From NCBI RefSeq assembly GCF_004331915.1, contig NZ_CP036528.1, forward strand, positions 1,378,567 to 1,442,566: DNA of 64,000 bases, in the 5' to 3' direction. How positions within the stretch are numbered: position 1 is the stretch's first letter; the number at the start of each line of letters is the position of its first letter. The translations under genes were made by a program, and so were the position numbers. Of this stretch, positions 1-64,000 are shown piece after piece. Origin of the DNA: Ureibacillus thermophilus. GTDB taxonomy: Bacteria; Bacillota; Bacilli; Bacillales_A; Planococcaceae. Below the pieces are notes generated by a model. It worked only from the letters and a program-made list of their open reading frames with translations. It made no database searches and had not been told where the DNA came from.

Positions 1-936
1 ATCGGGGCAGCGGCACTTTTGCTGATTCTCGGCATCATTGTGTTCATTAATTTAATTTTGCCGGATAAAGTAGAAATTCCTGATGTTTCTAATATGGAAG
101 TGGAAGAAGCAACGGAAGTTTTGGAAAAAGCCGGATTTGAAGTTGGCGAAATAAGGGAAAAGAATTCCGATGAAGTAGAAGAAGGCCATGTCATTGAAAC
201 GGATCCAAAAGCCGGATTGACAAGAGCTAAAGGTTCTAAAATTGATATCATTGTCTCCATTGGCAATGAAGAAATGGAAATGAAAGATTATGTAGGGAAA
301 CAGCTAAATCAAGTATTGTCCATTATCAGCGATGAATTTAAAGATGTGAAAGTGATCGAGGAATATTCCAATCAAACGGAAGGCACCATCCTCAGCCAAG
401 ATCCTTCACCGGGCGAGAAAGTAGTGCCGGAAGAAACAGTTGTTACATTAACCGTAAGCAAAGGAAAACAAATTGGCACAGTAGTTGATTTAACAGGCTA
501 CAACCAATCAGCCATGAGGGAATATGAAAAAAGTTCAGGATATAAAATTAAAATCGTTGAAGAAGTATATTCGGATGATATTCCAGCGGGCAGCGTAGTT
601 TCGCAAAATCCGAAACCAAACACTAAATTGGAAGTAGGAGAATCGATAAACGTCGTTATTTCAAAAGGTCCAAAGAAAAAACAAGAAAAATTATACGTTA
701 AAGATATCGTCATTCCATATGATCACGCATTGATGGGCCAAGAACAACGAGTTAAAATTTTTATACAAGATAAATCGAATACAATGGTCAAACCATTCGA
801 TGAATTCACGATTACAGAAGATACCACTTACCGCATTCAATTAACAATTGAGGAAGGTTCTACAGCGGCATACCGAATTGAAAAAGATTCAGTGGTTATC
901 GAAGAAGAAACTATACCATTCGACAAAATAAATTAA
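1..936 (+). CDS. prkC: Serine/threonine protein kinase PrkC, C-terminal part (cut by window edge)
   Basis: The frame is open from base 1, so this is the 3' end of a longer gene. It starts in a hydrophobic membrane segment (LLLILGIIVFINLIL) followed by three PASTA repeats of about 65 residues, each ending in a VS(I/K)G-like motif, and a C-terminal beta-rich tail. PASTA domains outside the membrane bind peptidoglycan fragments; in B. subtilis PrkC this signals spore germination and growth state to a cytoplasmic kinase domain, which here lies upstream of the window. The following rsgA, rpe, thiN order matches the prkC locus of B. subtilis, which supports the name. The kinase domain itself is not visible. 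Confidence 0.9.
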   Translation: MGAAALLLILGIIVFINLILPDKVEIPDVSNMEVEEATEVLEKAGFEVGEIREKNSDEVEEGHVIETDPKAGLTRAKGSKIDIIVSIGNEEMEMKDYVGKQLNQVLSIISDEFKDVKVIEEYSNQTEGTILSQDPSPGEKVVPEETVVTLTVSKGKQIGTVVDLTGYNQSAMREYEKSSGYKIKIVEEVYSDDIPAGSVVSQNPKPNTKLEVGESINVVISKGPKKKQEKLYVKDIVIPYDHALMGQEQRVKIFIQDKSNTMVKPFDEFTITEDTTYRIQLTIEEGSTAAYRIEKDSVVIEEETIPFDKIN

Positions 937-947
937 GGAGGAATTGG

Positions 948-1832
948 ATGCCTAATGGGCAAATACGCAAGGCATTAAGCGGATATTACTATGTATACGA
1001 TGAAGGAAAATTATTGCAATGCCGAGGACGAGGGGTTTTCCGGAAAAGAGGGGAACAGCCTCTCGTCGGCGACTTTGTTGAATATGCCAAAGAAAACGAA
1101 GGATCTGATGGGGTCATAACAAAAATTTATCCGCGAAAAAACGCTTTAATCCGTCCGCCCATTGCCAATGTGGACCAAGCTATACTCGTTTTTTCAGTAA
1201 AAGAGCCGGATTTTAATTTAATTTTATTGGATCGGTTTTTAGTTGTTTTGGAATCTCACCGAATAACACCGATCATATGCTTAACAAAAATGGATTTGCT
1301 TTCTGAAAATGAAAAAGATGATATCCAAGCGTATATTCAAATCTATCAAGAAATTGGATATGAAGTGATAGAGACGTACAAAAATGATCCAACCCTGCTT
1401 GCAAAACTGGAACCTTTTTTAAAGGAAAAAACAACCGTATTGGCTGGACAATCCGGCGTTGGAAAATCCACTTTATTAAATACATTGATTCCTCAGTTGA
1501 ATCTGAAAACAGGGGAAATATCCCAATCTCTTGGAAGAGGGAAGCATACAACAAGGCACGTGGAATTAATCGAAGTGGCAGGGGGACTTGTTGCAGATAC
1601 GCCAGGATTTAGCTCCTTTGACTTTGAGCATATCGAAAAAGAGGACTTGACCGCTTGTTTTCCGGAGTTTGAACGGAAAAAAGACGAATGCAAATTCCGC
1701 GGATGCCTTCATTTGAAAGAACCTCAATGCGCCGTAAAGGCAGGAGTGGAATCTGGCGAGATTCAATCATTCCGTTATGAACATTATTTAGATTTTATGC
1801 AAGAAATCATTGATCGAAAGCCGAGGTACTAA
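948..1832 (+). CDS. rsgA: Small ribosomal subunit biogenesis GTPase RsgA
   Basis: 294-residue circularly permuted GTPase that checks late maturation of the 30S subunit. An N-terminal OB-fold region (VGDFVEY) is followed by G4 TKMD near residue 113, then the P-loop GQSGVGKS near 166 and G3 DTPGF near 217. The C-terminal zinc knuckle has the spaced Cys/His set in [14 protein letters not shown]. The order G4-G1-G3 is diagnostic of the family. A strong ribosome binding site (aaggagg) precedes the ATG, 11 bases after prkC. It is co-transcribed with prkC and rpe as in B. subtilis (yloQ/cpgA). Confidence 0.96.
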
Positions 1833-1834
1833 TC

Positions 1835-2497
1835 ATGATTAAAATTGCTCCATCTATTTTATCAGCGAATTTTGCAAAATTAGGGGAAGAAGTAAAGGAA
1901 GTGGAAGCTGCAGGTGCAGACCTGATCCATATTGATGTGATGGACGGGCATTTTGTTCCGAATATTACGATGGGTCCTATTGTGGTGGAAGCATTGAGAC
2001 CTGTCACAAACCTTCCTTTAGATGTACATTTAATGATTGAAAATCCTGATCAATATATTGAAGCCTTTGCAAAAGCAGGAGCGGACTGGATTTCTGTCCA
2101 TGTGGAAGCTTGTCCTCATTTGCACCGTACGATACAGTTAATCCGCTCCTTTGGTGTGAAACCAGGAGTTGTATTAAATCCACACACGCCGATTGAAATG
2201 ATTCAACACGTGTTGGAAGATGTTGATTTTGTTTTGTTAATGACAGTGAACCCTGGTTTTGGAGGACAAAAATTCATTGAAAATGTTGTTCCAAAAATTG
2301 AAGCATTATCCAATTTAATAAAAGAAAAAGGGTTAAACGTAGAAATCGAAGTGGACGGAGGCATTACGAAAGAAACGATTGTCCCTTGCGCCAAAGCGGG
2401 AGCGACCATCTTCGTAGCCGGTTCAGCCATTTACAATAAAGAGGATCGAAAAGCTGCATTGCAAGCAATTAAAACGAGTGGTGAGGCTGCAATTTGA
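1835..2497 (+). CDS. rpe: Ribulose-phosphate 3-epimerase
   Basis: 220-residue TIM-barrel enzyme that interconverts ribulose 5-phosphate and xylulose 5-phosphate in the pentose phosphate pathway. It shows the family N-terminus [16 protein letters not shown], the metal and catalytic motif [15 protein letters not shown], the phosphate-binding stretch [11 protein letters not shown] and the late VEVDGGI with the second catalytic Asp. Length is normal. It starts two bases after rsgA and its stop overlaps the TTG start of thiN, so the three genes are translationally linked. Confidence 0.97.
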
Positions 2498-3156
2498 AAA
2501 TGGATAAAATCTTAATTTGCGCCGGCGGTCCAAAATTGGAGCTATGCTCTTTTGACAGGTTCCGAAAAGAATCGAATATCTATTATATAGGAGCGGACCG
2601 CGGCACTCTTTATTTACTTGAAGAAGGAATTGTTCCCCATGAAGCGGTAGGGGATTTTGATTCGTTGACAGAACAAGAATGGGAAGAGATTAATAGGAAA
2701 GTAAAAAAAATTGATCGACATCGTGCGGAAAAGGATGAAACCGACACGGATTTGGCGCTTTTTAAAGCCATTTCCTATAACCCGAAAGAAATTTTCATAA
2801 CAGGGGTTACCGGTGGACGCTTAGATCACTTTGAAGCGGCTGTCCGTTCCCTTTATCAGATGAAATCACAATATCCCCATATTGAACATAAAATTATTAA
2901 CAGACATAATGAAATCAGCATTTTGCTTCCAGGAAAGCATATTATCAGAAGAGATGAAAATTATCGGTATCTTTCATTTTTTTCTTTTCAACAAGCGGTG
3001 GAAAACGTAACGTTGCGCGGTGTGAAATATGAAACAACAAGGGAAAGAATTGAAGTGGGTTCAAGCCGATTTACGAGCAATGAGCTAGTGGATGAACAAG
3101 GGTATATCTCCTTTTCTTCGGGCATATGTTTAATGATAAGAAGCAGTGACTTATAA
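2494..3156 (+). CDS. thiN: Thiamine pyrophosphokinase
   Basis: About 220 residues; transfers pyrophosphate from ATP to thiamine to make thiamine pyrophosphate in the cytosol. Family motifs are visible: [27 protein letters not shown] (acidic, Mg-binding) and [13 protein letters not shown], with a beta-rich C-terminal substrate-binding half. The TTG at 2494 overlaps the rpe stop codon; an ATG at 2500 is an equally possible start. Position between rpe and spoVM is the same as in B. subtilis. Confidence 0.94.
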
Positions 3157-3169
3157 AGGAGGTTTCATC

Positions 3170-3274
3170 GTGCGAGTTTATACTTTCCAATTGCCAAAGT
3201 TTTTAAGCAATCTTACCCGTTCTTGCATTAATTTATTTTCAAGCGGCAATAAAAAGAAAAAGAAGAAAGAATAA
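3170..3274 (+). CDS. spoVM: Stage V sporulation protein M, long lysine-tailed form
   Basis: Short gene of 34 codons with a GTG start and a perfect aaaggagg site 8 bases upstream. The product begins MRVYTFQLPKFLSN, close to B. subtilis SpoVM (MKFYTIKLPKFLGG) including the helix-breaking Pro9. SpoVM is an amphipathic peptide that sits on the convex forespore membrane and recruits the coat ATPase SpoIVA. The position between thiN and rpmB is exactly that of B. subtilis spoVM. It is longer than the usual 26 residues and ends in SGN followed by six lysines and Glu. The tail is the odd part; the first 20 residues carry the identification. A sporulation-specific promoter was not identified. Confidence 0.88.
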   Translation: MRVYTFQLPKFLSNLTRSCINLFSSGNKKKKKKE

Positions 3275-3335
3275 TTTCTTCTTGAATGGAAATTTGTTTG
3301 GCATTATTGTGATATTTCTTTCATGCTATAACACG

Positions 3336-3364
3336 CCACCCGGTTGAATGGGTGGTTTTTTTTT
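3336..3364 (+). terminator. Rho-independent terminator after spoVM
   Basis: Stem ccaccc / gggtgg with an 8-base loop, followed by nine T. It ends the prkC-rsgA-rpe-thiN-spoVM transcript. Confidence 0.85.
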
Positions 3365-3371
3365 GCAATAA

Positions 3372-3416
3372 AAAAGTGTAAATAAAGTTAGCATAACCGA
3401 CTTTATTTACACTTTT
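3372..3416 (-). terminator. Terminator of rpmB (17-bp perfect stem)
   Basis: A perfect 17-bp inverted repeat (3372-3388 with 3400-3416, 11-base loop) lies 12 bases downstream of the rpmB stop. Read on the minus strand it ends in a T-rich run. It lies back to back with the spoVM terminator, separating convergent transcripts. Confidence 0.85.
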
Positions 3417-3428
3417 ATATGTGTTTGA

Positions 3429-3617
3429 TTATACACGTTCTACTTTACCAGATTTTAAAGCGCGAGTAGAAACCCAAACACGTTTTGGTTTACCATCAAC
3501 TAAGATACGTACTTTTTGTAGGTTTGGTTTCCAAGTACGTTTGTTAGCGTTCATTGCGTGAGAACGTTTATTACCTGTACGAGTTTTACGCCCAGTAACT
3601 ACGCATTTTTTTGGCAT
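3429..3617 (-). CDS. rpmB: 50S ribosomal protein L28
   Basis: 62 residues from [12 protein letters not shown], the same length as B. subtilis L28, with the conserved block [15 protein letters not shown] and the C-terminal [10 protein letters not shown]. It is a small basic component of the large ribosomal subunit. The start was chosen at 3617 because a gaggagg site lies 9 bases upstream and homologs begin there; a longer reading frame to 3659 is not supported. It is transcribed opposite to its neighbours, as in B. subtilis, from its own promoter. Confidence 0.97.
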
Positions 3618-3682
3618 CAATATTCCCTCCTCAAAGATGAATCTGAAATTATTCCTCAATACGAGTATTCACATACCATAAT

Positions 3683-3711
3683 AATGTAACATAGACATTT
3701 CATCAATGCAA
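3683..3711 (-). promoter_or_regulatory. SigA-type promoter of rpmB
   Basis: On the minus strand, TTGCAT at 3711-3706, a 17-base spacer and TACATT at 3688-3683 preceded by TGT (extended -10). It is about 66 bases upstream of the rpmB start codon. Confidence 0.65.
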
Positions 3712-3903
3712 CTCTTTTAAAGAAGGTTTCAAGAAAAAATCCTTTACAGTGATATATAAACGGCAAAAAGGTAAATTTATTAAATCATCGATTCAAAAAC
3801 CTCCAAAATAGTGATGAACTAGACGAGTTGCAACGTTATCTTTTATAATCAAATTTTGTGTAGTACAATTAATTTAGTTAAAATGAGCCAAGGGGGCAGT
3901 ATC

Positions 3904-4269
3904 ATGTCAATCGAAATTCGAAACGATTACGGCCAAATTGATATTTCCAATGACGTTATCGCTCAAATTGCCGGTGGAGCGGCAACGGAATGCTACGGTG
4001 TTGTCGGAATGGCGAGCAAACATCAAATCCGTGATGGTTTAACAGACATATTAAAAAAAGAGAATTTTGCAAAAGGCGTCATCGTTCGCCAAGAAGGGGA
4101 AAATCTCCACATCGATATGTATATTATCGTTAGCTATGGCACAAAAATTTCTGAAGTCGCATATCAAGTCCAATCTAAAGTAAAATATACCATCAACAAA
4201 ACATTAGGTTTGAACGTGAAATCCGTGAATATTTTTGTTCAAGGCGTTCGAGTAATGAACGGTGAATAG
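3904..4269 (+). CDS. Asp23/Gls24 family envelope stress protein (YloU-like)
   Basis: 121 residues starting MSIEIRNDYGQIDIS, with the Asp23 hallmarks ISNDVIAQIAGGAATECYGVVGM and a C-terminal VKSVNIFVQGV. Members of this family are small cytosolic or membrane-associated proteins linked to envelope homeostasis; the exact role of YloU is unknown. The start is set at the ATG at 3904, after an aaggggg site, rather than further upstream. It stands directly before fakA with an 18-base gap, as yloU-yloV in B. subtilis, so the two form an operon. Confidence 0.9.
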   Translation: MSIEIRNDYGQIDISNDVIAQIAGGAATECYGVVGMASKHQIRDGLTDILKKENFAKGVIVRQEGENLHIDMYIIVSYGTKISEVAYQVQSKVKYTINKTLGLNVKSVNIFVQGVRVMNGE

Positions 4270-4287
4270 AGGAGGATATTAATCAAC

Positions 4288-5931
4288 ATGAAGTTATTAG
4301 ATGGAACAAAATTTGCAGAGATGGTCCAAATGGGATCGCACCATCTAACTCAAAATGCAGATTTTGTAGATTCATTAAACGTATTTCCTGTACCGGATGG
4401 CGATACAGGGACCAATATGAATTTATCAATGATTTCCGGTGCAAAAGAAACTGCAGCAAATGCTCAAAAACATATCGGCAAAACAGCTCAAAGCTTGGCA
4501 AAAGGATTATTGATGGGAGCCCGTGGAAATTCAGGGGTGATTTTATCCCAATTATTCCGTGGTTTCGGAAAATATTTGGAAAAAGAAAGCGAAATTAATG
4601 CAAAACAATTCGCACAAGCCTTTCAAGCTGGAGTGGACACGGCCTACAAAGCGGTAATGAAGCCTGTGGAAGGAACCATTTTAACTGTTGCCCGTGAAGC
4701 AGCTGCAAAAGGTATGCAAGTGGCAGAGCATGAAGAAAATATTGTGAAAGTAATGGAAGCGATTGTAGAAGAAGCGAAAAACTCCTTGCAGCGCACGCCT
4801 GATTTGCTCCCTGTGTTAAAAGAAGTAGGCGTTGTGGACAGCGGCGGTCAAGGACTTGTCATCATCTATGAAGGTTTTTTAGCATCCCTTAAAGGGGAAG
4901 CGCTGCCACAAAAATCAAAAGTCGATAGTCTTGAAGAATTGGTGAATGCAGAACACCATCGGGCCCAAGAATATATGAGCACAGAAGATATCGTGTTCGG
5001 TTATTGTACAGAAATCATGGTCCGTTTCGAATCTGGGAAAGAGCCTTTTGATGAATCGAAGTTCCGGGAAGATTTGAGCAAGTTAGGAGATTCTTTGCTC
5101 GTTGTTTCAGATGATGAAATTGTAAAAGTACATATTCATACTGAAACACCTGGAATCGTGTTAAATGAAGGGCAAAAATATGGCAGCTTAATCAAAATAA
5201 AAGTGGATAATATGCGTGAACAGCATTCAGCCATTGTAAACGCTGAAAAAACGGAAAACCAAATTAAAGAAAAACATCCTTACGCGGTTGTGACCGTAGC
5301 AATGGGTGAAGGAATCAGCGAAATGCTGAAGAGCATAGGAGCTTCTTATGTGATTGAGGGCGGCCAAACGATGAATCCTTCCACAGAAGATATTGTAAAA
5401 GCAGTTAAAGAAATAGGCGCAGAAAAGGTTTTAATTTTGCCTAACAATAAAAATATTGTCATGGCAGCTGAACAAGCGGTGGAACTTTTGGATATTGAAG
5501 CGGCAGTAGTGCCGACAAAAACAATTCCACAAGGGATGGCAGCAATTCTTGCATTCAATCCTGAAGCATCCATTGAGGAAAATAAAGAAGCCATGACCGA
5601 AGCAATGGCAGCGGTAAAAACAGGACAAATTACCTTCGCTGTAAGAGATACAACGATTGATGGCGTGGAAATCCATAAAGATGATTATATGGCGCTTGCC
5701 GACGGAAAAATCGTTGCTTCTACAACCAATATGTTAGATGCAGCTCGGCAATTGCTGACGGAGCTTATTGATGAGGAATCGGAAATTGTGACAATGATTT
5801 ATGGCGAAGATGTATCGGAAGAAGAAGTCAACGAAATGGTCCAATTCATCGAGGAGCAATATCCGGATATAGAATTGGATCTCGTGGATGGAAAACAAGC
5901 TCTATATCCTTTCATCTTCTCAGTGGAATAA
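4288..5931 (+). CDS. fakA: Fatty acid kinase catalytic subunit FakA (YloV, DhaL domain)
   Basis: 547 residues. The N-terminal DhaL kinase domain carries NVFPVPDGDTGTNM (Mg/ATP-binding Asp cluster), GARGNSGVILSQLFRGF and VDSGGQGL. A middle domain and a C-terminal DegV-like domain follow, the standard FakA layout. FakA phosphorylates exogenous fatty acids held by FakB carriers so that PlsX/PlsY can use them. The plsX gene is about 2.9 kb downstream. A terminator follows within 10 bases. In B. subtilis sdaAB-sdaAA lie between this gene and recG; here they are absent. Confidence 0.93.
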   Translation: MKLLDGTKFAEMVQMGSHHLTQNADFVDSLNVFPVPDGDTGTNMNLSMISGAKETAANAQKHIGKTAQSLAKGLLMGARGNSGVILSQLFRGFGKYLEKESEINAKQFAQAFQAGVDTAYKAVMKPVEGTILTVAREAAAKGMQVAEHEENIVKVMEAIVEEAKNSLQRTPDLLPVLKEVGVVDSGGQGLVIIYEGFLASLKGEALPQKSKVDSLEELVNAEHHRAQEYMSTEDIVFGYCTEIMVRFESGKEPFDESKFREDLSKLGDSLLVVSDDEIVKVHIHTETPGIVLNEGQKYGSLIKIKVDNMREQHSAIVNAEKTENQIKEKHPYAVVTVAMGEGISEMLKSIGASYVIEGGQTMNPSTEDIVKAVKEIGAEKVLILPNNKNIVMAAEQAVELLDIEAAVVPTKTIPQGMAAILAFNPEASIEENKEAMTEAMAAVKTGQITFAVRDTTIDGVEIHKDDYMALADGKIVASTTNMLDAARQLLTELIDEESEIVTMIYGEDVSEEEVNEMVQFIEEQYPDIELDLVDGKQALYPFIFSVE

Positions 5932-5935
5932 AAAG

Positions 5936-5959
5936 CGTCTCTTGTTGGGACGTTTTTTT
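5936..5959 (+). terminator. Terminator after fakA
   Basis: Stem cgtctc / gggacg (one G-U pair) around a 5-base loop, then seven T. It lies just past the fakA stop. Confidence 0.8.
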
Positions 5960-6063
5960 ATTTTAGCTCATTGTTTTGATACAAAATGCCAGTTCATGGT
6001 ACACTGAATTCATACAAATCTAGTAAAGATTTGCTGCAATCATCATTGGAGCGTGAAAAGGCT

Positions 6064-8112
6064 TTGGGACAAATTGAATTTGAACCCGTTACAAATATTA
6101 AAGGTGTGGGAGCAGAAACAGCGGAAACATTGAAAGAGCTGGGCATTCATCACGTGCAGGATTTGCTCATGTATTTCCCATTTCGTTATGAAGATTTCAG
6201 ATTAAAAGATATAGTGGAAACGCCCCATAATGAACAAGTCACCATCGAAGCAAGAGTGGAGAGTGTGCCCGTTGTCTTTTTTATGGGCAAAAACAAATCA
6301 AGACTTCAAGTGAGTGTGCTTACTGGCCGACATATTGTAAAAGTCGTTTTCTTTAATCAGCATTATTTGAAGGAACGGTTAACGCCAGGGACAATCATTA
6401 CCGTTTCTGGAAAATGGAATCGGGCACGACAAACGATTACTGCTTCAAGCGTCAAATTTGGACCAAAAGAGCAATCCCAAGATTTTGAACCGGTGTATCG
6501 GCTAAAGGGCAATTTGCATCAGAACCGTTTTCGCAAATTTATGCGGCAAGCCCTTGATCTGGCCAAAGGAGAGCTTCCAGAAAATCTCCCAAGGGAAATA
6601 AGGGAACGATATAAATTATTATCGATTGACGAAGCCCTTGAAGGCATTCATTTTCCAAAAGATGCAAACCATTTAAAACAGGCTAGAAGGCGCTTTGTAT
6701 ATGAAGAATTATTAATGTTCCAACTGCGCATCCAAGCATTGCGGAAAACAAGGAAAGAAAATGAAAAAGGCATAGCCATTCAATATGACTTAAAAAAATT
6801 GAAAGAATTTATCGGTCAAATTCCTTTTGAATTGACGAATGCCCAAAAACGGGTCGTCAATGAAATTTGCCGAGATTTAAAATCCCCCTATCGCATGAAT
6901 CGCCTTCTGCAAGGGGATGTGGGCTCTGGAAAAACGATTGTTGCTGCCATTGCCCTTTATGCTTGTGTGACGGCGGGATACCAAGGGGCTTTAATGGCGC
7001 CGACGGAAATTTTAGCGGAGCAGCATTTTGCATCCCTTGAAAGCCTTTTCCAACCGGCAGGGGTGAACATTGCGCTGCTTACCGGCTCTACAAAGACAAA
7101 AGAACGAAAACAAATTTTAGAGCGGTTGGAAAAGGGAGAAATTCAAGTGATTATCGGCACTCACGCCCTCATTCAGCCGGATGTTGTGTTCCATCAATTA
7201 GGCTTTGTCATTACTGATGAACAGCACCGTTTTGGGGTGGAACAGCGCAGAATATTGCGGGATAAAGGAATGCATCCGGATGTGCTCTTTATGACGGCAA
7301 CACCGATTCCAAGAACATTAGCCATCACAACTTTTGGTGAAATGGATGTGTCCGTCATTGATGAATTGCCGGCAGGACGCAAACAAATTGAAACCCATTG
7401 GCTGAAAAAGGAACAGTTCCATGCTTGTCTAGCGAAGATGGAAACAGAGCTGAAAAAAGGCCGTCAAGCATATGTTATTTGCCCTTTAATTGAGGAATCG
7501 GAGAAAATCGATGTGCAAAATGCGGTGGAAGTGTATGAACAGCTAAGAGGGATGTTTCAAGGCCGATTTGAAGTAGGTCTCATGCATGGGCGCCTTCCTT
7601 CTGAGGAAAAAGATCAAGTGATGCGGGCATTTAAGGATGGAAAAATTCATGTGCTTGTTTCTACAACGGTTGTAGAAGTGGGCGTGAACGTACCAAATGC
7701 CAGCTTCATGTTAATTTATGATGCAGACCGGTTTGGCCTTGCCCAGCTCCATCAGCTGCGGGGGCGCGTTGGACGTGGTGACTATCAATCTTATTGCGTG
7801 CTTTTGGCCAATCCGAAATCGGAAGAAGGAATCGAACGGATGAAAAGCATGACGGAACTTGCAGACGGCTTCCGGTTGGCTGAAAAGGATTTGGAACTTC
7901 GGGGTCCGGGGGATTTCTTCGGAAAACGGCAAAGCGGATTACCTGAGTTTAAACTTGCAGATTTAGTCCATGATTACCGCGTGTTGGAAGTGGCGCGGGA
8001 TGATGCGGCCAAACTTGTTTATGACGAAAAATTTTGGCGGGATGAAGAGTACAAGTATTTGCGTAAAATGTTGGAAGAATCAGGCGCATTAAGTGGAGAA
8101 AGAATAGATTAA
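6064..8112 (+). CDS. recG: ATP-dependent DNA helicase RecG
   Basis: Helicase that remodels stalled replication forks and branched DNA. The N-terminal wedge domain begins with the helix-hairpin-helix-like NIKGVGAETAETL. Helicase motifs follow in order: GDVGSGKT (Walker A), a DEQH box (TDEQHRFG), TATPIPRT, then STTVVEVGVNVPNA and QLRGRVGRG. I chose TTG at 6064 because it gives 682 residues, the B. subtilis length, and places NIKG at the same offset. An in-frame ATG at 5986 would add 26 residues, but its upstream region is a terminator tail with no ribosome site. The start therefore remains uncertain; the gene itself is not. Confidence 0.95.
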   Translation: MGQIEFEPVTNIKGVGAETAETLKELGIHHVQDLLMYFPFRYEDFRLKDIVETPHNEQVTIEARVESVPVVFFMGKNKSRLQVSVLTGRHIVKVVFFNQHYLKERLTPGTIITVSGKWNRARQTITASSVKFGPKEQSQDFEPVYRLKGNLHQNRFRKFMRQALDLAKGELPENLPREIRERYKLLSIDEALEGIHFPKDANHLKQARRRFVYEELLMFQLRIQALRKTRKENEKGIAIQYDLKKLKEFIGQIPFELTNAQKRVVNEICRDLKSPYRMNRLLQGDVGSGKTIVAAIALYACVTAGYQGALMAPTEILAEQHFASLESLFQPAGVNIALLTGSTKTKERKQILERLEKGEIQVIIGTHALIQPDVVFHQLGFVITDEQHRFGVEQRRILRDKGMHPDVLFMTATPIPRTLAITTFGEMDVSVIDELPAGRKQIETHWLKKEQFHACLAKMETELKKGRQAYVICPLIEESEKIDVQNAVEVYEQLRGMFQGRFEVGLMHGRLPSEEKDQVMRAFKDGKIHVLVSTTVVEVGVNVPNASFMLIYDADRFGLAQLHQLRGRVGRGDYQSYCVLLANPKSEEGIERMKSMTELADGFRLAEKDLELRGPGDFFGKRQSGLPEFKLADLVHDYRVLEVARDDAAKLVYDEKFWRDEEYKYLRKMLEESGALSGERID

Positions 8113-8120
8113 GTTTGGGA

Positions 8121-8152
8121 GAACGTAACAATTCGCTGTTGCGTTCTTTTTT
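8121..8152 (+). terminator. Terminator after recG
   Basis: A 10-bp stem (gaacgtaaca with tgttgcgttc, one G-U pair), a 6-base loop and six T. Its 3' arm also carries the -35 hexamer of the fapR promoter. Confidence 0.85.
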
Positions 8153-8188
8153 ATGGAAATGTATACTGGTGTTAGTACCAAGTGCTAA
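8139..8188 (+). promoter_or_regulatory. fapR operon promoter with FapR operator
   Basis: TTGCGT at 8139-8144, a 17-base spacer and TATACT at 8162-8167 form a SigA-type promoter. Directly downstream, 8172-8188 reads TTAGTACCAAGTGCTAA, a near-palindrome (TTAGTAC / GTGCTAA) matching the known FapR operator pattern TTAGTACC...TACTAA. Its place over the expected transcription start fits repression by FapR when malonyl-CoA is low. The functional link is inferred from B. subtilis. Confidence 0.8.
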
Positions 8189-8217
8189 ATCGATTAGGAG
8201 TAAGAAGTAGGTGGCGA

Positions 8218-8814
8218 ATGTTGAAAAGAAAATCAAAGAAAGAGCGGCAACAGTTACTTTTAGAAACGATTGAGGAAAATCCATTCGTCACGGATGAACA
8301 ACTAGCTGCAAAATTTGGTGTGAGCGTTCAAACGATTCGCCTCGATCGGATGGAACTTTCGATTCCGGAACTAAGAGAACGAATTAAAGATGTCGCTGAA
8401 AGAAATCTTGAAAATGAAGTAAAATCATTGCCGATAGATGAAGTTATTGGCGAAATCATTGATATCGAATTAGATAAACGGGCTATATCCATTTTTGATG
8501 TGAAAGAAGAACATGTTTTTCAACGAAATGGCATCGCCCGCGGGCACCATCTATTTGCCCAAGCCAACTCCCTTTGCGTCGCTGTAATCGATGACGAACT
8601 TGCGTTAACGGTTCGGGCCAATGTGGTATTTATAAAATCTGTTCGTGCAGGAGACCGCGTTGTGACAAAAGCCATTGTCCGCGAAACAAATAAAGAAAAA
8701 AATCGGACGTATGTGGATGTCATTTCTACAGTCAATAATGAAATTGTGTTTAAAGGTGAATTTGAAATGTATCGCACGAAAGGTGTAGGTGAAAAAAATG
8801 AAAATCGCAATTGA
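8218..8814 (+). CDS. fapR: Fatty acid and phospholipid biosynthesis repressor FapR
   Basis: 198 residues from ATG 8218. The N-terminal winged helix-turn-helix ([26 protein letters not shown]) is followed by an alpha-helical linker and a hot-dog-fold effector domain holding [12 protein letters not shown], where malonyl-CoA binds in B. subtilis FapR. Malonyl-CoA releases the repressor from DNA. It heads the operon fapR-plsX-fabD-fabG and has its own operator at 8172-8188, so it is autoregulated. The start at 8218 follows taggtgg; upstream in-frame codons fall inside the promoter region. Its end overlaps plsX. Confidence 0.96.
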
Positions 8815-9796
8815 TGGCATGGGAGGAGATCATGCTCCCAAAGCCATTATAGAAGGTGTCAATGAAGCATTAAAGGATTTTTCGAACATCGAAATTCAAC
8901 TTTATGGCAAAAAAGAAGAGTTAGAGAAATATATTATACAAAGTGAACGATTAGAAATCATTCATTGTGAAGAAGTCATTACAGGGGATGATGAACCGGT
9001 ACGCTCCATCCGCCGGAAAAAAGATTCATCCATGACCCGCATGTTGGAAGCCGTTTCAGAAGGAAAAGCAGATGCTTGTATTTCTGCGGGCAACACAGGC
9101 GCCTATATGTCGGGCGGATTATTTAAAGTAGGCCGCATTGAAGGGGTGTTGAGACCTGCCCTTGCTACAACGCTTCCGACAATTGACGGCAAAGGATTTC
9201 TTATGCTAGATTTAGGCGCCAATGCGGAAGCAAAACCAGAAAATCTTGTTCAATATGCCATTATGGGTAATATTTATGCCAAAAATGTGCGAGGCATTGA
9301 GAATCCACGGGTCGGTTTGTTGAATATCGGAACGGAAGAACATAAAGGAAATGAACTGACAAAAGCAGTGTATGAAATACTGCAGCAGGCGGATTTGAAT
9401 TTTATCGGCAATGTGGAAGCCCGCGATTTACTAGACGGTGTTGCGGATGTGGTTGTAACAGATGGCTTTACTGGAAATATGGTGTTAAAGTCCATTGAAG
9501 GAACAGCAGGTGCTTTAATGAAAATGATGAAAGAAGTGTTTATGACCTCTACAAAAGGAAAAATCGGCGCACTGCTTGTGAAAAATGAATTAAAATCATT
9601 AAAAAATAAATTGGACTATTCTGAGCACGGAGGCGCATTGCTTTTCGGTTTGCAGGCACCCGTTGTCAAAGCCCACGGTTCATCCGACTCAAGAGCCATT
9701 TATAATACAATTCGCCAAGCTGCTTCAATGGTTGAGTCAGACATAGTCAATGTAATGAAAAAGGCCATTTTAGAAAGCCAGAAAGATCATGAGTAA
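8798..9796 (+). CDS. plsX: Phosphate acyltransferase PlsX
   Basis: 332 residues from [16 protein letters not shown]. It makes acyl-phosphate from acyl-ACP for the first step of phospholipid synthesis. Family features are the N-terminal [18 protein letters not shown] and [14 protein letters not shown]. The ATG at 8798 is preferred over a GTG at 8789 because homologs start with M(K/R)IA and the ggtg site is well placed for it. It overlaps the end of fapR by 17 bases. Confidence 0.96.
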
Positions 9797-9808
9797 AGGA
9801 GACGGCAA

Positions 9809-11498
<1,690 letters not shown>

Positions 11499-11542
11499 TT
11501 CCCAATGATTCCATTATACTGGTTTGACAATAGAATCACTCT

Positions 11543-11570
11543 TTGAAGTGAAATCACTTTTATGTATACT
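11543..11570 (+). promoter_or_regulatory. Candidate promoter of acpP
   Basis: TTGAAG, a 16-base spacer and TATACT, ending 20 bases before the acpP start codon. It overlaps a 6-bp inverted repeat (aagtga / tcactt). An own promoter would fit the high demand for ACP. The -35 is imperfect. Confidence 0.45.
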
Positions 11571-11590
11571 ATTGAAGGGAGGTGACCTAA

Positions 11591-11827
11591 ATGAGCACAG
11601 TATTAGAACGTGTAACAAAAGTAATCGTTGACCGCCTTGGCGTTGACGAAAGCGAAGTAACAGAACAAGCATCTTTCCGTGAAGATTTAGGTGCTGATTC
11701 ATTAGACGTTGTTGAATTAGTAATGGAATTAGAAGATGAATTCGATATGGAAATCTCTGATGAAGATGCAGAAAAAATCGTTACTGTTGGAGATGCAGTT
11801 AAGTATATTGAAAGTAAATTAAACTAA
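11591..11827 (+). CDS. acpP: Acyl carrier protein
   Basis: 78 acidic residues with the phosphopantetheine attachment motif [15 protein letters not shown] (Ser near residue 37). It carries growing acyl chains between the Fab enzymes and delivers them to PlsX. A strong gggaggtga ribosome site precedes the ATG. It is flanked by its own candidate promoter and a clear terminator. Confidence 0.98.
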
Positions 11828-11831
11828 TTGT

Positions 11832-11876
11832 AAAGAGGCACATCCCGCACGTTTGTGGCAGATGGGTGCCTCTTTT
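11832..11876 (+). terminator. Terminator after acpP
   Basis: Stem aaagaggcac / gtgcctcttt with further pairing (atccc / gggt), followed by a short T run. Confidence 0.8.
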
Positions 11877-12076
11877 CATTGCTTTTAGTTTCTTTTAAAA
11901 ATTCTAAATCCCTAAGACATTTGGGTTATAATAAAAATAATGCATTTGGAAGGAATAAAACCTTTTTCAAGTGAATCTTTTATTCGATGTGAAGATATGT
12001 GGATAAATCTTTTGTCCTCATATCTTTACGGCTTCGAATATTATAACGACTAAACAGATAGGAAGGCAGATTATTC

Positions 12077-12838
12077 ATGACAAACAGAAAAAAAGGTAAC
12101 CACCAAAAAAATGGAGTATATCCTGACCAAGTAAAACAACAATTTGAAGAGCTTGAAGAGCAATTAAATATCTCTTTTAAAAATAAAAATTTATTGTACC
12201 AAGCTTTCACCCATTCATCCTATGTGAATGAGCATCGGAAAAAGCATTTTACGGATAATGAACGTCTTGAATTTTTAGGAGACGCCGTACTGGAACTCTC
12301 CATTTCAAAATATCTTTTTGACCGTTATCCGCATATGAGCGAAGGCGAATTGACGAAGCTTCGGGCAGCCATTGTTTGTGAACCTTCCCTCGTCATTTTC
12401 GCCAATGAATTAAATTTTGGAAAATATGTACTGCTTGGAAAAGGGGAAGAACTGACAGGAGGAAGAGAACGGCCAGCTCTTCTTGCCGATGTATTTGAAT
12501 CATATATCGGCGCCCTTTACCTAGACCAAGGAATGGAAAAAGTCTTTCAATTTTTAGAAAGGGTTGTGTTCCCGAAAGTCGAAGTCGGTGCTTTTTCGCA
12601 TGTGATGGATTTCAAAAGCCAACTTCAAGAATTGGTGCAGCAATCCAATACCGGTGTATTGCATTATGAAATTATCGATGAAAGAGGACCGGCGCACAAT
12701 CGGACATTCGTTTCCCGGGTGTTATTAAACGACCAGGAACTTGGCATTGGCCGCGGCAAATCAAAAAAAGAAGCGGAACAACAAGCTGCGCAAAATGCGA
12801 TGGTCGCTTTAAATCAGTCCCTACACAAGGAGGAATAG
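12077..12838 (+). CDS. rnc: Ribonuclease III
   Basis: 253 residues. The N-terminal endonuclease domain has the signature [13 protein letters not shown], with metal-binding Glu and Asp, and the second acidic site [18 protein letters not shown]-terminal double-stranded RNA-binding domain runs from about residue 178 ([12 protein letters not shown]...) to [18 protein letters not shown]. It processes rRNA precursors and structured mRNAs. Only one base separates it from smc, the order rncS-smc-ftsY seen in B. subtilis. Confidence 0.97.
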
Positions 12839-12839
12839 C

Positions 12840-15800
12840 ATGTTCCTTAAACGATTAGAAGTAGTTGGCTTTAAATCATTTGCAGACCGCATCGGCATCG
12901 ATTTTGTACCGGGAGTCACTGCCGTTGTCGGCCCAAATGGAAGCGGTAAAAGTAATGTGACGGACGCGATTCGGTGGGTTTTAGGCGAGCAGTCGGCAAA
13001 AAGTTTGCGCGGTTCTAAAATGGAAGATGTCATTTTTGCAGGAAGCGCCTCCCGAAAACCGTTGAACTTTGCGGAAGTAACGCTGATTTTAGACAATGAA
13101 GATGCAAAAGTAGACATTCCGTATTCTGAAATCAGTGTCACAAGAAGAGTGTACCGTTCAGGGGAAAGTGAATATTTACTAAATAATCAGCAATGTCGTT
13201 TAAAGGACATTACTGATTTATTTATGGATTCCGGATTGGGAAAAGAAGCGTTTTCCATCATTTCCCAAGGTCGCGTTGATGAAATATTAAATAGCAAACC
13301 GGACGATCGTCGGGTCATATTTGAAGAAGCGGCTGGAATATTAAAATATAAGCTGCGCAAGAAAAAGGCGGAGAAAAAATTACTGGAAACCGATGATAAT
13401 TTGCATCGAGTATTGGACATACTGCATGAATTGGATAGCCGTCTGGAGCCGCTAAAAATCCAAAGCTCCGTGGCCAAAGACTATCTGCGCATGACGGAAG
13501 AATTGAGGGAATTAGACATTTCTCTCATCGTTCATGACTTAAAGCAATATTATGAAGAGTTGTCCACGGTCAACATAGAGCATGAACAGCTGGAGCAGCA
13601 AGAATTGCAGAAATCATCGGAAATTGCTGACCTGCAGGCGACAGTTGATGAGTTGAGAACGAAAATCCAACACATTGATTCGTCCATCGATGCCATGCAG
13701 GAACGGTTAGTTGAAGTAAGCGCCGAGGTGGAGCGTTGGGAAGGACGCAAAGCCCTCATGCAAGAAAAACGATCCAATGCGGAAAAGCAATTTCAACAAT
13801 TGGAACTTTCATTAAAACAGGCGCAGGAAGAGGAACAAGAACTGGCAAATCAAGAAGAACAAAATAAACAATTATTTGCTCAGAAAAAATATGCGATTCA
13901 GCAATTAAAAGCAGAAATCAAGCAGCTTGACTTGTCCCTCAACACATCTATCTCTCAGCTTGAACAACAAATTGAAGAACAGAAAAATCTTTACATCGAT
14001 TTATTAAATGAAGAAGCAACGGCGAAAAACGAGCTTAAACATATTGAACAACAATTAGCGCAATACGAAGAAACGGAAGAGCGCATCAATGACCGTTCTG
14101 AAGAAATGTTGAGAAAATTAAATGAAGTTTCTCGTCTAAAAAACGAAATGGCAGAGAAGCTGGATAGCATCAAAAAGAAATTAAGTGAAATATTAGAGCA
14201 ATATGAAAAACTGCAACGCCAATTAAAAGCAGCTTCTTCTTCCTATGAAGAAAAACAGCAGATGCTCTATAAAGCATATCAACATCAACAACAATTGAAA
14301 TCCCGAAAAGATGCCCTTGAAGAGTTAGAAGCGGACTTTTCCGGATTTTCTTATGGAGTCAAGGAAATCTTGCTTGCAAGGGAACGGGGAGAATTGATAG
14401 GAATTGAAGGGGCCGTTGCAGAACTTTTAAAGGTGGATGGAAAATATTCCAAAGCCATTGAAATTGCTTTAGGTGCAGCAACACAGCATATCGTGACAAA
14501 AACGGAGCAGGATGCCCAAAAGGCGATCGGCTGGCTGAAAGCAAAAAAAGCCGGCCGCGCTACCTTCCTGCCAAAAAACGTCATGAAATCTCGGAAACTA
14601 TCTCCTTCTCAAATTGGACAAGCGTTGAATCATCCTGCCTTTGTACGTCTTGCCCATGAATTAGTAGAATTTGATGAACAAAACCGCAATATTGTGGAAT
14701 ACTTGCTCGGGAATGTTCTTGTTGCCGAGCATCTTGAGGGAGCAAGCCAAATCGCAAAATTATGCGATTATAAATACAGAGTCGTAACTTTGGATGGAGA
14801 TGTCGTCAATGCAGGCGGATCGCTTACAGGCGGCTCTATGAAACAACAAAACTCTTTGTTTACTAGAAAGGCGGAATTGGAGCAATTAAAAGTTCAACTC
14901 GTTCAAATGGAACAATCTATTTCACAGGCTGAAAAAGTGCTAAGAAAGGAAAAAGAAGCATTCACTCATCTGCAGCAACAAGCGGAAACATTGAAGCAGC
15001 AAAGTGAACAATTCCGTCAAGAAGAAATAGAGTTGCATTCCAAATATGTTGAGTTAGAATTGGAAGAGAAAAACTTAAAGAACACTGTAAGCCTTGCTTC
15101 CTCTGAAAAAAATACAGCTTCTACTAGAAGGGAAGCCTTGTTAAAACAAAAAGAGCAAATGGAAGAACGGCTTCATCAATTAAATCTTGAGTTGCAGAAA
15201 GTAAACGAAACAGTGGAGAAACTGTCGAAAGCAAAAGTTCAGAGCGAAACGAAAAAAGATTTGCTTCGCGAAGAATCAGCGAAAAAACGTTCAGAACTTG
15301 CGGTTTTAGAAGAACAGTTAAATCAACTGCAAATTCAAACGGCGGAAATCGCATTAAAACGTTCAAAACTTCTTCAGCAAATCGACACTATTTCCCAAGA
15401 AATGAACTGGATTCAAAACGAGCGGGAAAACGAGATGACGGAAGAAGAAATTGAACAAGCGATTGCCGAATGTGCAGAAAAGCGCGCCCAATATTCGACC
15501 ACGATTAAAGAAAACCGCAAGCTGCGTGAAGATTATCAACAGCAGCTCTCTCAATTAGATGAACAATTAAAAGAAATGCAGAGAATCCATAAAGGCTTTT
15601 TGGAACAATTGCGTTCGATGGATGTTAAGAAAAGCCGAATCGAATTTGAAATTAACAGGCTAAACAATTTATTGGATGAACAGTACGAAATTGATTTTGA
15701 AGAAGCGAAAGATGAAGCGATTGAATTGGAAGATGTGGAACGCATCCGCAAAAAAGTGAAGTTATTGAAACTTTCCATTGAAGAACTGGGACCTGTCAAT

Positions 15801-16418
15801 TTAACGGCAATTGAAGAATATGAACGGGTATTAGAGCGGCATACCTTTTTAACAGAACAGCGCAATGATTTAATTGAAGCCCAAAAAACCTTAAATGAAA
15901 CGATTAAAGAAATGGACGAAGAAATGGCTACTCGATTTAAGGAGACCTTTGAGAACATCCAGCAGCAATTCCGGGAAGTGTTCCGTGAACTGTTTGGCGG
16001 CGGCCATGCAGATTTAATCTTATTGGAGCCTGAAAATTTATTAGAAACAGGCATTGAAATTGTCGCTCAACCTCCAGGGAAAAAGCTGCAAAATCTAAAC
16101 TTGCTTTCTGGCGGCGAACGGGCATTAACGGCGATTGCTCTATTATTTGCCATTTTAAATGCCCGCCCTGTGCCATTTGCCATTTTGGACGAAGTGGAAG
16201 CGGCGCTGGATGAAGCAAATGTCGAACGATATAGCCGATATTTAAAGAAATTAAGCCGACATACGCAATTTATTGTCATCACCCATCGAAAAGGGACGAT
16301 GGAAGGAGCCGATGTATTGTATGGCATTACAATGCAGGAATCGGGCGTGTCGAAACTTGTTTCAGTGAAATTGGAAGATGAAGTAGTACTTGTAGGACAA
16401 AGGAGCGAAGAAACATGA
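12840..16418 (+). CDS. smc: Chromosome segregation protein SMC
   Basis: 1192 residues with the full SMC layout. The N-terminal ATPase half has Walker A GPNGSGKSN near residue 33. A first long coiled coil, the hinge domain at roughly 500-670 (GVKEILLARERGELIGIEGAVAE to GSLTGGS), and a second coiled coil follow. The C-terminal half carries the signature LSGGERALTA near 1090 and Walker B FAILDEVEAALDEAN near 1115. With ScpA and ScpB it forms the condensin that organises replication origins. Its stop overlaps the ftsY start by 4 bases. Confidence 0.98.
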   Translation: MFLKRLEVVGFKSFADRIGIDFVPGVTAVVGPNGSGKSNVTDAIRWVLGEQSAKSLRGSKMEDVIFAGSASRKPLNFAEVTLILDNEDAKVDIPYSEISVTRRVYRSGESEYLLNNQQCRLKDITDLFMDSGLGKEAFSIISQGRVDEILNSKPDDRRVIFEEAAGILKYKLRKKKAEKKLLETDDNLHRVLDILHELDSRLEPLKIQSSVAKDYLRMTEELRELDISLIVHDLKQYYEELSTVNIEHEQLEQQELQKSSEIADLQATVDELRTKIQHIDSSIDAMQERLVEVSAEVERWEGRKALMQEKRSNAEKQFQQLELSLKQAQEEEQELANQEEQNKQLFAQKKYAIQQLKAEIKQLDLSLNTSISQLEQQIEEQKNLYIDLLNEEATAKNELKHIEQQLAQYEETEERINDRSEEMLRKLNEVSRLKNEMAEKLDSIKKKLSEILEQYEKLQRQLKAASSSYEEKQQMLYKAYQHQQQLKSRKDALEELEADFSGFSYGVKEILLARERGELIGIEGAVAELLKVDGKYSKAIEIALGAATQHIVTKTEQDAQKAIGWLKAKKAGRATFLPKNVMKSRKLSPSQIGQALNHPAFVRLAHELVEFDEQNRNIVEYLLGNVLVAEHLEGASQIAKLCDYKYRVVTLDGDVVNAGGSLTGGSMKQQNSLFTRKAELEQLKVQLVQMEQSISQAEKVLRKEKEAFTHLQQQAETLKQQSEQFRQEEIELHSKYVELELEEKNLKNTVSLASSEKNTASTRREALLKQKEQMEERLHQLNLELQKVNETVEKLSKAKVQSETKKDLLREESAKKRSELAVLEEQLNQLQIQTAEIALKRSKLLQQIDTISQEMNWIQNERENEMTEEEIEQAIAECAEKRAQYSTTIKENRKLREDYQQQLSQLDEQLKEMQRIHKGFLEQLRSMDVKKSRIEFEINRLNNLLDEQYEIDFEEAKDEAIELEDVERIRKKVKLLKLSIEELGPVNLTAIEEYERVLERHTFLTEQRNDLIEAQKTLNETIKEMDEEMATRFKETFENIQQQFREVFRELFGGGHADLILLEPENLLETGIEIVAQPPGKKLQNLNLLSGGERALTAIALLFAILNARPVPFAILDEVEAALDEANVERYSRYLKKLSRHTQFIVITHRKGTMEGADVLYGITMQESGVSKLVSVKLEDEVVLVGQRSEET

Positions 16419-17617
16419 GCTTTTTTAAACGATTAAAGGAAAAATTAACGGGTAAAACATCAGAAGAACAAATTCAACAGGAAACGATTGAAGAAACAAC
16501 GGAAGAAAAGGAAGAGGTTGAACAACCGATTGCTGATGTAGCAGCTGAACCTGAACAAGAACATCCATTAGCACAAGCAGAACAGGTTGAAGAAACTGTA
16601 GAGGAAGAAACGAAAGCTGTTGAAGAAGAACAAGCAGAAAAAGAAAAGAAACCATCCGCTTGGTCCATTACGCAAAAATTTAAAATGGGTCTTGCCAAAA
16701 CTCGCGATACATTCACTTCCAAAGTGAACGATTTAATTGCCCGCTATCGAAAAGTGGATGAGGAGTTCTTTGAAGAGTTGGAAGAGATATTGCTGCAAGC
16801 CGATGTGGGATTTGAAACTGTCATGGAGTTGATGGATGAACTCCGCTTTGAAGTGCAGCGAAAAAATATGAATGATACAGAAGGCATTTATGAAATCATT
16901 TGCGAAAAATTAGTGGAAATCTACGAAAAAGGCGAAGAAGGTATTTCCGAATTGAATTTGCAACCGGAAGGCGAATTGACAGTCATTTTATTTGTCGGAG
17001 TAAACGGCGTAGGAAAAACGACAACTATCGGAAAACTTGCCCACCGTTTGAAAAACCAAGGGAAAAAGGTGATGCTTGCTGCCGGTGATACGTTCCGTGC
17101 CGGCGCCATTGAACAGCTTCAAATCTGGGGCGAACGGGTAGGCTGCGAGGTTATTAAACAATCAGAAGGCTCCGACCCGGCTGCGGTGATTTATGATGCC
17201 ATTAACGCTGCGAAAAAGCGTGGTGTAGACGTGCTGATTTGCGATACAGCAGGACGCTTGCAAAATAAAGTGAACTTAATGAAAGAGCTGGAAAAAATTC
17301 ATCGTGTGATATCCCGCGAAATTCCGAATGCGCCGCATGAAGTATTGCTTGCACTTGATGCAACGACAGGCCAAAATGCCCTCATCCAGGCGCAAACTTT
17401 TAAAGAAGCTACCAACGTGACAGGGATTGTATTAACAAAACTAGACGGTACAGCAAAAGGAGGCATTGTGTTAGCCATTCGAAACAAACTCAATATTCCG
17501 GTGAAATTCGTAGGGCTTGGCGAAAAAATCGACGACTTGCAGCCATTTGATCCAGAACGCTACGTTTACGGCCTATTTGCTGATTCATTAGATAAAGAAT
17601 TGAGTAAAGAGGAATAA
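16415..17617 (+). CDS. ftsY: Signal recognition particle receptor FtsY
   Basis: 400 residues. The first 85 are highly acidic, rich in Glu and repetitive (the membrane-associating A region). The NG GTPase domain follows, with [15 protein letters not shown] near residue 193, DTAGR and [10 protein letters not shown]. It is the membrane docking partner of Ffh in co-translational targeting. It follows smc with an ATGA overlap. Downstream, where B. subtilis has ylxM directly, a decayed IS110 copy intervenes starting about 5 bases after the stop. Confidence 0.97.
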
Positions 17618-17621
17618 TAAG

Positions 17622-17972
17622 TAAAACATACTTAGATTAGTAGTACAAACCAAGGCCAAGGTTTGTGCTGCTATTTTTTTTATAGTAGAAGTGAAGAAAA
17701 GTCGACCAGCCTCAGGGATTTTTAGAAGGTGAAATCAATCATACACGAAGAGATTTTGAACAACATAAGCGAATAGTAGATATTACATCACTTGATGACC
17801 AAGCACCAGACATTGTATTTGAAGCAACAGGTGTTTATTCAAAACCGATGGAAGCATTTTTAAAAGATTACGGTTATGCATATTATCCCCTTGAAGCGAA
17901 CTGACAAATGGCGAAGATGCGTCGACATAAAACCGATATAACCGATGCTCATGAATTCGCCAAAACACAGCA
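17622..17972 (+). mobile_element. Truncated IS110-family element, copy A
   Basis: About 350 bases nearly identical to 38615-38970 (copy B; I count fewer than ten differences, including a 3-base in-frame deletion). It contains the same left end with a hairpin followed by a T run, then a transposase remnant in one frame from 17701, stopped by TGA at 17902-17904. The remnant encodes FEATGVYSKPMEAF and HKTDITDAHEFAK, parts of the IS110 DEDD catalytic domain. The first catalytic Asp region at the N-terminus and everything after about base 17970 are missing. It ends abruptly in an unrelated repeat. It is dead as an element; its hairpin may serve as the ftsY terminator. Confidence 0.85.
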
Positions 17973-17973
17973 C

Positions 17974-18045
17974 TCGCCCCGTCACTCCAATCAATTTTTT
18001 ACAAAAACCCTTTCAGCTGCTTTTGGTTATGTTCCAGCATCTTTC
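17974..18045 (-). repeat. Fragment of the intergenic repeat found at 41517-41731
   Basis: On the minus strand this reads like the left part of the repeat at 41517: gctggaacataacc matches gctgggacataaac, and a 19-base run ending ggggcga (17974-17992, minus strand) matches 41592-41610. It directly abuts the broken 3' edge of IS110 copy A. Confidence 0.7.
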
Positions 18046-18119
18046 GTTTTAAGAAATAACAATGTATCAAATTCCGCTGATAAATTTTCGGATGAACATT
18101 TTTATTAAAGGAATTTTAC

Positions 18120-18148
18120 TTGACACACCTATTCAAAATCGATATGAT
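18120..18148 (+). promoter_or_regulatory. SigA-type promoter of ylxM-ffh
   Basis: Consensus TTGACA, a 17-base spacer and TATGAT, 33 bases before the ylxM start codon. It lets ylxM-ffh be expressed despite the insertion behind ftsY. Confidence 0.8.
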
Positions 18149-18181
18149 ACAGTAGAAAAACTATGATTGGAGAGACATTCG

Positions 18182-18514
18182 ATGTTACTGGAAAAAACGA
18201 CGCGGATGAATTTTCTCTTCGACTTTTATCAAGCCTTGTTGACGGATAAACAGCGCGCCTATATGGAGCTTTATTATCTAGACGACCTTTCATTGGGCGA
18301 AATTGCTGAAAGCTATAAAGTTTCCCGACAAGCTGTATATGATAATATCCGCCGTACAGAGGCAATGCTTGAAGAATATGAAGAAAAACTGAAATTATTC
18401 GAAAAGTTCCAAAAGCGTCAAGAAACCATTGAAAAACTAGTCTCCGCTATTAAAGAACAAGCGCCTATTGAAGAACAATTACAATTAATCGATCAATTAA
18501 AAGAAACGGATTAG
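18182..18514 (+). CDS. ylxM: YlxM, helix-turn-helix protein associated with the signal recognition particle
   Basis: 110 residues from [21 protein letters not shown], with a sigma-region-4-like helix-turn-helix ([28 protein letters not shown]) and a charged coiled-coil tail. UPF0122 family members are encoded next to ffh; in streptococci YlxM binds Ffh and small cytoplasmic RNA. The start at 18182 follows a ggagag site and matches B. subtilis YlxM ([16 protein letters not shown]). It lies 12 bases before ffh. Confidence 0.93.
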
Positions 18515-18526
18515 GAGGCGAAAAGT

Positions 18527-19888
18527 TTGGCATTTGAAGGATTATCAGAACGACTCCAGAGCACAATCCAGAAAATCAAAGGCAAAGGAAAAGTAACGGA
18601 AGCAGACGTTAAACAAATGATGAGAGAAGTGCGTCTTGCTTTAATTGAAGCCGATGTCAACTTGAAAGTTGTTAAAGACTTTGTCAAACGAGTAAGTGAG
18701 CGGGCGATCGGCTCCGAGGTTATGAAAAGTTTAACACCTGGTCAACAAATTATTAAAATCGTAAAAGATGAATTGACAGAGTTGATGGGTGGTGAGCATA
18801 GTCAAATTAAATTTAATCCAAAGCCTCCAACGGTGATTATGATGGTCGGCCTGCAAGGGGCAGGTAAAACAACGACGACGGGAAAATTGGCAAATCTGCT
18901 AAGAAAAAAATACAATCGAAAACCGCTCCTTGTTGCTGCTGACGTTTATCGTCCAGCGGCCATCCAACAATTGGAAACATTAGGGAAACAGCTCTCCATT
19001 CCAGTGTTTTCCCTTGGTGCGGATGTTTCTCCTGTGAAAATTGCCGAAGAAGCTATTGAACATGCAAAGAAAGAACATTTTGACGTGGTCATTATCGATA
19101 CAGCTGGTCGATTACATATCGATGAACAATTGATGGACGAATTAAAAAATATTCGTGCCCTGAAAGAGCCCGATGAAATATTCTTAGTTGTGGATGCAAT
19201 GACTGGTCAAGATGCAGTGAATGTGGCCCAAAGCTTCAATGATGCACTCGGCATTACCGGCGTTATCTTAACAAAGTTGGACGGCGATACTCGCGGTGGT
19301 GCAGCACTTTCCATTCGTGCCGTTACTGAAAAGCCGATCAAATTCGTCGGTATGGGCGAGAAAATGGATGCCCTAGAACCATTCCACCCAGAGCGCATGG
19401 CTTCCCGAATTTTAGGAATGGGGGATGTCCTTTCTTTAATTGAAAAAGCCCAGGCCAATGTCGATTTAGAAAAAGCGAAAGAGCTTGAAGAAAAATTTAA
19501 AACGCAAACCTTTACTTTTGATGATTTTATTGAACAGCTGAAAGCCGTTCGAAAAATGGGACCGTTAGAAGATTTGCTTAAAATGATTCCGGGGTTTAGC
19601 AAAATCAAAGGTTTAAATAATATTCAAATTGATGAAAAGCAAATCGACCGTCTTGAGGCGATTATTTATTCCATGACGAAAGAAGAAAGGGAGCATCCGG
19701 AAATCATCAATGCGAGCCGAAAAAAACGGATTGCCAAAGGTTCTGGAACATCCATTCAAGACGTCAATCGACTGCTCAAGCAATTTGAAGATATGAAAAA
19801 AATGATGAAGCAAATGGCAGGCATGACACAAGGCAAAGGCAAGAAGAAAATGAAAATTCCAGGCATCGATTCATTTTTTAAATTTTAA
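18527..19888 (+). CDS. ffh: Signal recognition particle protein Ffh
   Basis: 453 residues. The N domain is followed by the G domain with GLQGAGKTTTTGKLA near residue 108, DTAGR and TKLDGD. The methionine-rich M domain contains MTKEEREHPEIINASRKKRIAKGSG-type RNA-binding helices and a run rich in Met and Lys (MKKMMKQMAGM). It binds signal peptides and 4.5S/scRNA. The start is TTG after an aggaggcg site. It pairs functionally with ftsY upstream. Confidence 0.97.
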   Translation: MAFEGLSERLQSTIQKIKGKGKVTEADVKQMMREVRLALIEADVNLKVVKDFVKRVSERAIGSEVMKSLTPGQQIIKIVKDELTELMGGEHSQIKFNPKPPTVIMMVGLQGAGKTTTTGKLANLLRKKYNRKPLLVAADVYRPAAIQQLETLGKQLSIPVFSLGADVSPVKIAEEAIEHAKKEHFDVVIIDTAGRLHIDEQLMDELKNIRALKEPDEIFLVVDAMTGQDAVNVAQSFNDALGITGVILTKLDGDTRGGAALSIRAVTEKPIKFVGMGEKMDALEPFHPERMASRILGMGDVLSLIEKAQANVDLEKAKELEEKFKTQTFTFDDFIEQLKAVRKMGPLEDLLKMIPGFSKIKGLNNIQIDEKQIDRLEAIIYSMTKEEREHPEIINASRKKRIAKGSGTSIQDVNRLLKQFEDMKKMMKQMAGMTQGKGKKKMKIPGIDSFFKF

Positions 19889-19911
19889 TTTATACTGTTA
19901 AGAAAAAACAC

Positions 19912-19940
19912 TTTACAAACAATTAAAACACTGTTATTAT
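19912..19940 (+). promoter_or_regulatory. Promoter of rpsP
   Basis: TTTACA, a 17-base spacer and TATTAT, 41 bases before the rpsP start codon. Confidence 0.6.
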
Positions 19941-19980
19941 TCTATCTTGTGTAAAACTAATTCGGAGGTGCTAAATTAAC

Positions 19981-20259
19981 ATGGCAGTAAAAATTCGTTT
20001 AAAACGTATGGGAGCAAAAAAATCTCCTTTCTATCGTATTGTAGTTGCTGATTCTCGTTCTCCACGCGATGGACGTTCAATTGAAACAGTAGGCTACTAC
20101 AATCCATTAACTGTACCAGCAACTGTAAACATTGATGAAGAGAAAGCTCTTAAATGGTTGGCAAATGGTGCAAAACCATCTGATACAGTTCGCAACTTGT
20201 TCTCACAACAAGGCATTATGGAAAAATTCCACAATTTAAAATTCAATAAAAACGCTTAA
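19981..20259 (+). CDS. rpsP: 30S ribosomal protein S16
   Basis: 92 residues beginning [26 protein letters not shown] with [12 protein letters not shown], the typical S16 signature. It is a component of the small subunit body. A cggaggtg ribosome site precedes the ATG. Next comes the KH protein gene khpA; the order rpsP-khpA-rimM-trmD-rplS is conserved, though ylqD of B. subtilis is missing here. Confidence 0.98.
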
Positions 20260-20282
20260 TTCACATTTTTGGAGGTGTCCGC

Positions 20283-20513
20283 ATGCAACAGCTGATTGAA
20301 ACAATCGTAAAACCACTTGTTGACTATCCAGAAGACGTGCGCGTTGAAAAAGATGAAAACGCGAACCGTATTGTTTATAAGCTTTTTGTGAATCCTTTAG
20401 ATCGAGGAAAAGTGATAGGGAAACACGGTCGTGTTGCGAAAGCAATTCGGACTATTGTTTATTCAGCAAGCGGTCACCACAAGAAAAAAACATACGTCGA
20501 TATTTTAGATTAA
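20283..20513 (+). CDS. khpA: KH-domain RNA-binding protein KhpA (YlqC)
   Basis: 76 residues with a single KH domain; the RNA-binding loop is VIGKHGRVAKAIRT (GxxG type). In other Firmicutes KhpA pairs with KhpB/EloR to bind RNA and influence cell elongation. It follows rpsP by 23 bases with a ggaggtg site and is closed by a strong terminator. Confidence 0.94.
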   Translation: MQQLIETIVKPLVDYPEDVRVEKDENANRIVYKLFVNPLDRGKVIGKHGRVAKAIRTIVYSASGHHKKKTYVDILD

Positions 20514-20516
20514 TGT

Positions 20517-20543
20517 AAAAAGGGGCTATTTCGGCCCCTTTTT
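20517..20543 (+). terminator. Terminator after khpA
   Basis: Stem aaaaaggggc / gccccttttt around a short loop, ending in five T. rimM must therefore use its own promoter in 20546-20729, where I see only weak candidates. Confidence 0.88.
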
Positions 20544-20729
20544 ATTCGTATTGCAGGTTGATATTCTGCTTCAAAGAAAAGGATGCGTCCCTGTTTCCAA
20601 CTCCAATATCCAACAAATTGATAAGAATCAATAAATGAATATCACTAGGAACATCAAAATAAATAATGTACGATTATGAAAGAAGAAACAGTAGAAAAAC
20701 TTCATTTATAAAGAAGAGGTGTTTGTTGA

Positions 20730-21251
20730 ATGGAATGGTTAAATGTGGGCCGCATTGTTAACACCCATGGCATTCGGGGAGAGGTTAGAGTTCTCTCTTC
20801 CACTGATTTTGAAGAGATTCGATTTAAAAAAGGATCCAAACTGGCCATTTTTAAAAATGACCGTTCAGAACCGATATGGGTGATTGTTGAAAATGCCAGA
20901 AGACATAAAAACTTTATTTTATTGACTTTTGAAGGTTATGATAACATCAATCAAGTGGAGCCATTTAAAAACAGCCTATTAAAAATATCAAAAGACCAAT
21001 TAAACGAAGATGAATTGGAAGAAAATGAATACTATTATTTTGAAATCATTGGCTGCCAAGTTTATTCAGAGGAAGGCGAACATCTAGGTGAAATCAGCAA
21101 TATTTTGGAAACAGGTGCCAATGATGTTTGGGAAATGAAAGATCAAAAAGGAAAAAAATACTATATTCCATACATTGAAGATGTCGTAAAAGAGATTGAT
21201 GTGGACAATAAACGGATTACCATTCATGTGATGGAAGGATTATTATCATGA
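20730..21251 (+). CDS. rimM: Ribosome maturation factor RimM
   Basis: 173 residues starting [21 protein letters not shown], the family hallmark, with a C-terminal PRC-barrel ([29 protein letters not shown]). It assists maturation of the 30S head around S19. The ATG lies 8 bases after an agaggtg site. The stop overlaps the trmD start by 4 bases (ATGA), so the two are co-translated. Confidence 0.97.
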
Positions 21252-21985
21252 AAATACATGTGCTTACATTATTCCCGGAAATGTTTCCAGGGGTGTTTGG
21301 TTCATCTATTTTAAAAAAAGCCCAAGAAAAAGGACTTGTGGAAATTCATGTTTCCAATATCCGAGATTTTAGCGACAATAAACATAAACAAGTAGACGAT
21401 TATCCTTATGGCGGGGGAGCGGGCATGGTATTGAAGCCGGAGCCGGTGTTTCGTGCGGTTGAGGAGATTACCCAAGGTAAGAATCCCCGAATCATCCTGA
21501 TGTGTCCACAAGGTGAAAGGTTTACTCAGAAGAAAGCGGAAGAGCTGGCGCAAGAAGAGGAACTGGTATTGATTTGTGGGCATTATGAAGGATACGATGA
21601 GCGCATACGGGAGTATTTAGTGACCGATGAAATCTCGATTGGGGATTTTGTGCTCACAGGCGGTGAAATACCGGCAATGGCGGTCATTGATGCGGTCGTA
21701 CGTTTAATTCCAGGCGTATTGGGACAAGAAGCTTCCCATATTCATGATTCCTTTTCCACAGGGCTATTGGAGCATCCTCATTACACAAGACCCCAAGACT
21801 TTAGAGGAATGAAAGTGCCGGACGTGCTTCTCTCTGGAAACCATCAAAAAATTGAAGAATGGCGAATGGAACAGTCGCTGAAGCGCACTTTTGAGCGGAG
21901 ACCTGATTTATTGGAGCAAATGGAATTGACGCCAAAACAAAAGGCGTATATCGAAACATTAAAAAGAAAAAGTACAGAAAGATGA
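21248..21985 (+). CDS. trmD: tRNA (guanine-N1)-methyltransferase TrmD
   Basis: 245 residues. It methylates G37 of tRNAs to prevent frameshifting. The SPOUT trefoil knot is marked by [28 protein letters not shown] and [13 protein letters not shown]; the C-terminal half is helical. Length is normal. It follows rimM with a 4-base overlap. Confidence 0.98.
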
Positions 21986-22055
21986 ATATTTTAAAAGCTG
22001 GATTAATATGAATAAACATCCCTTTTAGTAGATTGTTTGTCTCTTCGGATTTCGC

Positions 22056-22084
22056 TTGCATATTGACTTGAATTATGTTATTAT
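22056..22084 (+). promoter_or_regulatory. Promoter of rplS
   Basis: TTGCAT, a 17-base spacer and TATTAT preceded by TGT (extended -10). A start near 22091 would give a leader of about 85 bases. Confidence 0.65.
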
Positions 22085-22090
22085 TCACTT

Positions 22091-22174
22091 TGTGCTTCTA
22101 TGGGAAGCGTTAATTACGATGTTCCGCTGTAGTGGCAATACTATATGAACATTCGATATAAGGGGAGAAAAAAG
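22091..22174 (+). promoter_or_regulatory. Probable L19 leader (5' untranslated region of rplS)
   Basis: The leader between the predicted transcription start and rplS has short complementary segments (ggaa at 22107 region with ttcc, agcg with cgct). Firmicute rplS mRNAs often carry a structured L19 leader thought to bind the protein and give feedback control. The assignment rests on position and on visible pairing only; I could not test it against the family model. Confidence 0.4.
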
Positions 22175-22519
22175 ATGTCAAATATTATTGCTGAAATTAC
22201 AAAAGAACAACTTCGCACAGACCTTCCTGAATTCCGTCCTGGTGATACAGTTCGCGTACACGTGAAAATTCTAGAAGGTAACCGCGAACGTATCCAAGCA
22301 TTCGAAGGCGTTGTCATCAAACGTCGTGGCGGCGGAATCAGCGAAACATTTACTGTACGTAAAGTTTCTTACGGTGTAGGTGTTGAACGTACATTCCCTC
22401 TACACTCACCAAAAATTGCGAAATTAGAAGTTGTTCGTCGTGGTAAAGTACGTCGTGCAAAACTTTACTATCTACGCAATTTACGCGGAAAAGCAGCACG
22501 TATCAAAGAAATTCTATAA
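22175..22519 (+). CDS. rplS: 50S ribosomal protein L19
   Basis: 114 residues from [31 protein letters not shown], with the characteristic [11 protein letters not shown] and [14 protein letters not shown]. It lies at the interface of the two subunits. The ATG at 22175 follows an aagggga site; an upstream in-frame ATG at 22145 lies in the leader and is not used in homologs. It has its own promoter and terminator, so it can be controlled apart from trmD. Confidence 0.97.
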
Positions 22520-22529
22520 TTTTTCTACT

Positions 22530-22560
22530 AAGGGGGCTTTGTTTCAAAAAGCCTCCTTTC
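22530..22560 (+). terminator. Terminator after rplS
   Basis: Stem aagggggcttt / aaagcctccttt (one mismatch) followed by a T-rich run. Confidence 0.75.
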
Positions 22561-22566
22561 TTTTGC

Positions 22567-22596
22567 TTGTCATGAAGTATAAAAATGGAATAGAAT
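22567..22596 (+). promoter_or_regulatory. Candidate promoter of the signal peptidase gene
   Basis: TTGTCA, an 18-base spacer and TAGAAT, 31 bases before the GTG start of the signal peptidase gene. Confidence 0.5.
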
Positions 22597-22626
22597 GTAG
22601 ATAGCAGGTTTGGAGGGGACGCTCTC

Positions 22627-23190
22627 GTGGAAAAAGGCAAAAAAGAAAAAAGTGAGATTTGGGAATGGACGAAGGCGTTAATTATCGCTCTTCTCATTGC
22701 TGTCGTTATACGATATTTTTTATTTACTCCCATCGTAGTTGATGGAGATTCTATGATGCCGACTTTAAAAGATGGGGATAAGATGATTGTCAATAAAATC
22801 GGTTATCGTTTAGGAGAACCAAAGAGATTTGATATCGTTGTGTTCCATGCTCCGGAAGGAAAAGACTATATTAAACGAGTTATCGGTCTTCCAGGGGAGC
22901 ATATTGAATATAAAGATGATCAGCTCTATGTCAATGGTGAACCGATTGATGAACCTTATTTGGATGAATATAAGTCCCAACTTTCAGAAGGCCAATTAAC
23001 GCAAGATTTTACTCTTGAAGATATCGACCCGAATATGGATGTTATTCCAGAAGGGTATGTGTTTGTCATGGGAGATAACCGACGCTACAGCAAAGATAGC
23101 CGACATATAGGTGTTGTCAGCATCGATAAAATCGTTGGTAAAACCAATGTTGTCTTTTGGCCTTTAAGTGAAGTAAAAATTGTGAAATAA
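22627..23190 (+). CDS. lepB: Type I signal peptidase
   Basis: 187 residues, the short Gram-positive Sip type. One N-terminal membrane anchor ([17 protein letters not shown]) is followed by the catalytic Ser in GDSMMPTL, the general-base Lys in [10 protein letters not shown] and the conserved [14 protein letters not shown] box. It cleaves signal peptides of secreted proteins on the outer face of the membrane. The GTG start follows a ggagggg site. B. subtilis also carries a signal peptidase-like gene near rplS and ylqF in some relatives. Which of several Sip paralogs this is cannot be told. Confidence 0.94.
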
Positions 23191-23227
23191 AAGAGCGGAG
23201 TAGCTGTTCAACTCCTTTTCTTTTTTT
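23191..23227 (+). terminator. Terminator after the signal peptidase gene
   Basis: Short stem ggagt / actcc extended by weak A-T pairs, followed by a long T-rich run. It overlaps the approach to the rbgA ribosome site, so it may be only a partial stop. Confidence 0.5.
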
Positions 23228-23246
23228 GGCGAAAGGAGGAACTCAA

Positions 23247-24122
23247 GTGACAATTCAATGGTTTCCGGGACACATGGCGAAAGCAAAGCGGGAAGTTCAG
23301 GAAAAGTTAAAACTGGTGGATATTGTTTTTGAACTTGTGGATGCCCGCCTGCCGCTATCTTCAAGAAATCCGATGATTGATGAAGTGATTCAGCAAAAAC
23401 CAAGGTTGATTTTATTAAATAAAGCGGATATGGCAGACGAATCCGAAACGAAAAAATGGATTGAATATTTTTCAAATAAAGGGTTTAAAGCGGTTGCCGT
23501 CAATTCCTTCCAAGGAAAAGGGCTGCAACAAGTAACGAAAGCTGCCCAAGAGATTTTAGCGGACAAGTGGGCGCGCATGAGAGCAAAAGGCATGAAAAAC
23601 CGCGCCATCCGTGCAATGATTGTGGGAATACCGAACGTAGGAAAGTCCACATTAATCAATCGATTGGCTAAAAGAAACGTAGCCAAAACAGGAAATACTC
23701 CTGGTGTGACGAAAGCTCAGCAATGGGTGAAGGTCGGAAAAGAGCTGGAACTTTTGGACACGCCAGGGATTTTATGGCCGAAATTCGAAGATCCAGAAGT
23801 GGGATTGAAGCTTGCGCTGACGGGAGCAATTAAAGATGCCATTATCAATATGGAAGATTTGGCCGTCTACGCATTGAACTTTTTGTCCACCCATTACCCA
23901 GAACAAATGCGGGAGCGTTATGGAATCGACTCGGTAGATGAGGAAATCGTGAAAACTTTTGACCATATTGGAAGATTGCGCAATGTGTTAGGCGCAGGCG
24001 GTGAAATTGATTATGACCGTGTATCGGAGTTGATTGTCCGAGACATTCGCAATTTAGAATTAGGAAAGCTGACCTTTGATTTTGTGGAAGAAGAATTAGA
24101 AAAAGAAACGGTTGAAAATTAA
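23247..24122 (+). CDS. rbgA: Ribosome biogenesis GTPase RbgA (YlqF)
   Basis: 291 residues from GTG at 23247, starting [17 protein letters not shown] as in B. subtilis. The GTPase is circularly permuted: G4 LNKADM comes before G1 [14 protein letters not shown] and G3 DTPGI. A C-terminal helical ANTAR-like domain binds rRNA. RbgA is essential for late 50S assembly in B. subtilis, enabling L16 joining. The start is chosen after an aaaggagg site; earlier in-frame codons lack support. It ends at a strong bidirectional terminator. Confidence 0.96.
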
Positions 24123-24126
24123 TGGA

Positions 24127-24175
24127 AAAACCATCCGTCAAGTTTGAAATAAGAAACTTGATGGATGGTTTTTTA
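24127..24175. terminator. Bidirectional terminator between rbgA and the lipoprotein gene
   Basis: Long stem (about 18 bp with one mismatch), with T runs at both outer edges. It serves the convergent rbgA and minus-strand lipoprotein transcripts. Confidence 0.85.
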
Positions 24176-24676
24176 TTATGCAGGCATTTCGGTTGGAGTT
24201 GGAGTGGAGTAGCCTTCTTGATATTTTTCGTCGATATATGTCCTAATTTCTTGAATGGATTTCCCATCTTTGGCTAGTTTTGCTGATTCAACGGCAATCT
24301 CCAAGCAAACTTGGCAGCGGGTTCCGTGGTCATCCCAAAGCACTTCATCTTCCCGAATTTCTGCGATGAAGCAATTTAAACTGCTTCTGTGGCCTGCTGA
24401 TTCCCCACATCCGCAATAGCAAGGAATCCACTCTAATACATCAGCATATTCTAAAGCGATTTTATATACAGCTGACACTGTTTCATGTTTTTCCTTTAAA
24501 AAAGCAGGCAATTCCTCCTTAGCAGTAAGTTCCTGCAAATCTCCGGACAACGGATTGTGCTGCGTATGGCTTTCTTCATGATGTTCCATTGGACTTTTCT
24601 TTTCATGTTGTGCTGATTCCTCATTGCAGGCAATTAGCAGGATTAAAAGTATCAATACAATGTACAGTTTATTCAT
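24176..24676 (-). CDS. PCYCGC-motif lipoprotein
   Basis: 166 residues from ATG at 24676, chosen because a ggagg site lies just upstream; an in-frame ATG at 24691 is less likely. The signal peptide ends in a lipobox (LLIAC), so the mature protein should be lipid-anchored outside the cell. A His/Glu-rich linker (EHHEESHTQHN) follows, then IPCYCGCGESAGHRSSLNCF with four Cys, and later RCQVC. This is the PCYCGC family of Bacillales, of unknown function. The Cys/His content suggests metal or redox chemistry, which is inference. It is absent from this locus in B. subtilis. Confidence 0.85.
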   Translation of the reverse strand: MNKLYIVLILLILLIACNEESAQHEKKSPMEHHEESHTQHNPLSGDLQELTAKEELPAFLKEKHETVSAVYKIALEYADVLEWIPCYCGCGESAGHRSSLNCFIAEIREDEVLWDDHGTRCQVCLEIAVESAKLAKDGKSIQEIRTYIDEKYQEGYSTPTPTEMPA

Positions 24677-24711
24677 TTTTTTTTCCTCCATGACCTATTC
24701 TATTCCCCATC

Positions 24712-24741
24712 ATTATAAAATAAATTGATGGGCCAGTACAA
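24712..24741 (-). promoter_or_regulatory. Promoter of the PCYCGC lipoprotein gene
   Basis: On the minus strand, TTGTAC, an 18-base spacer and a perfect TATAAT (24717-24712), about 36 bases before the start codon. Confidence 0.65.
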
Positions 24742-24824
24742 CAGGGGTAGAATAACTCTATAGTCTTATAAGCTATGGAATGAAACCGATATAAAATAAA
24801 AATAGGAGAAAGAATGAGTTTTAT

Positions 24825-25604
24825 ATGAAAACAATAAAAGAAATTGTAGAAGCGTTAAAAAACGCGAAAACCTATGAACCATGGATGCAGGAACTAGAAA
24901 AGGACGAACGGGCAAGCGTACAAAAAGCTTTTTTGCAATTTCAAAAACGGATGGAAAAACAAAAAAAATTACATGAACAATTCCGGCAAAAACAATCTTT
25001 TGACGAAAGTTTCCTTCCCTTTGAAGGCGCTTATTTAGCGGGAGTGGATGAAGCGGGAAGAGGGCCTTTAGCCGGACCGGTCGTGACTTGCGCTGTCATT
25101 TTGCCTAAAGATTGCCCGGAGTTGGTTGGAGTTAACGATTCAAAACAACTTTCCAAAAAGAAACGGGCGGAATTTGCAGAGATTATAAAAAAACACGCCA
25201 TCGATTATTACATTCATTTTCAAAGTGCGGAAGTCATTGATGAAATCAATATTTTAGAAGCGACAAAACAATCGATGAAAACATGCGTAGAAAATTTAAA
25301 AATTCGTCCGGATTTTGTCATTGCGGATGCCGTCTCAATTCCAATAGATATACAACAAGAAGCGATAGTAAAGGGCGATGCGAAAAGCCTTGCCATTGGC
25401 GCGGCATCCATATTAGCGAAACATGAACGGGATTTATATATGGAAGAACTACATAAACAATATCCTCAATACGGATTCGACAAAAACGCCGGATACGGCA
25501 CAAAGGAACATTTGGAAGCCATTGAACGGTTTGGACCGACTGTTCATCATCGGAAAACCTTTGAACCAATTAAATCCATGCTAGAGGAGAAGGTGAAGCT
25601 ATGA
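24825..25604 (+). CDS. rnhB: Ribonuclease HII
   Basis: 259 residues. It removes ribonucleotides and RNA primers from DNA-RNA hybrids. The N-terminal helical extension of about 65 residues is typical of Bacillales RNase HII. The catalytic core starts with GVDEAGRGPLAGPVV (metal-binding Asp and Glu), then NDSKQLSKKKR, and continues to DFVIADAVS and AGYGTKEHLEAI. Its end overlaps the start of ylqG by 4 bases. Confidence 0.96.
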   Translation: MKTIKEIVEALKNAKTYEPWMQELEKDERASVQKAFLQFQKRMEKQKKLHEQFRQKQSFDESFLPFEGAYLAGVDEAGRGPLAGPVVTCAVILPKDCPELVGVNDSKQLSKKKRAEFAEIIKKHAIDYYIHFQSAEVIDEINILEATKQSMKTCVENLKIRPDFVIADAVSIPIDIQQEAIVKGDAKSLAIGAASILAKHERDLYMEELHKQYPQYGFDKNAGYGTKEHLEAIERFGPTVHHRKTFEPIKSMLEEKVKL

Positions 25605-27649
25605 CCATTCCTTCCTTTCAACCGATTCAAAATCAGCAGATGAACGTTCAAAAAAGCCCTTTAGTATTAAAACAAGGGCAAGTTTTTTATGGCAGTGTAA
25701 AACAATTATATCCAAATCAAACAGCCGAAATTCAAATAGGCGGGCATCGGCTTGTGGCAAAGCTAGAAACGCCTTTAAAGGTGGGAGATGCGCATTTTTT
25801 TCAAGTGACAAGCACAAATCCTGAAGCGCAATTGAAAGTGGTTTCTGGGCCTATTGTGAAGGATTCTTTGAATGTGCAGCAATTGATGGAATCTTTAAAT
25901 TTGCCAAAGAGCCAAGAGATGCAGCAATTGTTGTCCCATTTTCTTAAAAATCAACTGCCGATTGCAAAGGAGCAATTGCTGCAAGCAGAGAGCTGGTTAA
26001 AAAATTTGCCGGAGGGCGTATTAAAGCAGGAAGCGCTGCAAGCATTGCAAAAATTGGTGGATTTAAAAATCCCATTTACAGAAGAAGGGTTTAAAGCGCT
26101 CCTTTTTGGTTCTAAAACAAATGGCATCACAAAAAATCTCGAGCAATTTGTTAAGTTGCTTGAACAAAATAGCCAAATATCCCCGCAAGTAAAAGCCAAT
26201 CTATTCAATGCCATAGAGTCCATTGCCAAACCTTTTCAAACTGAAAAAGCTGGGATGATGATTGCTCGTTCTATAAACATTCTTTTGCAAAGTGAACAAG
26301 GAGCAAATTCAAAAGACGCGTTGAATCTTTTAATTCAAGGTTCAGCGTTGAAAAACGAAGGATTGAATGAAGCAAAGCTTGCATCCAGCGAACTACCTGC
26401 AAACCAAGCTTCTAAAGAGGCTAAAATTTTAACAAATGGGCCGACGCCTAGAAACGAGACATTGAACGCCTTCAAAGAAGCGAAACTATTGGCCAAAGAT
26501 TCTGCAGTAAAAACGGCAGCGTTAAATATTTTAAAAGAAGCAGCCATATTGCCGAAGGAAGCTAACTTAGAAAATTGGTTGAATTTGCTCAAAGTTTCTT
26601 CCCGCAACGAAACGGCAGGAAGCTTTATTTCCCAACTGCAATTTAACTCCAACCCGTCAATGGCTCAAAAGATTCAACAAATTACACAGTTTATTGAAAA
26701 TGAACCAAACTTATCGGCACAGCAAAAAAATGCCATCCACCAACTGGTCAAATCTTTTGAAGGATCTAATCATAGCGAGCAATTAGTGAAACAGCTTCAT
26801 ACAGAACTTTTAAAAGCTTATTCAGAACAAACACTTAATGGAATATTCACAAAAGAACAAGGTATTTCCCCAAAGGTTCAACTTTTGTCGCTTTTAAAAC
26901 ACGAATTGGCTGAAAATCCCGAAATCGCATTAAAAAATATAGCCAAAATTTTTGAAAATTCGAACGAACAGGCAACAAAGGCGATGCTCGCAGAATCGGA
27001 AGCAACGCTGCTTTCCAAATTAAACGGCCAAGGGATGGAAAAAGCCATTCATACGATTTTAAAAAACCTTGGATTGAGCTTTGAAGCGGCATTGAACAAA
27101 AATGCAGATATCGAAACAATGATGCAGTCTTTAAAGCCTCAATTGTTGTTGCTCGTGCAGGATGAACATTCACCGGCGGAATTAAAAAATGCGGCAGAAA
27201 TCCTTCTTGCACGCTTAAATGGCATGCAGCTTTTATCCGGAGAAGCAGGACATCAGCATCAAATCATCATGCAAATTCCATTGCACTTTTTAGGAAAACA
27301 GGTGGATGCGACGGTTCAATGGAATGGCAGAATGAATAAAGATGGTAAAATTGATTCCGATTTTGCTCGAATTCTATTCTATTTAAATCTGGAGGCTTTA
27401 AAAGAAACGGTCATTGATATGCAAGTGCAAAATCGAATTGTGACGATTTATGTATACAATGAACAAAAAGGGTTGGAAGTATTTGCAGAGCCATTGAAAA
27501 AAACATTAAAAGCCGGCTTGGAAGAAAGAAATTATCATCTATCTGGCGTAATGTTTAAACCTTTCGCGAAAAAGGAAAGTCTATCAAAAACAATGGAAAA
27601 AGGCAATGATTGTAAGACGCCTCATAAGGGGGTAGATATTCGCATATGA
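25601..27649 (+). CDS. ylqG: YlqG-like protein with FliK-type ends
   Basis: 682 residues, low-complexity and rich in Gln, Asn, Lys and Leu. The first 80 residues form a beta-rich segment (GQVFYGSVKQLYPNQTAEIQ). The long middle is helical, with internal repeats of ALNxxKEAxLL type. The last 110 residues (from MQIPLHFLGKQV) resemble the hook-length-control C-terminal domain of FliK: paired beta strands, then FAEPLKKTLKAGLEERNYHL. B. subtilis has ylqG in the same place with unknown function. It overlaps rnhB and ylqH by 4 bases each. The FliK relation is my reading of the pattern, not a search result. Confidence 0.75.
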   Translation: MTIPSFQPIQNQQMNVQKSPLVLKQGQVFYGSVKQLYPNQTAEIQIGGHRLVAKLETPLKVGDAHFFQVTSTNPEAQLKVVSGPIVKDSLNVQQLMESLNLPKSQEMQQLLSHFLKNQLPIAKEQLLQAESWLKNLPEGVLKQEALQALQKLVDLKIPFTEEGFKALLFGSKTNGITKNLEQFVKLLEQNSQISPQVKANLFNAIESIAKPFQTEKAGMMIARSINILLQSEQGANSKDALNLLIQGSALKNEGLNEAKLASSELPANQASKEAKILTNGPTPRNETLNAFKEAKLLAKDSAVKTAALNILKEAAILPKEANLENWLNLLKVSSRNETAGSFISQLQFNSNPSMAQKIQQITQFIENEPNLSAQQKNAIHQLVKSFEGSNHSEQLVKQLHTELLKAYSEQTLNGIFTKEQGISPKVQLLSLLKHELAENPEIALKNIAKIFENSNEQATKAMLAESEATLLSKLNGQGMEKAIHTILKNLGLSFEAALNKNADIETMMQSLKPQLLLLVQDEHSPAELKNAAEILLARLNGMQLLSGEAGHQHQIIMQIPLHFLGKQVDATVQWNGRMNKDGKIDSDFARILFYLNLEALKETVIDMQVQNRIVTIYVYNEQKGLEVFAEPLKKTLKAGLEERNYHLSGVMFKPFAKKESLSKTMEKGNDCKTPHKGVDIRI

Positions 27650-27918
27650 AAGAAAAACGAAAGGAAGCGATTGCCCTTTTATATAATCCTGAAGACACAA
27701 GTCCAAGAGTAGTGGCAAAAGGGAAAGGGAAAATTGCGGAAAATATTCTTCAAAAAGCGGAGGAGCATCATGTTCCAATCTATGAAGATCCAAATCTTGT
27801 AGAACTATTGGGACAACTAGATTTAAACGAATCCATCCCCCCCGATTTGTATGAAGCGGTGGCGGAAGTTTTCGCTTTTATTTATCGTTTAGACAGAAAA
27901 ATTAGTTCAAATAGTTGA
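27646..27918 (+). CDS. ylqH: YlqH, FlhB C-terminal-domain-like protein
   Basis: 90 residues resembling only the cytoplasmic tail of the export protein FlhB. Compare VAEVFAFIYRLDRKI here with VAEILAYVYRIKRKI at the end of FlhB at 60671-61759. The self-cleaving NPTH loop is replaced by NPEDTSPRVVAKGKG, so normal autocleavage is not expected. It is co-translated with the FliK-like ylqG. A role in flagellar export switching is possible but unproven. Confidence 0.85.
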   Translation: MKEKRKEAIALLYNPEDTSPRVVAKGKGKIAENILQKAEEHHVPIYEDPNLVELLGQLDLNESIPPDLYEAVAEVFAFIYRLDRKISSNS

Positions 27919-27952
27919 CAAGATTATAGCGATATTGTAAAAGTAAAAGGGT

Positions 27953-28050
27953 ATTATGTGCATAATGCAGAAAAAAATGTCTAAAACTAGTTTATTTTTA
28001 CGAAAAACGAGAATATAGACATTTGATAAACATTTGATTAAAATAATAAT
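27953..28050 (+). promoter_or_regulatory. sucC upstream region: inverted repeats and candidate promoter
   Basis: Contains a perfect 14-bp palindrome ATTATGTGCATAAT (27953-27966) and a second inverted repeat AAATGTCTA / TAGACATTT (27975-27983 with 28016-28024). The right arm overlaps a candidate -35 TTGATA (28023-28028), followed 16 bases later by AATAAT. The repeats look like operators; no regulator is known to me for these sites. Confidence 0.45.
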
Positions 28051-28094
28051 AGTCAGAATTTTTTTCCGATTATTGGTGAATTGGAGGATGGCAA

Positions 28095-29255
28095 ATGAAT
28101 ATCCATGAGTATCAGGGGAAGGAAATACTTAGAAACTATGGAGTGGCAGTTCCGAACGGCAGAGTCGCTTTTTCTCCAGAAGAGGCTGTAAAAGTGGCGA
28201 AGGAACTTAATTCAAATATTATTGTAGTAAAAGCGCAAATCCATGCAGGCGGACGAGGAAAAGCTGGCGGGGTAAAAGTGGCGAAAAATTTAGATGAGGT
28301 ACGAGCATACGCAAAAGAATTGCTAGGAAAAAAATTAGTCACAAAACAAACAGGTCCTCAAGGAAAAGAAGTTAAACGCCTTTATATTGAAGAAGGCTGC
28401 GAAATAAAAAAAGAGTATTATTTAAGTTTCATATTAGACCGTTCCACTTCCCGAATTACTGTGATGGGTTCTTCTGAAGGCGGAATGGAAATTGAAGAAG
28501 TGGCGGAACAATCACCTGAGAAAATTTTCAAAGAAGTGATTGATCCGGTGACAGGTTTATTACCATTCCAAGCGAGAAGATTGGCGCTTAACATGGAAAT
28601 TCCTACAAAATTACTAAATCAAGCTGTTAAACTTATGATTGGATTATATACAGCTTTTGTAGAAAAAGATGCTTCTATTCTTGAAATTAATCCACTTGTT
28701 TTGACAGAAGACGACAAAATTATGGCGCTAGATGCGAAATTTAATTTTGATGGCAACGCCCTTTATCGTCATCCTGATATTGTTGAACTACGTGATTTTG
28801 ATGAAGAAGACCCGAAAGAAATTCAAGCATCCAAATATGATTTGAACTATATTTCCTTGGATGGAAATATTGGTTGCCTTGTAAACGGTGCAGGGCTTGC
28901 GATGGCTACCATGGACACAATCAGCTACTATGGGGGCTCTCCAGCCAACTTCTTGGATGTTGGAGGCGGTGCAAATACAGAAAAGGTGACGGAAGCATTT
29001 AAAATTATTCTTTCCGATCCAAATGTAAAAGGTATTTTCATCAATATCTTTGGGGGAATTATGAAATGTGATGTCATCGCAGAAGGTGTTGTTGCTGCAG
29101 CGAAAGAAGTAGGTCTAAACGTTCCGTTAGTTGTTCGCTTGGAAGGGACAAATTCCAAACTCGGAAAAGAAATATTAAATCAATCCGGTTTAAATATTAT
29201 CGGTACAACTTCAATGGCTGAAGGCGCACAAAAAATCATTGAACTTGTAAAGTAA
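28095..29255 (+). CDS. sucC: Succinyl-CoA synthetase beta subunit
   Basis: 386 residues starting [17 protein letters not shown]. The ATP-grasp domain includes [18 protein letters not shown] (nucleotide site) and LEINPLVLT; the C-terminal half has [15 protein letters not shown] and [15 protein letters not shown]. It makes ATP or GTP from succinyl-CoA in the TCA cycle together with sucD. It has a ggagg site and starts a two-gene operon ended by a terminator after sucD. Confidence 0.98.
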
Positions 29256-29273
29256 GAAAGGCTGGGGAGTAGA

Positions 29274-30176
29274 ATGGCGATTTACGTAAATAAAGATACG
29301 AAAGTCATTGTTCAAGGAATTACCGGAGATACAGCTTTATTTCACACAAAACAAATGTTGGAATATGGTACGAAAATCGTAGCAGGTGTGACACCTGGTA
29401 AAGGTGGACAAATTATTGAAGGAGTACCTGTCTTTAATACGGTGGCTGAAGCAAAAGCAGCAACAGGCGCCAATGCTTCTGTTATTTTCGTTCCTGCACC
29501 ATTTGCCGCCGATGCGATTATAGAAGCGGTGGAAGCAGAATTGGAATTTACATGTTGCATTACTGAACATATTCCAGTTTTAGACATGGTGAAAGTTAAG
29601 CGTTATATGGAAGGGAAGAAAACCCGCTTACTAGGGCCAAACTGTCCTGGACTCGTGACAGCTGAAGAATGCAAAATTGGAATTATGCCGGGATATATTT
29701 TGAAAAAAGGGCATGTAGGAATTGTATCCCGCTCCGGTACATTAACTTATGAAGCGGTACACCAATTAACGGAAGCAGGTATTGGGCAAACAACAGCGGT
29801 TGGTATCGGTGGTGACCCGGTAAATGGCACAAGTTTCGTAGATGTATTAAAAGAATTTAATGAAGATCCGGAAACGTATGCGGTTGTAATGATTGGAGAA
29901 ATTGGCGGTACTGCGGAAGAAGAAGCGGCGGCTTGGATTAAAGAAAACATGAGAAAACCGGTTGTCGGATTCATCGCTGGTCAAACAGCCCCTCCTGGTA
30001 AACGAATGGGACATGCGGGAGCAATTATTTCCGGTGGGAAAGGTACAGCAAAAGAAAAAATTAAAGCGATGAATGATGCGGGAATTGAGGTTGCACCAAC
30101 ACCATCCGTCATCGGGGAAACATTAATTAAAGTTTTGAAAGAAAAAGGACTATACGAAAAATGTAAAACCCATTAA
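29274..30176 (+). CDS. sucD: Succinyl-CoA synthetase alpha subunit
   Basis: 300 residues. The CoA-binding Rossmann domain opens with [25 protein letters not shown] follows, and the phosphorylated active-site His lies in [12 protein letters not shown] near residue 246. It forms a complex with SucC. It follows sucC by 18 bases with a short ggggag site and is closed by a terminator. Confidence 0.98.
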
Positions 30177-30179
30177 ACT

Positions 30180-30214
30180 AAAAAGTGTAGCGCCATTGTG
30201 CGTTACACTTTTTC
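30180..30214 (+). terminator. Terminator after sucD
   Basis: Stem aaaaagtgtagcgc / gcgttacacttttt (one G-U pair) with a T-rich 3' arm. Confidence 0.85.
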
Positions 30215-30268
30215 ATTCCCTTTCTATATTTATGGCGGTCACAAATCATTTCTTGAAGGAGTGGTTCA

Positions 30269-31150
30269 GTGGACTCATTTTCGTTGAATGAGTTATTAGC
30301 CCTCCACTATGTTTACCCTCTACCATTAAACAAGCTGAAAAAACTATTAAATGAAATTTCTTCCCTCCAAGCTCTCATTGAATTATCTCCTGCAAAATTG
30401 CAAACCATTCTCCATCTTTCATCAGAAAATGCCAATCAGATTTTAATAAATTATAAGAGAATATTAAAAAATAATTTATATGATGCATATAATGATAAAG
30501 GAATCCATGTTATTCCATATACTGATTCCAATTACCCCCGTTCTTTATTCACCTTGATTGATCCGCCAGCGGTTCTTTATGCAAAAGGGGATCTTTCATT
30601 ACTGAAAAAAAGAAAAATTGCTATTATCGGTTCCAGAATGGCAACAGACTATACAATAAAAGCCTTGGAGGCCATTATTCCTCCGTTGATTGAAAGAGAT
30701 TTCATCATTGTCAGCGGGCTTGCCAAAGGTGCGGATACGATGGCCCATTTAGCAGCCATTCGATTTGGTGGAAAAACGATTGGCATATTAGGAAACGGAT
30801 TGTTTTATGTTTATCCGAAACAAAATGAAAACTTAGCGAAGGAAATGGGGAAAAATCATTTATTGGTTACTGAGTTTCCGCCATATGCGGGCCCCAAAAA
30901 GTGGCATTTTCCCCTAAGAAATCGTATTATAAGTGGTATTAGCGAGGCGATCGTCGTAACAGAAGCTGCTAGAAAAAGCGGAACATTAATTACAACAGAT
31001 CATGCTTTAGAACACGGAAAAGACGTTTTTGTTGTCCCAGGTCCCATTGATTCGAAACTGTCGGAAGGAACTAATTATTTATTGAGAGAAGGGGCTACTC
31101 CTGTATGGAATGGACAGCAAATTTTAGAGGAACTAAATTTGTTTTTTTAG
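30269..31150 (+). CDS. dprA: DNA-processing protein DprA
   Basis: 293 residues from a GTG start with a gaaggag site. The Rossmann-like core is marked by IAIIGSRMATDYTIKAL, IVSGLAKGADTMAHLAAI, ILGNGL and the later FPLRNRIISGISEAIVVTEA. DprA loads RecA on incoming single-stranded DNA during natural transformation. Its presence does not prove that the host is competent. Position after sucD and before topA is the Bacillales standard. Confidence 0.96.
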   Translation: MDSFSLNELLALHYVYPLPLNKLKKLLNEISSLQALIELSPAKLQTILHLSSENANQILINYKRILKNNLYDAYNDKGIHVIPYTDSNYPRSLFTLIDPPAVLYAKGDLSLLKKRKIAIIGSRMATDYTIKALEAIIPPLIERDFIIVSGLAKGADTMAHLAAIRFGGKTIGILGNGLFYVYPKQNENLAKEMGKNHLLVTEFPPYAGPKKWHFPLRNRIISGISEAIVVTEAARKSGTLITTDHALEHGKDVFVVPGPIDSKLSEGTNYLLREGATPVWNGQQILEELNLFF

Positions 31151-31169
31151 GGAATCTATTGAAAAAAAG

Positions 31170-31198
31170 TTGCAATATTATTCAAACTGTTATACATT
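31170..31198 (+). promoter_or_regulatory. Candidate promoter of topA
   Basis: TTGCAA, a 17-base spacer and TACATT; an overlapping TATACA gives a 15-base spacer. The start codon of topA is 58 bases further on. Confidence 0.45.
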
Positions 31199-31256
31199 TT
31201 GCTTCAGGAATTTCTTTAATCATTTATCAAGGTGCCTCTAGTGAGGAGGAAGTTAG

Positions 31257-33332
31257 ATGGCAGATTATTTAGTGATAGTGGAATCACCAGCAAAAGCGAA
31301 AACCATTGAACGCTATTTAGGAAAAAAATATAAAGTAAAAGCATCCATTGGACATGTAATCGATCTTCCTAAAAGCCAAATGGGGATTGATACGGAAAAT
31401 AATTATCAACCTAAATATATAACAATCCGCGGAAAAGGCCCGATCTTGCAGGAGTTAAAAACTGCTGCCAAAAAGGCGAAAAAAGTATTTCTTGCAGCCG
31501 ACCCTGACCGAGAAGGTGAAGCGATTGCATATCATTTAGCGAAAGCGTTAAATATCGATACAGAAAGTGAATGTCGGGTGGTATTTAACGAAATTACAAA
31601 GGATGCGATATTAGAATCGTTCAAGCATCCTAGGCCCATTAATAAACATCTTGTGGATGCCCAACAAGCACGCAGAGTATTAGACCGGCTTGTTGGTTAC
31701 AATATAAGCCCAATATTATGGAAAAAAGTCAAAAAAGGACTATCGGCTGGCCGAGTGCAGTCTGTTGCGTTGCGTCTTATTATCGACAGGGAAAATGAGA
31801 TTAAAAATTTCGTTCATGAAGAATATTGGACAATTGAAGGAAAATTTGAAAAGGATAAAAAGCAATTTGAAGCTTTATATTTCGGAAATGGAAAAGAAAA
31901 AGTAAAACTGACAAATCAAAAACAAGTTGAAGAAATTCTTCAAAAAATAGAAGGTTCCGAATTTGAAGTTTTAAATGTAACGAAAAAGGAGAGAAAAAGA
32001 AATCCAGCTCCAGCTTTTACAACTTCCTCCCTTCAGCAAGAAGCAGCAAGGAAATTAAATTTCCGGGCGAAAAAGACGATGATGATTGCCCAGCAGCTTT
32101 ATGAAGGAATTGATATTGGAAAACAAGAAGGAACAGTCGGGTTAATTACTTACATGCGTACAGATTCAACGCGGGTTTCAGAGGCTGCAAAAGCAGAAGC
32201 AATGCAATATATTTACGATCAATATGGTAAGGAATATGTGGCTGGGGAAATTCAAAAGGTGAAAAAACAACCAGCTGCCCAAGATGCCCACGAAGCCATT
32301 CGTCCAACCAGCGTTATGAGAACGCCTGAACAATTGAAAGATGTGCTAACACGCGACCAACTGAGACTTTACCGCCTAATTTGGGATCGTTTTGTAGCCA
32401 GCCAAATGGCGCCGGCTGTATTGGATACAGTGACAGTGGAACTAAAAAATTCGGACTGCATCTTCCGGGCAAATGGTTCACAAGTGAAATTTTCAGGGTT
32501 TATGAAAGTCTATGTGGAAGGAACAGACGACCAAACGGAAGAAACTACAAAAATGCTTCCCGATTTACAAGTGGGGGACAAAATTAAATCTGTAGAAATT
32601 AATCCAAAGCAACATTTCACTCAACCGCCTCCACGCTATACGGAAGCAAGACTTGTAAAAGAATTAGAAGAACTTGGCATTGGAAGGCCTTCCACCTATG
32701 CACCAACCCTTGATGTTATTCAAAGACGCGGATATGTACAACTCGATAATAAACGCTTTGTACCAACGGAGCTGGGGGAAATCGTCCATTCATTAATGGT
32801 TGAATTTTTCCCAGAAATTATTGACATCGAATTTACAGCAAAAATGGAAGCGGATTTAGACAAAATCGAGGAAGGAAAAATTGACTGGATCCAAATTATT
32901 GATAATTTTTATAAAGATTTTGAAAAACATCTCCAATATGCTGATGAAGCCATTGAAAAAATTGAAATTAAAGATGAACCAACAGGTGAAGACTGTGAAA
33001 TATGCGGTGCACCAATGGTCTATAAATTAGGGAGATATGGGAAATTTATGGCTTGTTCCAATTTCCCGGAATGCCGAAATACAAAAACTATTACAAAACC
33101 AATCGGCGTAAAATGTCCAAAATGTAAAACCGGTGAAATTGTGGAACGGAAAAGTAAAACAAAACGAGTGTTTTACGGTTGTGAAAAATATCCAGACTGC
33201 GATTTTATGTCTTGGGATAAGCCGATTAGTAGACCTTGTCCAAAATGCAATTCATTATTAGTTGAAAAGAAAGTGAAAAAAGGTGTACAAGTTCAATGTA
33301 CAAATTGCGACTATGAAGAATCTACACAATAA
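31257..33332 (+). CDS. topA: DNA topoisomerase I
   Basis: 691 residues; type IA enzyme that relaxes negative supercoils. The Toprim domain has the metal site [13 protein letters not shown] near residue 83, and the catalytic Tyr lies in YMRTDSTRV near 299. Three C-terminal zinc ribbons follow, each with four Cys: CEICGAP...CSNFPEC, CPKCKTG...CEKYPDC and CPKCNS...CTNC. Length and layout match B. subtilis TopA. It is followed at 18 bases by trmFO. Confidence 0.98.
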
Positions 33333-33350
33333 AGTTAGGAAGATGATCAA

Positions 33351-34664
33351 ATGACAGAACAAGTTGTAAATGTAATCGGAGCAGGACTTGCAGGAAGTGA
33401 AGCGGCTTGGCAAATTGCAAGCCGCGGCGTCAAAGTAAAATTATATGAAATGAGACCGGTTAAACAAACGCCAGCCCATCACACCGATAAATTTGCTGAG
33501 TTGGTTTGTTCCAACTCCTTGCGCGCCAATGCCCTTACAAATGCAGTTGGTGTTTTGAAAGAAGAAATGAGAATTATGAACTCATTAATCATCAAGGCTG
33601 CGGATTCAGCAAGCCTTCCTGCTGGTGGGGCGCTGGCTGTTGACCGGCATGAGTTTTCTGGATTTGTAACAGAACAATTGAAAAACCATCCACTTGTTGA
33701 AATTGTCAATGAAGAGGTAACGGAAATTCCAGAAGGCATTACAGTCATTGCGACAGGTCCGTTAACGTCTGAAGCATTGGCTAAAAAAATACAAGAGTTG
33801 ACAGGAGAAGAGTATCTTTATTTCTATGATGCAGCTGCTCCAATTGTGGAGAAAGACAGCATCAATATGGATAAAGTATACTTGAAGTCCCGTTATGATA
33901 AAGGGGAAGCAGCCTATTTAAATTGCCCGATGACAAAGGAAGAATTTGAACGGTTTTATGAAGCATTAGTGAATGCGGAAGTCGTCGAATTGAAAGATTT
34001 TGAAAAGGAAATATACTTTGAAGGTTGTATGCCAATTGAAGTTATGGCAAAACGTGGACCAAAAACATTATTATTTGGCCCGTTAAAACCAGTAGGATTG
34101 GAAGATCCGAGAACTGGGGAACGGCCATATGCGGTGGTGCAGCTTCGACAAGATAATGCGGCGGGAACTTTATATAATATAGTAGGTTTCCAAACTCATT
34201 TAAAATGGGGTGCTCAAAAAGAAGTATTCCGTTTAATCCCTGGTTTGGAAAATGTTGAAATCGTCCGTTATGGTGTGATGCATCGCAATACGTTCATCAA
34301 CTCGCCAAAAGTTTTGATGAAAACATATCAATTAAAATCCCGTCCGAACTTATTTTTCGCTGGACAAATGACGGGAGTGGAAGGATATGTTGAATCTGCA
34401 GGAAGCGGACTAATCGCAGGAATCAATGCAGCCCGCTTAGCACTAGGAAAAGAACCTGTCGAATTTCCTATCGAAACGGCTTTAGGAAGCATGGCCCGGT
34501 ATATTACAGAAGCAGATTCAAAGAACTTCCAACCGATGAATGTCAACTTCGGTATTTTTCCAGAACTTGGCGAACGCATCAAGTCAAAACAAGAACGAGC
34601 ATTAAAGCATGCTGAGCGTGCAATTGCCATAATTCAAAATTTTATGAATTCTCAAACGATATAA
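33351..34664 (+). CDS. trmFO: tRNA uridine-54 C5-methyltransferase TrmFO (folate/FAD-dependent)
   Basis: 437 residues. The N-terminal FAD site is [19 protein letters not shown], and the conserved block [24 protein letters not shown] carries a functional Cys. It forms ribothymidine at position 54 of tRNAs using methylene-tetrahydrofolate. It was formerly called gid in B. subtilis, where it also sits between topA and codV/xerC. A hairpin follows at once. Confidence 0.97.
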
Positions 34665-34671
34665 TTGATTT

Positions 34672-34709
34672 TAGCCTCTAAATGTTGCTATAATTTTAGA
34701 GGCTATTCT
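34672..34709 (+). terminator. Probable terminator after trmFO
   Basis: Stem tagcctctaaa / tttagaggcta with a loop of about 12 bases; the T run after it is short (ttctt). It separates trmFO from the xerC-hslVU-codY group. Confidence 0.6.
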
Positions 34710-34909
34710 TATGCCCAATTTAATAAATGATGATTTATTAACAAATTGTGAAGATATACTGAATTTTAATATTATTGATTAACTTTTTACTTGATGTAAT
34801 TGCAAGTTAGGTATACAGTCTTGAATGGATGTTTTCACTAAATGTGCATTGCAGTTGGAATGACTAGAATGTGCCAATCATGTTGGTGCTCCGAATAGAG
34901 GTGGTTTGG

Positions 34910-35809
34910 TTGAACATTCAGCCAATGAAAGCGCTTGATGAATTTCTCCGAGTAATTCAAGTGGAAAAAAACTTTTCTGTTCACACGGTGAAAGAATATG
35001 AACGAGATATAATGCAGTTCATCGAATTTTTGAATTTGGAAGGAATTGAAGACTTCAAAGAAGTGGAGTATTTGCATGCGCGGCTTTTTGTAACAAAGCT
35101 TTATGAAGAAAAAATGTCCAGGGCGACAATTTCTAGAAAAATTTCTTCAATCCGTACATTCTTCCGTTTTCTGAATCGGGATTATGGCATGGATGCATCA
35201 CCCTTCCTATCTTTATACCATCCAAAAAAAGAAAAATTATTGCCTCATTTTTTTTATGAAGATGAACTGGCACAGCTTTTTGAAGCAAATAAAGGAGAAG
35301 ATTTAAAATCTATCCGAAATATGGCGATATTAGAATTGTTGTACGCTACAGGCATCCGCGTCAGTGAATGTGTTGCCATTGAATTGGATGATATAGATTT
35401 CCATTACTCTATTCTCCGGGTGATGGGAAAAGGCCGGAAGGAAAGAATAGTTCCCTTTGGACAATATGCACATGATGCTTTATTGAAATATGTTAATGAA
35501 GCCCGGCCGATTTTAATGAAAAACAAAAAACATAATCGATTGTTTGTAAATTTGCGTGGTGGAGAACTAACGGACGATGGTGTTCGTTATATTTTAAATG
35601 AAATGATTCAGAAAGCGAGCATGCATACAAAGATTTATCCTCATATGCTGCGTCATACGTTTGCTACGCATTTATTGAATAATGGAGCAGATTTACGGTC
35701 AGTGCAGGAAATGCTCGGACATGCAAATTTATCCTCCACTCAAATTTACACCCATGTGACAAAGGAACACCTGCGAAGTACTTATATGAAGGCGCATCCG
35801 AGAGCATAA
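34910..35809 (+). CDS. xerC: Tyrosine recombinase XerC (CodV)
   Basis: 299 residues from TTG at 34910. The start is chosen by an agaggtgg site 6 bases upstream and by homolog length; an upstream ATG frame to 34871 lacks a ribosome site. The N-terminal SAM-like DNA-binding domain precedes a catalytic domain with ATGIRVSE (Arg), HMLRHTFATHLL (His, Arg), LGHANLSSTQIYTHV (His and nucleophile Tyr). It resolves chromosome dimers at dif with XerD. It heads the codV-clpQ-clpY-codY cluster as in B. subtilis. Confidence 0.95.
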   Translation: MNIQPMKALDEFLRVIQVEKNFSVHTVKEYERDIMQFIEFLNLEGIEDFKEVEYLHARLFVTKLYEEKMSRATISRKISSIRTFFRFLNRDYGMDASPFLSLYHPKKEKLLPHFFYEDELAQLFEANKGEDLKSIRNMAILELLYATGIRVSECVAIELDDIDFHYSILRVMGKGRKERIVPFGQYAHDALLKYVNEARPILMKNKKHNRLFVNLRGGELTDDGVRYILNEMIQKASMHTKIYPHMLRHTFATHLLNNGADLRSVQEMLGHANLSSTQIYTHVTKEHLRSTYMKAHPRA

Positions 35810-35828
35810 TGGTAAGGAGGGATAATAA

Positions 35829-36374
35829 ATGGAAATGCATGCTACTACAATATTTGCCATTCATCATAAAGGCAGATGTGCAATGGCTGGCGACGGGCAA
35901 GTCACATTAGGAAATTCTGTGGTGATGAAACACACCGCAAGAAAAGTAAGAAAACTATTTAACGGGCAAGTATTGGCCGGTTTTGCTGGTTCGGTCGCCG
36001 ATGCATTTACGTTATTTGAAATGTTTGAATCAAAATTGAACGAATATAGCGGCAATCTGAAAAGGGCAGCGGTCGAAGTGGCGAAACAATGGCGGGGAGA
36101 TAAAATTCTTCGTCAATTAGAGGCACTTTTATTAGTTATGGATAAAAATACGCTGCTATTGATTTCAGGTACCGGTGAAGTAATAGAGCCAGACGATGGC
36201 ATTCTTGCAATTGGTTCCGGCGGGAATTATGCCCTTGCAGCTGGAAGAGCTTTAAAACAGCATGCAGGAGAGCAGATGACAGCCGAACAAATTGCAAAGG
36301 CGGCTCTGACTATAGCAGCCGATATTTGCGTGTATACAAACCATCATATTATTGTGGAGGCGCTAGACGAATGA
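35829..36374 (+). CDS. hslV: ATP-dependent protease subunit HslV (ClpQ)
   Basis: 181 residues with [28 protein letters not shown] and [22 protein letters not shown], clear HslV. It forms the proteolytic double ring capped by HslU. B. subtilis ClpQ has an extra N-terminal MSSFHA with Ser as nucleophile. This one has MEMHA before the TT pair, so it has an extension but no Ser there. The nucleophile must be a Thr exposed by trimming, or the start differs. A ggagg site supports ATG at 35829. The stop overlaps hslU by 4 bases. Confidence 0.95.
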
Positions 36375-37759
36375 CAACACTTACGCCAAGACAAATTGTT
36401 GAACAGTTAAACAGATATATCGTAGGCCAAGATGCTGCAAAAAGGGCTGTAGCCATTGCGTTAAGAAATCGATACCGAAGATCTCTCCTTAATGATGAAT
36501 TAAAAAATGAAGTCATTCCAAAAAATATTTTAATGATAGGACCTACCGGTGTTGGGAAGACAGAAATTGCTCGGAGAATTGCAAAACTCACAAACGCTCC
36601 CTTTGTAAAGGTAGAAGCGACGAAGTTTACAGAAGTAGGTTATGTCGGCAGAGATGTGGAATCGATGGTTCGTGATCTTGTCGAAGCCTCTAGAAGACTT
36701 GTGAAAGAAGAAATGATGGAAAAAGTAAAAGACCAAGCGGTGCAACAAGCGAACGAAGCATTGGTAAAATTACTTGTTCCATCTAAAACAAAAACCAAAA
36801 TGACACAAAATCCATTTGAAATCTTCTTTGGTGGTCAAAAAACGGAAAGCGCATCGGATTCCCAAGATGAAGCGGAAATCCGCATGAAACGTTCCAAAGT
36901 AAAGGAAGATTTATTAGCCGGTAAATTGGAAGAAGAATGGGTTACAGTGGAAGTGACTGAACAAAACACCGCATTCCTTGACATGATGATTCCAGGAATG
37001 CCGGAGCTGGGTTCAAGCGGCATGCAAGATATGCTATCAAGCCTTGTGCCAAAGAAAACGAAAAAACGACGCATGAAAGTAAAAGATGCCCGCCGTGTTT
37101 TAACGATCGAAGAGGCGAACAAGCTGATCGATTCCGAGGAATTGGCCCAAGAAGCCATTAAACGGGCAGAACAATCGGGCATTATTTTCATTGATGAAAT
37201 TGACAAAATTGCCAGTCGTGGCCAACATTCTTCTGCTGATGTATCCCGAGAAGGGGTACAACGAGATATTTTACCGATTGTGGAAGGTTCAACGGTACCT
37301 ACAAAATATGGACCAGTTAAAACGGATTATATGTTGTTTATTGCTGCCGGAGCTTTCCATATGTCAAAACCAAGCGATTTAATTCCGGAATTGCAGGGCC
37401 GATTCCCAATCCGTGTGGAATTGGAGAAGTTGACAAAAGAAGATTTTGTCCGGATTTTGAAAGAACCGGATCAATCTCTCATATTGCAATATAAGGCTTT
37501 GCTTGAAACAGAAGGCATTTCCGTTGATTTTTCCGATGATGCCATTGAGCGGATTGCTGAAATAGCAACGGAAGTGAACCAACAAACAGACAATATTGGT
37601 GCAAGAAGATTGCATACCATAATGGAACGTTTGCTGGAAGAACTATCTTTTGAAGCTCCAGAAATTGCACCGACGCATGTGCAAATTACCCGTTCCTATG
37701 TCGATAAAAAACTCGGCGAGATTTCAAAAAACAAGGATTTGTCGCAGTTTATTTTATAA
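36371..37759 (+). CDS. hslU: ATP-dependent protease ATPase subunit HslU (ClpY)
   Basis: 462 residues from [29 protein letters not shown]+ motifs: [16 protein letters not shown] (Walker A near residue 57), the pore loop [17 protein letters not shown] (Walker B) and the C-terminal sensor region [15 protein letters not shown]. The middle I-domain (about 110-240) is present. It unfolds substrates for HslV. The ATG at 36371 is chosen because homologs start there and a gtggagg site precedes it. Confidence 0.97.
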
Positions 37760-37832
37760 AAGATGGACTATAGAAGAAAAAATATTTTCTAGAATACCAA
37801 TGATTATTATTAAACCCTAGGAGGATATTATT

Positions 37833-38612
37833 ATGGATTTGTTAACGAAAACAAGAAAAATTAACGCATTATTGCAGAAAACAGCAGGAAAACCGGTAAA
37901 TTTCAAAGAGATGGCGGATACATTAGGAGAAACTATTGATAGCAATGTATTTATTGTGAGCCGTAAAGGAAAATTATTAGGCATCTCCATTCATCAAAAA
38001 ATTGAAAACGAACGAATGAAAAAAATGTTGGAAGAACGTCAATTCCCAGAAGACTATACAAAAAGTCTTCAAGAGATTACGGAAACTTCGCCAAATATTG
38101 ATATCAATAGCCAATACACAATTTTCCCAGTTGAAAACCGTGACATTTTCAAAAATGGTTTGACAACAATTGTGCCAATCATCGGTGGCGGTGAACGCTT
38201 AGGAACTTTAATTTTAGGCCGTTTAGAGGAACGATTTGGCGATGACGATTTAATTTTAGCGGAATATGGTGCGACAGTAGTTGGAATGGAAATCTTGCGC
38301 GAAAAAGCGGAAGAAATTGAAGAAGAAGCGCGCAGTAAAGCAGTTGTGCAAATGGCCATCAATTCACTTTCATATAGTGAATTAGAAGCTATTGAACATA
38401 TTTTTGAAGAACTTGATGGTAATGAAGGGTTGCTCGTTGCATCCAAAATTGCAGACCGCGTCGGCATTACCCGCTCTGTGATTGTAAATGCATTGCGTAA
38501 ACTTGAATCAGCAGGTGTCATCGAATCAAGATCCCTCGGTATGAAAGGGACTTATATTAAAGTATTAAATGATAAATTCTTAACTGCTTTAGCCGAAATT
38601 AAAATGAAGTAA
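37833..38612 (+). CDS. codY: GTP-sensing transcriptional pleiotropic regulator CodY
   Basis: 259 residues, the normal length. The N-terminal GAF domain binds branched-chain amino acids ([24 protein letters not shown]). The C-terminal winged helix ([41 protein letters not shown]) is nearly invariant in the family. CodY represses stationary-phase, nitrogen and motility genes when GTP and isoleucine are plentiful. An aggagg site precedes the ATG. The island of insertion sequences begins directly after its stop. Confidence 0.98.
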
Positions 38613-38614
38613 TT

Positions 38615-39840
38615 TAAAACATACTAAGATTAGTAGTACAAACCAAGGCCAAGGTTTGTGCTACTATTTTTTATAGTAGAAGTGAAGAAAAGTCGACCAG
38701 CCTCAGGGATTTTTAGAAGGTGAAATCAATCATACACGAAGAGATTTTGAACAATTACATAAGCGAATAGTAGATATTACATCACTTGATGACCAAGCAC
38801 CAGACATTGTATTTGAAGCAACAGGTGTTTATTCAAAACCGATGGAAGCATTTTTAAAAGATTACGGTTATGCATATTATCCCCTTGAAGCCAACTGACA
38901 AATGGCGAAGATGCGTCGGCATAAAACCGATATAAGCGATGCTCATGAATTCGCCAAAACACATTTTAAAATGGAGAGAGAACCAACCTATATCCAAGAT
39001 GATTATTATGAGCAGATGCGGGCATTGACACGTTATGATGATGAAATTGATGAAGAAATGATTTTATTAAAAAATCGTATGCATTCCATTTTACAATTGA
39101 GTTTTCCAGAATTAGAAAAAATACTGACACCAAATTCTGCACTATTTTTAAATATAGTACAACGATCCCCACACCCAACACTTGTTTTAGCTCACTCTAA
39201 AACTGTCATGAAGAATCGCCTAAAAGCGAATACAAGAAAGAACCTTTCTTTAGAACGGGCAGAGAAAAAAGCAATTGCTTTATTAGAAGCTGCTCAAAAT
39301 AGTGATCCAGCGATTGAATCTACCGATGTGCGATGTGAACAAGTCCGTGATTACGCAAATCGAATAGCAGAATTAAAGGATAAAAAAGAAGCACTTGTCC
39401 AACAAATGATTACTTTATCAAAAGATCGAAAAGAGTATATTGTTTTACGTTCCATCCCTGGTATCGGTGATTCTACTGCTTGTAGATTAATTGGGGAAAT
39501 GGGTGATATTCGTCGCTTTCAAAATGCTAAACAATTGAATGCTTATGCGGGAATTGATATTATGCGCTATCAAACGGGGAATACACAGTATCATGATCGT
39601 ATTAATAAAAGAGGTAACAAACACTTGCGAAAGCTTTTATATTTTATGGTGTGTGCCATGATTATGAAGAAGAAAGATAAACCGAATCATTTTGTAGATT
39701 ACTATTATAAATTAAAAACACAACCTCAGAGAAAGCCTCATAAGGTTGCGATTATCGCCTGTATCAATAAATTTTTAAAAGTGACGTTCCAGTTACTGAC
39801 ACATGGCATTTTTTACGATTATGAAACTGCCTTAAGTTAA
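38615..39840 (+). mobile_element. IS110-family element, copy B
   Basis: Shares its left 355 bases with copy A at 17622, including a 13-bp hairpin (agtagtacaaacc with ggtttgtgctact) followed by six T and then the transposase remnant. IS110 elements lack terminal inverted repeats, and the exact right end is not visible; homologous sequence continues at least to the transposase stop at 39840. In this family the noncoding end can encode a guide (bridge) RNA; the conserved hairpin may be part of it. The element starts about 3 bases after the codY stop. Confidence 0.8.
38692..39840 (+). pseudogene. IS110-family transposase, N-terminally truncated with in-frame TGA
   Basis: One continuous frame from 38692, broken by a single TGA at 38896-38898; the stretch from ATG 38902 alone gives 312 residues. 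Before the stop it reads FEATGVYSKPMEAF, after it HKTDISDAHEFAK (DEDD domain parts). The C-terminal Transposase_20 domain is complete: LRSIPGIGDSTACRLIGEMGD and INKRGNKHLRKLLY with the Ser/Asn-rich site context. The usual N-terminal start with the first catalytic Asp (IGxDVSK type) is missing. It is very probably inactive. Confidence 0.85.
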
Positions 39841-39955
39841 ATAATCGATTAACTACACTATACCATAAATGACCTTTCGAAAAAATTAAGGCTCTTTTCT
39901 AAAAAATTGTTGCTAATAACCTCAATAAATGTTTACCAAATTTTTTCAAAAATAA

Positions 39956-39964
39956 TGGTATAAT
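39956..39964 (+). promoter_or_regulatory. Extended -10 promoter element before the small membrane protein
   Basis: TGG followed by a perfect TATAAT (39959-39964), 20 bases before the start codon. No good -35 is visible. Confidence 0.45.
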
Positions 39965-39983
39965 AAATCTGGGAGTGATGATT

Positions 39984-40274
39984 ATGTTAAGGTTAATATC
40001 GGTAATCATAACGATACCCTTAGTAGCCATTCATTTCGCCATTCTATACTTTTGGGTTTTCGATTGGCGAAAATTGGTTACACAAGTGGGCTTAATAAGT
40101 TGGATTTTCTCAATTATATTGGGTATTTTCGTCTATTTTGCTTATCGAAAGTTCATTAAAAACCAAAAATTTACTGTTGTCAGTAGAAAAGTATTATTCA
40201 GTTCAACTTTAATGACCATCGTTTTAGGTGTTCTTACGTTAGTCATTGAAGTAATTACAAGGTCAATGCCTTAG
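39984..40274 (+). CDS. Small membrane protein of unknown function
   Basis: 96 residues from ATG 39984 (a gggag site 9 bases upstream; ATG 39978 and GTG 39975 are alternatives). Three hydrophobic segments are visible: IITIPLVAIHFAILYFWVF, a second around SWIFSIILGIFVYFAY, and a third near TLMTIVLGVLTLVIEVI, with basic loops (YRKFIKNQKF). I do not recognise a family. It lies between two decayed insertion sequences, in a place where B. subtilis has no gene. Its stop overlaps a strong aggagggg site leading to an ATG at 40289 that runs into a stop after four codons, so a downstream partner seems to have been lost. Confidence 0.6.
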   Translation: MLRLISVIITIPLVAIHFAILYFWVFDWRKLVTQVGLISWIFSIILGIFVYFAYRKFIKNQKFTVVSRKVLFSSTLMTIVLGVLTLVIEVITRSMP

Positions 40275-40361
40275 GAGGGGATTGATTTATGCACTCCTTC
40301 TAATTGTTTCAACAGTTGTAAAATTTACTTGTTGGCAAGAGGCAAGGAACATTTCTTTCGC

Positions 40362-41308
40362 TTATTCTTTTTTCGGTATCTTCTTATTCAATTCAAGAAA
40401 ACGATGCCAGAATAAGTAGTTATCAAGGTATTTCGTTGCTACACCTTGAAACCTATCCATCCACTTTTTCAAACGAGTATGATACCCGTTGACGTGTTGA
40501 ATATGGTAAATTCCTTTCTTTGTATAGACACCTTTACGAACATTAATGGCTTCGTGTTGTAATCCCTTCATCGTAGCGAATTTTTTATAGTTGGTTGCTG
40601 TATCTGTGCATAGCAAAGCAGAGGTGTCAATATGTTTTCCTAACACCTCATCAATTTCCATAGCCGTAACACGACCTCTTCCTACCATTTGGGAAAGGAT
40701 TTGTCCGTTTCTATCGTGTGCAACTACCACACAAATTTGTTCTTTAGAAATGCCACGTTTTTTGGCTACACCGCCACGTTTACGAGCCTTTCTGTGAGCG
40801 ATGAACTTTTTGCCTTTTTCACTTTCTAAAAAGTAAGTTTCATCGCTTTCCACGATTCCCTTTAGTGTTGGATGACCAAGAGAACGAATCGCATATAGAA
40901 TTTTGTGTCGCCAATAAAAGGCAGTTGAAATGTGAATATGAAGTTCTTCCGCTATCTTTGGCAATGTGTAGCCTTTCACCATCATCTCAAAGTATTTCAG
41001 CCATTTATGAGGGTATCTTGTTCCTGACAATGGGCTACCTGTCATATCGTTGAATGACTTCCCACAATCTTTACATAGATACCGTTGGCGAGAACGATAT
41101 CTCCCATTACGTTTAACGGACATACTTCCACAGTGAACACACGCTAATCCTTTAGAAAAGCGAGTTTCACGAACCTCTCTGACCATTTTTGAATGTCGGA
41201 TTTTGGCTCTGGAAACAAGTCCTTTTTAATGGCTCTAAATAATTCCAACTGTTCTTTCTTTGGAAGTGTATAGAAGTCTTGGTAAACATCGTGCCAAGCC
41301 ATTGCCAT
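40362..41308 (-). pseudogene. IS1595-family (ISXO2-like) transposase, frameshifted
   Basis: The main part (41186 to 40362, 274 residues) has a zinc ribbon (CVHCGSMSVKRNGRYR...CKDCGKSF), a helix-turn-helix and the DDE-type ISXO2 domain with ESDETYF, CTDTATNYKKF and a C-terminal HVNGYHTRLKKWMDRF. Upstream on the minus strand the frame from ATG 41308 encodes MAMAWHDVYQDFYTLPKKEQ...SDIQK, which then runs out of frame. Adding one A to the five-A run at 41190-41186 would join the two parts as SDIQKMVREVRETRF. So it looks like a recent one-base loss. Terminal repeats of the element were not found. Confidence 0.75.
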
Positions 41309-41421
41309 ACGGAACACCCTTTCTACCTTTTATGACTCTATTGTACATAATGTCCTATATAGCAACAATCTATACGAAAATAGCCAAAATTAAAAATCGT
41401 TAGGTCTTTTTGGCATACCAA

Positions 41422-41471
41422 AATTTAGTTGTAGTTGTGAGGGGGTACCCCCTCACAACTACAACTAAATT
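41422..41471. repeat. Perfect 50-bp palindrome
   Basis: 25 bases from 41422 (aatttagttgtagttgtgag...) are followed by their exact reverse complement, centred on GGTACC between 41446 and 41447. It lies in noncoding DNA upstream of the IS1595 remnant. There is no T run that would make it an ordinary terminator. Confidence 0.9.
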
Positions 41472-41516
41472 AAAAACATATACAAATTAATAAAATATAC
41501 TTGACTGATCGAAAGA

Positions 41517-41731
41517 AGAGGCTGGGACATAAACAAAAAATTAAAGGGGCAGTTGAAAGAGTTTTGATAAAAAATTGAACTAACGAAAAATTGATTGGAG
41601 TGACGGGGCGACTCCTGCGACGAGCCCTCTCGAGACCACGAGGAGCGAAGGAATGAATCAGAGGAGAGTCTAGCCGGGCCCGCGGAAAGAGTCCCCCGAA
41701 CGGAAATCAATTTTTAATAACATATCAAAAA
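41517..41731 (+). repeat. Intergenic repeat with IS1182-like left end
   Basis: Starts with agaggctgggacataaac, a near copy of the IS1182 terminal repeat at 41732. Its core (41586-41715) is bounded by an 11-bp inverted repeat AAAAATTGATT / AATCAATTTTT and is GC-rich against the AT-rich surroundings (gacggggcgactcctgcgacg). A partial second copy lies inverted at 17974-18045. It codes for nothing I recognise; it resembles the dispersed palindromic repeats of Bacillales. Confidence 0.75.
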
Positions 41732-41747
41732 AGAGGCTGGGACAAAA

Positions 41748-43409
41748 CTAGCTTCTAGATAGGAAAAAGGAGAATTTGAGCCAACTCAAATTCTCCTTTT
41801 TCCATTTATCCCCATTATTTTTGGTTAGTTGATCTTTGTTGGCCGTGTATTTTCGTAAATTCACGGCCATTAAGGCAATGCCCATTTCATTTTCCACTTT
41901 CGATTTTCCTCGAACGGAAAATCGAGTGAAACGCAAATTAGCCTTCAAGAATCCAAAAACTGGTTCTACGTCTATTTTACGTTGACGGAAAATAGAACCA
42001 GCTTTTTCTTCTGAAAGCTTCGCTCTTACATATTCTTTTTGTTGTTCCCATTTTTCATTCACCATGACCTTTCGGTGATTGCCTTCCTTTGCTTTTGTAC
42101 ATGATGAACGAAATGGACATCCTGAACAGTTTTCACATTCATAGATTTTCAATTCTCGTTTGAAACCGGTCTTATCTGTACGTACAGAACGATAACGGAA
42201 GGTTACTCGCTGCTGATTTGGACAAATGTAGGTATCACTTTCTTCGTCGTACATCCAATTGTCTGGATGAAATGGATTTTGTTTATATTTCTTCTTTTGT
42301 TCTTTCTCATACATGGTATATGGAATGAGTGCCTCACATTTTCGATTCGAAAGGATGTCTTCATAGTTTTGTTCACTACCATAACCAGCATCTGCGACAA
42401 TATACTTTGGCAACGGAAAATAATCCTTTTCTATCTTATTCAAGAACGGAATTAATGTACGTGTATCAGTAGGATTTGGAAAGATGCTATAAGCTAGTGC
42501 GTATTGACCTTCTGTTGCGATTTGTACATTGTATCCAGCTTTCAATTGACCGTTTTTCATATAGTCGTCTTTCATTCGCATGAACGTTGCATCTTGATCT
42601 GTTTTGGAATAACTGTTCCGTTCCCCCAAGATGTCCAAGTCTTTTTGGTATTTTTGTTTTCGTAGAATGAAGTCTATTAATTGTTTGTACGCTTGTTTTG
42701 GATATTTTCGTTCGCTTCTTAATGCTTTTCGTTCTGTGGCATCGGGCGATGTTTCTATCTTTTGGTCATATTCCTTAATGACTTCATCGACTTGTTGCAC
42801 CATTTGAGCGAGTTCTTCAACGGACAGTTCTCCCTCATTTTCCCGCTCCATTTCAGGGATGATTTCTTTTTCTAATAGTTCGTTGTATAACTGATTGGAC
42901 TTTTCAATTAAGTTTTGGTTGTATTTTTCAATGGATTTCTTCCATACGAAAGTAAATTTATTGGCATTCGCTTCAATCTTCGTACCATCGATAAAAATGG
43001 CTTCTTGATCGATTAACTTTTCTTCCACCAGTTGGCAACGGAATTGGACAAAACATTGACGAATTAATTCTTTTACTTCCGGATGCACACGAAAACGATT
43101 GATCGTCCGATAACTTGGTTCATATCCTTGTGCCAACCACATCATTCGTATACTGTCCTTTAATAGCGCTTCAATTTTTCGACCTGAAAAGACAGACTGC
43201 GAATAGGCACACAAAATAATTTTTAGCATCATGCGTGGATGATAAGCAGGACAACCTGTATTTCGAAGAAACGGCTGGAAGGCTTCATCTGGAATACTTT
43301 CAACTAAATGGTGAATGTGGAAGGCAATATCATTTTCTTGTAATTTTATTTCTAAATCTAGAGGCAAAAGCTTTGACATGTGTTGAATCAATAAAGGCAA
43401 CAGATGCAT
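41748..43409 (-). CDS. IS1182-family transposase (complete relative B)
   Basis: 553 residues as read; the recognisable protein begins near MSKLLPLDLEIKLQENDIAF (43379). The N-terminal DUF772-type domain reads HPRMMLKIILCAYSQSVFSGRKIEALL. The DDE catalytic residues are suggested by FIDGTKIEANANK, IVADAGYGSEQ and VEPVFGFLKANLRFTRFS; a Cys-rich insert (CENCSGCPFRSSC) precedes the last. The stop codon lies within the terminal repeat, and the last residues are encoded by the hairpin at 41762-41803. It could still be functional if the original start is replaced by the ATG at 43409 or 43379, but no ribosome site is seen there. Confidence 0.75.
   Translation of the reverse strand: MHLLPLLIQHMSKLLPLDLEIKLQENDIAFHIHHLVESIPDEAFQPFLRNTGCPAYHPRMMLKIILCAYSQSVFSGRKIEALLKDSIRMMWLAQGYEPSYRTINRFRVHPEVKELIRQCFVQFRCQLVEEKLIDQEAIFIDGTKIEANANKFTFVWKKSIEKYNQNLIEKSNQLYNELLEKEIIPEMERENEGELSVEELAQMVQQVDEVIKEYDQKIETSPDATERKALRSERKYPKQAYKQLIDFILRKQKYQKDLDILGERNSYSKTDQDATFMRMKDDYMKNGQLKAGYNVQIATEGQYALAYSIFPNPTDTRTLIPFLNKIEKDYFPLPKYIVADAGYGSEQNYEDILSNRKCEALIPYTMYEKEQKKKYKQNPFHPDNWMYDEESDTYICPNQQRVTFRYRSVRTDKTGFKRELKIYECENCSGCPFRSSCTKAKEGNHRKVMVNEKWEQQKEYVRAKLSEEKAGSIFRQRKIDVEPVFGFLKANLRFTRFSVRGKSKVENEMGIALMAVNLRKYTANKDQLTKNNGDKWKKENLSWLKFSFFLSRS
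41762..41803 (-). terminator. 19-bp perfect hairpin at the left end of the IS1182 element
   Basis: Arms 41762-41780 and 41785-41803 with a 4-base loop. It overlaps the last codons of the minus-strand transposase. It may end transposase transcription or block read-in from outside; IS1182 elements often carry such hairpins. Confidence 0.65.
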
Positions 43410-43827
43410 CCACTAATCCTTTATTCATCGCTTCTTTTAAAATACGATAAAAAATCTGTTCAAATAAATCAGTACCTTGAAAACGACGAACATAATTCTT
43501 GCCGAACGTTGAAAAATGAGGAATTTTCTCTGTGAAACCATATCCTAAGAACCATCGATACGCCACGTTGGTTTCAATTTCTTTGATCGTTTGACGCATG
43601 GATCGAATACCAAATAAATACTGCACAAAGACCATTTTAATGAGCACAACAGGATCAATACTAGGCCTTCCGTTATCTAGGCAATAGGTATCTTTGACAA
43701 GATCGTAAATAAAATCAAAGTCTATGGCTTGTTCAATCTTCCTTACCAAATGATCTTCTGGAACCAATTGATCAAGAGCCACCATTTCCAATTGATTTCG
43801 ATTATTGTCTGTACGCTTCGATAACAT
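43330..43827 (-). pseudogene. N-terminal fragment of a second IS1182-family transposase (relative A)
   Basis: 165 codons from ATG 43827, beginning MLSKRTDNNRNQLEMVALDQLVPEDHLVRK, with its own DUF772-type domain (DPVVLIKMVFVQYLFGIRSMRQTIKEIE) and first catalytic Asp (AFIDSTHVKAFA). It then breaks off: the following DNA is the start of relative B in another frame, and this frame ends after SRFRNKITRK. The two N-termini can be aligned to each other, so they are duplicates of the same domain, not halves of one protein. The promoter side (TATAAT at about 43867) and right terminal repeat belong to relative A. Confidence 0.8.
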
Positions 43828-43980
43828 CCTAAATTTCCCCCGTTAACCAAGAATTCTATCCCTATTATACAAAAAAAGCCTGTAGATTTGGCCACTAGTT
43901 AGGGACTTTGTCTACAAGCTGAAAAAAACATCATTTCTCCTTGGAGAAAATGATGTTTTTTTAGATTTGTCCCAACCTCT

Positions 43981-44408
43981 ACTATTTATGGCGTAAATTC
44001 TATGAATGATCAATTTTTTTAACTCATTTTTTATCAAAATAGTTATATCAATATATTATTAGGATTGTACAAGTTTAAAATCTAAATCGATTATCCAACA
44101 AATTCTTTCTACTTATTTTTCACTATATGAATAGTTAAAATATACTTTTTAGAACTATATGATTATTTTTTTTTATCTATAATAGTATTTGCAATATAAA
44201 ATGTTGGGAGGATTATTGTCGAACTATCACTTTTGGTATTGGAAAATGTATTTTTTACAAAATTATTGTTGAAAAATTGATTCGGAATGACTATTAAAAA
44301 GTACCAAAAGACGATAGACACTGAGAATTATCTTCTTTACAATTGATACTAGTATTGAGTAAGTATTTAAGGAATCTTACAACAATGGAAAATAAAGGGG
44401 GGGACGGT
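43981..44408 (+). promoter_or_regulatory. AT-rich region upstream of the flagellar operon, with candidate promoters
   Basis: 428 bases without a gene. The best SigA-type match is TTGAAA at 44269-44274, a 17-base spacer and TATTAA at 44292-44297, giving a leader of about 105 bases to flgB. A perfect TATAAT at 44178-44183 lacks a -35. A weak SigD-like GACGATAG occurs at 44310-44317 but with poor spacing to TAAA. A possible 18-codon leader frame (TTG 44216 to 44272) follows a gggagg site. The rest is plain AT-rich sequence, possibly operator DNA for CodY or other regulators, which I could not resolve. Confidence 0.45.
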
Positions 44409-44801
44409 ATGAATTTGTTTGACGGAGCTATAAGCAATTTAGAATATGGATTAAAATACGCAACCTTGAAAAATAAAACTATTGCCCATAATATTGCTAA
44501 TGTCGATACTCCCAACTACAAGGCAAAAGATGTAAGTTTTAAACAACTATTGGCAGAAGAAAATGAAAAACAAATCAGTGCTTACAGAACAGATGAAAGG
44601 CATTTTGATTTCGTTATAAAACAAACGGCTCCTTCTGTTTATAGTTATGAAAACTTCCAATATCGCCATAACGGAAACGGTGTAGATATAGATAAGGAAA
44701 TGTCGGAGTTGGCTAAAAATACGATTTATTACAATTCGCTCATCGATCGTATAAATGGTAAATTTCAAACGCTTAATACGGTCATTAAAGGAGGGAAATA
44801 A
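44409..44801 (+). CDS. flgB: Flagellar basal body rod protein FlgB
   Basis: 130 residues from MNLFDGAISNLEYGLKYATLKNK with the rod signature AHNIANVDTPNYKAKDV. It is the proximal rod component, first gene of the fla/che operon. ATG 44409 is chosen after an aaagggggg site; the frame upstream to 44343 has no homolog support. flgC follows two bases after the stop. Confidence 0.96.
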   Translation: MNLFDGAISNLEYGLKYATLKNKTIAHNIANVDTPNYKAKDVSFKQLLAEENEKQISAYRTDERHFDFVIKQTAPSVYSYENFQYRHNGNGVDIDKEMSELAKNTIYYNSLIDRINGKFQTLNTVIKGGK

Positions 44802-44803
44802 AG

Positions 44804-45259
44804 ATGTCAATATTTTCTAGCATGAATACAACTACTTCCGCTTTAACGGCGCAACGCTTGCGTATGGATGTTATTTCTTCCAATATTGCTAATGTTGATA
44901 CAACTCGCGCAAAACAAGTAAATGGCGAATGGGAACCATACCGTCGTAAAAGCGTAACCCTCACTGCCAATGAAGGAAAGTTTTCATCCTTTTTGAATAA
45001 AGCGATGGGAAAAAGAGAAGGTGTTGGAAATGGTGTAAAGGTAACAAAAATCCAGGAAGATACTGAAACACCATTTAAACTCGTTTATGATCCAACCCAC
45101 CCAGATGCCAACGAGGACGGATACGTAGAAATGCCGAATGTGGATTTATTAAAAGAAATGGTGGATTTAATTTCCGCATCTCGTTCCTATGAGGCGAATG
45201 TGACAGTGTTAAACGCCAATAAAGCGATGTTGATGAAAGCCCTAGAAATAGGTAAATAA
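44804..45259 (+). CDS. flgC: Flagellar basal body rod protein FlgC
   Basis: 151 residues. The N-terminal rod motif SSNIANVDTTRAKQVNGEWEPYRRK and the C-terminal EMVDLISASRSYEANVTVLNANKAMLMKALEIGK are typical of the FlgBC family, whose terminal heptads form the rod coiled coil. It is exported by the flagellar type III apparatus encoded further down the operon. Confidence 0.97.
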   Translation: MSIFSSMNTTTSALTAQRLRMDVISSNIANVDTTRAKQVNGEWEPYRRKSVTLTANEGKFSSFLNKAMGKREGVGNGVKVTKIQEDTETPFKLVYDPTHPDANEDGYVEMPNVDLLKEMVDLISASRSYEANVTVLNANKAMLMKALEIGK

Positions 45260-45279
45260 AACGAAAGGGATGAAATAAC

Positions 45280-45591
45280 ATGGCGATCAATGCTGCAAAC
45301 TTTTCCACCGCGGTTCAATCTTTGAACAGTGGAAAAGATATTTCCAATAAACAAACACCTATTGAAGCGCAGAAAAGTTTCGCAAATACATTAAAAGAAG
45401 CAATCAACAAAGTAAACGATTATCAGATGCAATCAGACAAACTTACAAATAGGCTAATACAAGGTGATCATGTTGAATTGCATGAAGTGATGATTGCGGC
45501 GCAAAAAGCTAGCATTACGCTGAATGCTACAGTCGAAATTCGAAATAAAGTAATTGAAGCTTATCAAGAAATTATGCGAATGACTGTATAA
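45280..45591 (+). CDS. fliE: Flagellar hook-basal body protein FliE
   Basis: 103 residues. The C-terminal helix region LTNRLIQGDHVELHEVMIAAQKASITLNATVEIRNKVIEAYQEIMRM carries the FliE signature. FliE joins the MS ring to the rod and is needed for export of rod proteins. It lies between flgC and fliF as in all Bacillales; the ribosome site is aaaggga. Confidence 0.96.
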   Translation: MAINAANFSTAVQSLNSGKDISNKQTPIEAQKSFANTLKEAINKVNDYQMQSDKLTNRLIQGDHVELHEVMIAAQKASITLNATVEIRNKVIEAYQEIMRMTV

Positions 45592-45651
45592 TCTGCGGTT
45601 ACCAATGGAATATAAATTGTTAGTGTATTCAATAGTACCGGAGGATTTATA

Positions 45652-47238
45652 ATGAATGATCGACTTAAAAAAATAAAAACCGACACTATCAACTTTTGGA
45701 AAAGTCGGACTAAACGACAAAAGGGTGCAATGATTGGAACTTTAATAGGAGTTATTGCGATAGCTGCTATTATTACATACTTCGCCACTCGAACAAAGAT
45801 GGTTCCATTGTTTACCGAACTATCTGCAAAAGAAGCTGGAGAAATTGCAGAAATTTTAAGTTCTCAAGGAGTTACATATGAAATTGCTTCAGGCGGGACG
45901 AATATATTAGTTCCGGAAGAACAGGTGGATGATATTAAAATTTCATTAGCTGCACAAGGTTACCCAGGATCTGGCGATATTAGTACGACATTTTTTACAG
46001 AAAACGCTGGATTTGGCATGACGGATAATGAATTTAACGTCATCAAACAAGCAGCCCTTGAAACGGAGCTAGAAAATCTCATTAAGAAAATTGATGGGGT
46101 AAAAGATGCAAATGTGATGCTCTCTTTGCCGGAAAAAGGGGTATTCATTAACCAAAATACAGAGGATCAAGCTTCAGCAGCTGTCGTTATACATACTGAA
46201 CCAGGATATAAATTTACAGAAGAACAAATCAAGACTCTCTATAACCTAGTTGCGAAAAGTGTTCCAAATTTGAGCACAGATAATATTACAATTTCCAATC
46301 AATATTCTGAATACTATGACTTAGAATCTGCATCTGGCGGTTCTATCAACACGGTGGAAGGTCAGATGAACGTGAAGAAATCTATAGAGCGTGACTTAGA
46401 ACGTCAAGTACATAAAATGCTCGGAACAATGATGGGTCAAGATAAAGTTGTAGTATCCGTTACAACAGATATTGACTTTAAGCAAGAAAACCGAGAAGAG
46501 AATTTAGTTGAGCCAGTAGACGAAGAAAATATGGCTGGCATTGAAATCAGCGCCCAACGGATTACAGAAACATATTCTGGAATGGATGGAGCTACTGGAC
46601 CAACGGAATTAGGTGATGCAACAGATAATGCAACAGGATATCAAGAAGTAACTAGCGGTAATGGCGATTATGAACGAATCGAAGAAACAATCAATAACGA
46701 AGTCAATCGCATTAACCGGGTTATTCAAGAAAGTCCTTATAAAATTCGAGATATAGGAATTCAAGTCATGGTTGAACCACCTGTTCCGGATGATCCAACA
46801 TCACTTTCTGATACGGTTGTTGATGATATTGAACAAATTTTATCTACAATTGTTCGCACTTCCATCGATAAAGAAGCTGCTGGTGAATTAACGGATGAGG
46901 ATATTGAAAATAAAATTGTTGTTTCTGTACAACAGTTTTATGGAAATGATGCATCAAAAATTGAAGAAACACCAGTGATTCCATGGTGGATTTGGGTTGT
47001 TGGAGGTATTTTAGCAGCAGCCATTATTCTTCTAGTTGTATACATTATTCGTTCAAGAAGACAACGTGAAGAAGAAGAAATAGAAATTATTGAAGAGCAA
47101 AAAGAAATACTTGTGGATGATATTACGGAAGAAAAAGAAACAGAAACAACAGTCCGACGTAAGCAACTTGAAAAAATGGCAAAAGAAAAACCGGAAGACT
47201 TTGCAAAATTGTTGCGTACATGGATTTCTGAAGATTAA
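45652..47238 (+). CDS. fliF: Flagellar MS-ring protein FliF
   Basis: 528 residues. Two membrane segments, near residues 25-45 (AMIGTLIGVIAIAAIITYFA) and 445-465 (WWIWVVGGILAAAIILLVVYII), flank the periplasm-side ring-building domains, including the secretin-like motif region NVMLSLPEKGVF. The C-terminal tail (LRTWISED) binds FliG. The gene has a ggagg site. FliF forms the base on which the rotor and export gate assemble. Confidence 0.97.
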   Translation: MNDRLKKIKTDTINFWKSRTKRQKGAMIGTLIGVIAIAAIITYFATRTKMVPLFTELSAKEAGEIAEILSSQGVTYEIASGGTNILVPEEQVDDIKISLAAQGYPGSGDISTTFFTENAGFGMTDNEFNVIKQAALETELENLIKKIDGVKDANVMLSLPEKGVFINQNTEDQASAAVVIHTEPGYKFTEEQIKTLYNLVAKSVPNLSTDNITISNQYSEYYDLESASGGSINTVEGQMNVKKSIERDLERQVHKMLGTMMGQDKVVVSVTTDIDFKQENREENLVEPVDEENMAGIEISAQRITETYSGMDGATGPTELGDATDNATGYQEVTSGNGDYERIEETINNEVNRINRVIQESPYKIRDIGIQVMVEPPVPDDPTSLSDTVVDDIEQILSTIVRTSIDKEAAGELTDEDIENKIVVSVQQFYGNDASKIEETPVIPWWIWVVGGILAAAIILLVVYIIRSRRQREEEEIEIIEEQKEILVDDITEEKETETTVRRKQLEKMAKEKPEDFAKLLRTWISED

Positions 47239-47256
47239 CGGATTGGGGGTTCGACT

Positions 47257-48270
47257 GTGTCTAAGAAAGAAAGAAGGTTAACTGGAAAACAAAAAGCTGC
47301 ATTGCTTTTAATTTCAATGGGTCCGGAAGTTTCTGCCAATGTCTATAAACATTTAACAGAGGAAGAAATCGAACGGCTTACCCTTGAAATTTCAGCAGTG
47401 AAAAAAGTTGAACCTGAGGTAAAAGAACAGATCATAGAAGAATTTCATAATATTGCTCTAGCACAAGACTATATTTCACAAGGTGGGATCGGCTATGCTA
47501 AAACCATCTTGGAAAAGGCGTTAGGTCCAGAACAAGCTCAAAACATCATCAATCGCTTGACCTCTTCATTGCAAGTGCGACCTTTCGACTTTGCTCGAAA
47601 AGCCGATCCATCTCAAATTCTAAACTTTATTCAAAATGAGCATCCTCAAACGATTGCGCTCATTTTATCCTATTTAGAGCCTCACCAAGCAGGCGTCATC
47701 TTATCTTCTTTGCCGCAGGAATTGCAGGCAGATATTGCAAGAAGAATTGCTACCATGGAATCAACATCGCCAGAGGTAATAAGTGAAATTGAAGCTGTTT
47801 TAGAAAGAAAATTATCATCTACTTTTACCCAAGATTACACCGAAACGGGCGGCATCGATGCAGTGGTAGAAGTATTGAATGGTGTGGATCGACAAACAGA
47901 AAAAACGATTCTCGACGCTTTGGAAATTCAAGATCCAGAGTTGGCTGAGGAAATCAAAAAACGCATGTTTGTATTTGAAGATATCGTAACGCTTGATAAT
48001 CGTTCTATCCAGCGTGTTATACGTGAATGTGACAATGAAGATTTGCTGCTTTCAATGAAAGTAAGCAGCGATGAAGTGAAAGAAATTTTATTCCGCAACA
48101 TGTCGCAGCGTATGGCCGAAACATTTAGAGAAGAATTGCAAATTATGGGTCCTGTCCGCTTGCGTGATGTAGAAGAAGCGCAATCAAGAATTGTTTCAAT
48201 CATTCGTCGTTTAGAGGAAGCAGGAGAAATCATAATTGCTCGAGGTGGAGGAGATGACGTCATTGTCTAA
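47257..48270 (+). CDS. fliG: Flagellar motor switch protein FliG
   Basis: 337 residues from a GTG start after a gggggtt site. Domains: N-terminal FliF-binding (LTGKQKAALLLISMGPE), middle with the EHPQT motif (NEHPQTIALILSYLEP) and a C-terminal domain whose charged helix contacts the stator (VSSDEVKEILFRNMSQRMAETFREELQIMG). It transmits torque to the rotor. It overlaps fliH by 17 bases. Confidence 0.97.
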   Translation: MSKKERRLTGKQKAALLLISMGPEVSANVYKHLTEEEIERLTLEISAVKKVEPEVKEQIIEEFHNIALAQDYISQGGIGYAKTILEKALGPEQAQNIINRLTSSLQVRPFDFARKADPSQILNFIQNEHPQTIALILSYLEPHQAGVILSSLPQELQADIARRIATMESTSPEVISEIEAVLERKLSSTFTQDYTETGGIDAVVEVLNGVDRQTEKTILDALEIQDPELAEEIKKRMFVFEDIVTLDNRSIQRVIRECDNEDLLLSMKVSSDEVKEILFRNMSQRMAETFREELQIMGPVRLRDVEEAQSRIVSIIRRLEEAGEIIIARGGGDDVIV

Positions 48271-49057
48271 GATTATCCGTTCGAGCGAAGCAATAGAAAA
48301 AAAGGATGGGGCGGTTAGAATTGAAATTCGTAATTTATTTACTACACAATTTGCTACCGATAATCTAGATGTTGTAGACGGAGAAGAGCAAAACCTTTCA
48401 TTAGATGATATGCTTCAAGAACGAGAGCGCATTCTGAGAGAAACAGATCAAGAAATCAATGCAAAGCGGGAAGAATTCGAACAGTACCGCCAAGCCGAGT
48501 TGGAGAAAATCGAAAGGTTAAAGCAACAATGGGAAGAAGAAAAGATTCTTCTTCAAAAGGAAGCGTATGATGAGGGATTCCAACAAGGCTACGAAGAAGG
48601 TATGAAAAAAGCCTTGGCTGATATGGAAAATACTTTGAAACTTGCAAATCGAACAGTAGAGAATGCAAGTATCAATGCTCAAAAATATATTGAAGAACAG
48701 GAACACGTCATTTTAGATTTAGCGTTGAAATCAGCAGAAAAAATCATCGGTGCATCTATTGAAAAAGACGAAAATTTATTCCTTTCGATTGTTCGCCGCG
48801 GGTTGAAAGAAGCGCGGGAAAGCAAGGAAATTAAGCTTTATGTGCCCCCAAAATATTATCAGTTAGTTAGTGATAACCGTGATGAACTTGCGGTAATGTT
48901 CCCACCAGATATTCCGTTTTGTATCTTTGTTAATGAAGATATGGATGATTTGGATGCTTATATTGAAACAAATCACGGTAGGATTGTTTTATCTATTGAT
49001 GAACAATTGAAAGAATTACGTTTAAAGCTTAGCGAAATTTTAGAAAGTAGGGACTAA
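48254..49057 (+). CDS. fliH: Flagellar assembly protein FliH
   Basis: 267 residues from ATG 48254 (ggtggagg site). A long charged coiled coil (about 60-130) carries the GxxxG-like EGFQQGYEEGMKKA stretch, followed by the globular domain LDLALKSAEKIIG...VPPKYYQLV. FliH holds FliI as a dimer and links it to the C ring. Its start lies inside the end of fliG, indicating coupled translation. Confidence 0.94.
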   Translation: MTSLSKIIRSSEAIEKKDGAVRIEIRNLFTTQFATDNLDVVDGEEQNLSLDDMLQERERILRETDQEINAKREEFEQYRQAELEKIERLKQQWEEEKILLQKEAYDEGFQQGYEEGMKKALADMENTLKLANRTVENASINAQKYIEEQEHVILDLALKSAEKIIGASIEKDENLFLSIVRRGLKEARESKEIKLYVPPKYYQLVSDNRDELAVMFPPDIPFCIFVNEDMDDLDAYIETNHGRIVLSIDEQLKELRLKLSEILESRD

Positions 49058-49061
49058 TTTT

Positions 49062-50384
49062 ATGAAAGCTGCTGACTTAATTGATCGTATACCTGCCATT
49101 GATACTTTTAAAAAATATGGAAGAGTTACGAGAGTTGTTGGCTTGTTAATCGAATCCCAAGGGCCGGAATGTTCCATTAACGACGTATGCAAAATACATG
49201 TCCGTACGAAAAATGGCCATGAAGTCATTATGGCGGAAGTTGTTGGATTTAAAGATGAATATGTAATGTTGATGCCTTTTACTTCCGTAAGGGAAATTTC
49301 CATTGGCTGTTTAGTGGAAGGAACAGGAAGCCCGTTGGAAGTGAAAGTTGGTCCCGAATTAATTGGAAAAGTGCTAGATTCGCTAGGCAATCCCTTTGAT
49401 GGTTCGCAGCTTCCAAGAGGGCTTGTTTCTGTGCCTACAGAAAACGAACCGCCCAATCCCTTGCATCGCCCACCTATAAGTGAACAACTTGAAGTGGGAG
49501 TAAAGGCCATCGACGCGATGTTAACAGTGGGGAATGGCCAAAGGGTAGGGATATTTGCTGGTTCAGGTGTAGGAAAAAGTACTCTTCTTGGAATGATTGC
49601 ACGAAATACTCGAGCCGATTTAAATGTTATTGCACTCATCGGTGAACGAGGAAGGGAAGTAAGAGAATTTATCGAACGGGATCTTGGAGAAGAAGGATTA
49701 AAACGTTCGATTGTTGTGGCGGCAACCGGTGATCAGCCTGCGTTAATGCGTATTAAAGGAGCATTCACTGCTACGGCTATTGCAGAATATTTCCGTGATC
49801 GTGGGATGAATGTCATGTTGATGATGGATTCTGTTACCCGGGTGGCCATGGCGCAGAGGGAAATTGGATTAGCAACGGGGGAACCTCCTGCACAAAAAGG
49901 TTATACCCCTTCAGTCTTTTCCATTTTGCCTAAACTTCTTGAAAGAACAGGGACAAGTATGAAAGGAAGCATCACAGCCTTTTATACTGTACTTGTAGAT
50001 GGAGATGATATGAACGAACCTATTGCCGATGCAGTGCGGGGGATTTTGGATGGCCATATCGTGTTGGACCGCTCTCTAGCAAACAAAGGGCAATATCCTG
50101 CGATTAATATCCTAAAAAGCGTCAGCCGATTAATGAATTATATTTCATCTGAAGAGCATGTAAAAGCTGCTGAAAGAATTCGAGAATTGTATTATACATA
50201 CGCCAAATCAGAAGACTTAATCAATATTGGAGCTTATAAGAGAGGTACATCGAAAGAAATAGATGAAGCAATTTACTACGAACCACTTATTACCAAATTT
50301 TTAAAACAAGGATTTAAGGAAAAAGTGACGTTGGATGAAAGTGTGAATGAACTAATTGCATTGGCAAACGGGGGTGGTAAATAA
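49062..50384 (+). CDS. fliI: Flagellum-specific ATPase FliI
   Basis: 440 residues of the F1-beta-like type III secretion ATPase family. Walker A is [15 protein letters not shown] near residue 167, Walker B is in NVMLMMDSVTRVAMAQREIG, and the signature PPAQKGYTPSVFSILPKLLERTG is present. It releases chaperones and energises export of rod, hook and filament subunits. It lies 4 bases after fliH and 2 before fliJ. Confidence 0.98.
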   Translation: MKAADLIDRIPAIDTFKKYGRVTRVVGLLIESQGPECSINDVCKIHVRTKNGHEVIMAEVVGFKDEYVMLMPFTSVREISIGCLVEGTGSPLEVKVGPELIGKVLDSLGNPFDGSQLPRGLVSVPTENEPPNPLHRPPISEQLEVGVKAIDAMLTVGNGQRVGIFAGSGVGKSTLLGMIARNTRADLNVIALIGERGREVREFIERDLGEEGLKRSIVVAATGDQPALMRIKGAFTATAIAEYFRDRGMNVMLMMDSVTRVAMAQREIGLATGEPPAQKGYTPSVFSILPKLLERTGTSMKGSITAFYTVLVDGDDMNEPIADAVRGILDGHIVLDRSLANKGQYPAINILKSVSRLMNYISSEEHVKAAERIRELYYTYAKSEDLINIGAYKRGTSKEIDEAIYYEPLITKFLKQGFKEKVTLDESVNELIALANGGGK

Positions 50385-50386
50385 TA

Positions 50387-50833
50387 ATGGTTCAATTTAC
50401 CTATCGTTTTGAAAAAGTATTGACTGTTCGAGAACAAGAAAAAAAACAGACGGAAGCTGCCTATAATGAAGCAGTTCGTTCCTTTGAAAAAGTTGCGACC
50501 AAATTATATGAATTATTAAAGAAAAAAGAAGATTTAATCAATTACCAAAACGAACGTTTAAAAACGGGGTTAACGGTGGATGAAATTCATCATTTTGCAA
50601 AGTTTATAGATAGTTTGGAACATGCCATCGAAGACGTGCAACAAAAAGTCAATCAAGCTCGAGCAAAAATGCAATGGTATGAACAAAAATTAATAGAAAA
50701 AAACTTGGAAGTACGTAAGTATGAAAAAATGCGGGAGAAAGATTTCAGCGCGTTTCAAGAGGAACAAAATCGCATAGAGGCACAATTCTTAGATGAGATT
50801 TCCTCCCTTATGTACAACAAGAGAACAATTTAG
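50387..50833 (+). CDS. fliJ: Flagellar export protein FliJ
   Basis: 148 residues, almost wholly alpha-helical coiled coil (FEKVLTVREQEKKQTEAAYNEAV...), the FliJ layout. It is the stalk-like partner of the FliI hexamer and contacts FlhA. Sequence conservation in this family is low, so position after fliI carries weight in the call. Confidence 0.9.
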   Translation: MVQFTYRFEKVLTVREQEKKQTEAAYNEAVRSFEKVATKLYELLKKKEDLINYQNERLKTGLTVDEIHHFAKFIDSLEHAIEDVQQKVNQARAKMQWYEQKLIEKNLEVRKYEKMREKDFSAFQEEQNRIEAQFLDEISSLMYNKRTI

Positions 50834-50841
50834 GTGATTTT

Positions 50842-51456
50842 ATGGCGAACGTTAATAAAAAAACGAAAAATGAAAAGACAAAAGATGTGGTGGACGAAAA
50901 ATCACCAGGTTTTTTTCAAAAATTATTTGCTTGGGTGATTATTCCGCTGTTATTTGTCATTGCCATTTTGCTGGTCATTGCTCAATTTACGAACACAAAT
51001 GTATTTGAAAAAGCAACGGAAGTATTGCCGAACAACAGTGAGGAAGAAGCTAAAGGTTCAGAGGAAATGGAGAAGAAAATCGTTGAATTGAAAGCGGAAA
51101 TTCAAGAGAAGGATGCCCAAATTGAAAAACTCCAAAAAGAGTTGGACGATGCTTTAGCCGAAAATGAAAATCAAAAAGCGATACAAGAACAATTGCAACA
51201 AAAAATACAAGAACTGGAATCTGGGCAAGAAGAAGCGAAAAAAGATTTAAAAGAGATTGTAAGTACATATGAAAAAATGCCTGCCAAAGCTGTAGCTCCG
51301 ATTATTGTGCAAATGAGCGACGAACAGGCGGTGGAAATTTTATCGAATATGAAGCCGGAAACTCTTTCAGCTGTTTTAGCAAAAATGGATCCGAAAGATG
51401 CTGCACGATATACAGAATTATTATCAACAAAGGAGAATAGAAGTTCAAATTCTTAA
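50842..51456 (+). CDS. ylxF: MotE/YlxF-like flagellar protein (membrane anchor, coiled coil, MgtE-N-like tail)
   Basis: 204 residues. One N-terminal membrane segment (FFQKLFAWVIIPLLFVIAILLVIAQF), a coiled coil of about 70 residues, and a C-terminal MgtE-N-like repeat (MPAKAVAPIIVQMSDEQAVEILSNMKPETLSAVLAKMDPKDAARY). This matches YlxF of B. subtilis between fliJ and fliK; the related MotE in other bacteria helps stabilise the stator. The exact role here is unknown. Confidence 0.88.
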   Translation: MANVNKKTKNEKTKDVVDEKSPGFFQKLFAWVIIPLLFVIAILLVIAQFTNTNVFEKATEVLPNNSEEEAKGSEEMEKKIVELKAEIQEKDAQIEKLQKELDDALAENENQKAIQEQLQQKIQELESGQEEAKKDLKEIVSTYEKMPAKAVAPIIVQMSDEQAVEILSNMKPETLSAVLAKMDPKDAARYTELLSTKENRSSNS

Positions 51457-51475
51457 GGTGAAAGGAGGTGAAACA

Positions 51476-52789
51476 ATGAACATTGGAGCATTTTCCTTTG
51501 CTATTCATCAACTTCCATCCATTAGCTCAGGAAAGTTAAATCAACCGTCCAATAAAGGGGATAGTAAATTTGGAAACATATTTAGCAGCATGGTTGCGAA
51601 TAACACGAAAGAAGTAGATGTTCAACGGACTGCTGAAGTTCAAGAGTTGCTTGAGGAAAATTCCTTTAAAGGGGTTTTGGAACTACTAGGGATCTCCTAT
51701 GATGAAGGGTTGTTTATAGTATCTCAAGGTGAAGAAGAAAAAGCTGTTACTATAGATGAAGTGTTAGAAAATTCGGACAATCTTTTATCTTTATTAAATA
51801 TCAATCGAGAGCAATTAAACGAAATCCTTCAGCTAATTTTTGGACAAGAAGTGTCAATCAACAATCTTTCGGATTTCATTCAATTCATTAATGAACAACC
51901 TCAATTATCAGCTGATATTGCTTTAACCATTCTTGGAAAAGATAATGACAACCAAAAAGTTGCTGTTCAATTGCTGCAGTTGATGAAATTGGTGGAAATC
52001 ATCTATAAAGAATATTCTATTTCACAACAATCATCACTTTTGTTATCTGAAAATAACAATGAATTTAAGTTGCAAAGAAAACAACCAGCAAATATATTTC
52101 AAACGGTGGATAAAGTCTCAGAAAACGAACAATCAACAAAGCCAATTTTCGGTGTAAAAGCGGTATTGCAAAATGTCGAAAACTTGATTTCAATAGAGGG
52201 TACAAGCTCATCTGGAAAATTTTCTTTGGAAGGTTTTGAACAATTAGTGCAGCAAGCAAAAACAACAATGGAAAATTCTGCTTCCACTTTGCCAAACACA
52301 ATGTTGCAGCCGAATTCGGAAACAAAAACTGTAACGATTACATTACCGAATACTAATCAGACTTCTCAAGCAGAGTCGCTCGTAAAACAAATTGAAGCAT
52401 TGTTGCAGCGCAGCCAGATGGCCAATACCCAAGGAACATCAAAAATATTAATCAAACTCCATCCTGAAAATTTAGGCTCTATTCGCATTGAATTAGTGCA
52501 TCGGGAAGGCGCAATTACTGCAAGACTTCTAGCTTCTACTTCTCAAGCTAAAGAATTGCTTGACAGCCAAGTTCATCAGTTAAAGCAAGCCTTTGTCCAA
52601 CAAAACATTCAGCTCGAACGCATCGATATTCAACAAAGTTTACAAGAAACAGATTTGCGTAACCAAAGCTTCTTTAACAATATGTTTAATGGAAGAGAGC
52701 GGCAAGAAAAAGAGGAGCAACATTCAGAAGAGAAGCAAGAGGAAGAATCAAAATCCTTCAAAGATTATTTGATTGATGAGGAGGTGTAG
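51476..52789 (+). CDS. fliK: Flagellar hook-length control protein FliK
   Basis: 437 residues from ATG 51476 after a perfect aaaggaggtg site. The long N-terminal part is variable and rich in Gln, Asn and Ser. The C-terminal Flg_hook domain (ILIKLHPENLGSIRIELVHREGAITARLLASTSQAKELLDSQVHQLKQAF) ends in a Glu/Gln-rich tail. FliK is the ruler that signals FlhB to switch from hook to filament export. Compare the FliK-like YlqG at 25601. Confidence 0.93.
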   Translation: MNIGAFSFAIHQLPSISSGKLNQPSNKGDSKFGNIFSSMVANNTKEVDVQRTAEVQELLEENSFKGVLELLGISYDEGLFIVSQGEEEKAVTIDEVLENSDNLLSLLNINREQLNEILQLIFGQEVSINNLSDFIQFINEQPQLSADIALTILGKDNDNQKVAVQLLQLMKLVEIIYKEYSISQQSSLLLSENNNEFKLQRKQPANIFQTVDKVSENEQSTKPIFGVKAVLQNVENLISIEGTSSSGKFSLEGFEQLVQQAKTTMENSASTLPNTMLQPNSETKTVTITLPNTNQTSQAESLVKQIEALLQRSQMANTQGTSKILIKLHPENLGSIRIELVHREGAITARLLASTSQAKELLDSQVHQLKQAFVQQNIQLERIDIQQSLQETDLRNQSFFNNMFNGRERQEKEEQHSEEKQEEESKSFKDYLIDEEV

Positions 52790-52792
52790 GAT

Positions 52793-53461
52793 ATGGCGGA
52801 AATGTCAGCCATCACAAGCGATTTATATTTATCTAATATCAAAAAAGTTCAGAAACAAACTGGTAACTCAGTACTAGGAAAAGATGACTTTTTAAAACTA
52901 TTAATCACACAGTTGCAACATCAAGATCCAACGAACCCTGTGGATGATAAAGAATTTATTGCCCAAATGGCCCAGTTCTCAACATTGGAACAAATGCAAA
53001 ACATGACAAAAGCAATGGAAGATTTGTTTGAATCGCAACAGGAGACACAATTGATTTCATACATAAATTTAATAGGCAAAAAAATAACTTGGCATGAAAT
53101 TACAGAAGAACTAGATGATAAAGGTTTACCAATTGTTAATGAAGGCCAAGGGGTCATTTCAGAAGTGAAATTTAAAGACGGCTCTCCAGTCTTTGTATTA
53201 GAAGACGGAAAAGAGCTGACACCAAGCAATATCTCATCGGTAGTAGATGGCAAATCGAATACTTCAAAGGATACTGTTTCTGATAATCCTCTTGTGGAAG
53301 CAAGTATGCTGATTGGAAAAACAGTGAAATATCAAGATGAAAATGGCAATTTCCTTGAAGGAAAGATTGAATCTGTAACAACAAACAATCAAGTGATTGA
53401 ATATATCTTAGACAACCAGCTTCGCTTAAAGAAAGATCAATTTGAAATAGTGGATAAATAA
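52793..53461 (+). CDS. flgD: Flagellar hook capping protein FlgD
   Basis: 222 residues. The conserved N-terminus LGKDDFLKLLITQLQHQDPTNPVDDKEFIAQMAQFSTLEQMQNM identifies FlgD, the scaffold at the tip of the growing hook. The C-terminal half is less conserved. It starts 3 bases after fliK and precedes a small flagellar-operon gene. Confidence 0.96.
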   Translation: MAEMSAITSDLYLSNIKKVQKQTGNSVLGKDDFLKLLITQLQHQDPTNPVDDKEFIAQMAQFSTLEQMQNMTKAMEDLFESQQETQLISYINLIGKKITWHEITEELDDKGLPIVNEGQGVISEVKFKDGSPVFVLEDGKELTPSNISSVVDGKSNTSKDTVSDNPLVEASMLIGKTVKYQDENGNFLEGKIESVTTNNQVIEYILDNQLRLKKDQFEIVDK

Positions 53462-53474
53462 GGTTGGTGATCAT

Positions 53475-53843
53475 ATGCACCGAATCCAATTTCAGCATGT
53501 TCCACTGCAATCGGTTCTTGGAAAGCAAAGCACGAAACCAATAGAAAAAAAGTCGACAAGTTTCAGTGAGCAATTTGAGCACGCGAAAAATGAGCTGAAA
53601 ATCAGCAAGCATGCCAATGAACGAATTCGCGAGCGAAATATCCAGATTTCAGAACAAGAATGGAAAAAAGTCAGCGATAAAGTAATGGAAGCCCGTTCAA
53701 AAGGAATCATGCAGCCGCTTGTATTAATGGATCAAGCAGCGATAATCATCAGTGCGAAAAATGGAACAGTTATAACCGTTTTGGAGCGGGATGAAGCAAA
53801 AGAACAATTATTTACAAATATTGATGGCACTATTGTGTTATAA
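53475..53843 (+). CDS. Flagellar operon protein of the flgD-flgE intergenic family
   Basis: 122 residues with the block LKISKHANERIRERNIQISEQEWKKVSDKVMEARSKGIMQPLVLMDQAAIIISAKNGTVITV. A family of this type (annotated TIGR02530, flg_new) sits between flgD and flgE in many Firmicutes; its function is unknown. It is probably a small cytoplasmic protein, with no signal peptide or membrane segment. Confidence 0.8.
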   Translation: MHRIQFQHVPLQSVLGKQSTKPIEKKSTSFSEQFEHAKNELKISKHANERIRERNIQISEQEWKKVSDKVMEARSKGIMQPLVLMDQAAIIISAKNGTVITVLERDEAKEQLFTNIDGTIVL

Positions 53844-53931
53844 GGCAGGACCATTTTGGATGCCTTTGTTTGCGGACTGACAGAAGCAAACGAAAGATGA
53901 TGATGATAATTTGAAAGGAGAAGGATCATTT

Positions 53932-54903
53932 ATGCTACGTTCAATGTACTCTGCGATTTCAGGTGTGCGTAACCACCAAACAAAATTAGATGTAATTGGG
54001 AACAATATTTCCAATGTGAATACACATGGATTTAAGAAAAGCAGAACGATATTTAAGGAAATGGTTTCACAAAATATAGGCAGTGCTTCAGCCGCTACTG
54101 CAACTCGAGGCGGTGTCAACCCAAAACAAGTGGGATTAGGATCTACAATGGCTGCTATTGATACAATTCACTCAACAGGTTCCTTGCAATCCACTGCTCG
54201 CACCCTTGACTTAGCGATTTCAGGGGATGGCTATTTTATGGTGGCGGATAAAGCAACTGGGACTGGTGTTGGAGGTTCTAGTTTTGCAAGTGTTTTATAT
54301 ACGAGAGCAGGAAACTTCTATATGGATAAAGATGGATATCTTGTAAACGCTGAGGGGAAATATTTGGTTGGTGTTGCACCAGAAAAAGTTAATTCGACTA
54401 CTGCTAGTACTGATACTGCTTATCCTTTAGCTAAAGATGTAAAAATGAAAAATGATTCGAGTGATTTATCACCACAAAACCCAACAACTTGGGCATCACC
54501 AATAGATTCAGGTGCGACAACAGTTTATGCACCAATTCGAATCCCGACGGATGCTACTGAAATGAGTATCGGCCAAGATGGTACGGTAACATTTGTAGAT
54601 GCCAATGGAGAATTAAGATGGGCCGGGCAAATTGTATTAGCTAAATTCCCTAACCCAGGTGGTTTGCAAAAATCAGGTAGCAACTATTATACTGAAACAT
54701 CGAACTCAGGAAGCCCTTACACGCAAGTTGGTACGGTAGCAGGTATCGGTTCTGTTGAATCCGGCTTCCTTGAAATGTCAAATGTGGACCTATCAGAAGA
54801 GTTTACGGAAATGATTGTGGCACAACGCGGCTTCCAAGCAAATACCCGCATAATTACAACATCTGACCAAATTTTAGAAGAACTTGTGAACTTAAAACGC
54901 TAA
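53932..54903 (+). CDS. flgE: Flagellar hook protein FlgE
   Basis: 323 residues from ATG 53932 (gaaaggag site). The N-terminus MLRSMYSAISGVRNHQTKLDVIGNNISNVNTHGFKKSRTIF is the rod/hook signature, and the C-terminus (EEFTEMIVAQRGFQANTRIITTSDQILEELVNLKR) the matching coiled-coil partner. It is longer than B. subtilis FlgE (264 residues), the extra length lying in the middle, surface-exposed region rich in Ser, Thr and Asp. It forms the flexible hook. Confidence 0.95.
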   Translation: MLRSMYSAISGVRNHQTKLDVIGNNISNVNTHGFKKSRTIFKEMVSQNIGSASAATATRGGVNPKQVGLGSTMAAIDTIHSTGSLQSTARTLDLAISGDGYFMVADKATGTGVGGSSFASVLYTRAGNFYMDKDGYLVNAEGKYLVGVAPEKVNSTTASTDTAYPLAKDVKMKNDSSDLSPQNPTTWASPIDSGATTVYAPIRIPTDATEMSIGQDGTVTFVDANGELRWAGQIVLAKFPNPGGLQKSGSNYYTETSNSGSPYTQVGTVAGIGSVESGFLEMSNVDLSEEFTEMIVAQRGFQANTRIITTSDQILEELVNLKR

Positions 54904-54959
54904 TGATTCTAATTACCTATTTATATAATAGGATGATTATTGGAATGTAAAGGAGGGTC

Positions 54960-54984
54960 GGGCCGGCTCTTTCCTACCCGGCCC
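54960..54984 (+). promoter_or_regulatory. GC-rich hairpin between the ribosome site and start codon of swrD/flbD
   Basis: GGGCCGG (54960-54966) pairs with CCGGCCC (54978-54984) around an 11-base loop. The aaaggagg site at 54949-54956 is 35 bases from the ATG at 54992; folding the hairpin would leave about 10. No T run follows, so it is not an ordinary terminator. Confidence 0.7.
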
Positions 54985-54991
54985 TATTTCA

Positions 54992-55216
54992 ATGATTCAA
55001 TTAACCAAGTTAAATGGCAAAACTTTTTCAGTGAATGCACTATACATAGAAACGGTCGAATCTTTTCCGGATACGACCATTACACTGACGAATGGGCGTA
55101 AATTTATAGTAAAAGAATCGGAAGAAGAGGTAAGGAGAAAAGTGACGGATTATTACCGCACAATTCAAGTCCTTTCTAACCCCCATCTACGAGGTGACGA
55201 AGAAAATGAAGAATAA
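54992..55216 (+). CDS. swrD: FlbD-family flagellar protein (SwrD)
   Basis: 74 residues: MIQLTKLNGKTFSVNALYIETVESFPDTTITLTNGRKFIVKES, the FlbD/YlzI pattern. In B. subtilis SwrD raises flagellar motor power for swarming. There is no close ribosome site before the ATG; the only good one lies beyond the hairpin at 54960-54984. Its end overlaps the start of fliL by 11 bases. Confidence 0.88.
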   Translation: MIQLTKLNGKTFSVNALYIETVESFPDTTITLTNGRKFIVKESEEEVRRKVTDYYRTIQVLSNPHLRGDEENEE

Positions 55217-55634
55217 TAAATTATTGACGGTAATGCTGATTATATTGGTATCCATTACGCTAATCGGGGTTGTCCTTTTTGTTGTCATCACTCAAATGAA
55301 TAAACAATCGTCAACCCTTGAACCAAGTATTGATGATATTCTAGAGTCAAGTGTAGATATCCCTGAACTCACGACAAATTTAGCGGATGGACAATTTATT
55401 CGAATCGAATTGAAAATCCAAACAGATAGCAAAAAGGCAGCGGAAGAACTAACAAAACGCGACTTCCAAACTAAAAATATTATTATAGAAGAACTTGCTG
55501 AAATGACTGAAGAAAACTTAAAAGGAAAAGAAGGAATTATTCTTTTAGAAAACACCATTAAAGCCCGATTAAATGAATTGATGCAAGAGGGTGAAGTGCA
55601 ACAAGTATATATTACCTCCTACATCATTCAGTAA
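55206..55634 (+). CDS. fliL: Flagellar basal body-associated protein FliL
   Basis: 142 residues from ATG 55206 with a gaggtga site. One N-terminal membrane helix (LLTVMLIILVSITLIGVVLFVVI) is followed by an extracellular domain with FIRIELKIQTDSKKAAEEL and the C-terminal LNELMQEGEVQQVYITSYIIQ. FliL supports the stator units of the motor. It begins within the last codons of swrD. Confidence 0.94.
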   Translation: MKNNKLLTVMLIILVSITLIGVVLFVVITQMNKQSSTLEPSIDDILESSVDIPELTTNLADGQFIRIELKIQTDSKKAAEELTKRDFQTKNIIIEELAEMTEENLKGKEGIILLENTIKARLNELMQEGEVQQVYITSYIIQ

Positions 55635-55662
55635 AGAACCTTGTTGAAATGGAGGTGGACCA

Positions 55663-56658
55663 ATGTCTGGCGATATACTATCCCAATCGGAAATCGATGC
55701 TCTGCTTTCCGCCCTTTCTACAGGAGAAATGACTGCGGATGAAATGAAAGCAGAGGAAGAAAAGAAAAAAGTCAAAGTTTATGATTTCAAGCGCGCCTTG
55801 CGTTTTTCAAAGGATCAAATCCGCAGTTTGACGCGGATTCATGAAAACTTTGCTCGATTATTAACAACGTTCTTCTCTGCTCAACTTAGAAACTATGTAC
55901 AAATTTCTGTCGCATCGGTGGATCAAATCCCATTTGAAGAGTTTGTTCGATCTATTCCAAATATGACATTAATAAATGTATTTGAAGTGCCGCCATTAGA
56001 TGGTAATATTTTAATGGAGATTAATCCGAATATTGCTTATTCTATGTTGGATCGACTAATGGGGGGCAGCGGAACAAGTTATTCAAATGTGGCTAATTTG
56101 ACAGAGATTGAACAAAAAATCATGACAAATTTATTTGAAAGAGCCTTTGAAAATTTAAGGGAAGCTTGGGAAAATATTGTTGAAATCGATCCAATGCTTG
56201 TTGAATTGGAAGTTAATCCACAATTTTTGCAGATGATTTCGCCAAATGAAACAGTTATTGTCATTACAATGAATACAGTGATTGGTGAAACATCAGGAAT
56301 GATTAACATATGTATCCCGCATGTTGTATTAGAGCCTATTGTACATAATTTATCGGTGCAATATTGGATGCAATCAAATACAAAAGAGCCTACAGAAGCG
56401 CAAAAGAAAGCATTGGAAACAAAAGTGAAAAAATCTGATTTGGAGCTGATTGTCGAACTGGGAACATCTACAATTACCATCGAAGAATTTTTAATGATGA
56501 ATATTGGCGATGTAATCCAGCTTGACAAGAAAATCAACGAGCCATTGATTCTTAAAATTGGAGATATTCCAAAGTTTACAGTTCAACCTGGAAAATTAAA
56601 GAAAAAAATGGCAGTTCAAATTATTGAGTCTTTGAATGGAGGAGAAGAAGATGAATGA
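55663..56658 (+). CDS. fliM: Flagellar motor switch protein FliM
   Basis: 331 residues. The N-terminal CheY-P binding peptide (ILSQSEIDALLSAL) is followed by a CheC-like middle domain and a C-terminal SpoA domain (VELGTSTITIEEFLMMNIGDVIQLD). It is part of the C ring that sets rotation direction. The gene has a ggaggtgg site, and its stop overlaps the start of fliY by 8 bases. Confidence 0.97.
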   Translation: MSGDILSQSEIDALLSALSTGEMTADEMKAEEEKKKVKVYDFKRALRFSKDQIRSLTRIHENFARLLTTFFSAQLRNYVQISVASVDQIPFEEFVRSIPNMTLINVFEVPPLDGNILMEINPNIAYSMLDRLMGGSGTSYSNVANLTEIEQKIMTNLFERAFENLREAWENIVEIDPMLVELEVNPQFLQMISPNETVIVITMNTVIGETSGMINICIPHVVLEPIVHNLSVQYWMQSNTKEPTEAQKKALETKVKKSDLELIVELGTSTITIEEFLMMNIGDVIQLDKKINEPLILKIGDIPKFTVQPGKLKKKMAVQIIESLNGGEEDE

Positions 56659-57889
56659 TGATATGCTCTCCCAAGAAGAAATCGATGCCCTTTTAAGGGG
56701 GGAACCAATAGATGATTCATCAAATTCAGCTTCTGACACGAATTTGAATGTTGAAGATTATCTAACGGATATAGAACGTGATGCGTTAGGCGAATTAGGA
56801 AATATATCATTCGGGAGTTCTGCAACTGCATTATCTGCGCTGCTAGGACAAAAGGTGGAAATTACAACTCCTGTTGTAACAATTATTAATCGCAACAATT
56901 TAGAACAAGAGTTTCCACATCCCTATATAGCTGTACAAGTTGAATATACGGCTGGTTTAAGTGGAGCAAATTTATTAGTCATTAAACAATCGGATGCGGC
57001 GATTATTGCCGATTTAATGCTTGGAGGCGATGGTCGCAATCCAAGTCCGGACTTAGGAGAAATTCAATTAAGCGCTGTACAAGAAGCAATGAATCAAATG
57101 ATGGGTTCTGCTGCCACATCCATGTCTACAGTATTTAACAAAAAAGTCGATATTTCTCCACCTTCCCTTGCTTTATTGAATATTAAGGAAAAAGAAGGGG
57201 AAGAAAGCATTCCGAGTGACGAAATATTAGTAAAAGTTTCATTCCGTTTGCTCATCGGAGATTTAGTCGATTCATCAATCATGGAATTATTGCCGCTTGA
57301 ATTTAGTAAAAAGCTTGTGCAAACTTTGCTTGGACAAAGTGAGGCTTCACAATCATCCGAAACAGCGAGCCAACCTGAACCGATGCAACAAACTGCTGCG
57401 CCAAGTCCTTCTGTTCAAAAAGAACAACCTGCACCTACTCAAATGCCGCAAAGCAATGTGGCTCAATGGCAGCAGCCAACTCAACAGCCGCATCAACCTG
57501 CATACGAGCAGGCTGCAACTGTTCAGGAAGTTCCAAGCTTTACTGGATATGCACAACCAAAACAGCCGGTGAATGTGCAACAAGCAGAATTTGCTAGCTT
57601 CGAACAACCGAAGATGTCGGAAACAGAAGCACGCAATTTAAATATGTTGCTTGATATACCTTTGCAAGTAACCGTTGAGTTAGGACGTACAAAACATTCA
57701 GTAAAAGAAATCTTACAATTAACTTCAGGTTCCATCATTGAGTTGAATCGTCTTGCTGGTGAGCCAGTCGATATTCTCGTAAACAACCGCCTTATTGCTA
57801 AAGGAGAAGTTGTGGTAATTGATGAAAACTTTGGAGTGAGAATAACTGACATCATCAGTCAATCAGAACGCATCAATAATTTAAGATAA
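56651..57889 (+). CDS. fliY: Flagellar motor switch phosphatase FliY (FliN-type)
   Basis: 412 residues from ATG 56651. An N-terminal CheY-P binding peptide (MLSQEEIDALLRGE), a CheC-like phosphatase domain with ERDALGELGNISFGSSATALS and AVQEAMNQMMGSAATSMS (each bearing the Glu/Asn pair), then a Gln/Pro-rich linker at about 245-320, and a C-terminal FliN/SpoA domain (LDIPLQVTVELGRTKHSVKEILQL). It dephosphorylates CheY-P at the switch and builds the C ring. Confidence 0.96.
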   Translation: MNDDMLSQEEIDALLRGEPIDDSSNSASDTNLNVEDYLTDIERDALGELGNISFGSSATALSALLGQKVEITTPVVTIINRNNLEQEFPHPYIAVQVEYTAGLSGANLLVIKQSDAAIIADLMLGGDGRNPSPDLGEIQLSAVQEAMNQMMGSAATSMSTVFNKKVDISPPSLALLNIKEKEGEESIPSDEILVKVSFRLLIGDLVDSSIMELLPLEFSKKLVQTLLGQSEASQSSETASQPEPMQQTAAPSPSVQKEQPAPTQMPQSNVAQWQQPTQQPHQPAYEQAATVQEVPSFTGYAQPKQPVNVQQAEFASFEQPKMSETEARNLNMLLDIPLQVTVELGRTKHSVKEILQLTSGSIIELNRLAGEPVDILVNNRLIAKGEVVVIDENFGVRITDIISQSERINNLR

Positions 57890-57923
57890 AGTAATAAGAT
57901 AGAGAAAATGGAGGAATCTAGCT

Positions 57924-58286
57924 ATGTCAAAAAGAATTTTGATTGTTGACGATGCAGCATTTATGCGCATGATGATCAAGGATATTTTAACTAAGAATGG
58001 TTACGAAGTAGTGGCTGAAGCTTCAGATGGTATGCAAGCAGTAGAAAAATATCTTGAATTGCATCCAGACTTAGTCACAATGGATATCACAATGCCTGAA
58101 ATGGACGGTATTACAGCGTTGAAAAAAATTAAAGAAGTCGATCCAAATGCTGTTGTCATCATGTGTTCGGCTATGGGTCAACAAGCGATGGTTATCGACG
58201 CAATCCAAGCGGGTGCAAAGGACTTTATTGTAAAACCTTTCCAAGCTGATCGTGTAATTGAAGCAATAAAAAAAGCAATAGGTTGA
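57924..58286 (+). CDS. cheY: Chemotaxis response regulator CheY
   Basis: 120 residues, a single receiver domain. The acidic pair D9-D10 (LIVDDAAFMR), the phosphorylation site D54 in TMDITMPEMDG, S82 in CSAMGQ and K104 in IVKPF are all in place. CheY-P binds FliM and FliY to change rotation. It lies between fliY and fliO as in B. subtilis. Confidence 0.97.
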   Translation: MSKRILIVDDAAFMRMMIKDILTKNGYEVVAEASDGMQAVEKYLELHPDLVTMDITMPEMDGITALKKIKEVDPNAVVIMCSAMGQQAMVIDAIQAGAKDFIVKPFQADRVIEAIKKAIG

Positions 58287-58294
58287 TTGGAAAG

Positions 58295-58942
58295 ATGAAA
58301 AGATTTTATAAAAAAATAGAACTGGCACTTATATTATTATCCATGTTTCTATTAATTTTTCCGACACAGTTGGTTTCTGCAAATTCCAATAATAAGACAG
58401 TGAGCGATATGTATTCAGATAATCCCGAATTGCATACGGAGGATCCTACAGCTGTCGGGGAGACAGCTGTAGGTCTTACAGCGTGGGATTATATAAAAAT
58501 GCTTCTTACCCTTCTTTTTGTGCTTGTTTTATTGATTTGGGTTTTAAAATTCATCAGTAAAAAAAGCGCACATTTCCAACAAAACAATATTGTACGCAAT
58601 TTAGGGGGGATTTCCCTCGGTTCTCAAAAATCTGTTCAAATTTTGCAGATAGGAGATGCATTATACATCGTTGGAGTAGGAGAAAATGTAGAGCTCCTAA
58701 AAGAAATTAATGAACCAGAGGAAATTCAAAAGCTATTGAGTTATTACAATGAAAAACAAACTTTAACATCAAGTACTCCATACATTACGGAATTGTTGAA
58801 AAAATTGAAAGGGCAGTCCAAAAAAAGCGACAATGAATCCAACTCGGATTTTGGAAATATGTTCAACGAGCGTTTATCTGAAATTCATAAGGTGCGCCGC
58901 GATGAGCTCGAAAAATGGAAGGAAAAGGAGCACGATAAATAA
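58295..58942 (+). CDS. fliO: Flagellar biosynthesis protein FliO (FliZ)
   Basis: 215 residues from ATG 58295; a TTG at 58283 overlapping the cheY stop is an alternative. An N-terminal signal-like helix (ALILLSMFLLIFPTQLVSA) is followed by a periplasmic-side stretch, a membrane segment (IKMLLTLLFVLVLLIWVLKFI) and a cytoplasmic domain (LGGISLGSQKSVQILQIGDALYIVGV), the FliO pattern. It helps assemble FliP into the export gate. A 12-bp inverted repeat lies inside the gene at 58445-58473. Confidence 0.9.
   Translation: MKRFYKKIELALILLSMFLLIFPTQLVSANSNNKTVSDMYSDNPELHTEDPTAVGETAVGLTAWDYIKMLLTLLFVLVLLIWVLKFISKKSAHFQQNNIVRNLGGISLGSQKSVQILQIGDALYIVGVGENVELLKEINEPEEIQKLLSYYNEKQTLTSSTPYITELLKKLKGQSKKSDNESNSDFGNMFNERLSEIHKVRRDELEKWKEKEHDK
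58445..58473. repeat. Perfect 12-bp inverted repeat inside fliO
   Basis: CCTACAGCTGTC (58445-58456) and its exact reverse complement (58462-58473) around a 5-base loop. In the protein it encodes the repeated TAVGETAVGLTAW. No T run follows. Confidence 0.85.
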
Positions 58943-59607
58943 TGGACCAATTTATCTCATTCTTTTCTGATTCTAATCCAATGAATGTTTCTACTTCTGT
59001 GAAATTATTGTTGTTATTAACTGTGCTGTCGCTTGCACCTAGTATCTTAATCTTGATGACTTCGTTTACACGAATCGTCATTGTGCTATCTTTTACGCGT
59101 ACAGCTTTAGCAACAAACCAAACACCTCCCAATCAAGTGATTATTGGGTTAGCCTTATTTTTAACTTTTTTTATCATGGCTCCGACCTTCCAGCAAGTTA
59201 ATAAGGAAGCGCTGCAACCGCTTTTTAATGAAGAGATAGGCCTTGAAGAAGCCTATGAAAAGGCGAGTGTTCCATTCAAACAATTTATGGCTAAGCATAC
59301 AAGACAGCAAGATTTGCAACTGTTTTTAGAATATAATCAAGCAGAAAAACCGGAATCGGTGGAAGATATTCCTTTGACCATTTTAGTGCCAGCCTATGCT
59401 TTGAGTGAACTGAAAACGGCTTTCCAAATGGGATTTATGATTTTTATACCATTCATTGTAATTGATATGGTCGTAGCAAGTGTCCTCATGTCTATGGGTA
59501 TGATGATGTTACCGCCAGTTATGATTTCCTTGCCATTTAAAATTTTATTATTTGTACTTGTAGATGGATGGTATTTAGTAGTGAAATCTTTACTCCAAAG
59601 TTTTTAG
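58942..59607 (+). CDS. fliP: Flagellar biosynthetic protein FliP
   Basis: 221 residues with four membrane segments. The signatures SLAPSILILMTSFTRIVIVLSFTRTAL and FQMGFMIFIPFIVIDMVVASVLMSMGMMMLPP are almost invariant in type III export gates. With FliQ and FliR it forms the export channel. The start codon overlaps the fliO stop (taATG). Unlike enteric FliP, it shows no long cleaved signal peptide. Confidence 0.97.
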   Translation: MDQFISFFSDSNPMNVSTSVKLLLLLTVLSLAPSILILMTSFTRIVIVLSFTRTALATNQTPPNQVIIGLALFLTFFIMAPTFQQVNKEALQPLFNEEIGLEEAYEKASVPFKQFMAKHTRQQDLQLFLEYNQAEKPESVEDIPLTILVPAYALSELKTAFQMGFMIFIPFIVIDMVVASVLMSMGMMMLPPVMISLPFKILLFVLVDGWYLVVKSLLQSF

Positions 59608-59619
59608 GAGATGATATAA

Positions 59620-59889
59620 ATGTCACAATTAACAGTCATTCAAATAGCTGAGCAAGCGGTATGGGTTGTCCTTTTAGTTGCAGGTCCGTTGATGTTGGTA
59701 GCTTTAGTGACAGGTTTAATCATCAGTATTTTCCAAGCAACGACATCCATTCAAGAACAAACATTGGCTTTTGCTCCTAAAATTATAGCGGTATTAGTAG
59801 CCATTGTATTTTTTGGGCCGTGGATGGTGTCTAGAATGTCGAACTATTTCTCAGGTATATTGGGCAACTTAACGCGATACATAGGGTGA
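59620..59889 (+). CDS. fliQ: Flagellar biosynthetic protein FliQ
   Basis: 89 residues, two membrane helices with the conserved AVWVVLLVAGPLMLVALVTGLIISIFQATTSIQEQTLAFAPKI. It is part of the FliPQR export gate. It lies 12 bases after fliP with an aggagatg site and 5 before fliR. Confidence 0.97.
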   Translation: MSQLTVIQIAEQAVWVVLLVAGPLMLVALVTGLIISIFQATTSIQEQTLAFAPKIIAVLVAIVFFGPWMVSRMSNYFSGILGNLTRYIG

Positions 59890-59894
59890 CATAA

Positions 59895-60668
59895 ATGCTG
59901 GATATCATACCACAGTTTTCTGTGTTGCTATTAATGTTTGTTAGGGTTTCAGCCTTTTTTGTATCGGTCCCTTTCTTTTCATATCGCACGATTCCGGTAC
60001 AATTGAAAGTGATTTTAGCTTTAATGTTGGCTTGGATGATGTATTATACAGTTCCTACTAATGCAATACCAATTGATGGGAATTATATCATGTTGATTAT
60101 TAAAGAAGCAATGATTGGCCTTATTATTGGTTTAGCTGCTGCAATTATTATTTCGATTGTTCAAATTGCTGGTGGTTTAATCGATTTTGAAATGGGTTTT
60201 GCTATGGCTAACATTGTCGATCCGCTTACTGGCGCGCAAAGTCCGCTGATGGGACAATTTTTTTACTTTTTAATTCTTTATTTATTGATTGCTACAAATG
60301 GTCACCACCTGATTTTAGATGGGATTTATTATAGTTATCAGTTTATCCCGATTGAAGGGTATCCAAATTTTGGTGATGCCGATTTTGCTGAGTTTGTTGC
60401 TAAGATGATTGCCGTTGTTTTTTCTGTTGCATTTCAAATGTCTGCTCCTTTAGTAGCGTCATTGTTTTTAGTCACTCTCGCCATCGGGATTACAGGAAAA
60501 ACCGTTCCGCAGCTAAATATTTTTGTAGTAGGTTTTCCATTAAAAATTATTGTTGGATTCCTCATTCTCTTTATCTCAATGGGGATTATGATAGAGGTAA
60601 TGCAAAAAGTAATGGGGTTAATGATTACCGTGATGCGTGAATTAATGCAGTTATTAGGTGGTGCTTAA
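59895..60668 (+). CDS. fliR: Flagellar biosynthetic protein FliR
   Basis: 257 residues with about six membrane helices. FliR motifs are PFFSYRTIPVQLKVILALMLAW, IGLAAAIIISIVQIAGGLIDFEMGFAMANIVDP and GFPLKIIVGFLILFIS. It completes the FliPQR gate next to FlhB. The translation gap to fliQ is only 5 bases. Confidence 0.96.
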   Translation: MLDIIPQFSVLLLMFVRVSAFFVSVPFFSYRTIPVQLKVILALMLAWMMYYTVPTNAIPIDGNYIMLIIKEAMIGLIIGLAAAIIISIVQIAGGLIDFEMGFAMANIVDPLTGAQSPLMGQFFYFLILYLLIATNGHHLILDGIYYSYQFIPIEGYPNFGDADFAEFVAKMIAVVFSVAFQMSAPLVASLFLVTLAIGITGKTVPQLNIFVVGFPLKIIVGFLILFISMGIMIEVMQKVMGLMITVMRELMQLLGGA

Positions 60669-60670
60669 GT

Positions 60671-61759
60671 TTGAAGCTACTTCTTCCTTTAGACATACAG
60701 TATTTTGCAGGTGAAAAAACGGAGAAAGCAACACCGAAGAAGCGCAGAGATGCTCGAAAAAAAGGACAAGTTGTAAAAAGCCAAGATCTATCAGCAGCGA
60801 TTTTATTGCTCGTTCTTTTTCTTTTTCTTATTTTTATGGCACCCATTATGTTTAAAGGTTTCTTTTCTTTTTTTATACAATACTATGAAAAATACATACT
60901 TTTTGAAAATGTGACTGCCGATACAATCATGAATCTGTATGTAGATTCTTTAATGAAAATGGCTGTTATCATATTGCCAGTAATAGCGGTTGCAATGGTT
61001 GTAGGAGTCTTTTCAAATGTTTTGCAATTCGGTTTCTTATTTACGACAGAAACGTTGAAGTTGGATTTGAAAAAAATTGATCCCATTAAAGGTATAAAGA
61101 AAATTATTTCAGTAAGAGCCGTTGTGAACTTAATTAAGTCTTTGTTAAAAGTTGCATTTATTGGTACCGTTACGGGAATCATTATCTGGATGAATCTTGA
61201 TAATGTTTTATCCCTAGCTTTTCATAATCCTTGGAATACGTTAACAATTGTTGCAAAACTAACGGCGATGATGGGCATTGCTAGTGCCATTACCTTATTG
61301 ATTGTGGCAATTCTAGATTATATATATGAAAAATTTGAGTATGAGAGAAATTTGAGAATGTCGAAACAAGACATTAAAGATGAATATAAAAATACGGAAG
61401 GGGACCCGCTCATCAAATCGAAAATTAAACAACGGCAACGGGAAATGGCGATGCGGCGCATGATGCAAGAAGTGCCAAAAGCGGATGTAGTCATTACGAA
61501 CCCAACCCATTACGCAGTTGCTTTAAGATACGATGATGAGTCAATGGATGCTCCTAAAGTCGTAGCAAAAGGTGTAGACTTTGTTGCTCAAAAGATTAAA
61601 TTGATTGCAAAAGAAAACGATGTAGTTTTGGTTGAAAATCGACCATTAGCGAGGGCGCTTTATGATCAAGTGGAAATAGGAGAAGAAGTGCCAGAAGAAT
61701 TTTTCAAAGCAGTGGCTGAAATATTAGCTTATGTTTATCGAATTAAACGCAAAATTTAA
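60671..61759 (+). CDS. flhB: Flagellar biosynthetic protein FlhB
   Basis: 362 residues from a TTG start 2 bases after fliR. The N-terminal EKTEKATPKKRRDARKKGQVVKSQDLSAA motif is followed by four membrane segments and a cytoplasmic tail with the self-cleaving ITNPTHYAVALRY site near residue 276. Cleavage after the Asn, triggered by FliK, switches export from hook to filament. The tail (VAEILAYVYRIKRKI) is what YlqH at 27646 resembles. Confidence 0.97.
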   Translation: MKLLLPLDIQYFAGEKTEKATPKKRRDARKKGQVVKSQDLSAAILLLVLFLFLIFMAPIMFKGFFSFFIQYYEKYILFENVTADTIMNLYVDSLMKMAVIILPVIAVAMVVGVFSNVLQFGFLFTTETLKLDLKKIDPIKGIKKIISVRAVVNLIKSLLKVAFIGTVTGIIIWMNLDNVLSLAFHNPWNTLTIVAKLTAMMGIASAITLLIVAILDYIYEKFEYERNLRMSKQDIKDEYKNTEGDPLIKSKIKQRQREMAMRRMMQEVPKADVVITNPTHYAVALRYDDESMDAPKVVAKGVDFVAQKIKLIAKENDVVLVENRPLARALYDQVEIGEEVPEEFFKAVAEILAYVYRIKRKI

Positions 61760-61777
61760 TTTGCAGGAGGGAAAGGG

Positions 61778-63811
61778 ATGAATTTTCGCGACTTGGGAGT
61801 ATTAGCGTTTATCATAGTGATAGTAGCTATGCTCGTAATCCCTCTACCAACATGGTTGCTAAGTTTTTTAATCATCATTAATATAACGCTCTCTTTAATT
61901 GTATTACTCACTGCAATGAATATGAAAGAGGCCTTGGAATTCGGAATTTTCCCGTCCATTATATTAATTTTAACTCTTTTTAGGCTGGGAATTAGTATTT
62001 CAACAACTCGTGCAATTCTTTCTCAAGGCGATGCAGGAGACGTCATTGAAACTTTCGGGGAATTCGTAACTGGCGGTAATATTTTAGTAGGTTTAGTCAT
62101 TTTCTTATTGCTAGTAATTGTGAACTTTATTGTTATTACAAAAGGTTCAGAGCGGGTAGCGGAAGTTGCAGCACGTTTTACGCTAGATGCAATGCCAGGA
62201 AAGCAAATGAGTATTGATGCAGATTTAAATGCCGGATTAATTTCTGAAAAGGAAGCGAGAGAACGGCGGGAAAAAGTTGCAAGGGAAGCGGATTTTTATG
62301 GAGCGATGGATGGTGCAACGAAATTTGTAAAAGGTGATGCTATTGCATCCATAATTATGGTGTTTATAAACTTAATATTTGGTTTGATTATTGGGATGCT
62401 TCAATTAGGCTACTCATTTGCTGATGCAGCGAATCATTTCTCCAAATTGACAGTTGGTGATGGTCTAGTTGCCCAAATTCCTGCGTTGCTCGTTTCAACT
62501 GCTACTGGTATTGTAGTTACCCGAGCAGCAAGCGATGGAAACTTGGGACAAGATATTATAGGGCAGTTATTTTCTCAGGCGAAATTGTTATATGTAGCAG
62601 CAGGAACGATTTTCTTGCTTGGGCTCTTTACGACAATTCCTGACTGGATTACAATTCCAATTGCTTTATTACTTGCCCTTGGAGCTTATTTGATGAGCCG
62701 CAAGAAAGAAGAAAACCCAGAAGAATTGTTGGAGATGGAAGAAGAACAAGTGACCGATACATTGAAAAGTCCAGAAAATGTTGTCAATTTGTTGAATGTG
62801 GACCCGATTGAATTCGAATTTGGATATGGTTTAATTCCACTTGTTGATGCACAGCAAGGAGGAGATTTGCTAGATCGAGTTGTCATGATTCGGCGTCAAC
62901 TTGCATTGGAATTAGGTCTTGTAATTCCAGTTGTGCGCATCCGAGACAACATTCAGTTGCAGCCAAATGAATATCGCATAAAAATTAAAGGAAACGAGAT
63001 GGCAAGAGGAGAACTATTATTAGATCATTATTTAGCCATGAGTCCTGGCGACGACGATGCAATCGATGGAATTGATACGATTGAACCATCCTTTGGACTT
63101 CCAGCTAAATGGATTACAGAAGAAGTAAAAGAAGAGGCTGAAATGCTTGGATATACAGTAGTCGACCCTCCAAGTGTCGTATCTACACATTTGACGGAAA
63201 TCATTCGTGCAAATGCGCATGAACTTTTAGGACGTCAGGAAACAAAACAGCTAATCGATCATTTGAGAGAAACTCATGCCATTTTAGTGGACGAATTAAC
63301 ACCAACCCCATTATCAATTGGTGAAATTCAAAAAGTTTTAGCCAAGTTACTCAAAGAAAATGTATCCATTCGCAACTTGCCGGTTATCTTTGAAACTTTG
63401 GCGGATTATGCGAAATTAACGAGCGATACAGATGTGTTGACAGAATATGTTAGACAAGCACTTGCTAGACAAATTACAAGACAATATGTACAGGACGGTT
63501 CAAAATTAAAAGTTATTACCGTCCCAGCAAAAGTAGAGAAAATGATTGCGGATAGCATTCAACAAACAGAACATGGGAATTTCTTGGCGATGGATCCTCA
63601 AGATTCACAAATGGTCCTTGAATCCATTGCTAAAGAAGTGGAAAGAGTTTCTTATATGGAGCAAACCCCAATTATCCTATGCTCTCCAGGTATTCGAATG
63701 TATTTAAGACAATTGACGGAGCGTTATTTCCCGCAAATACCGATCCTGTCCTACAATGAATTGGATGCCAATGTTGAAATCCAAAGTGTCGGGGTGGTGA
63801 CTGTCGAATGA
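61778..63811 (+). CDS. flhA: Flagellar biosynthesis protein FlhA
   Basis: 677 residues. Eight or so N-terminal membrane segments, including FRLGISISTTRAILSQGDAG, and the FHIPEP-type cytoplasmic loop (RFTLDAMPGKQMSIDADLNAGLI) are followed by a large C-terminal domain (from about residue 330) that receives chaperone-substrate complexes. It is the central nonameric ring of the export apparatus. It overlaps flhF by 4 bases. Confidence 0.98.
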   Translation: MNFRDLGVLAFIIVIVAMLVIPLPTWLLSFLIIINITLSLIVLLTAMNMKEALEFGIFPSIILILTLFRLGISISTTRAILSQGDAGDVIETFGEFVTGGNILVGLVIFLLLVIVNFIVITKGSERVAEVAARFTLDAMPGKQMSIDADLNAGLISEKEARERREKVAREADFYGAMDGATKFVKGDAIASIIMVFINLIFGLIIGMLQLGYSFADAANHFSKLTVGDGLVAQIPALLVSTATGIVVTRAASDGNLGQDIIGQLFSQAKLLYVAAGTIFLLGLFTTIPDWITIPIALLLALGAYLMSRKKEENPEELLEMEEEQVTDTLKSPENVVNLLNVDPIEFEFGYGLIPLVDAQQGGDLLDRVVMIRRQLALELGLVIPVVRIRDNIQLQPNEYRIKIKGNEMARGELLLDHYLAMSPGDDDAIDGIDTIEPSFGLPAKWITEEVKEEAEMLGYTVVDPPSVVSTHLTEIIRANAHELLGRQETKQLIDHLRETHAILVDELTPTPLSIGEIQKVLAKLLKENVSIRNLPVIFETLADYAKLTSDTDVLTEYVRQALARQITRQYVQDGSKLKVITVPAKVEKMIADSIQQTEHGNFLAMDPQDSQMVLESIAKEVERVSYMEQTPIILCSPGIRMYLRQLTERYFPQIPILSYNELDANVEIQSVGVVTVE

Positions 63812-64000
63812 AAATGAAGAAATATATTGCCCCTTCCATCAATGAAGCCATGAAACAAGTGCGTGCTGATTTAGGAGAAGAGGCTGTCATCATCAGTTCA
63901 AAAGTGGTTGTAAAGAAGAAATTTTTCGGGTTAATCCGAGAGAAAAACTTTGAAGTGCTTGCGGGAATTGATGAAATGGAACCACCAAAATTCATCATTC
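63808..64000 (+). CDS. flhF: Flagellar GTPase FlhF, N-terminal part (cut by window edge)
   Basis: 64 codons are visible from ATG 63808: MKMKKYIAPSINEAMKQVRADLGEEAVIISSKV and a following FFGLIREKNFEVLAGIDE, matching the B domain of FlhF. FlhF is an SRP-type GTPase that places flagella and comes next after flhA in B. subtilis. The NG GTPase domain lies beyond the window. Confidence 0.92.
   Translation, partial: MKMKKYIAPSINEAMKQVRADLGEEAVIISSKVVVKKKFFGLIREKNFEVLAGIDEMEPPKFII

Follow-up and report, generated by a model that had tools for sequence, protein, structure and literature searches.

The window (the whole stretch of DNA that we analysed, 64,000 nucleotides of the Ureibacillus thermophilus chromosome) carries on its forward strand the gene swrD, downstream of a gene named flgE by the earlier note. 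The open reading frame of the latter extends from position 53911 to 54903, with its stop codon at 54901-54903, and the true start of the gene may lie further in. The swrD frame (54992-55216) encodes 74 amino acids of the FlbD family, matching the profile PF06289 at 92 bits for a cut-off of 24.7; this profile also matches in a control genome named B. subtilis. The 88 nt between the two genes include one strong Shine-Dalgarno sequence (SD), AAAGGAGG at 54949-54956, whose pairing with the anti-SD is calculated at -10.4 kcal/mol. Its core, GGAGG at 54952-54956, is separated by 35 nt from the swrD ATG at 54992, confirming the position and the excessive distance from the start codon that had been reported for it. 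No proximal SD was found before swrD in this leader. We rejected the use of an alternative start near the SD, since the sequence between the SD and the ATG has no ATG, GTG or TTG.

This interval contains a hairpin with a 5' arm GGGCCGG (54960-54966), an 11-nt loop (54967-54977) and a 3' arm CCGGCCC (54978-54984), followed by a 7-nt tail, TATTTCA (54985-54991), that reaches the start codon. In this pairing, which we call register B, the SD is free, and the folded stem leaves 3 nt (GTC) on one side and 7 nt (TATTTCA) on the other, that is, 10 nt. The earlier note had placed a 7-bp all-GC stem at exactly these positions and regarded it as conspicuous. It is indeed the sole perfect 7-bp all-GC hairpin (loop 3-20) of the whole window, which has 38.6% GC. 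Two other pairings are predicted on the same strand. In register A (54954-54985), positions 54954-54962, including part of the SD core, pair with 54977-54985, and this register, not register B, is the lowest-energy fold of the leader. A possible outer helix (54935-54997), with only partial conservation, joins 54935-54946 to 54986-54997 and would pair the start codon. The 91-nt leader as a whole folds with a z score of -2.18 relative to shuffled sequences, of which 5 in 200 fold equally well.

The arrangement is rare in the part of the genome that we sampled. We searched 464 kb, comprising the window and 20 stretches of 20 kb, for a far SD, a hairpin and a restored spacing, and only 2 of the 490 open reading frames passed, swrD being the clear one; chance passes amounted to 7 in 5232 internal start codons. 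Among the remaining frames, 307 have a normal SD and 181 have neither arrangement, many of which may be spurious. The second frame to pass (L215:15070-16023, reverse strand) has an SD 44 nt away, an effective spacing of 7, and a stem that is imperfect and less stable (-9.9 kcal/mol). With two candidates in 490 frames, we rejected the idea that such sites are a general feature of this genome.

Spacing and position of the hairpin in related genomes

Leaders were collected from the best 80 of 437 named swrD loci, among which the closest were those of Ureibacillus, and from further genomes. A first set, made up of 162 distinct leaders, included 116 with a distal SD and an intervening structure; in the others, the SD was normal in 38 cases, weak in 3 and undetected in 5. 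One of the 116, from the long-loop species L006, was misparsed and is omitted from the counts on 115 leaders or loci given below. The addition of the genus Bacillus and of one further genus raised the set to 197 distinct leaders, of which 135 are bridged only (a distant SD and a hairpin before the start, with no proximal SD), 34 have only a proximal SD, 9 have both and 19 have neither; these are not counts of independent events, because the leaders have a common ancestry and were retrieved through the similarity of their SwrD proteins. The leaders with both have a proximal SD, with the hairpin or a chance fold further upstream. Those with neither include two with long loops (L006 and L068), two borderline bridged ones (L170 and L245), seven of the genus g8, in which the hairpin has decayed or disappeared and no more than a 4-base GGAG stands close to the start codon, and eight misfits (L158, L167, L176, L177, L178, L184, L185 and L238).

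The SD of the 135 bridged leaders lies at a linear distance of 36.6 ± 4.1 nt from the ATG, mostly 30-46 nt, and at an effective distance of 9.3 ± 2.0 nt once the hairpin is discounted, with 109 of them at 8-11 nt. In the 34 leaders whose only SD is proximal, the corresponding spacing is 8.2 ± 2.5 nt. In the first set, all 116 rows have a stem that starts 0-5 nt past the SD core, in 101 of them its end is separated from the ATG by 6-9 nt, and the stability of the segment between SD and ATG was matched by none of 100 dinucleotide shuffles in 70 of the 116.

The bridged form was found in 12 of the 33 sampled families of the class and is lacking in the other 21, many of the 33 being represented by one to three leaders. 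Considering the leaders assigned to families, each family is uniformly bridged or uniformly not, except that of the window, which has 10 bridged and 2 normal leaders, as well as 5 that duplicate other rows. One of the genomes (G309) encodes an FlhF that matches PDB entry 2px0 at 100% over 280 residues and, given the organism that we take to be the source of this structure, we infer that it is B. subtilis 168. Its swrD leader, GTTAAGGAGGGAGGGGAGGCGAGTAATCGCTTCTCCGCTGTTTTATG, consists of an SD, a 10-bp hairpin, 8 nt and the ATG.

Some observations made along the survey concern other leaders. Families without a bridge (L141, L144, L155, L157, L169 and L193) often have in the gap a hairpin that precedes a normal proximal SD and has a purine-rich, SD-like 5' arm; this hairpin could be a forerunner of the bridge or a separate element. 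In family f16 (L167 and L177) no SD was detected and the last bases of the upstream frame are shared with the swrD ATG (GCTGATG), which suggests translational coupling instead of a bridge. The leader of L109, a genome titled Arthrobacter beigongshangensis, resembles those of Sporosarcina, and its label or assembly is probably wrong. Finally, the swrD match of L022, a genome of the Ureibacillus group, was reported with one in-frame TGA, possibly because the gene is broken or because the match runs past its stop.

A flgE homologue was identified by tblastn upstream of swrD in all 115 bridged loci examined. In these loci, the SD core lies between -1 and 887 nt from the flgE stop (standard deviation of 99), whereas the distance from the stem to the ATG has a standard deviation of 1.8 nt. 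The hairpin is thus anchored to the start of swrD, not to the stop of flgE, and we rejected its identification as a 3'-end element of flgE. The extra sequence of long gaps sits upstream of the SD (e.g. in L036, L017, L043, L052, L061 and L069) or inside the hairpin loop (L033 and L068). In L036 and L017, some 120-130 nt of partly palindromic extra sequence abut the SD on its 5' side and look like one inserted repeat family.

These positions bear on whether the hairpin serves translation at all. It occupies an intergenic gap of an operon, downstream of a gene for an abundant structural protein, and the frequent gap hairpins of non-bridged families stand upstream of normal SDs, so it might be a terminator, an attenuator, a processing site or a protector of the 3' end of the flgE message. 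Yet its position follows the start of swrD, and such roles predict neither the constant remainder of 8-11 nt nor the missing proximal SD in the 135 leaders, which makes them quite improbable. An intrinsic terminator or attenuator was rejected, because no U run directly follows the stem of the window (the tail being TATTTCA) and only 9 of 115 leaders have TTTT after it.

Changes in the length of the hairpin provide natural experiments. In U. manganicus (L033), a 177-nt loop puts the SD 201 nt from the ATG with an effective spacing of 10, the flanks of the stem being 3 and 7 nt long, like those of the window, and the SwrD frame of 73 aa being open. In P. psychrodurans (L068), where the frame is also open, a 56-nt loop puts the SD 77 nt away with an effective spacing of 9. 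Both stem arms are intact in the two species. Losses are seen in g8, a genus of the window's family whose 28 distinct leaders include 14 bridged ones, 6 with a proximal SD and 8 with neither. Leader L244 reads AGAGGAGGCTTA, hairpin, AATCGATATG, with an effective spacing of 12; L242 and L243, with the sequence AGAGGAGGCTTAGCAAATCGATATG, have lost the hairpin, and the same SD stands in them 14 nt from the ATG, to be compared with an effective spacing of 14 in L145. L248 and L249, with the SD at 13, look like similar hairpin losses, and in L255-L257, also devoid of the hairpin, a proximal GGGGUGA is present at 9. Among the 8 g8 leaders with neither arrangement, a strong distant SD devoid of any stem was not seen, except in L245, which retains the distal SD AGAGGGGG beside a decayed stem.

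One may also regard the hairpin as a brake or a spacer, with swrD being reached by coupling, either through ribosomes that terminate on flgE or through standby 30S subunits that slide or reload. Standby loading and sliding have been described for E. coli (PMC3936740), and in 11 of the 115 bridged loci the flgE stop lies at most 3 nt from the SD core. In many others the stop precedes the SD by 20 to several hundred nt, and sliding leaves unexplained the constant effective spacing and the long loops with conserved arms. We thus deem this explanation improbable.

Pairing of the stem and its alternative register

The 135 bridged leaders have 63 different 7-nt 5' arms and, at all seven stem positions, 5 or 6 standard pair types, which demonstrates diversity and is no test of pairing, because the pairs were taken from each leader's own fold. 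Alignments were compared with shuffled ones for this purpose. In the genus Bacillus (A3, 14 rows), 90.0% of the cells are paired, against 82.8% in shuffles, and the covariation score is 0.388 against 0.260, neither value being reached in 500 shuffles; the 3 pairs changed on both sides were matched by 28 of the 500. The alignment of the window's family and its neighbours (A1, 73 rows) varies little, because the sequence is highly conserved, and it includes three Kurthia rows (L053, L054 and L056) whose 3' arm seems to be misaligned and which are still counted. Register B is paired there in 94.8% of cells (4/500 shuffles), with both-side changes in 4 of 7 pairs (2/500) and a modest covariation score that 50 of 500 shuffles reach. 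Register A is paired in 92.4% (7/500), with both-side changes in 4 of 9 pairs (6/500) and a covariation reached by 2 of 500, and RNAalifold chooses a variant of it. These values appear to support the two registers about equally. A count between nearest neighbours was unfavourable, since of the 119 pairs that had changed 51 could still form and 68 could not, and is given little weight because many neighbours are near-identical and because variable apical pairs were included. The compensatory changes to which the earlier note had looked are supported by covariation in Bacillus, modestly so in the window's family, and are not favoured by the nearest-neighbour count.

Might the stem be recognized by a protein or respond to temperature? 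The motif GGGUCGGGCCGG is highly conserved in the window's family, as expected of such an element, but the stem sequence is not conserved outside it, as the diversity of arms attests, and the stem is predicted to stay unmelted at growth temperature. We find this explanation highly improbable. The stability of the window stem is predicted at -10.7 kcal/mol at 55 °C and -5.5 kcal/mol at 80 °C, and the stem is predicted to be folded at 80 °C and above both in the window species and in the presumed B. subtilis. The same arms are found in U. thermosphaericus, whose name is that of a thermophile. The proposal that heat melts the stem and switches swrD off is thus unlikely, and an RNA thermometer was rejected because the predicted stem does not melt within the growth range. 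Rfam models searched over 54700-55300 with E values up to 10 gave three chance matches well below their gathering scores, none on the hairpin, and we rejected the assignment to a known riboswitch or Rfam leader. The switch envisaged by the earlier note was not borne out; a switch, if there is one, would rather act by occlusion of the SD in register A, a pairing absent from that note.

Such a switch would be an addition to the bridge. In the window's family, the 5' side nearly repeats itself (GGGUC GGGCC), and the same 3' arm can therefore pair in two ways, either with part of the SD (closed, with low swrD expression) or with the next repeat (open, with the SD free and the gap bridged), so that the active state would be the folded spacer. 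The balance between the two might be shifted by the ribosome, by a protein or by some condition, and the start codon might also be paired in some species. Both registers are highly paired in A1. For the window leader, register A is predicted with a probability of 0.999 at 37 °C and 0.978 at 55 °C in the free state, and register B with one of 1.0 once the SD is constrained to be unpaired. Over 115 leaders, the release of the SD octamer has a median cost of 4.0 kcal/mol, with 0 in several of them and up to 10.1 kcal/mol in some Psychrobacillus, which equals the gain from SD pairing. Yet this cost is only 0-2 kcal/mol in many leaders outside the window's family (e.g. L102, L103, L106, L119 and L124), and SD occlusion is consequently not part of the common design. 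Furthermore, G-rich arms beside a G-rich SD readily give such overlaps, and we know of no sensor for a change of register. Register A may thus be a brake, a switch, or a by-product of this composition. Control by SD occlusion is possible in the window's family on the basis of these models, and we advance the complete two-register switch tentatively, as a rather unlikely refinement. If true, it would set the level of SwrD, and hence the motor power available for swarming, at translation. To our knowledge no such bridged switch has been described in bacterial chromosomes, and none was found in the literature that we searched.

Two observations concern the start codon. The motif TCATTG, just upstream of the SD, is complementary to CAATGA at the swrD start and occurs in 20 of the 35 loci with that tail and in none of the 80 others, a pattern that may reflect shared descent. 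A helix closing over the start codon is kept here as a side observation, because it reaches p ≤ 0.05 relative to shuffles in only 4 of 115 loci.

A probable hairpin-bridged ribosome-binding site

Our results suggest, with a probability of about 0.85, that swrD has a hairpin-bridged ribosome-binding site (also called accommodated or split), whether or not it is regulated. The 30S subunit would pair with the distant SD while the stable hairpin just 3' of it remains folded and looped out, and the start codon, some 7 nt past the stem, would come to the P site with an effective spacing of about 10 nt, which is normal. The folded leader would be the translatable one, the unfolded leader leaving 35 nt, and the hairpin would by default be a constitutive structural spacer rather than a sensor. 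Three of the traits that one expects of an accommodated site are found here: a far SD with no usable proximal one, in the window and in 135 of 197 leaders; a stable structure that restores the spacing, to 10 nt in the window and to 8-11 nt in 109 of 135 leaders; and evolutionary support for this structure, which exists in Bacillus and is modest in the window's family. The restoration of a normal spacing is strongly supported at the level of sequence. This part of the earlier interpretation, that folding leaves about 10 bases, is upheld by the constant effective spacing, the covariation in Bacillus, the loop insertions and the hairpin deletions, and that interpretation as a whole is partly supported. 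By analogy with known systems, the ribosome presumably accepts the folded hairpin, and we infer that the translation of swrD depends on it.

The gene swrD is needed for swarming in B. subtilis 168. If the bridge operates as we propose, a trick reviewed for two genes of phage T4 would be widespread and long-kept in bacterial chromosomes, including that of the presumed B. subtilis 168. The way in which a ribosome accommodates a hairpin that stays folded ahead of the start codon, past the SD, becomes directly testable, and the long loops, the hairpin deletions and the replacements by new proximal SDs provide a natural test series. Gene finders and calculators of ribosome-binding strength that assume a linear SD distance would misjudge bridged genes.

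A literature search, made mostly outside subscription papers, found no report of a hairpin-bridged site for swrD, and no mention of flagellar genes was found in the available part of PMC11109978. Among other structured leaders, SD-sequestering hairpins and RNA thermometers resemble swrD in having a structured ribosome-binding site, and register A does pair part of the SD. They differ in that their opening turns translation on, whereas a fully opened swrD leader leaves the SD 35 nt away, and the swrD stem, unlike thermometers, is predicted to be too stable to melt at growth temperature. In E. coli thrS, a hairpin separates an upstream ribosome-binding segment from a normally spaced SD, whereas that of swrD separates the SD from the start codon. 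The split site of thrS is similar to the one proposed here in that the ribosome accommodates the hairpin without unfolding it, according to the accessible part of PMC3936740.

The closest precedents are in phage T4. According to the available sections of PMC3014915, an RNA structure lying between the SD and the AUG shortens the spacing in gene 38 from 22 to 5 nt and in gene 25 from 27 to 11 nt, mutations that destabilise these structures lower initiation, and the form of gene 25 is confined to close T-even phages. As far as these sections describe them, both genes resemble swrD in having an SD that is too distant and an intervening RNA structure that shortens the spacing, and gene 25 also in its intercistronic position. 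The same sections present the T4 cases as phage genes backed by mutational and probing data, whereas swrD is a chromosomal gene whose bridge is deduced from sequence comparison. It further differs from them by its longer linear distances (mostly 30-46 nt), by its presence in 12 of 33 families and by the register that overlaps the SD in one family. The T4 split sites were reportedly studied by Nivinskas in 1999 and by Malys and Nivinskas in 2009. This kind of site is thus already known, and what appears new, as far as we have seen, is a chromosomal and widely conserved case.
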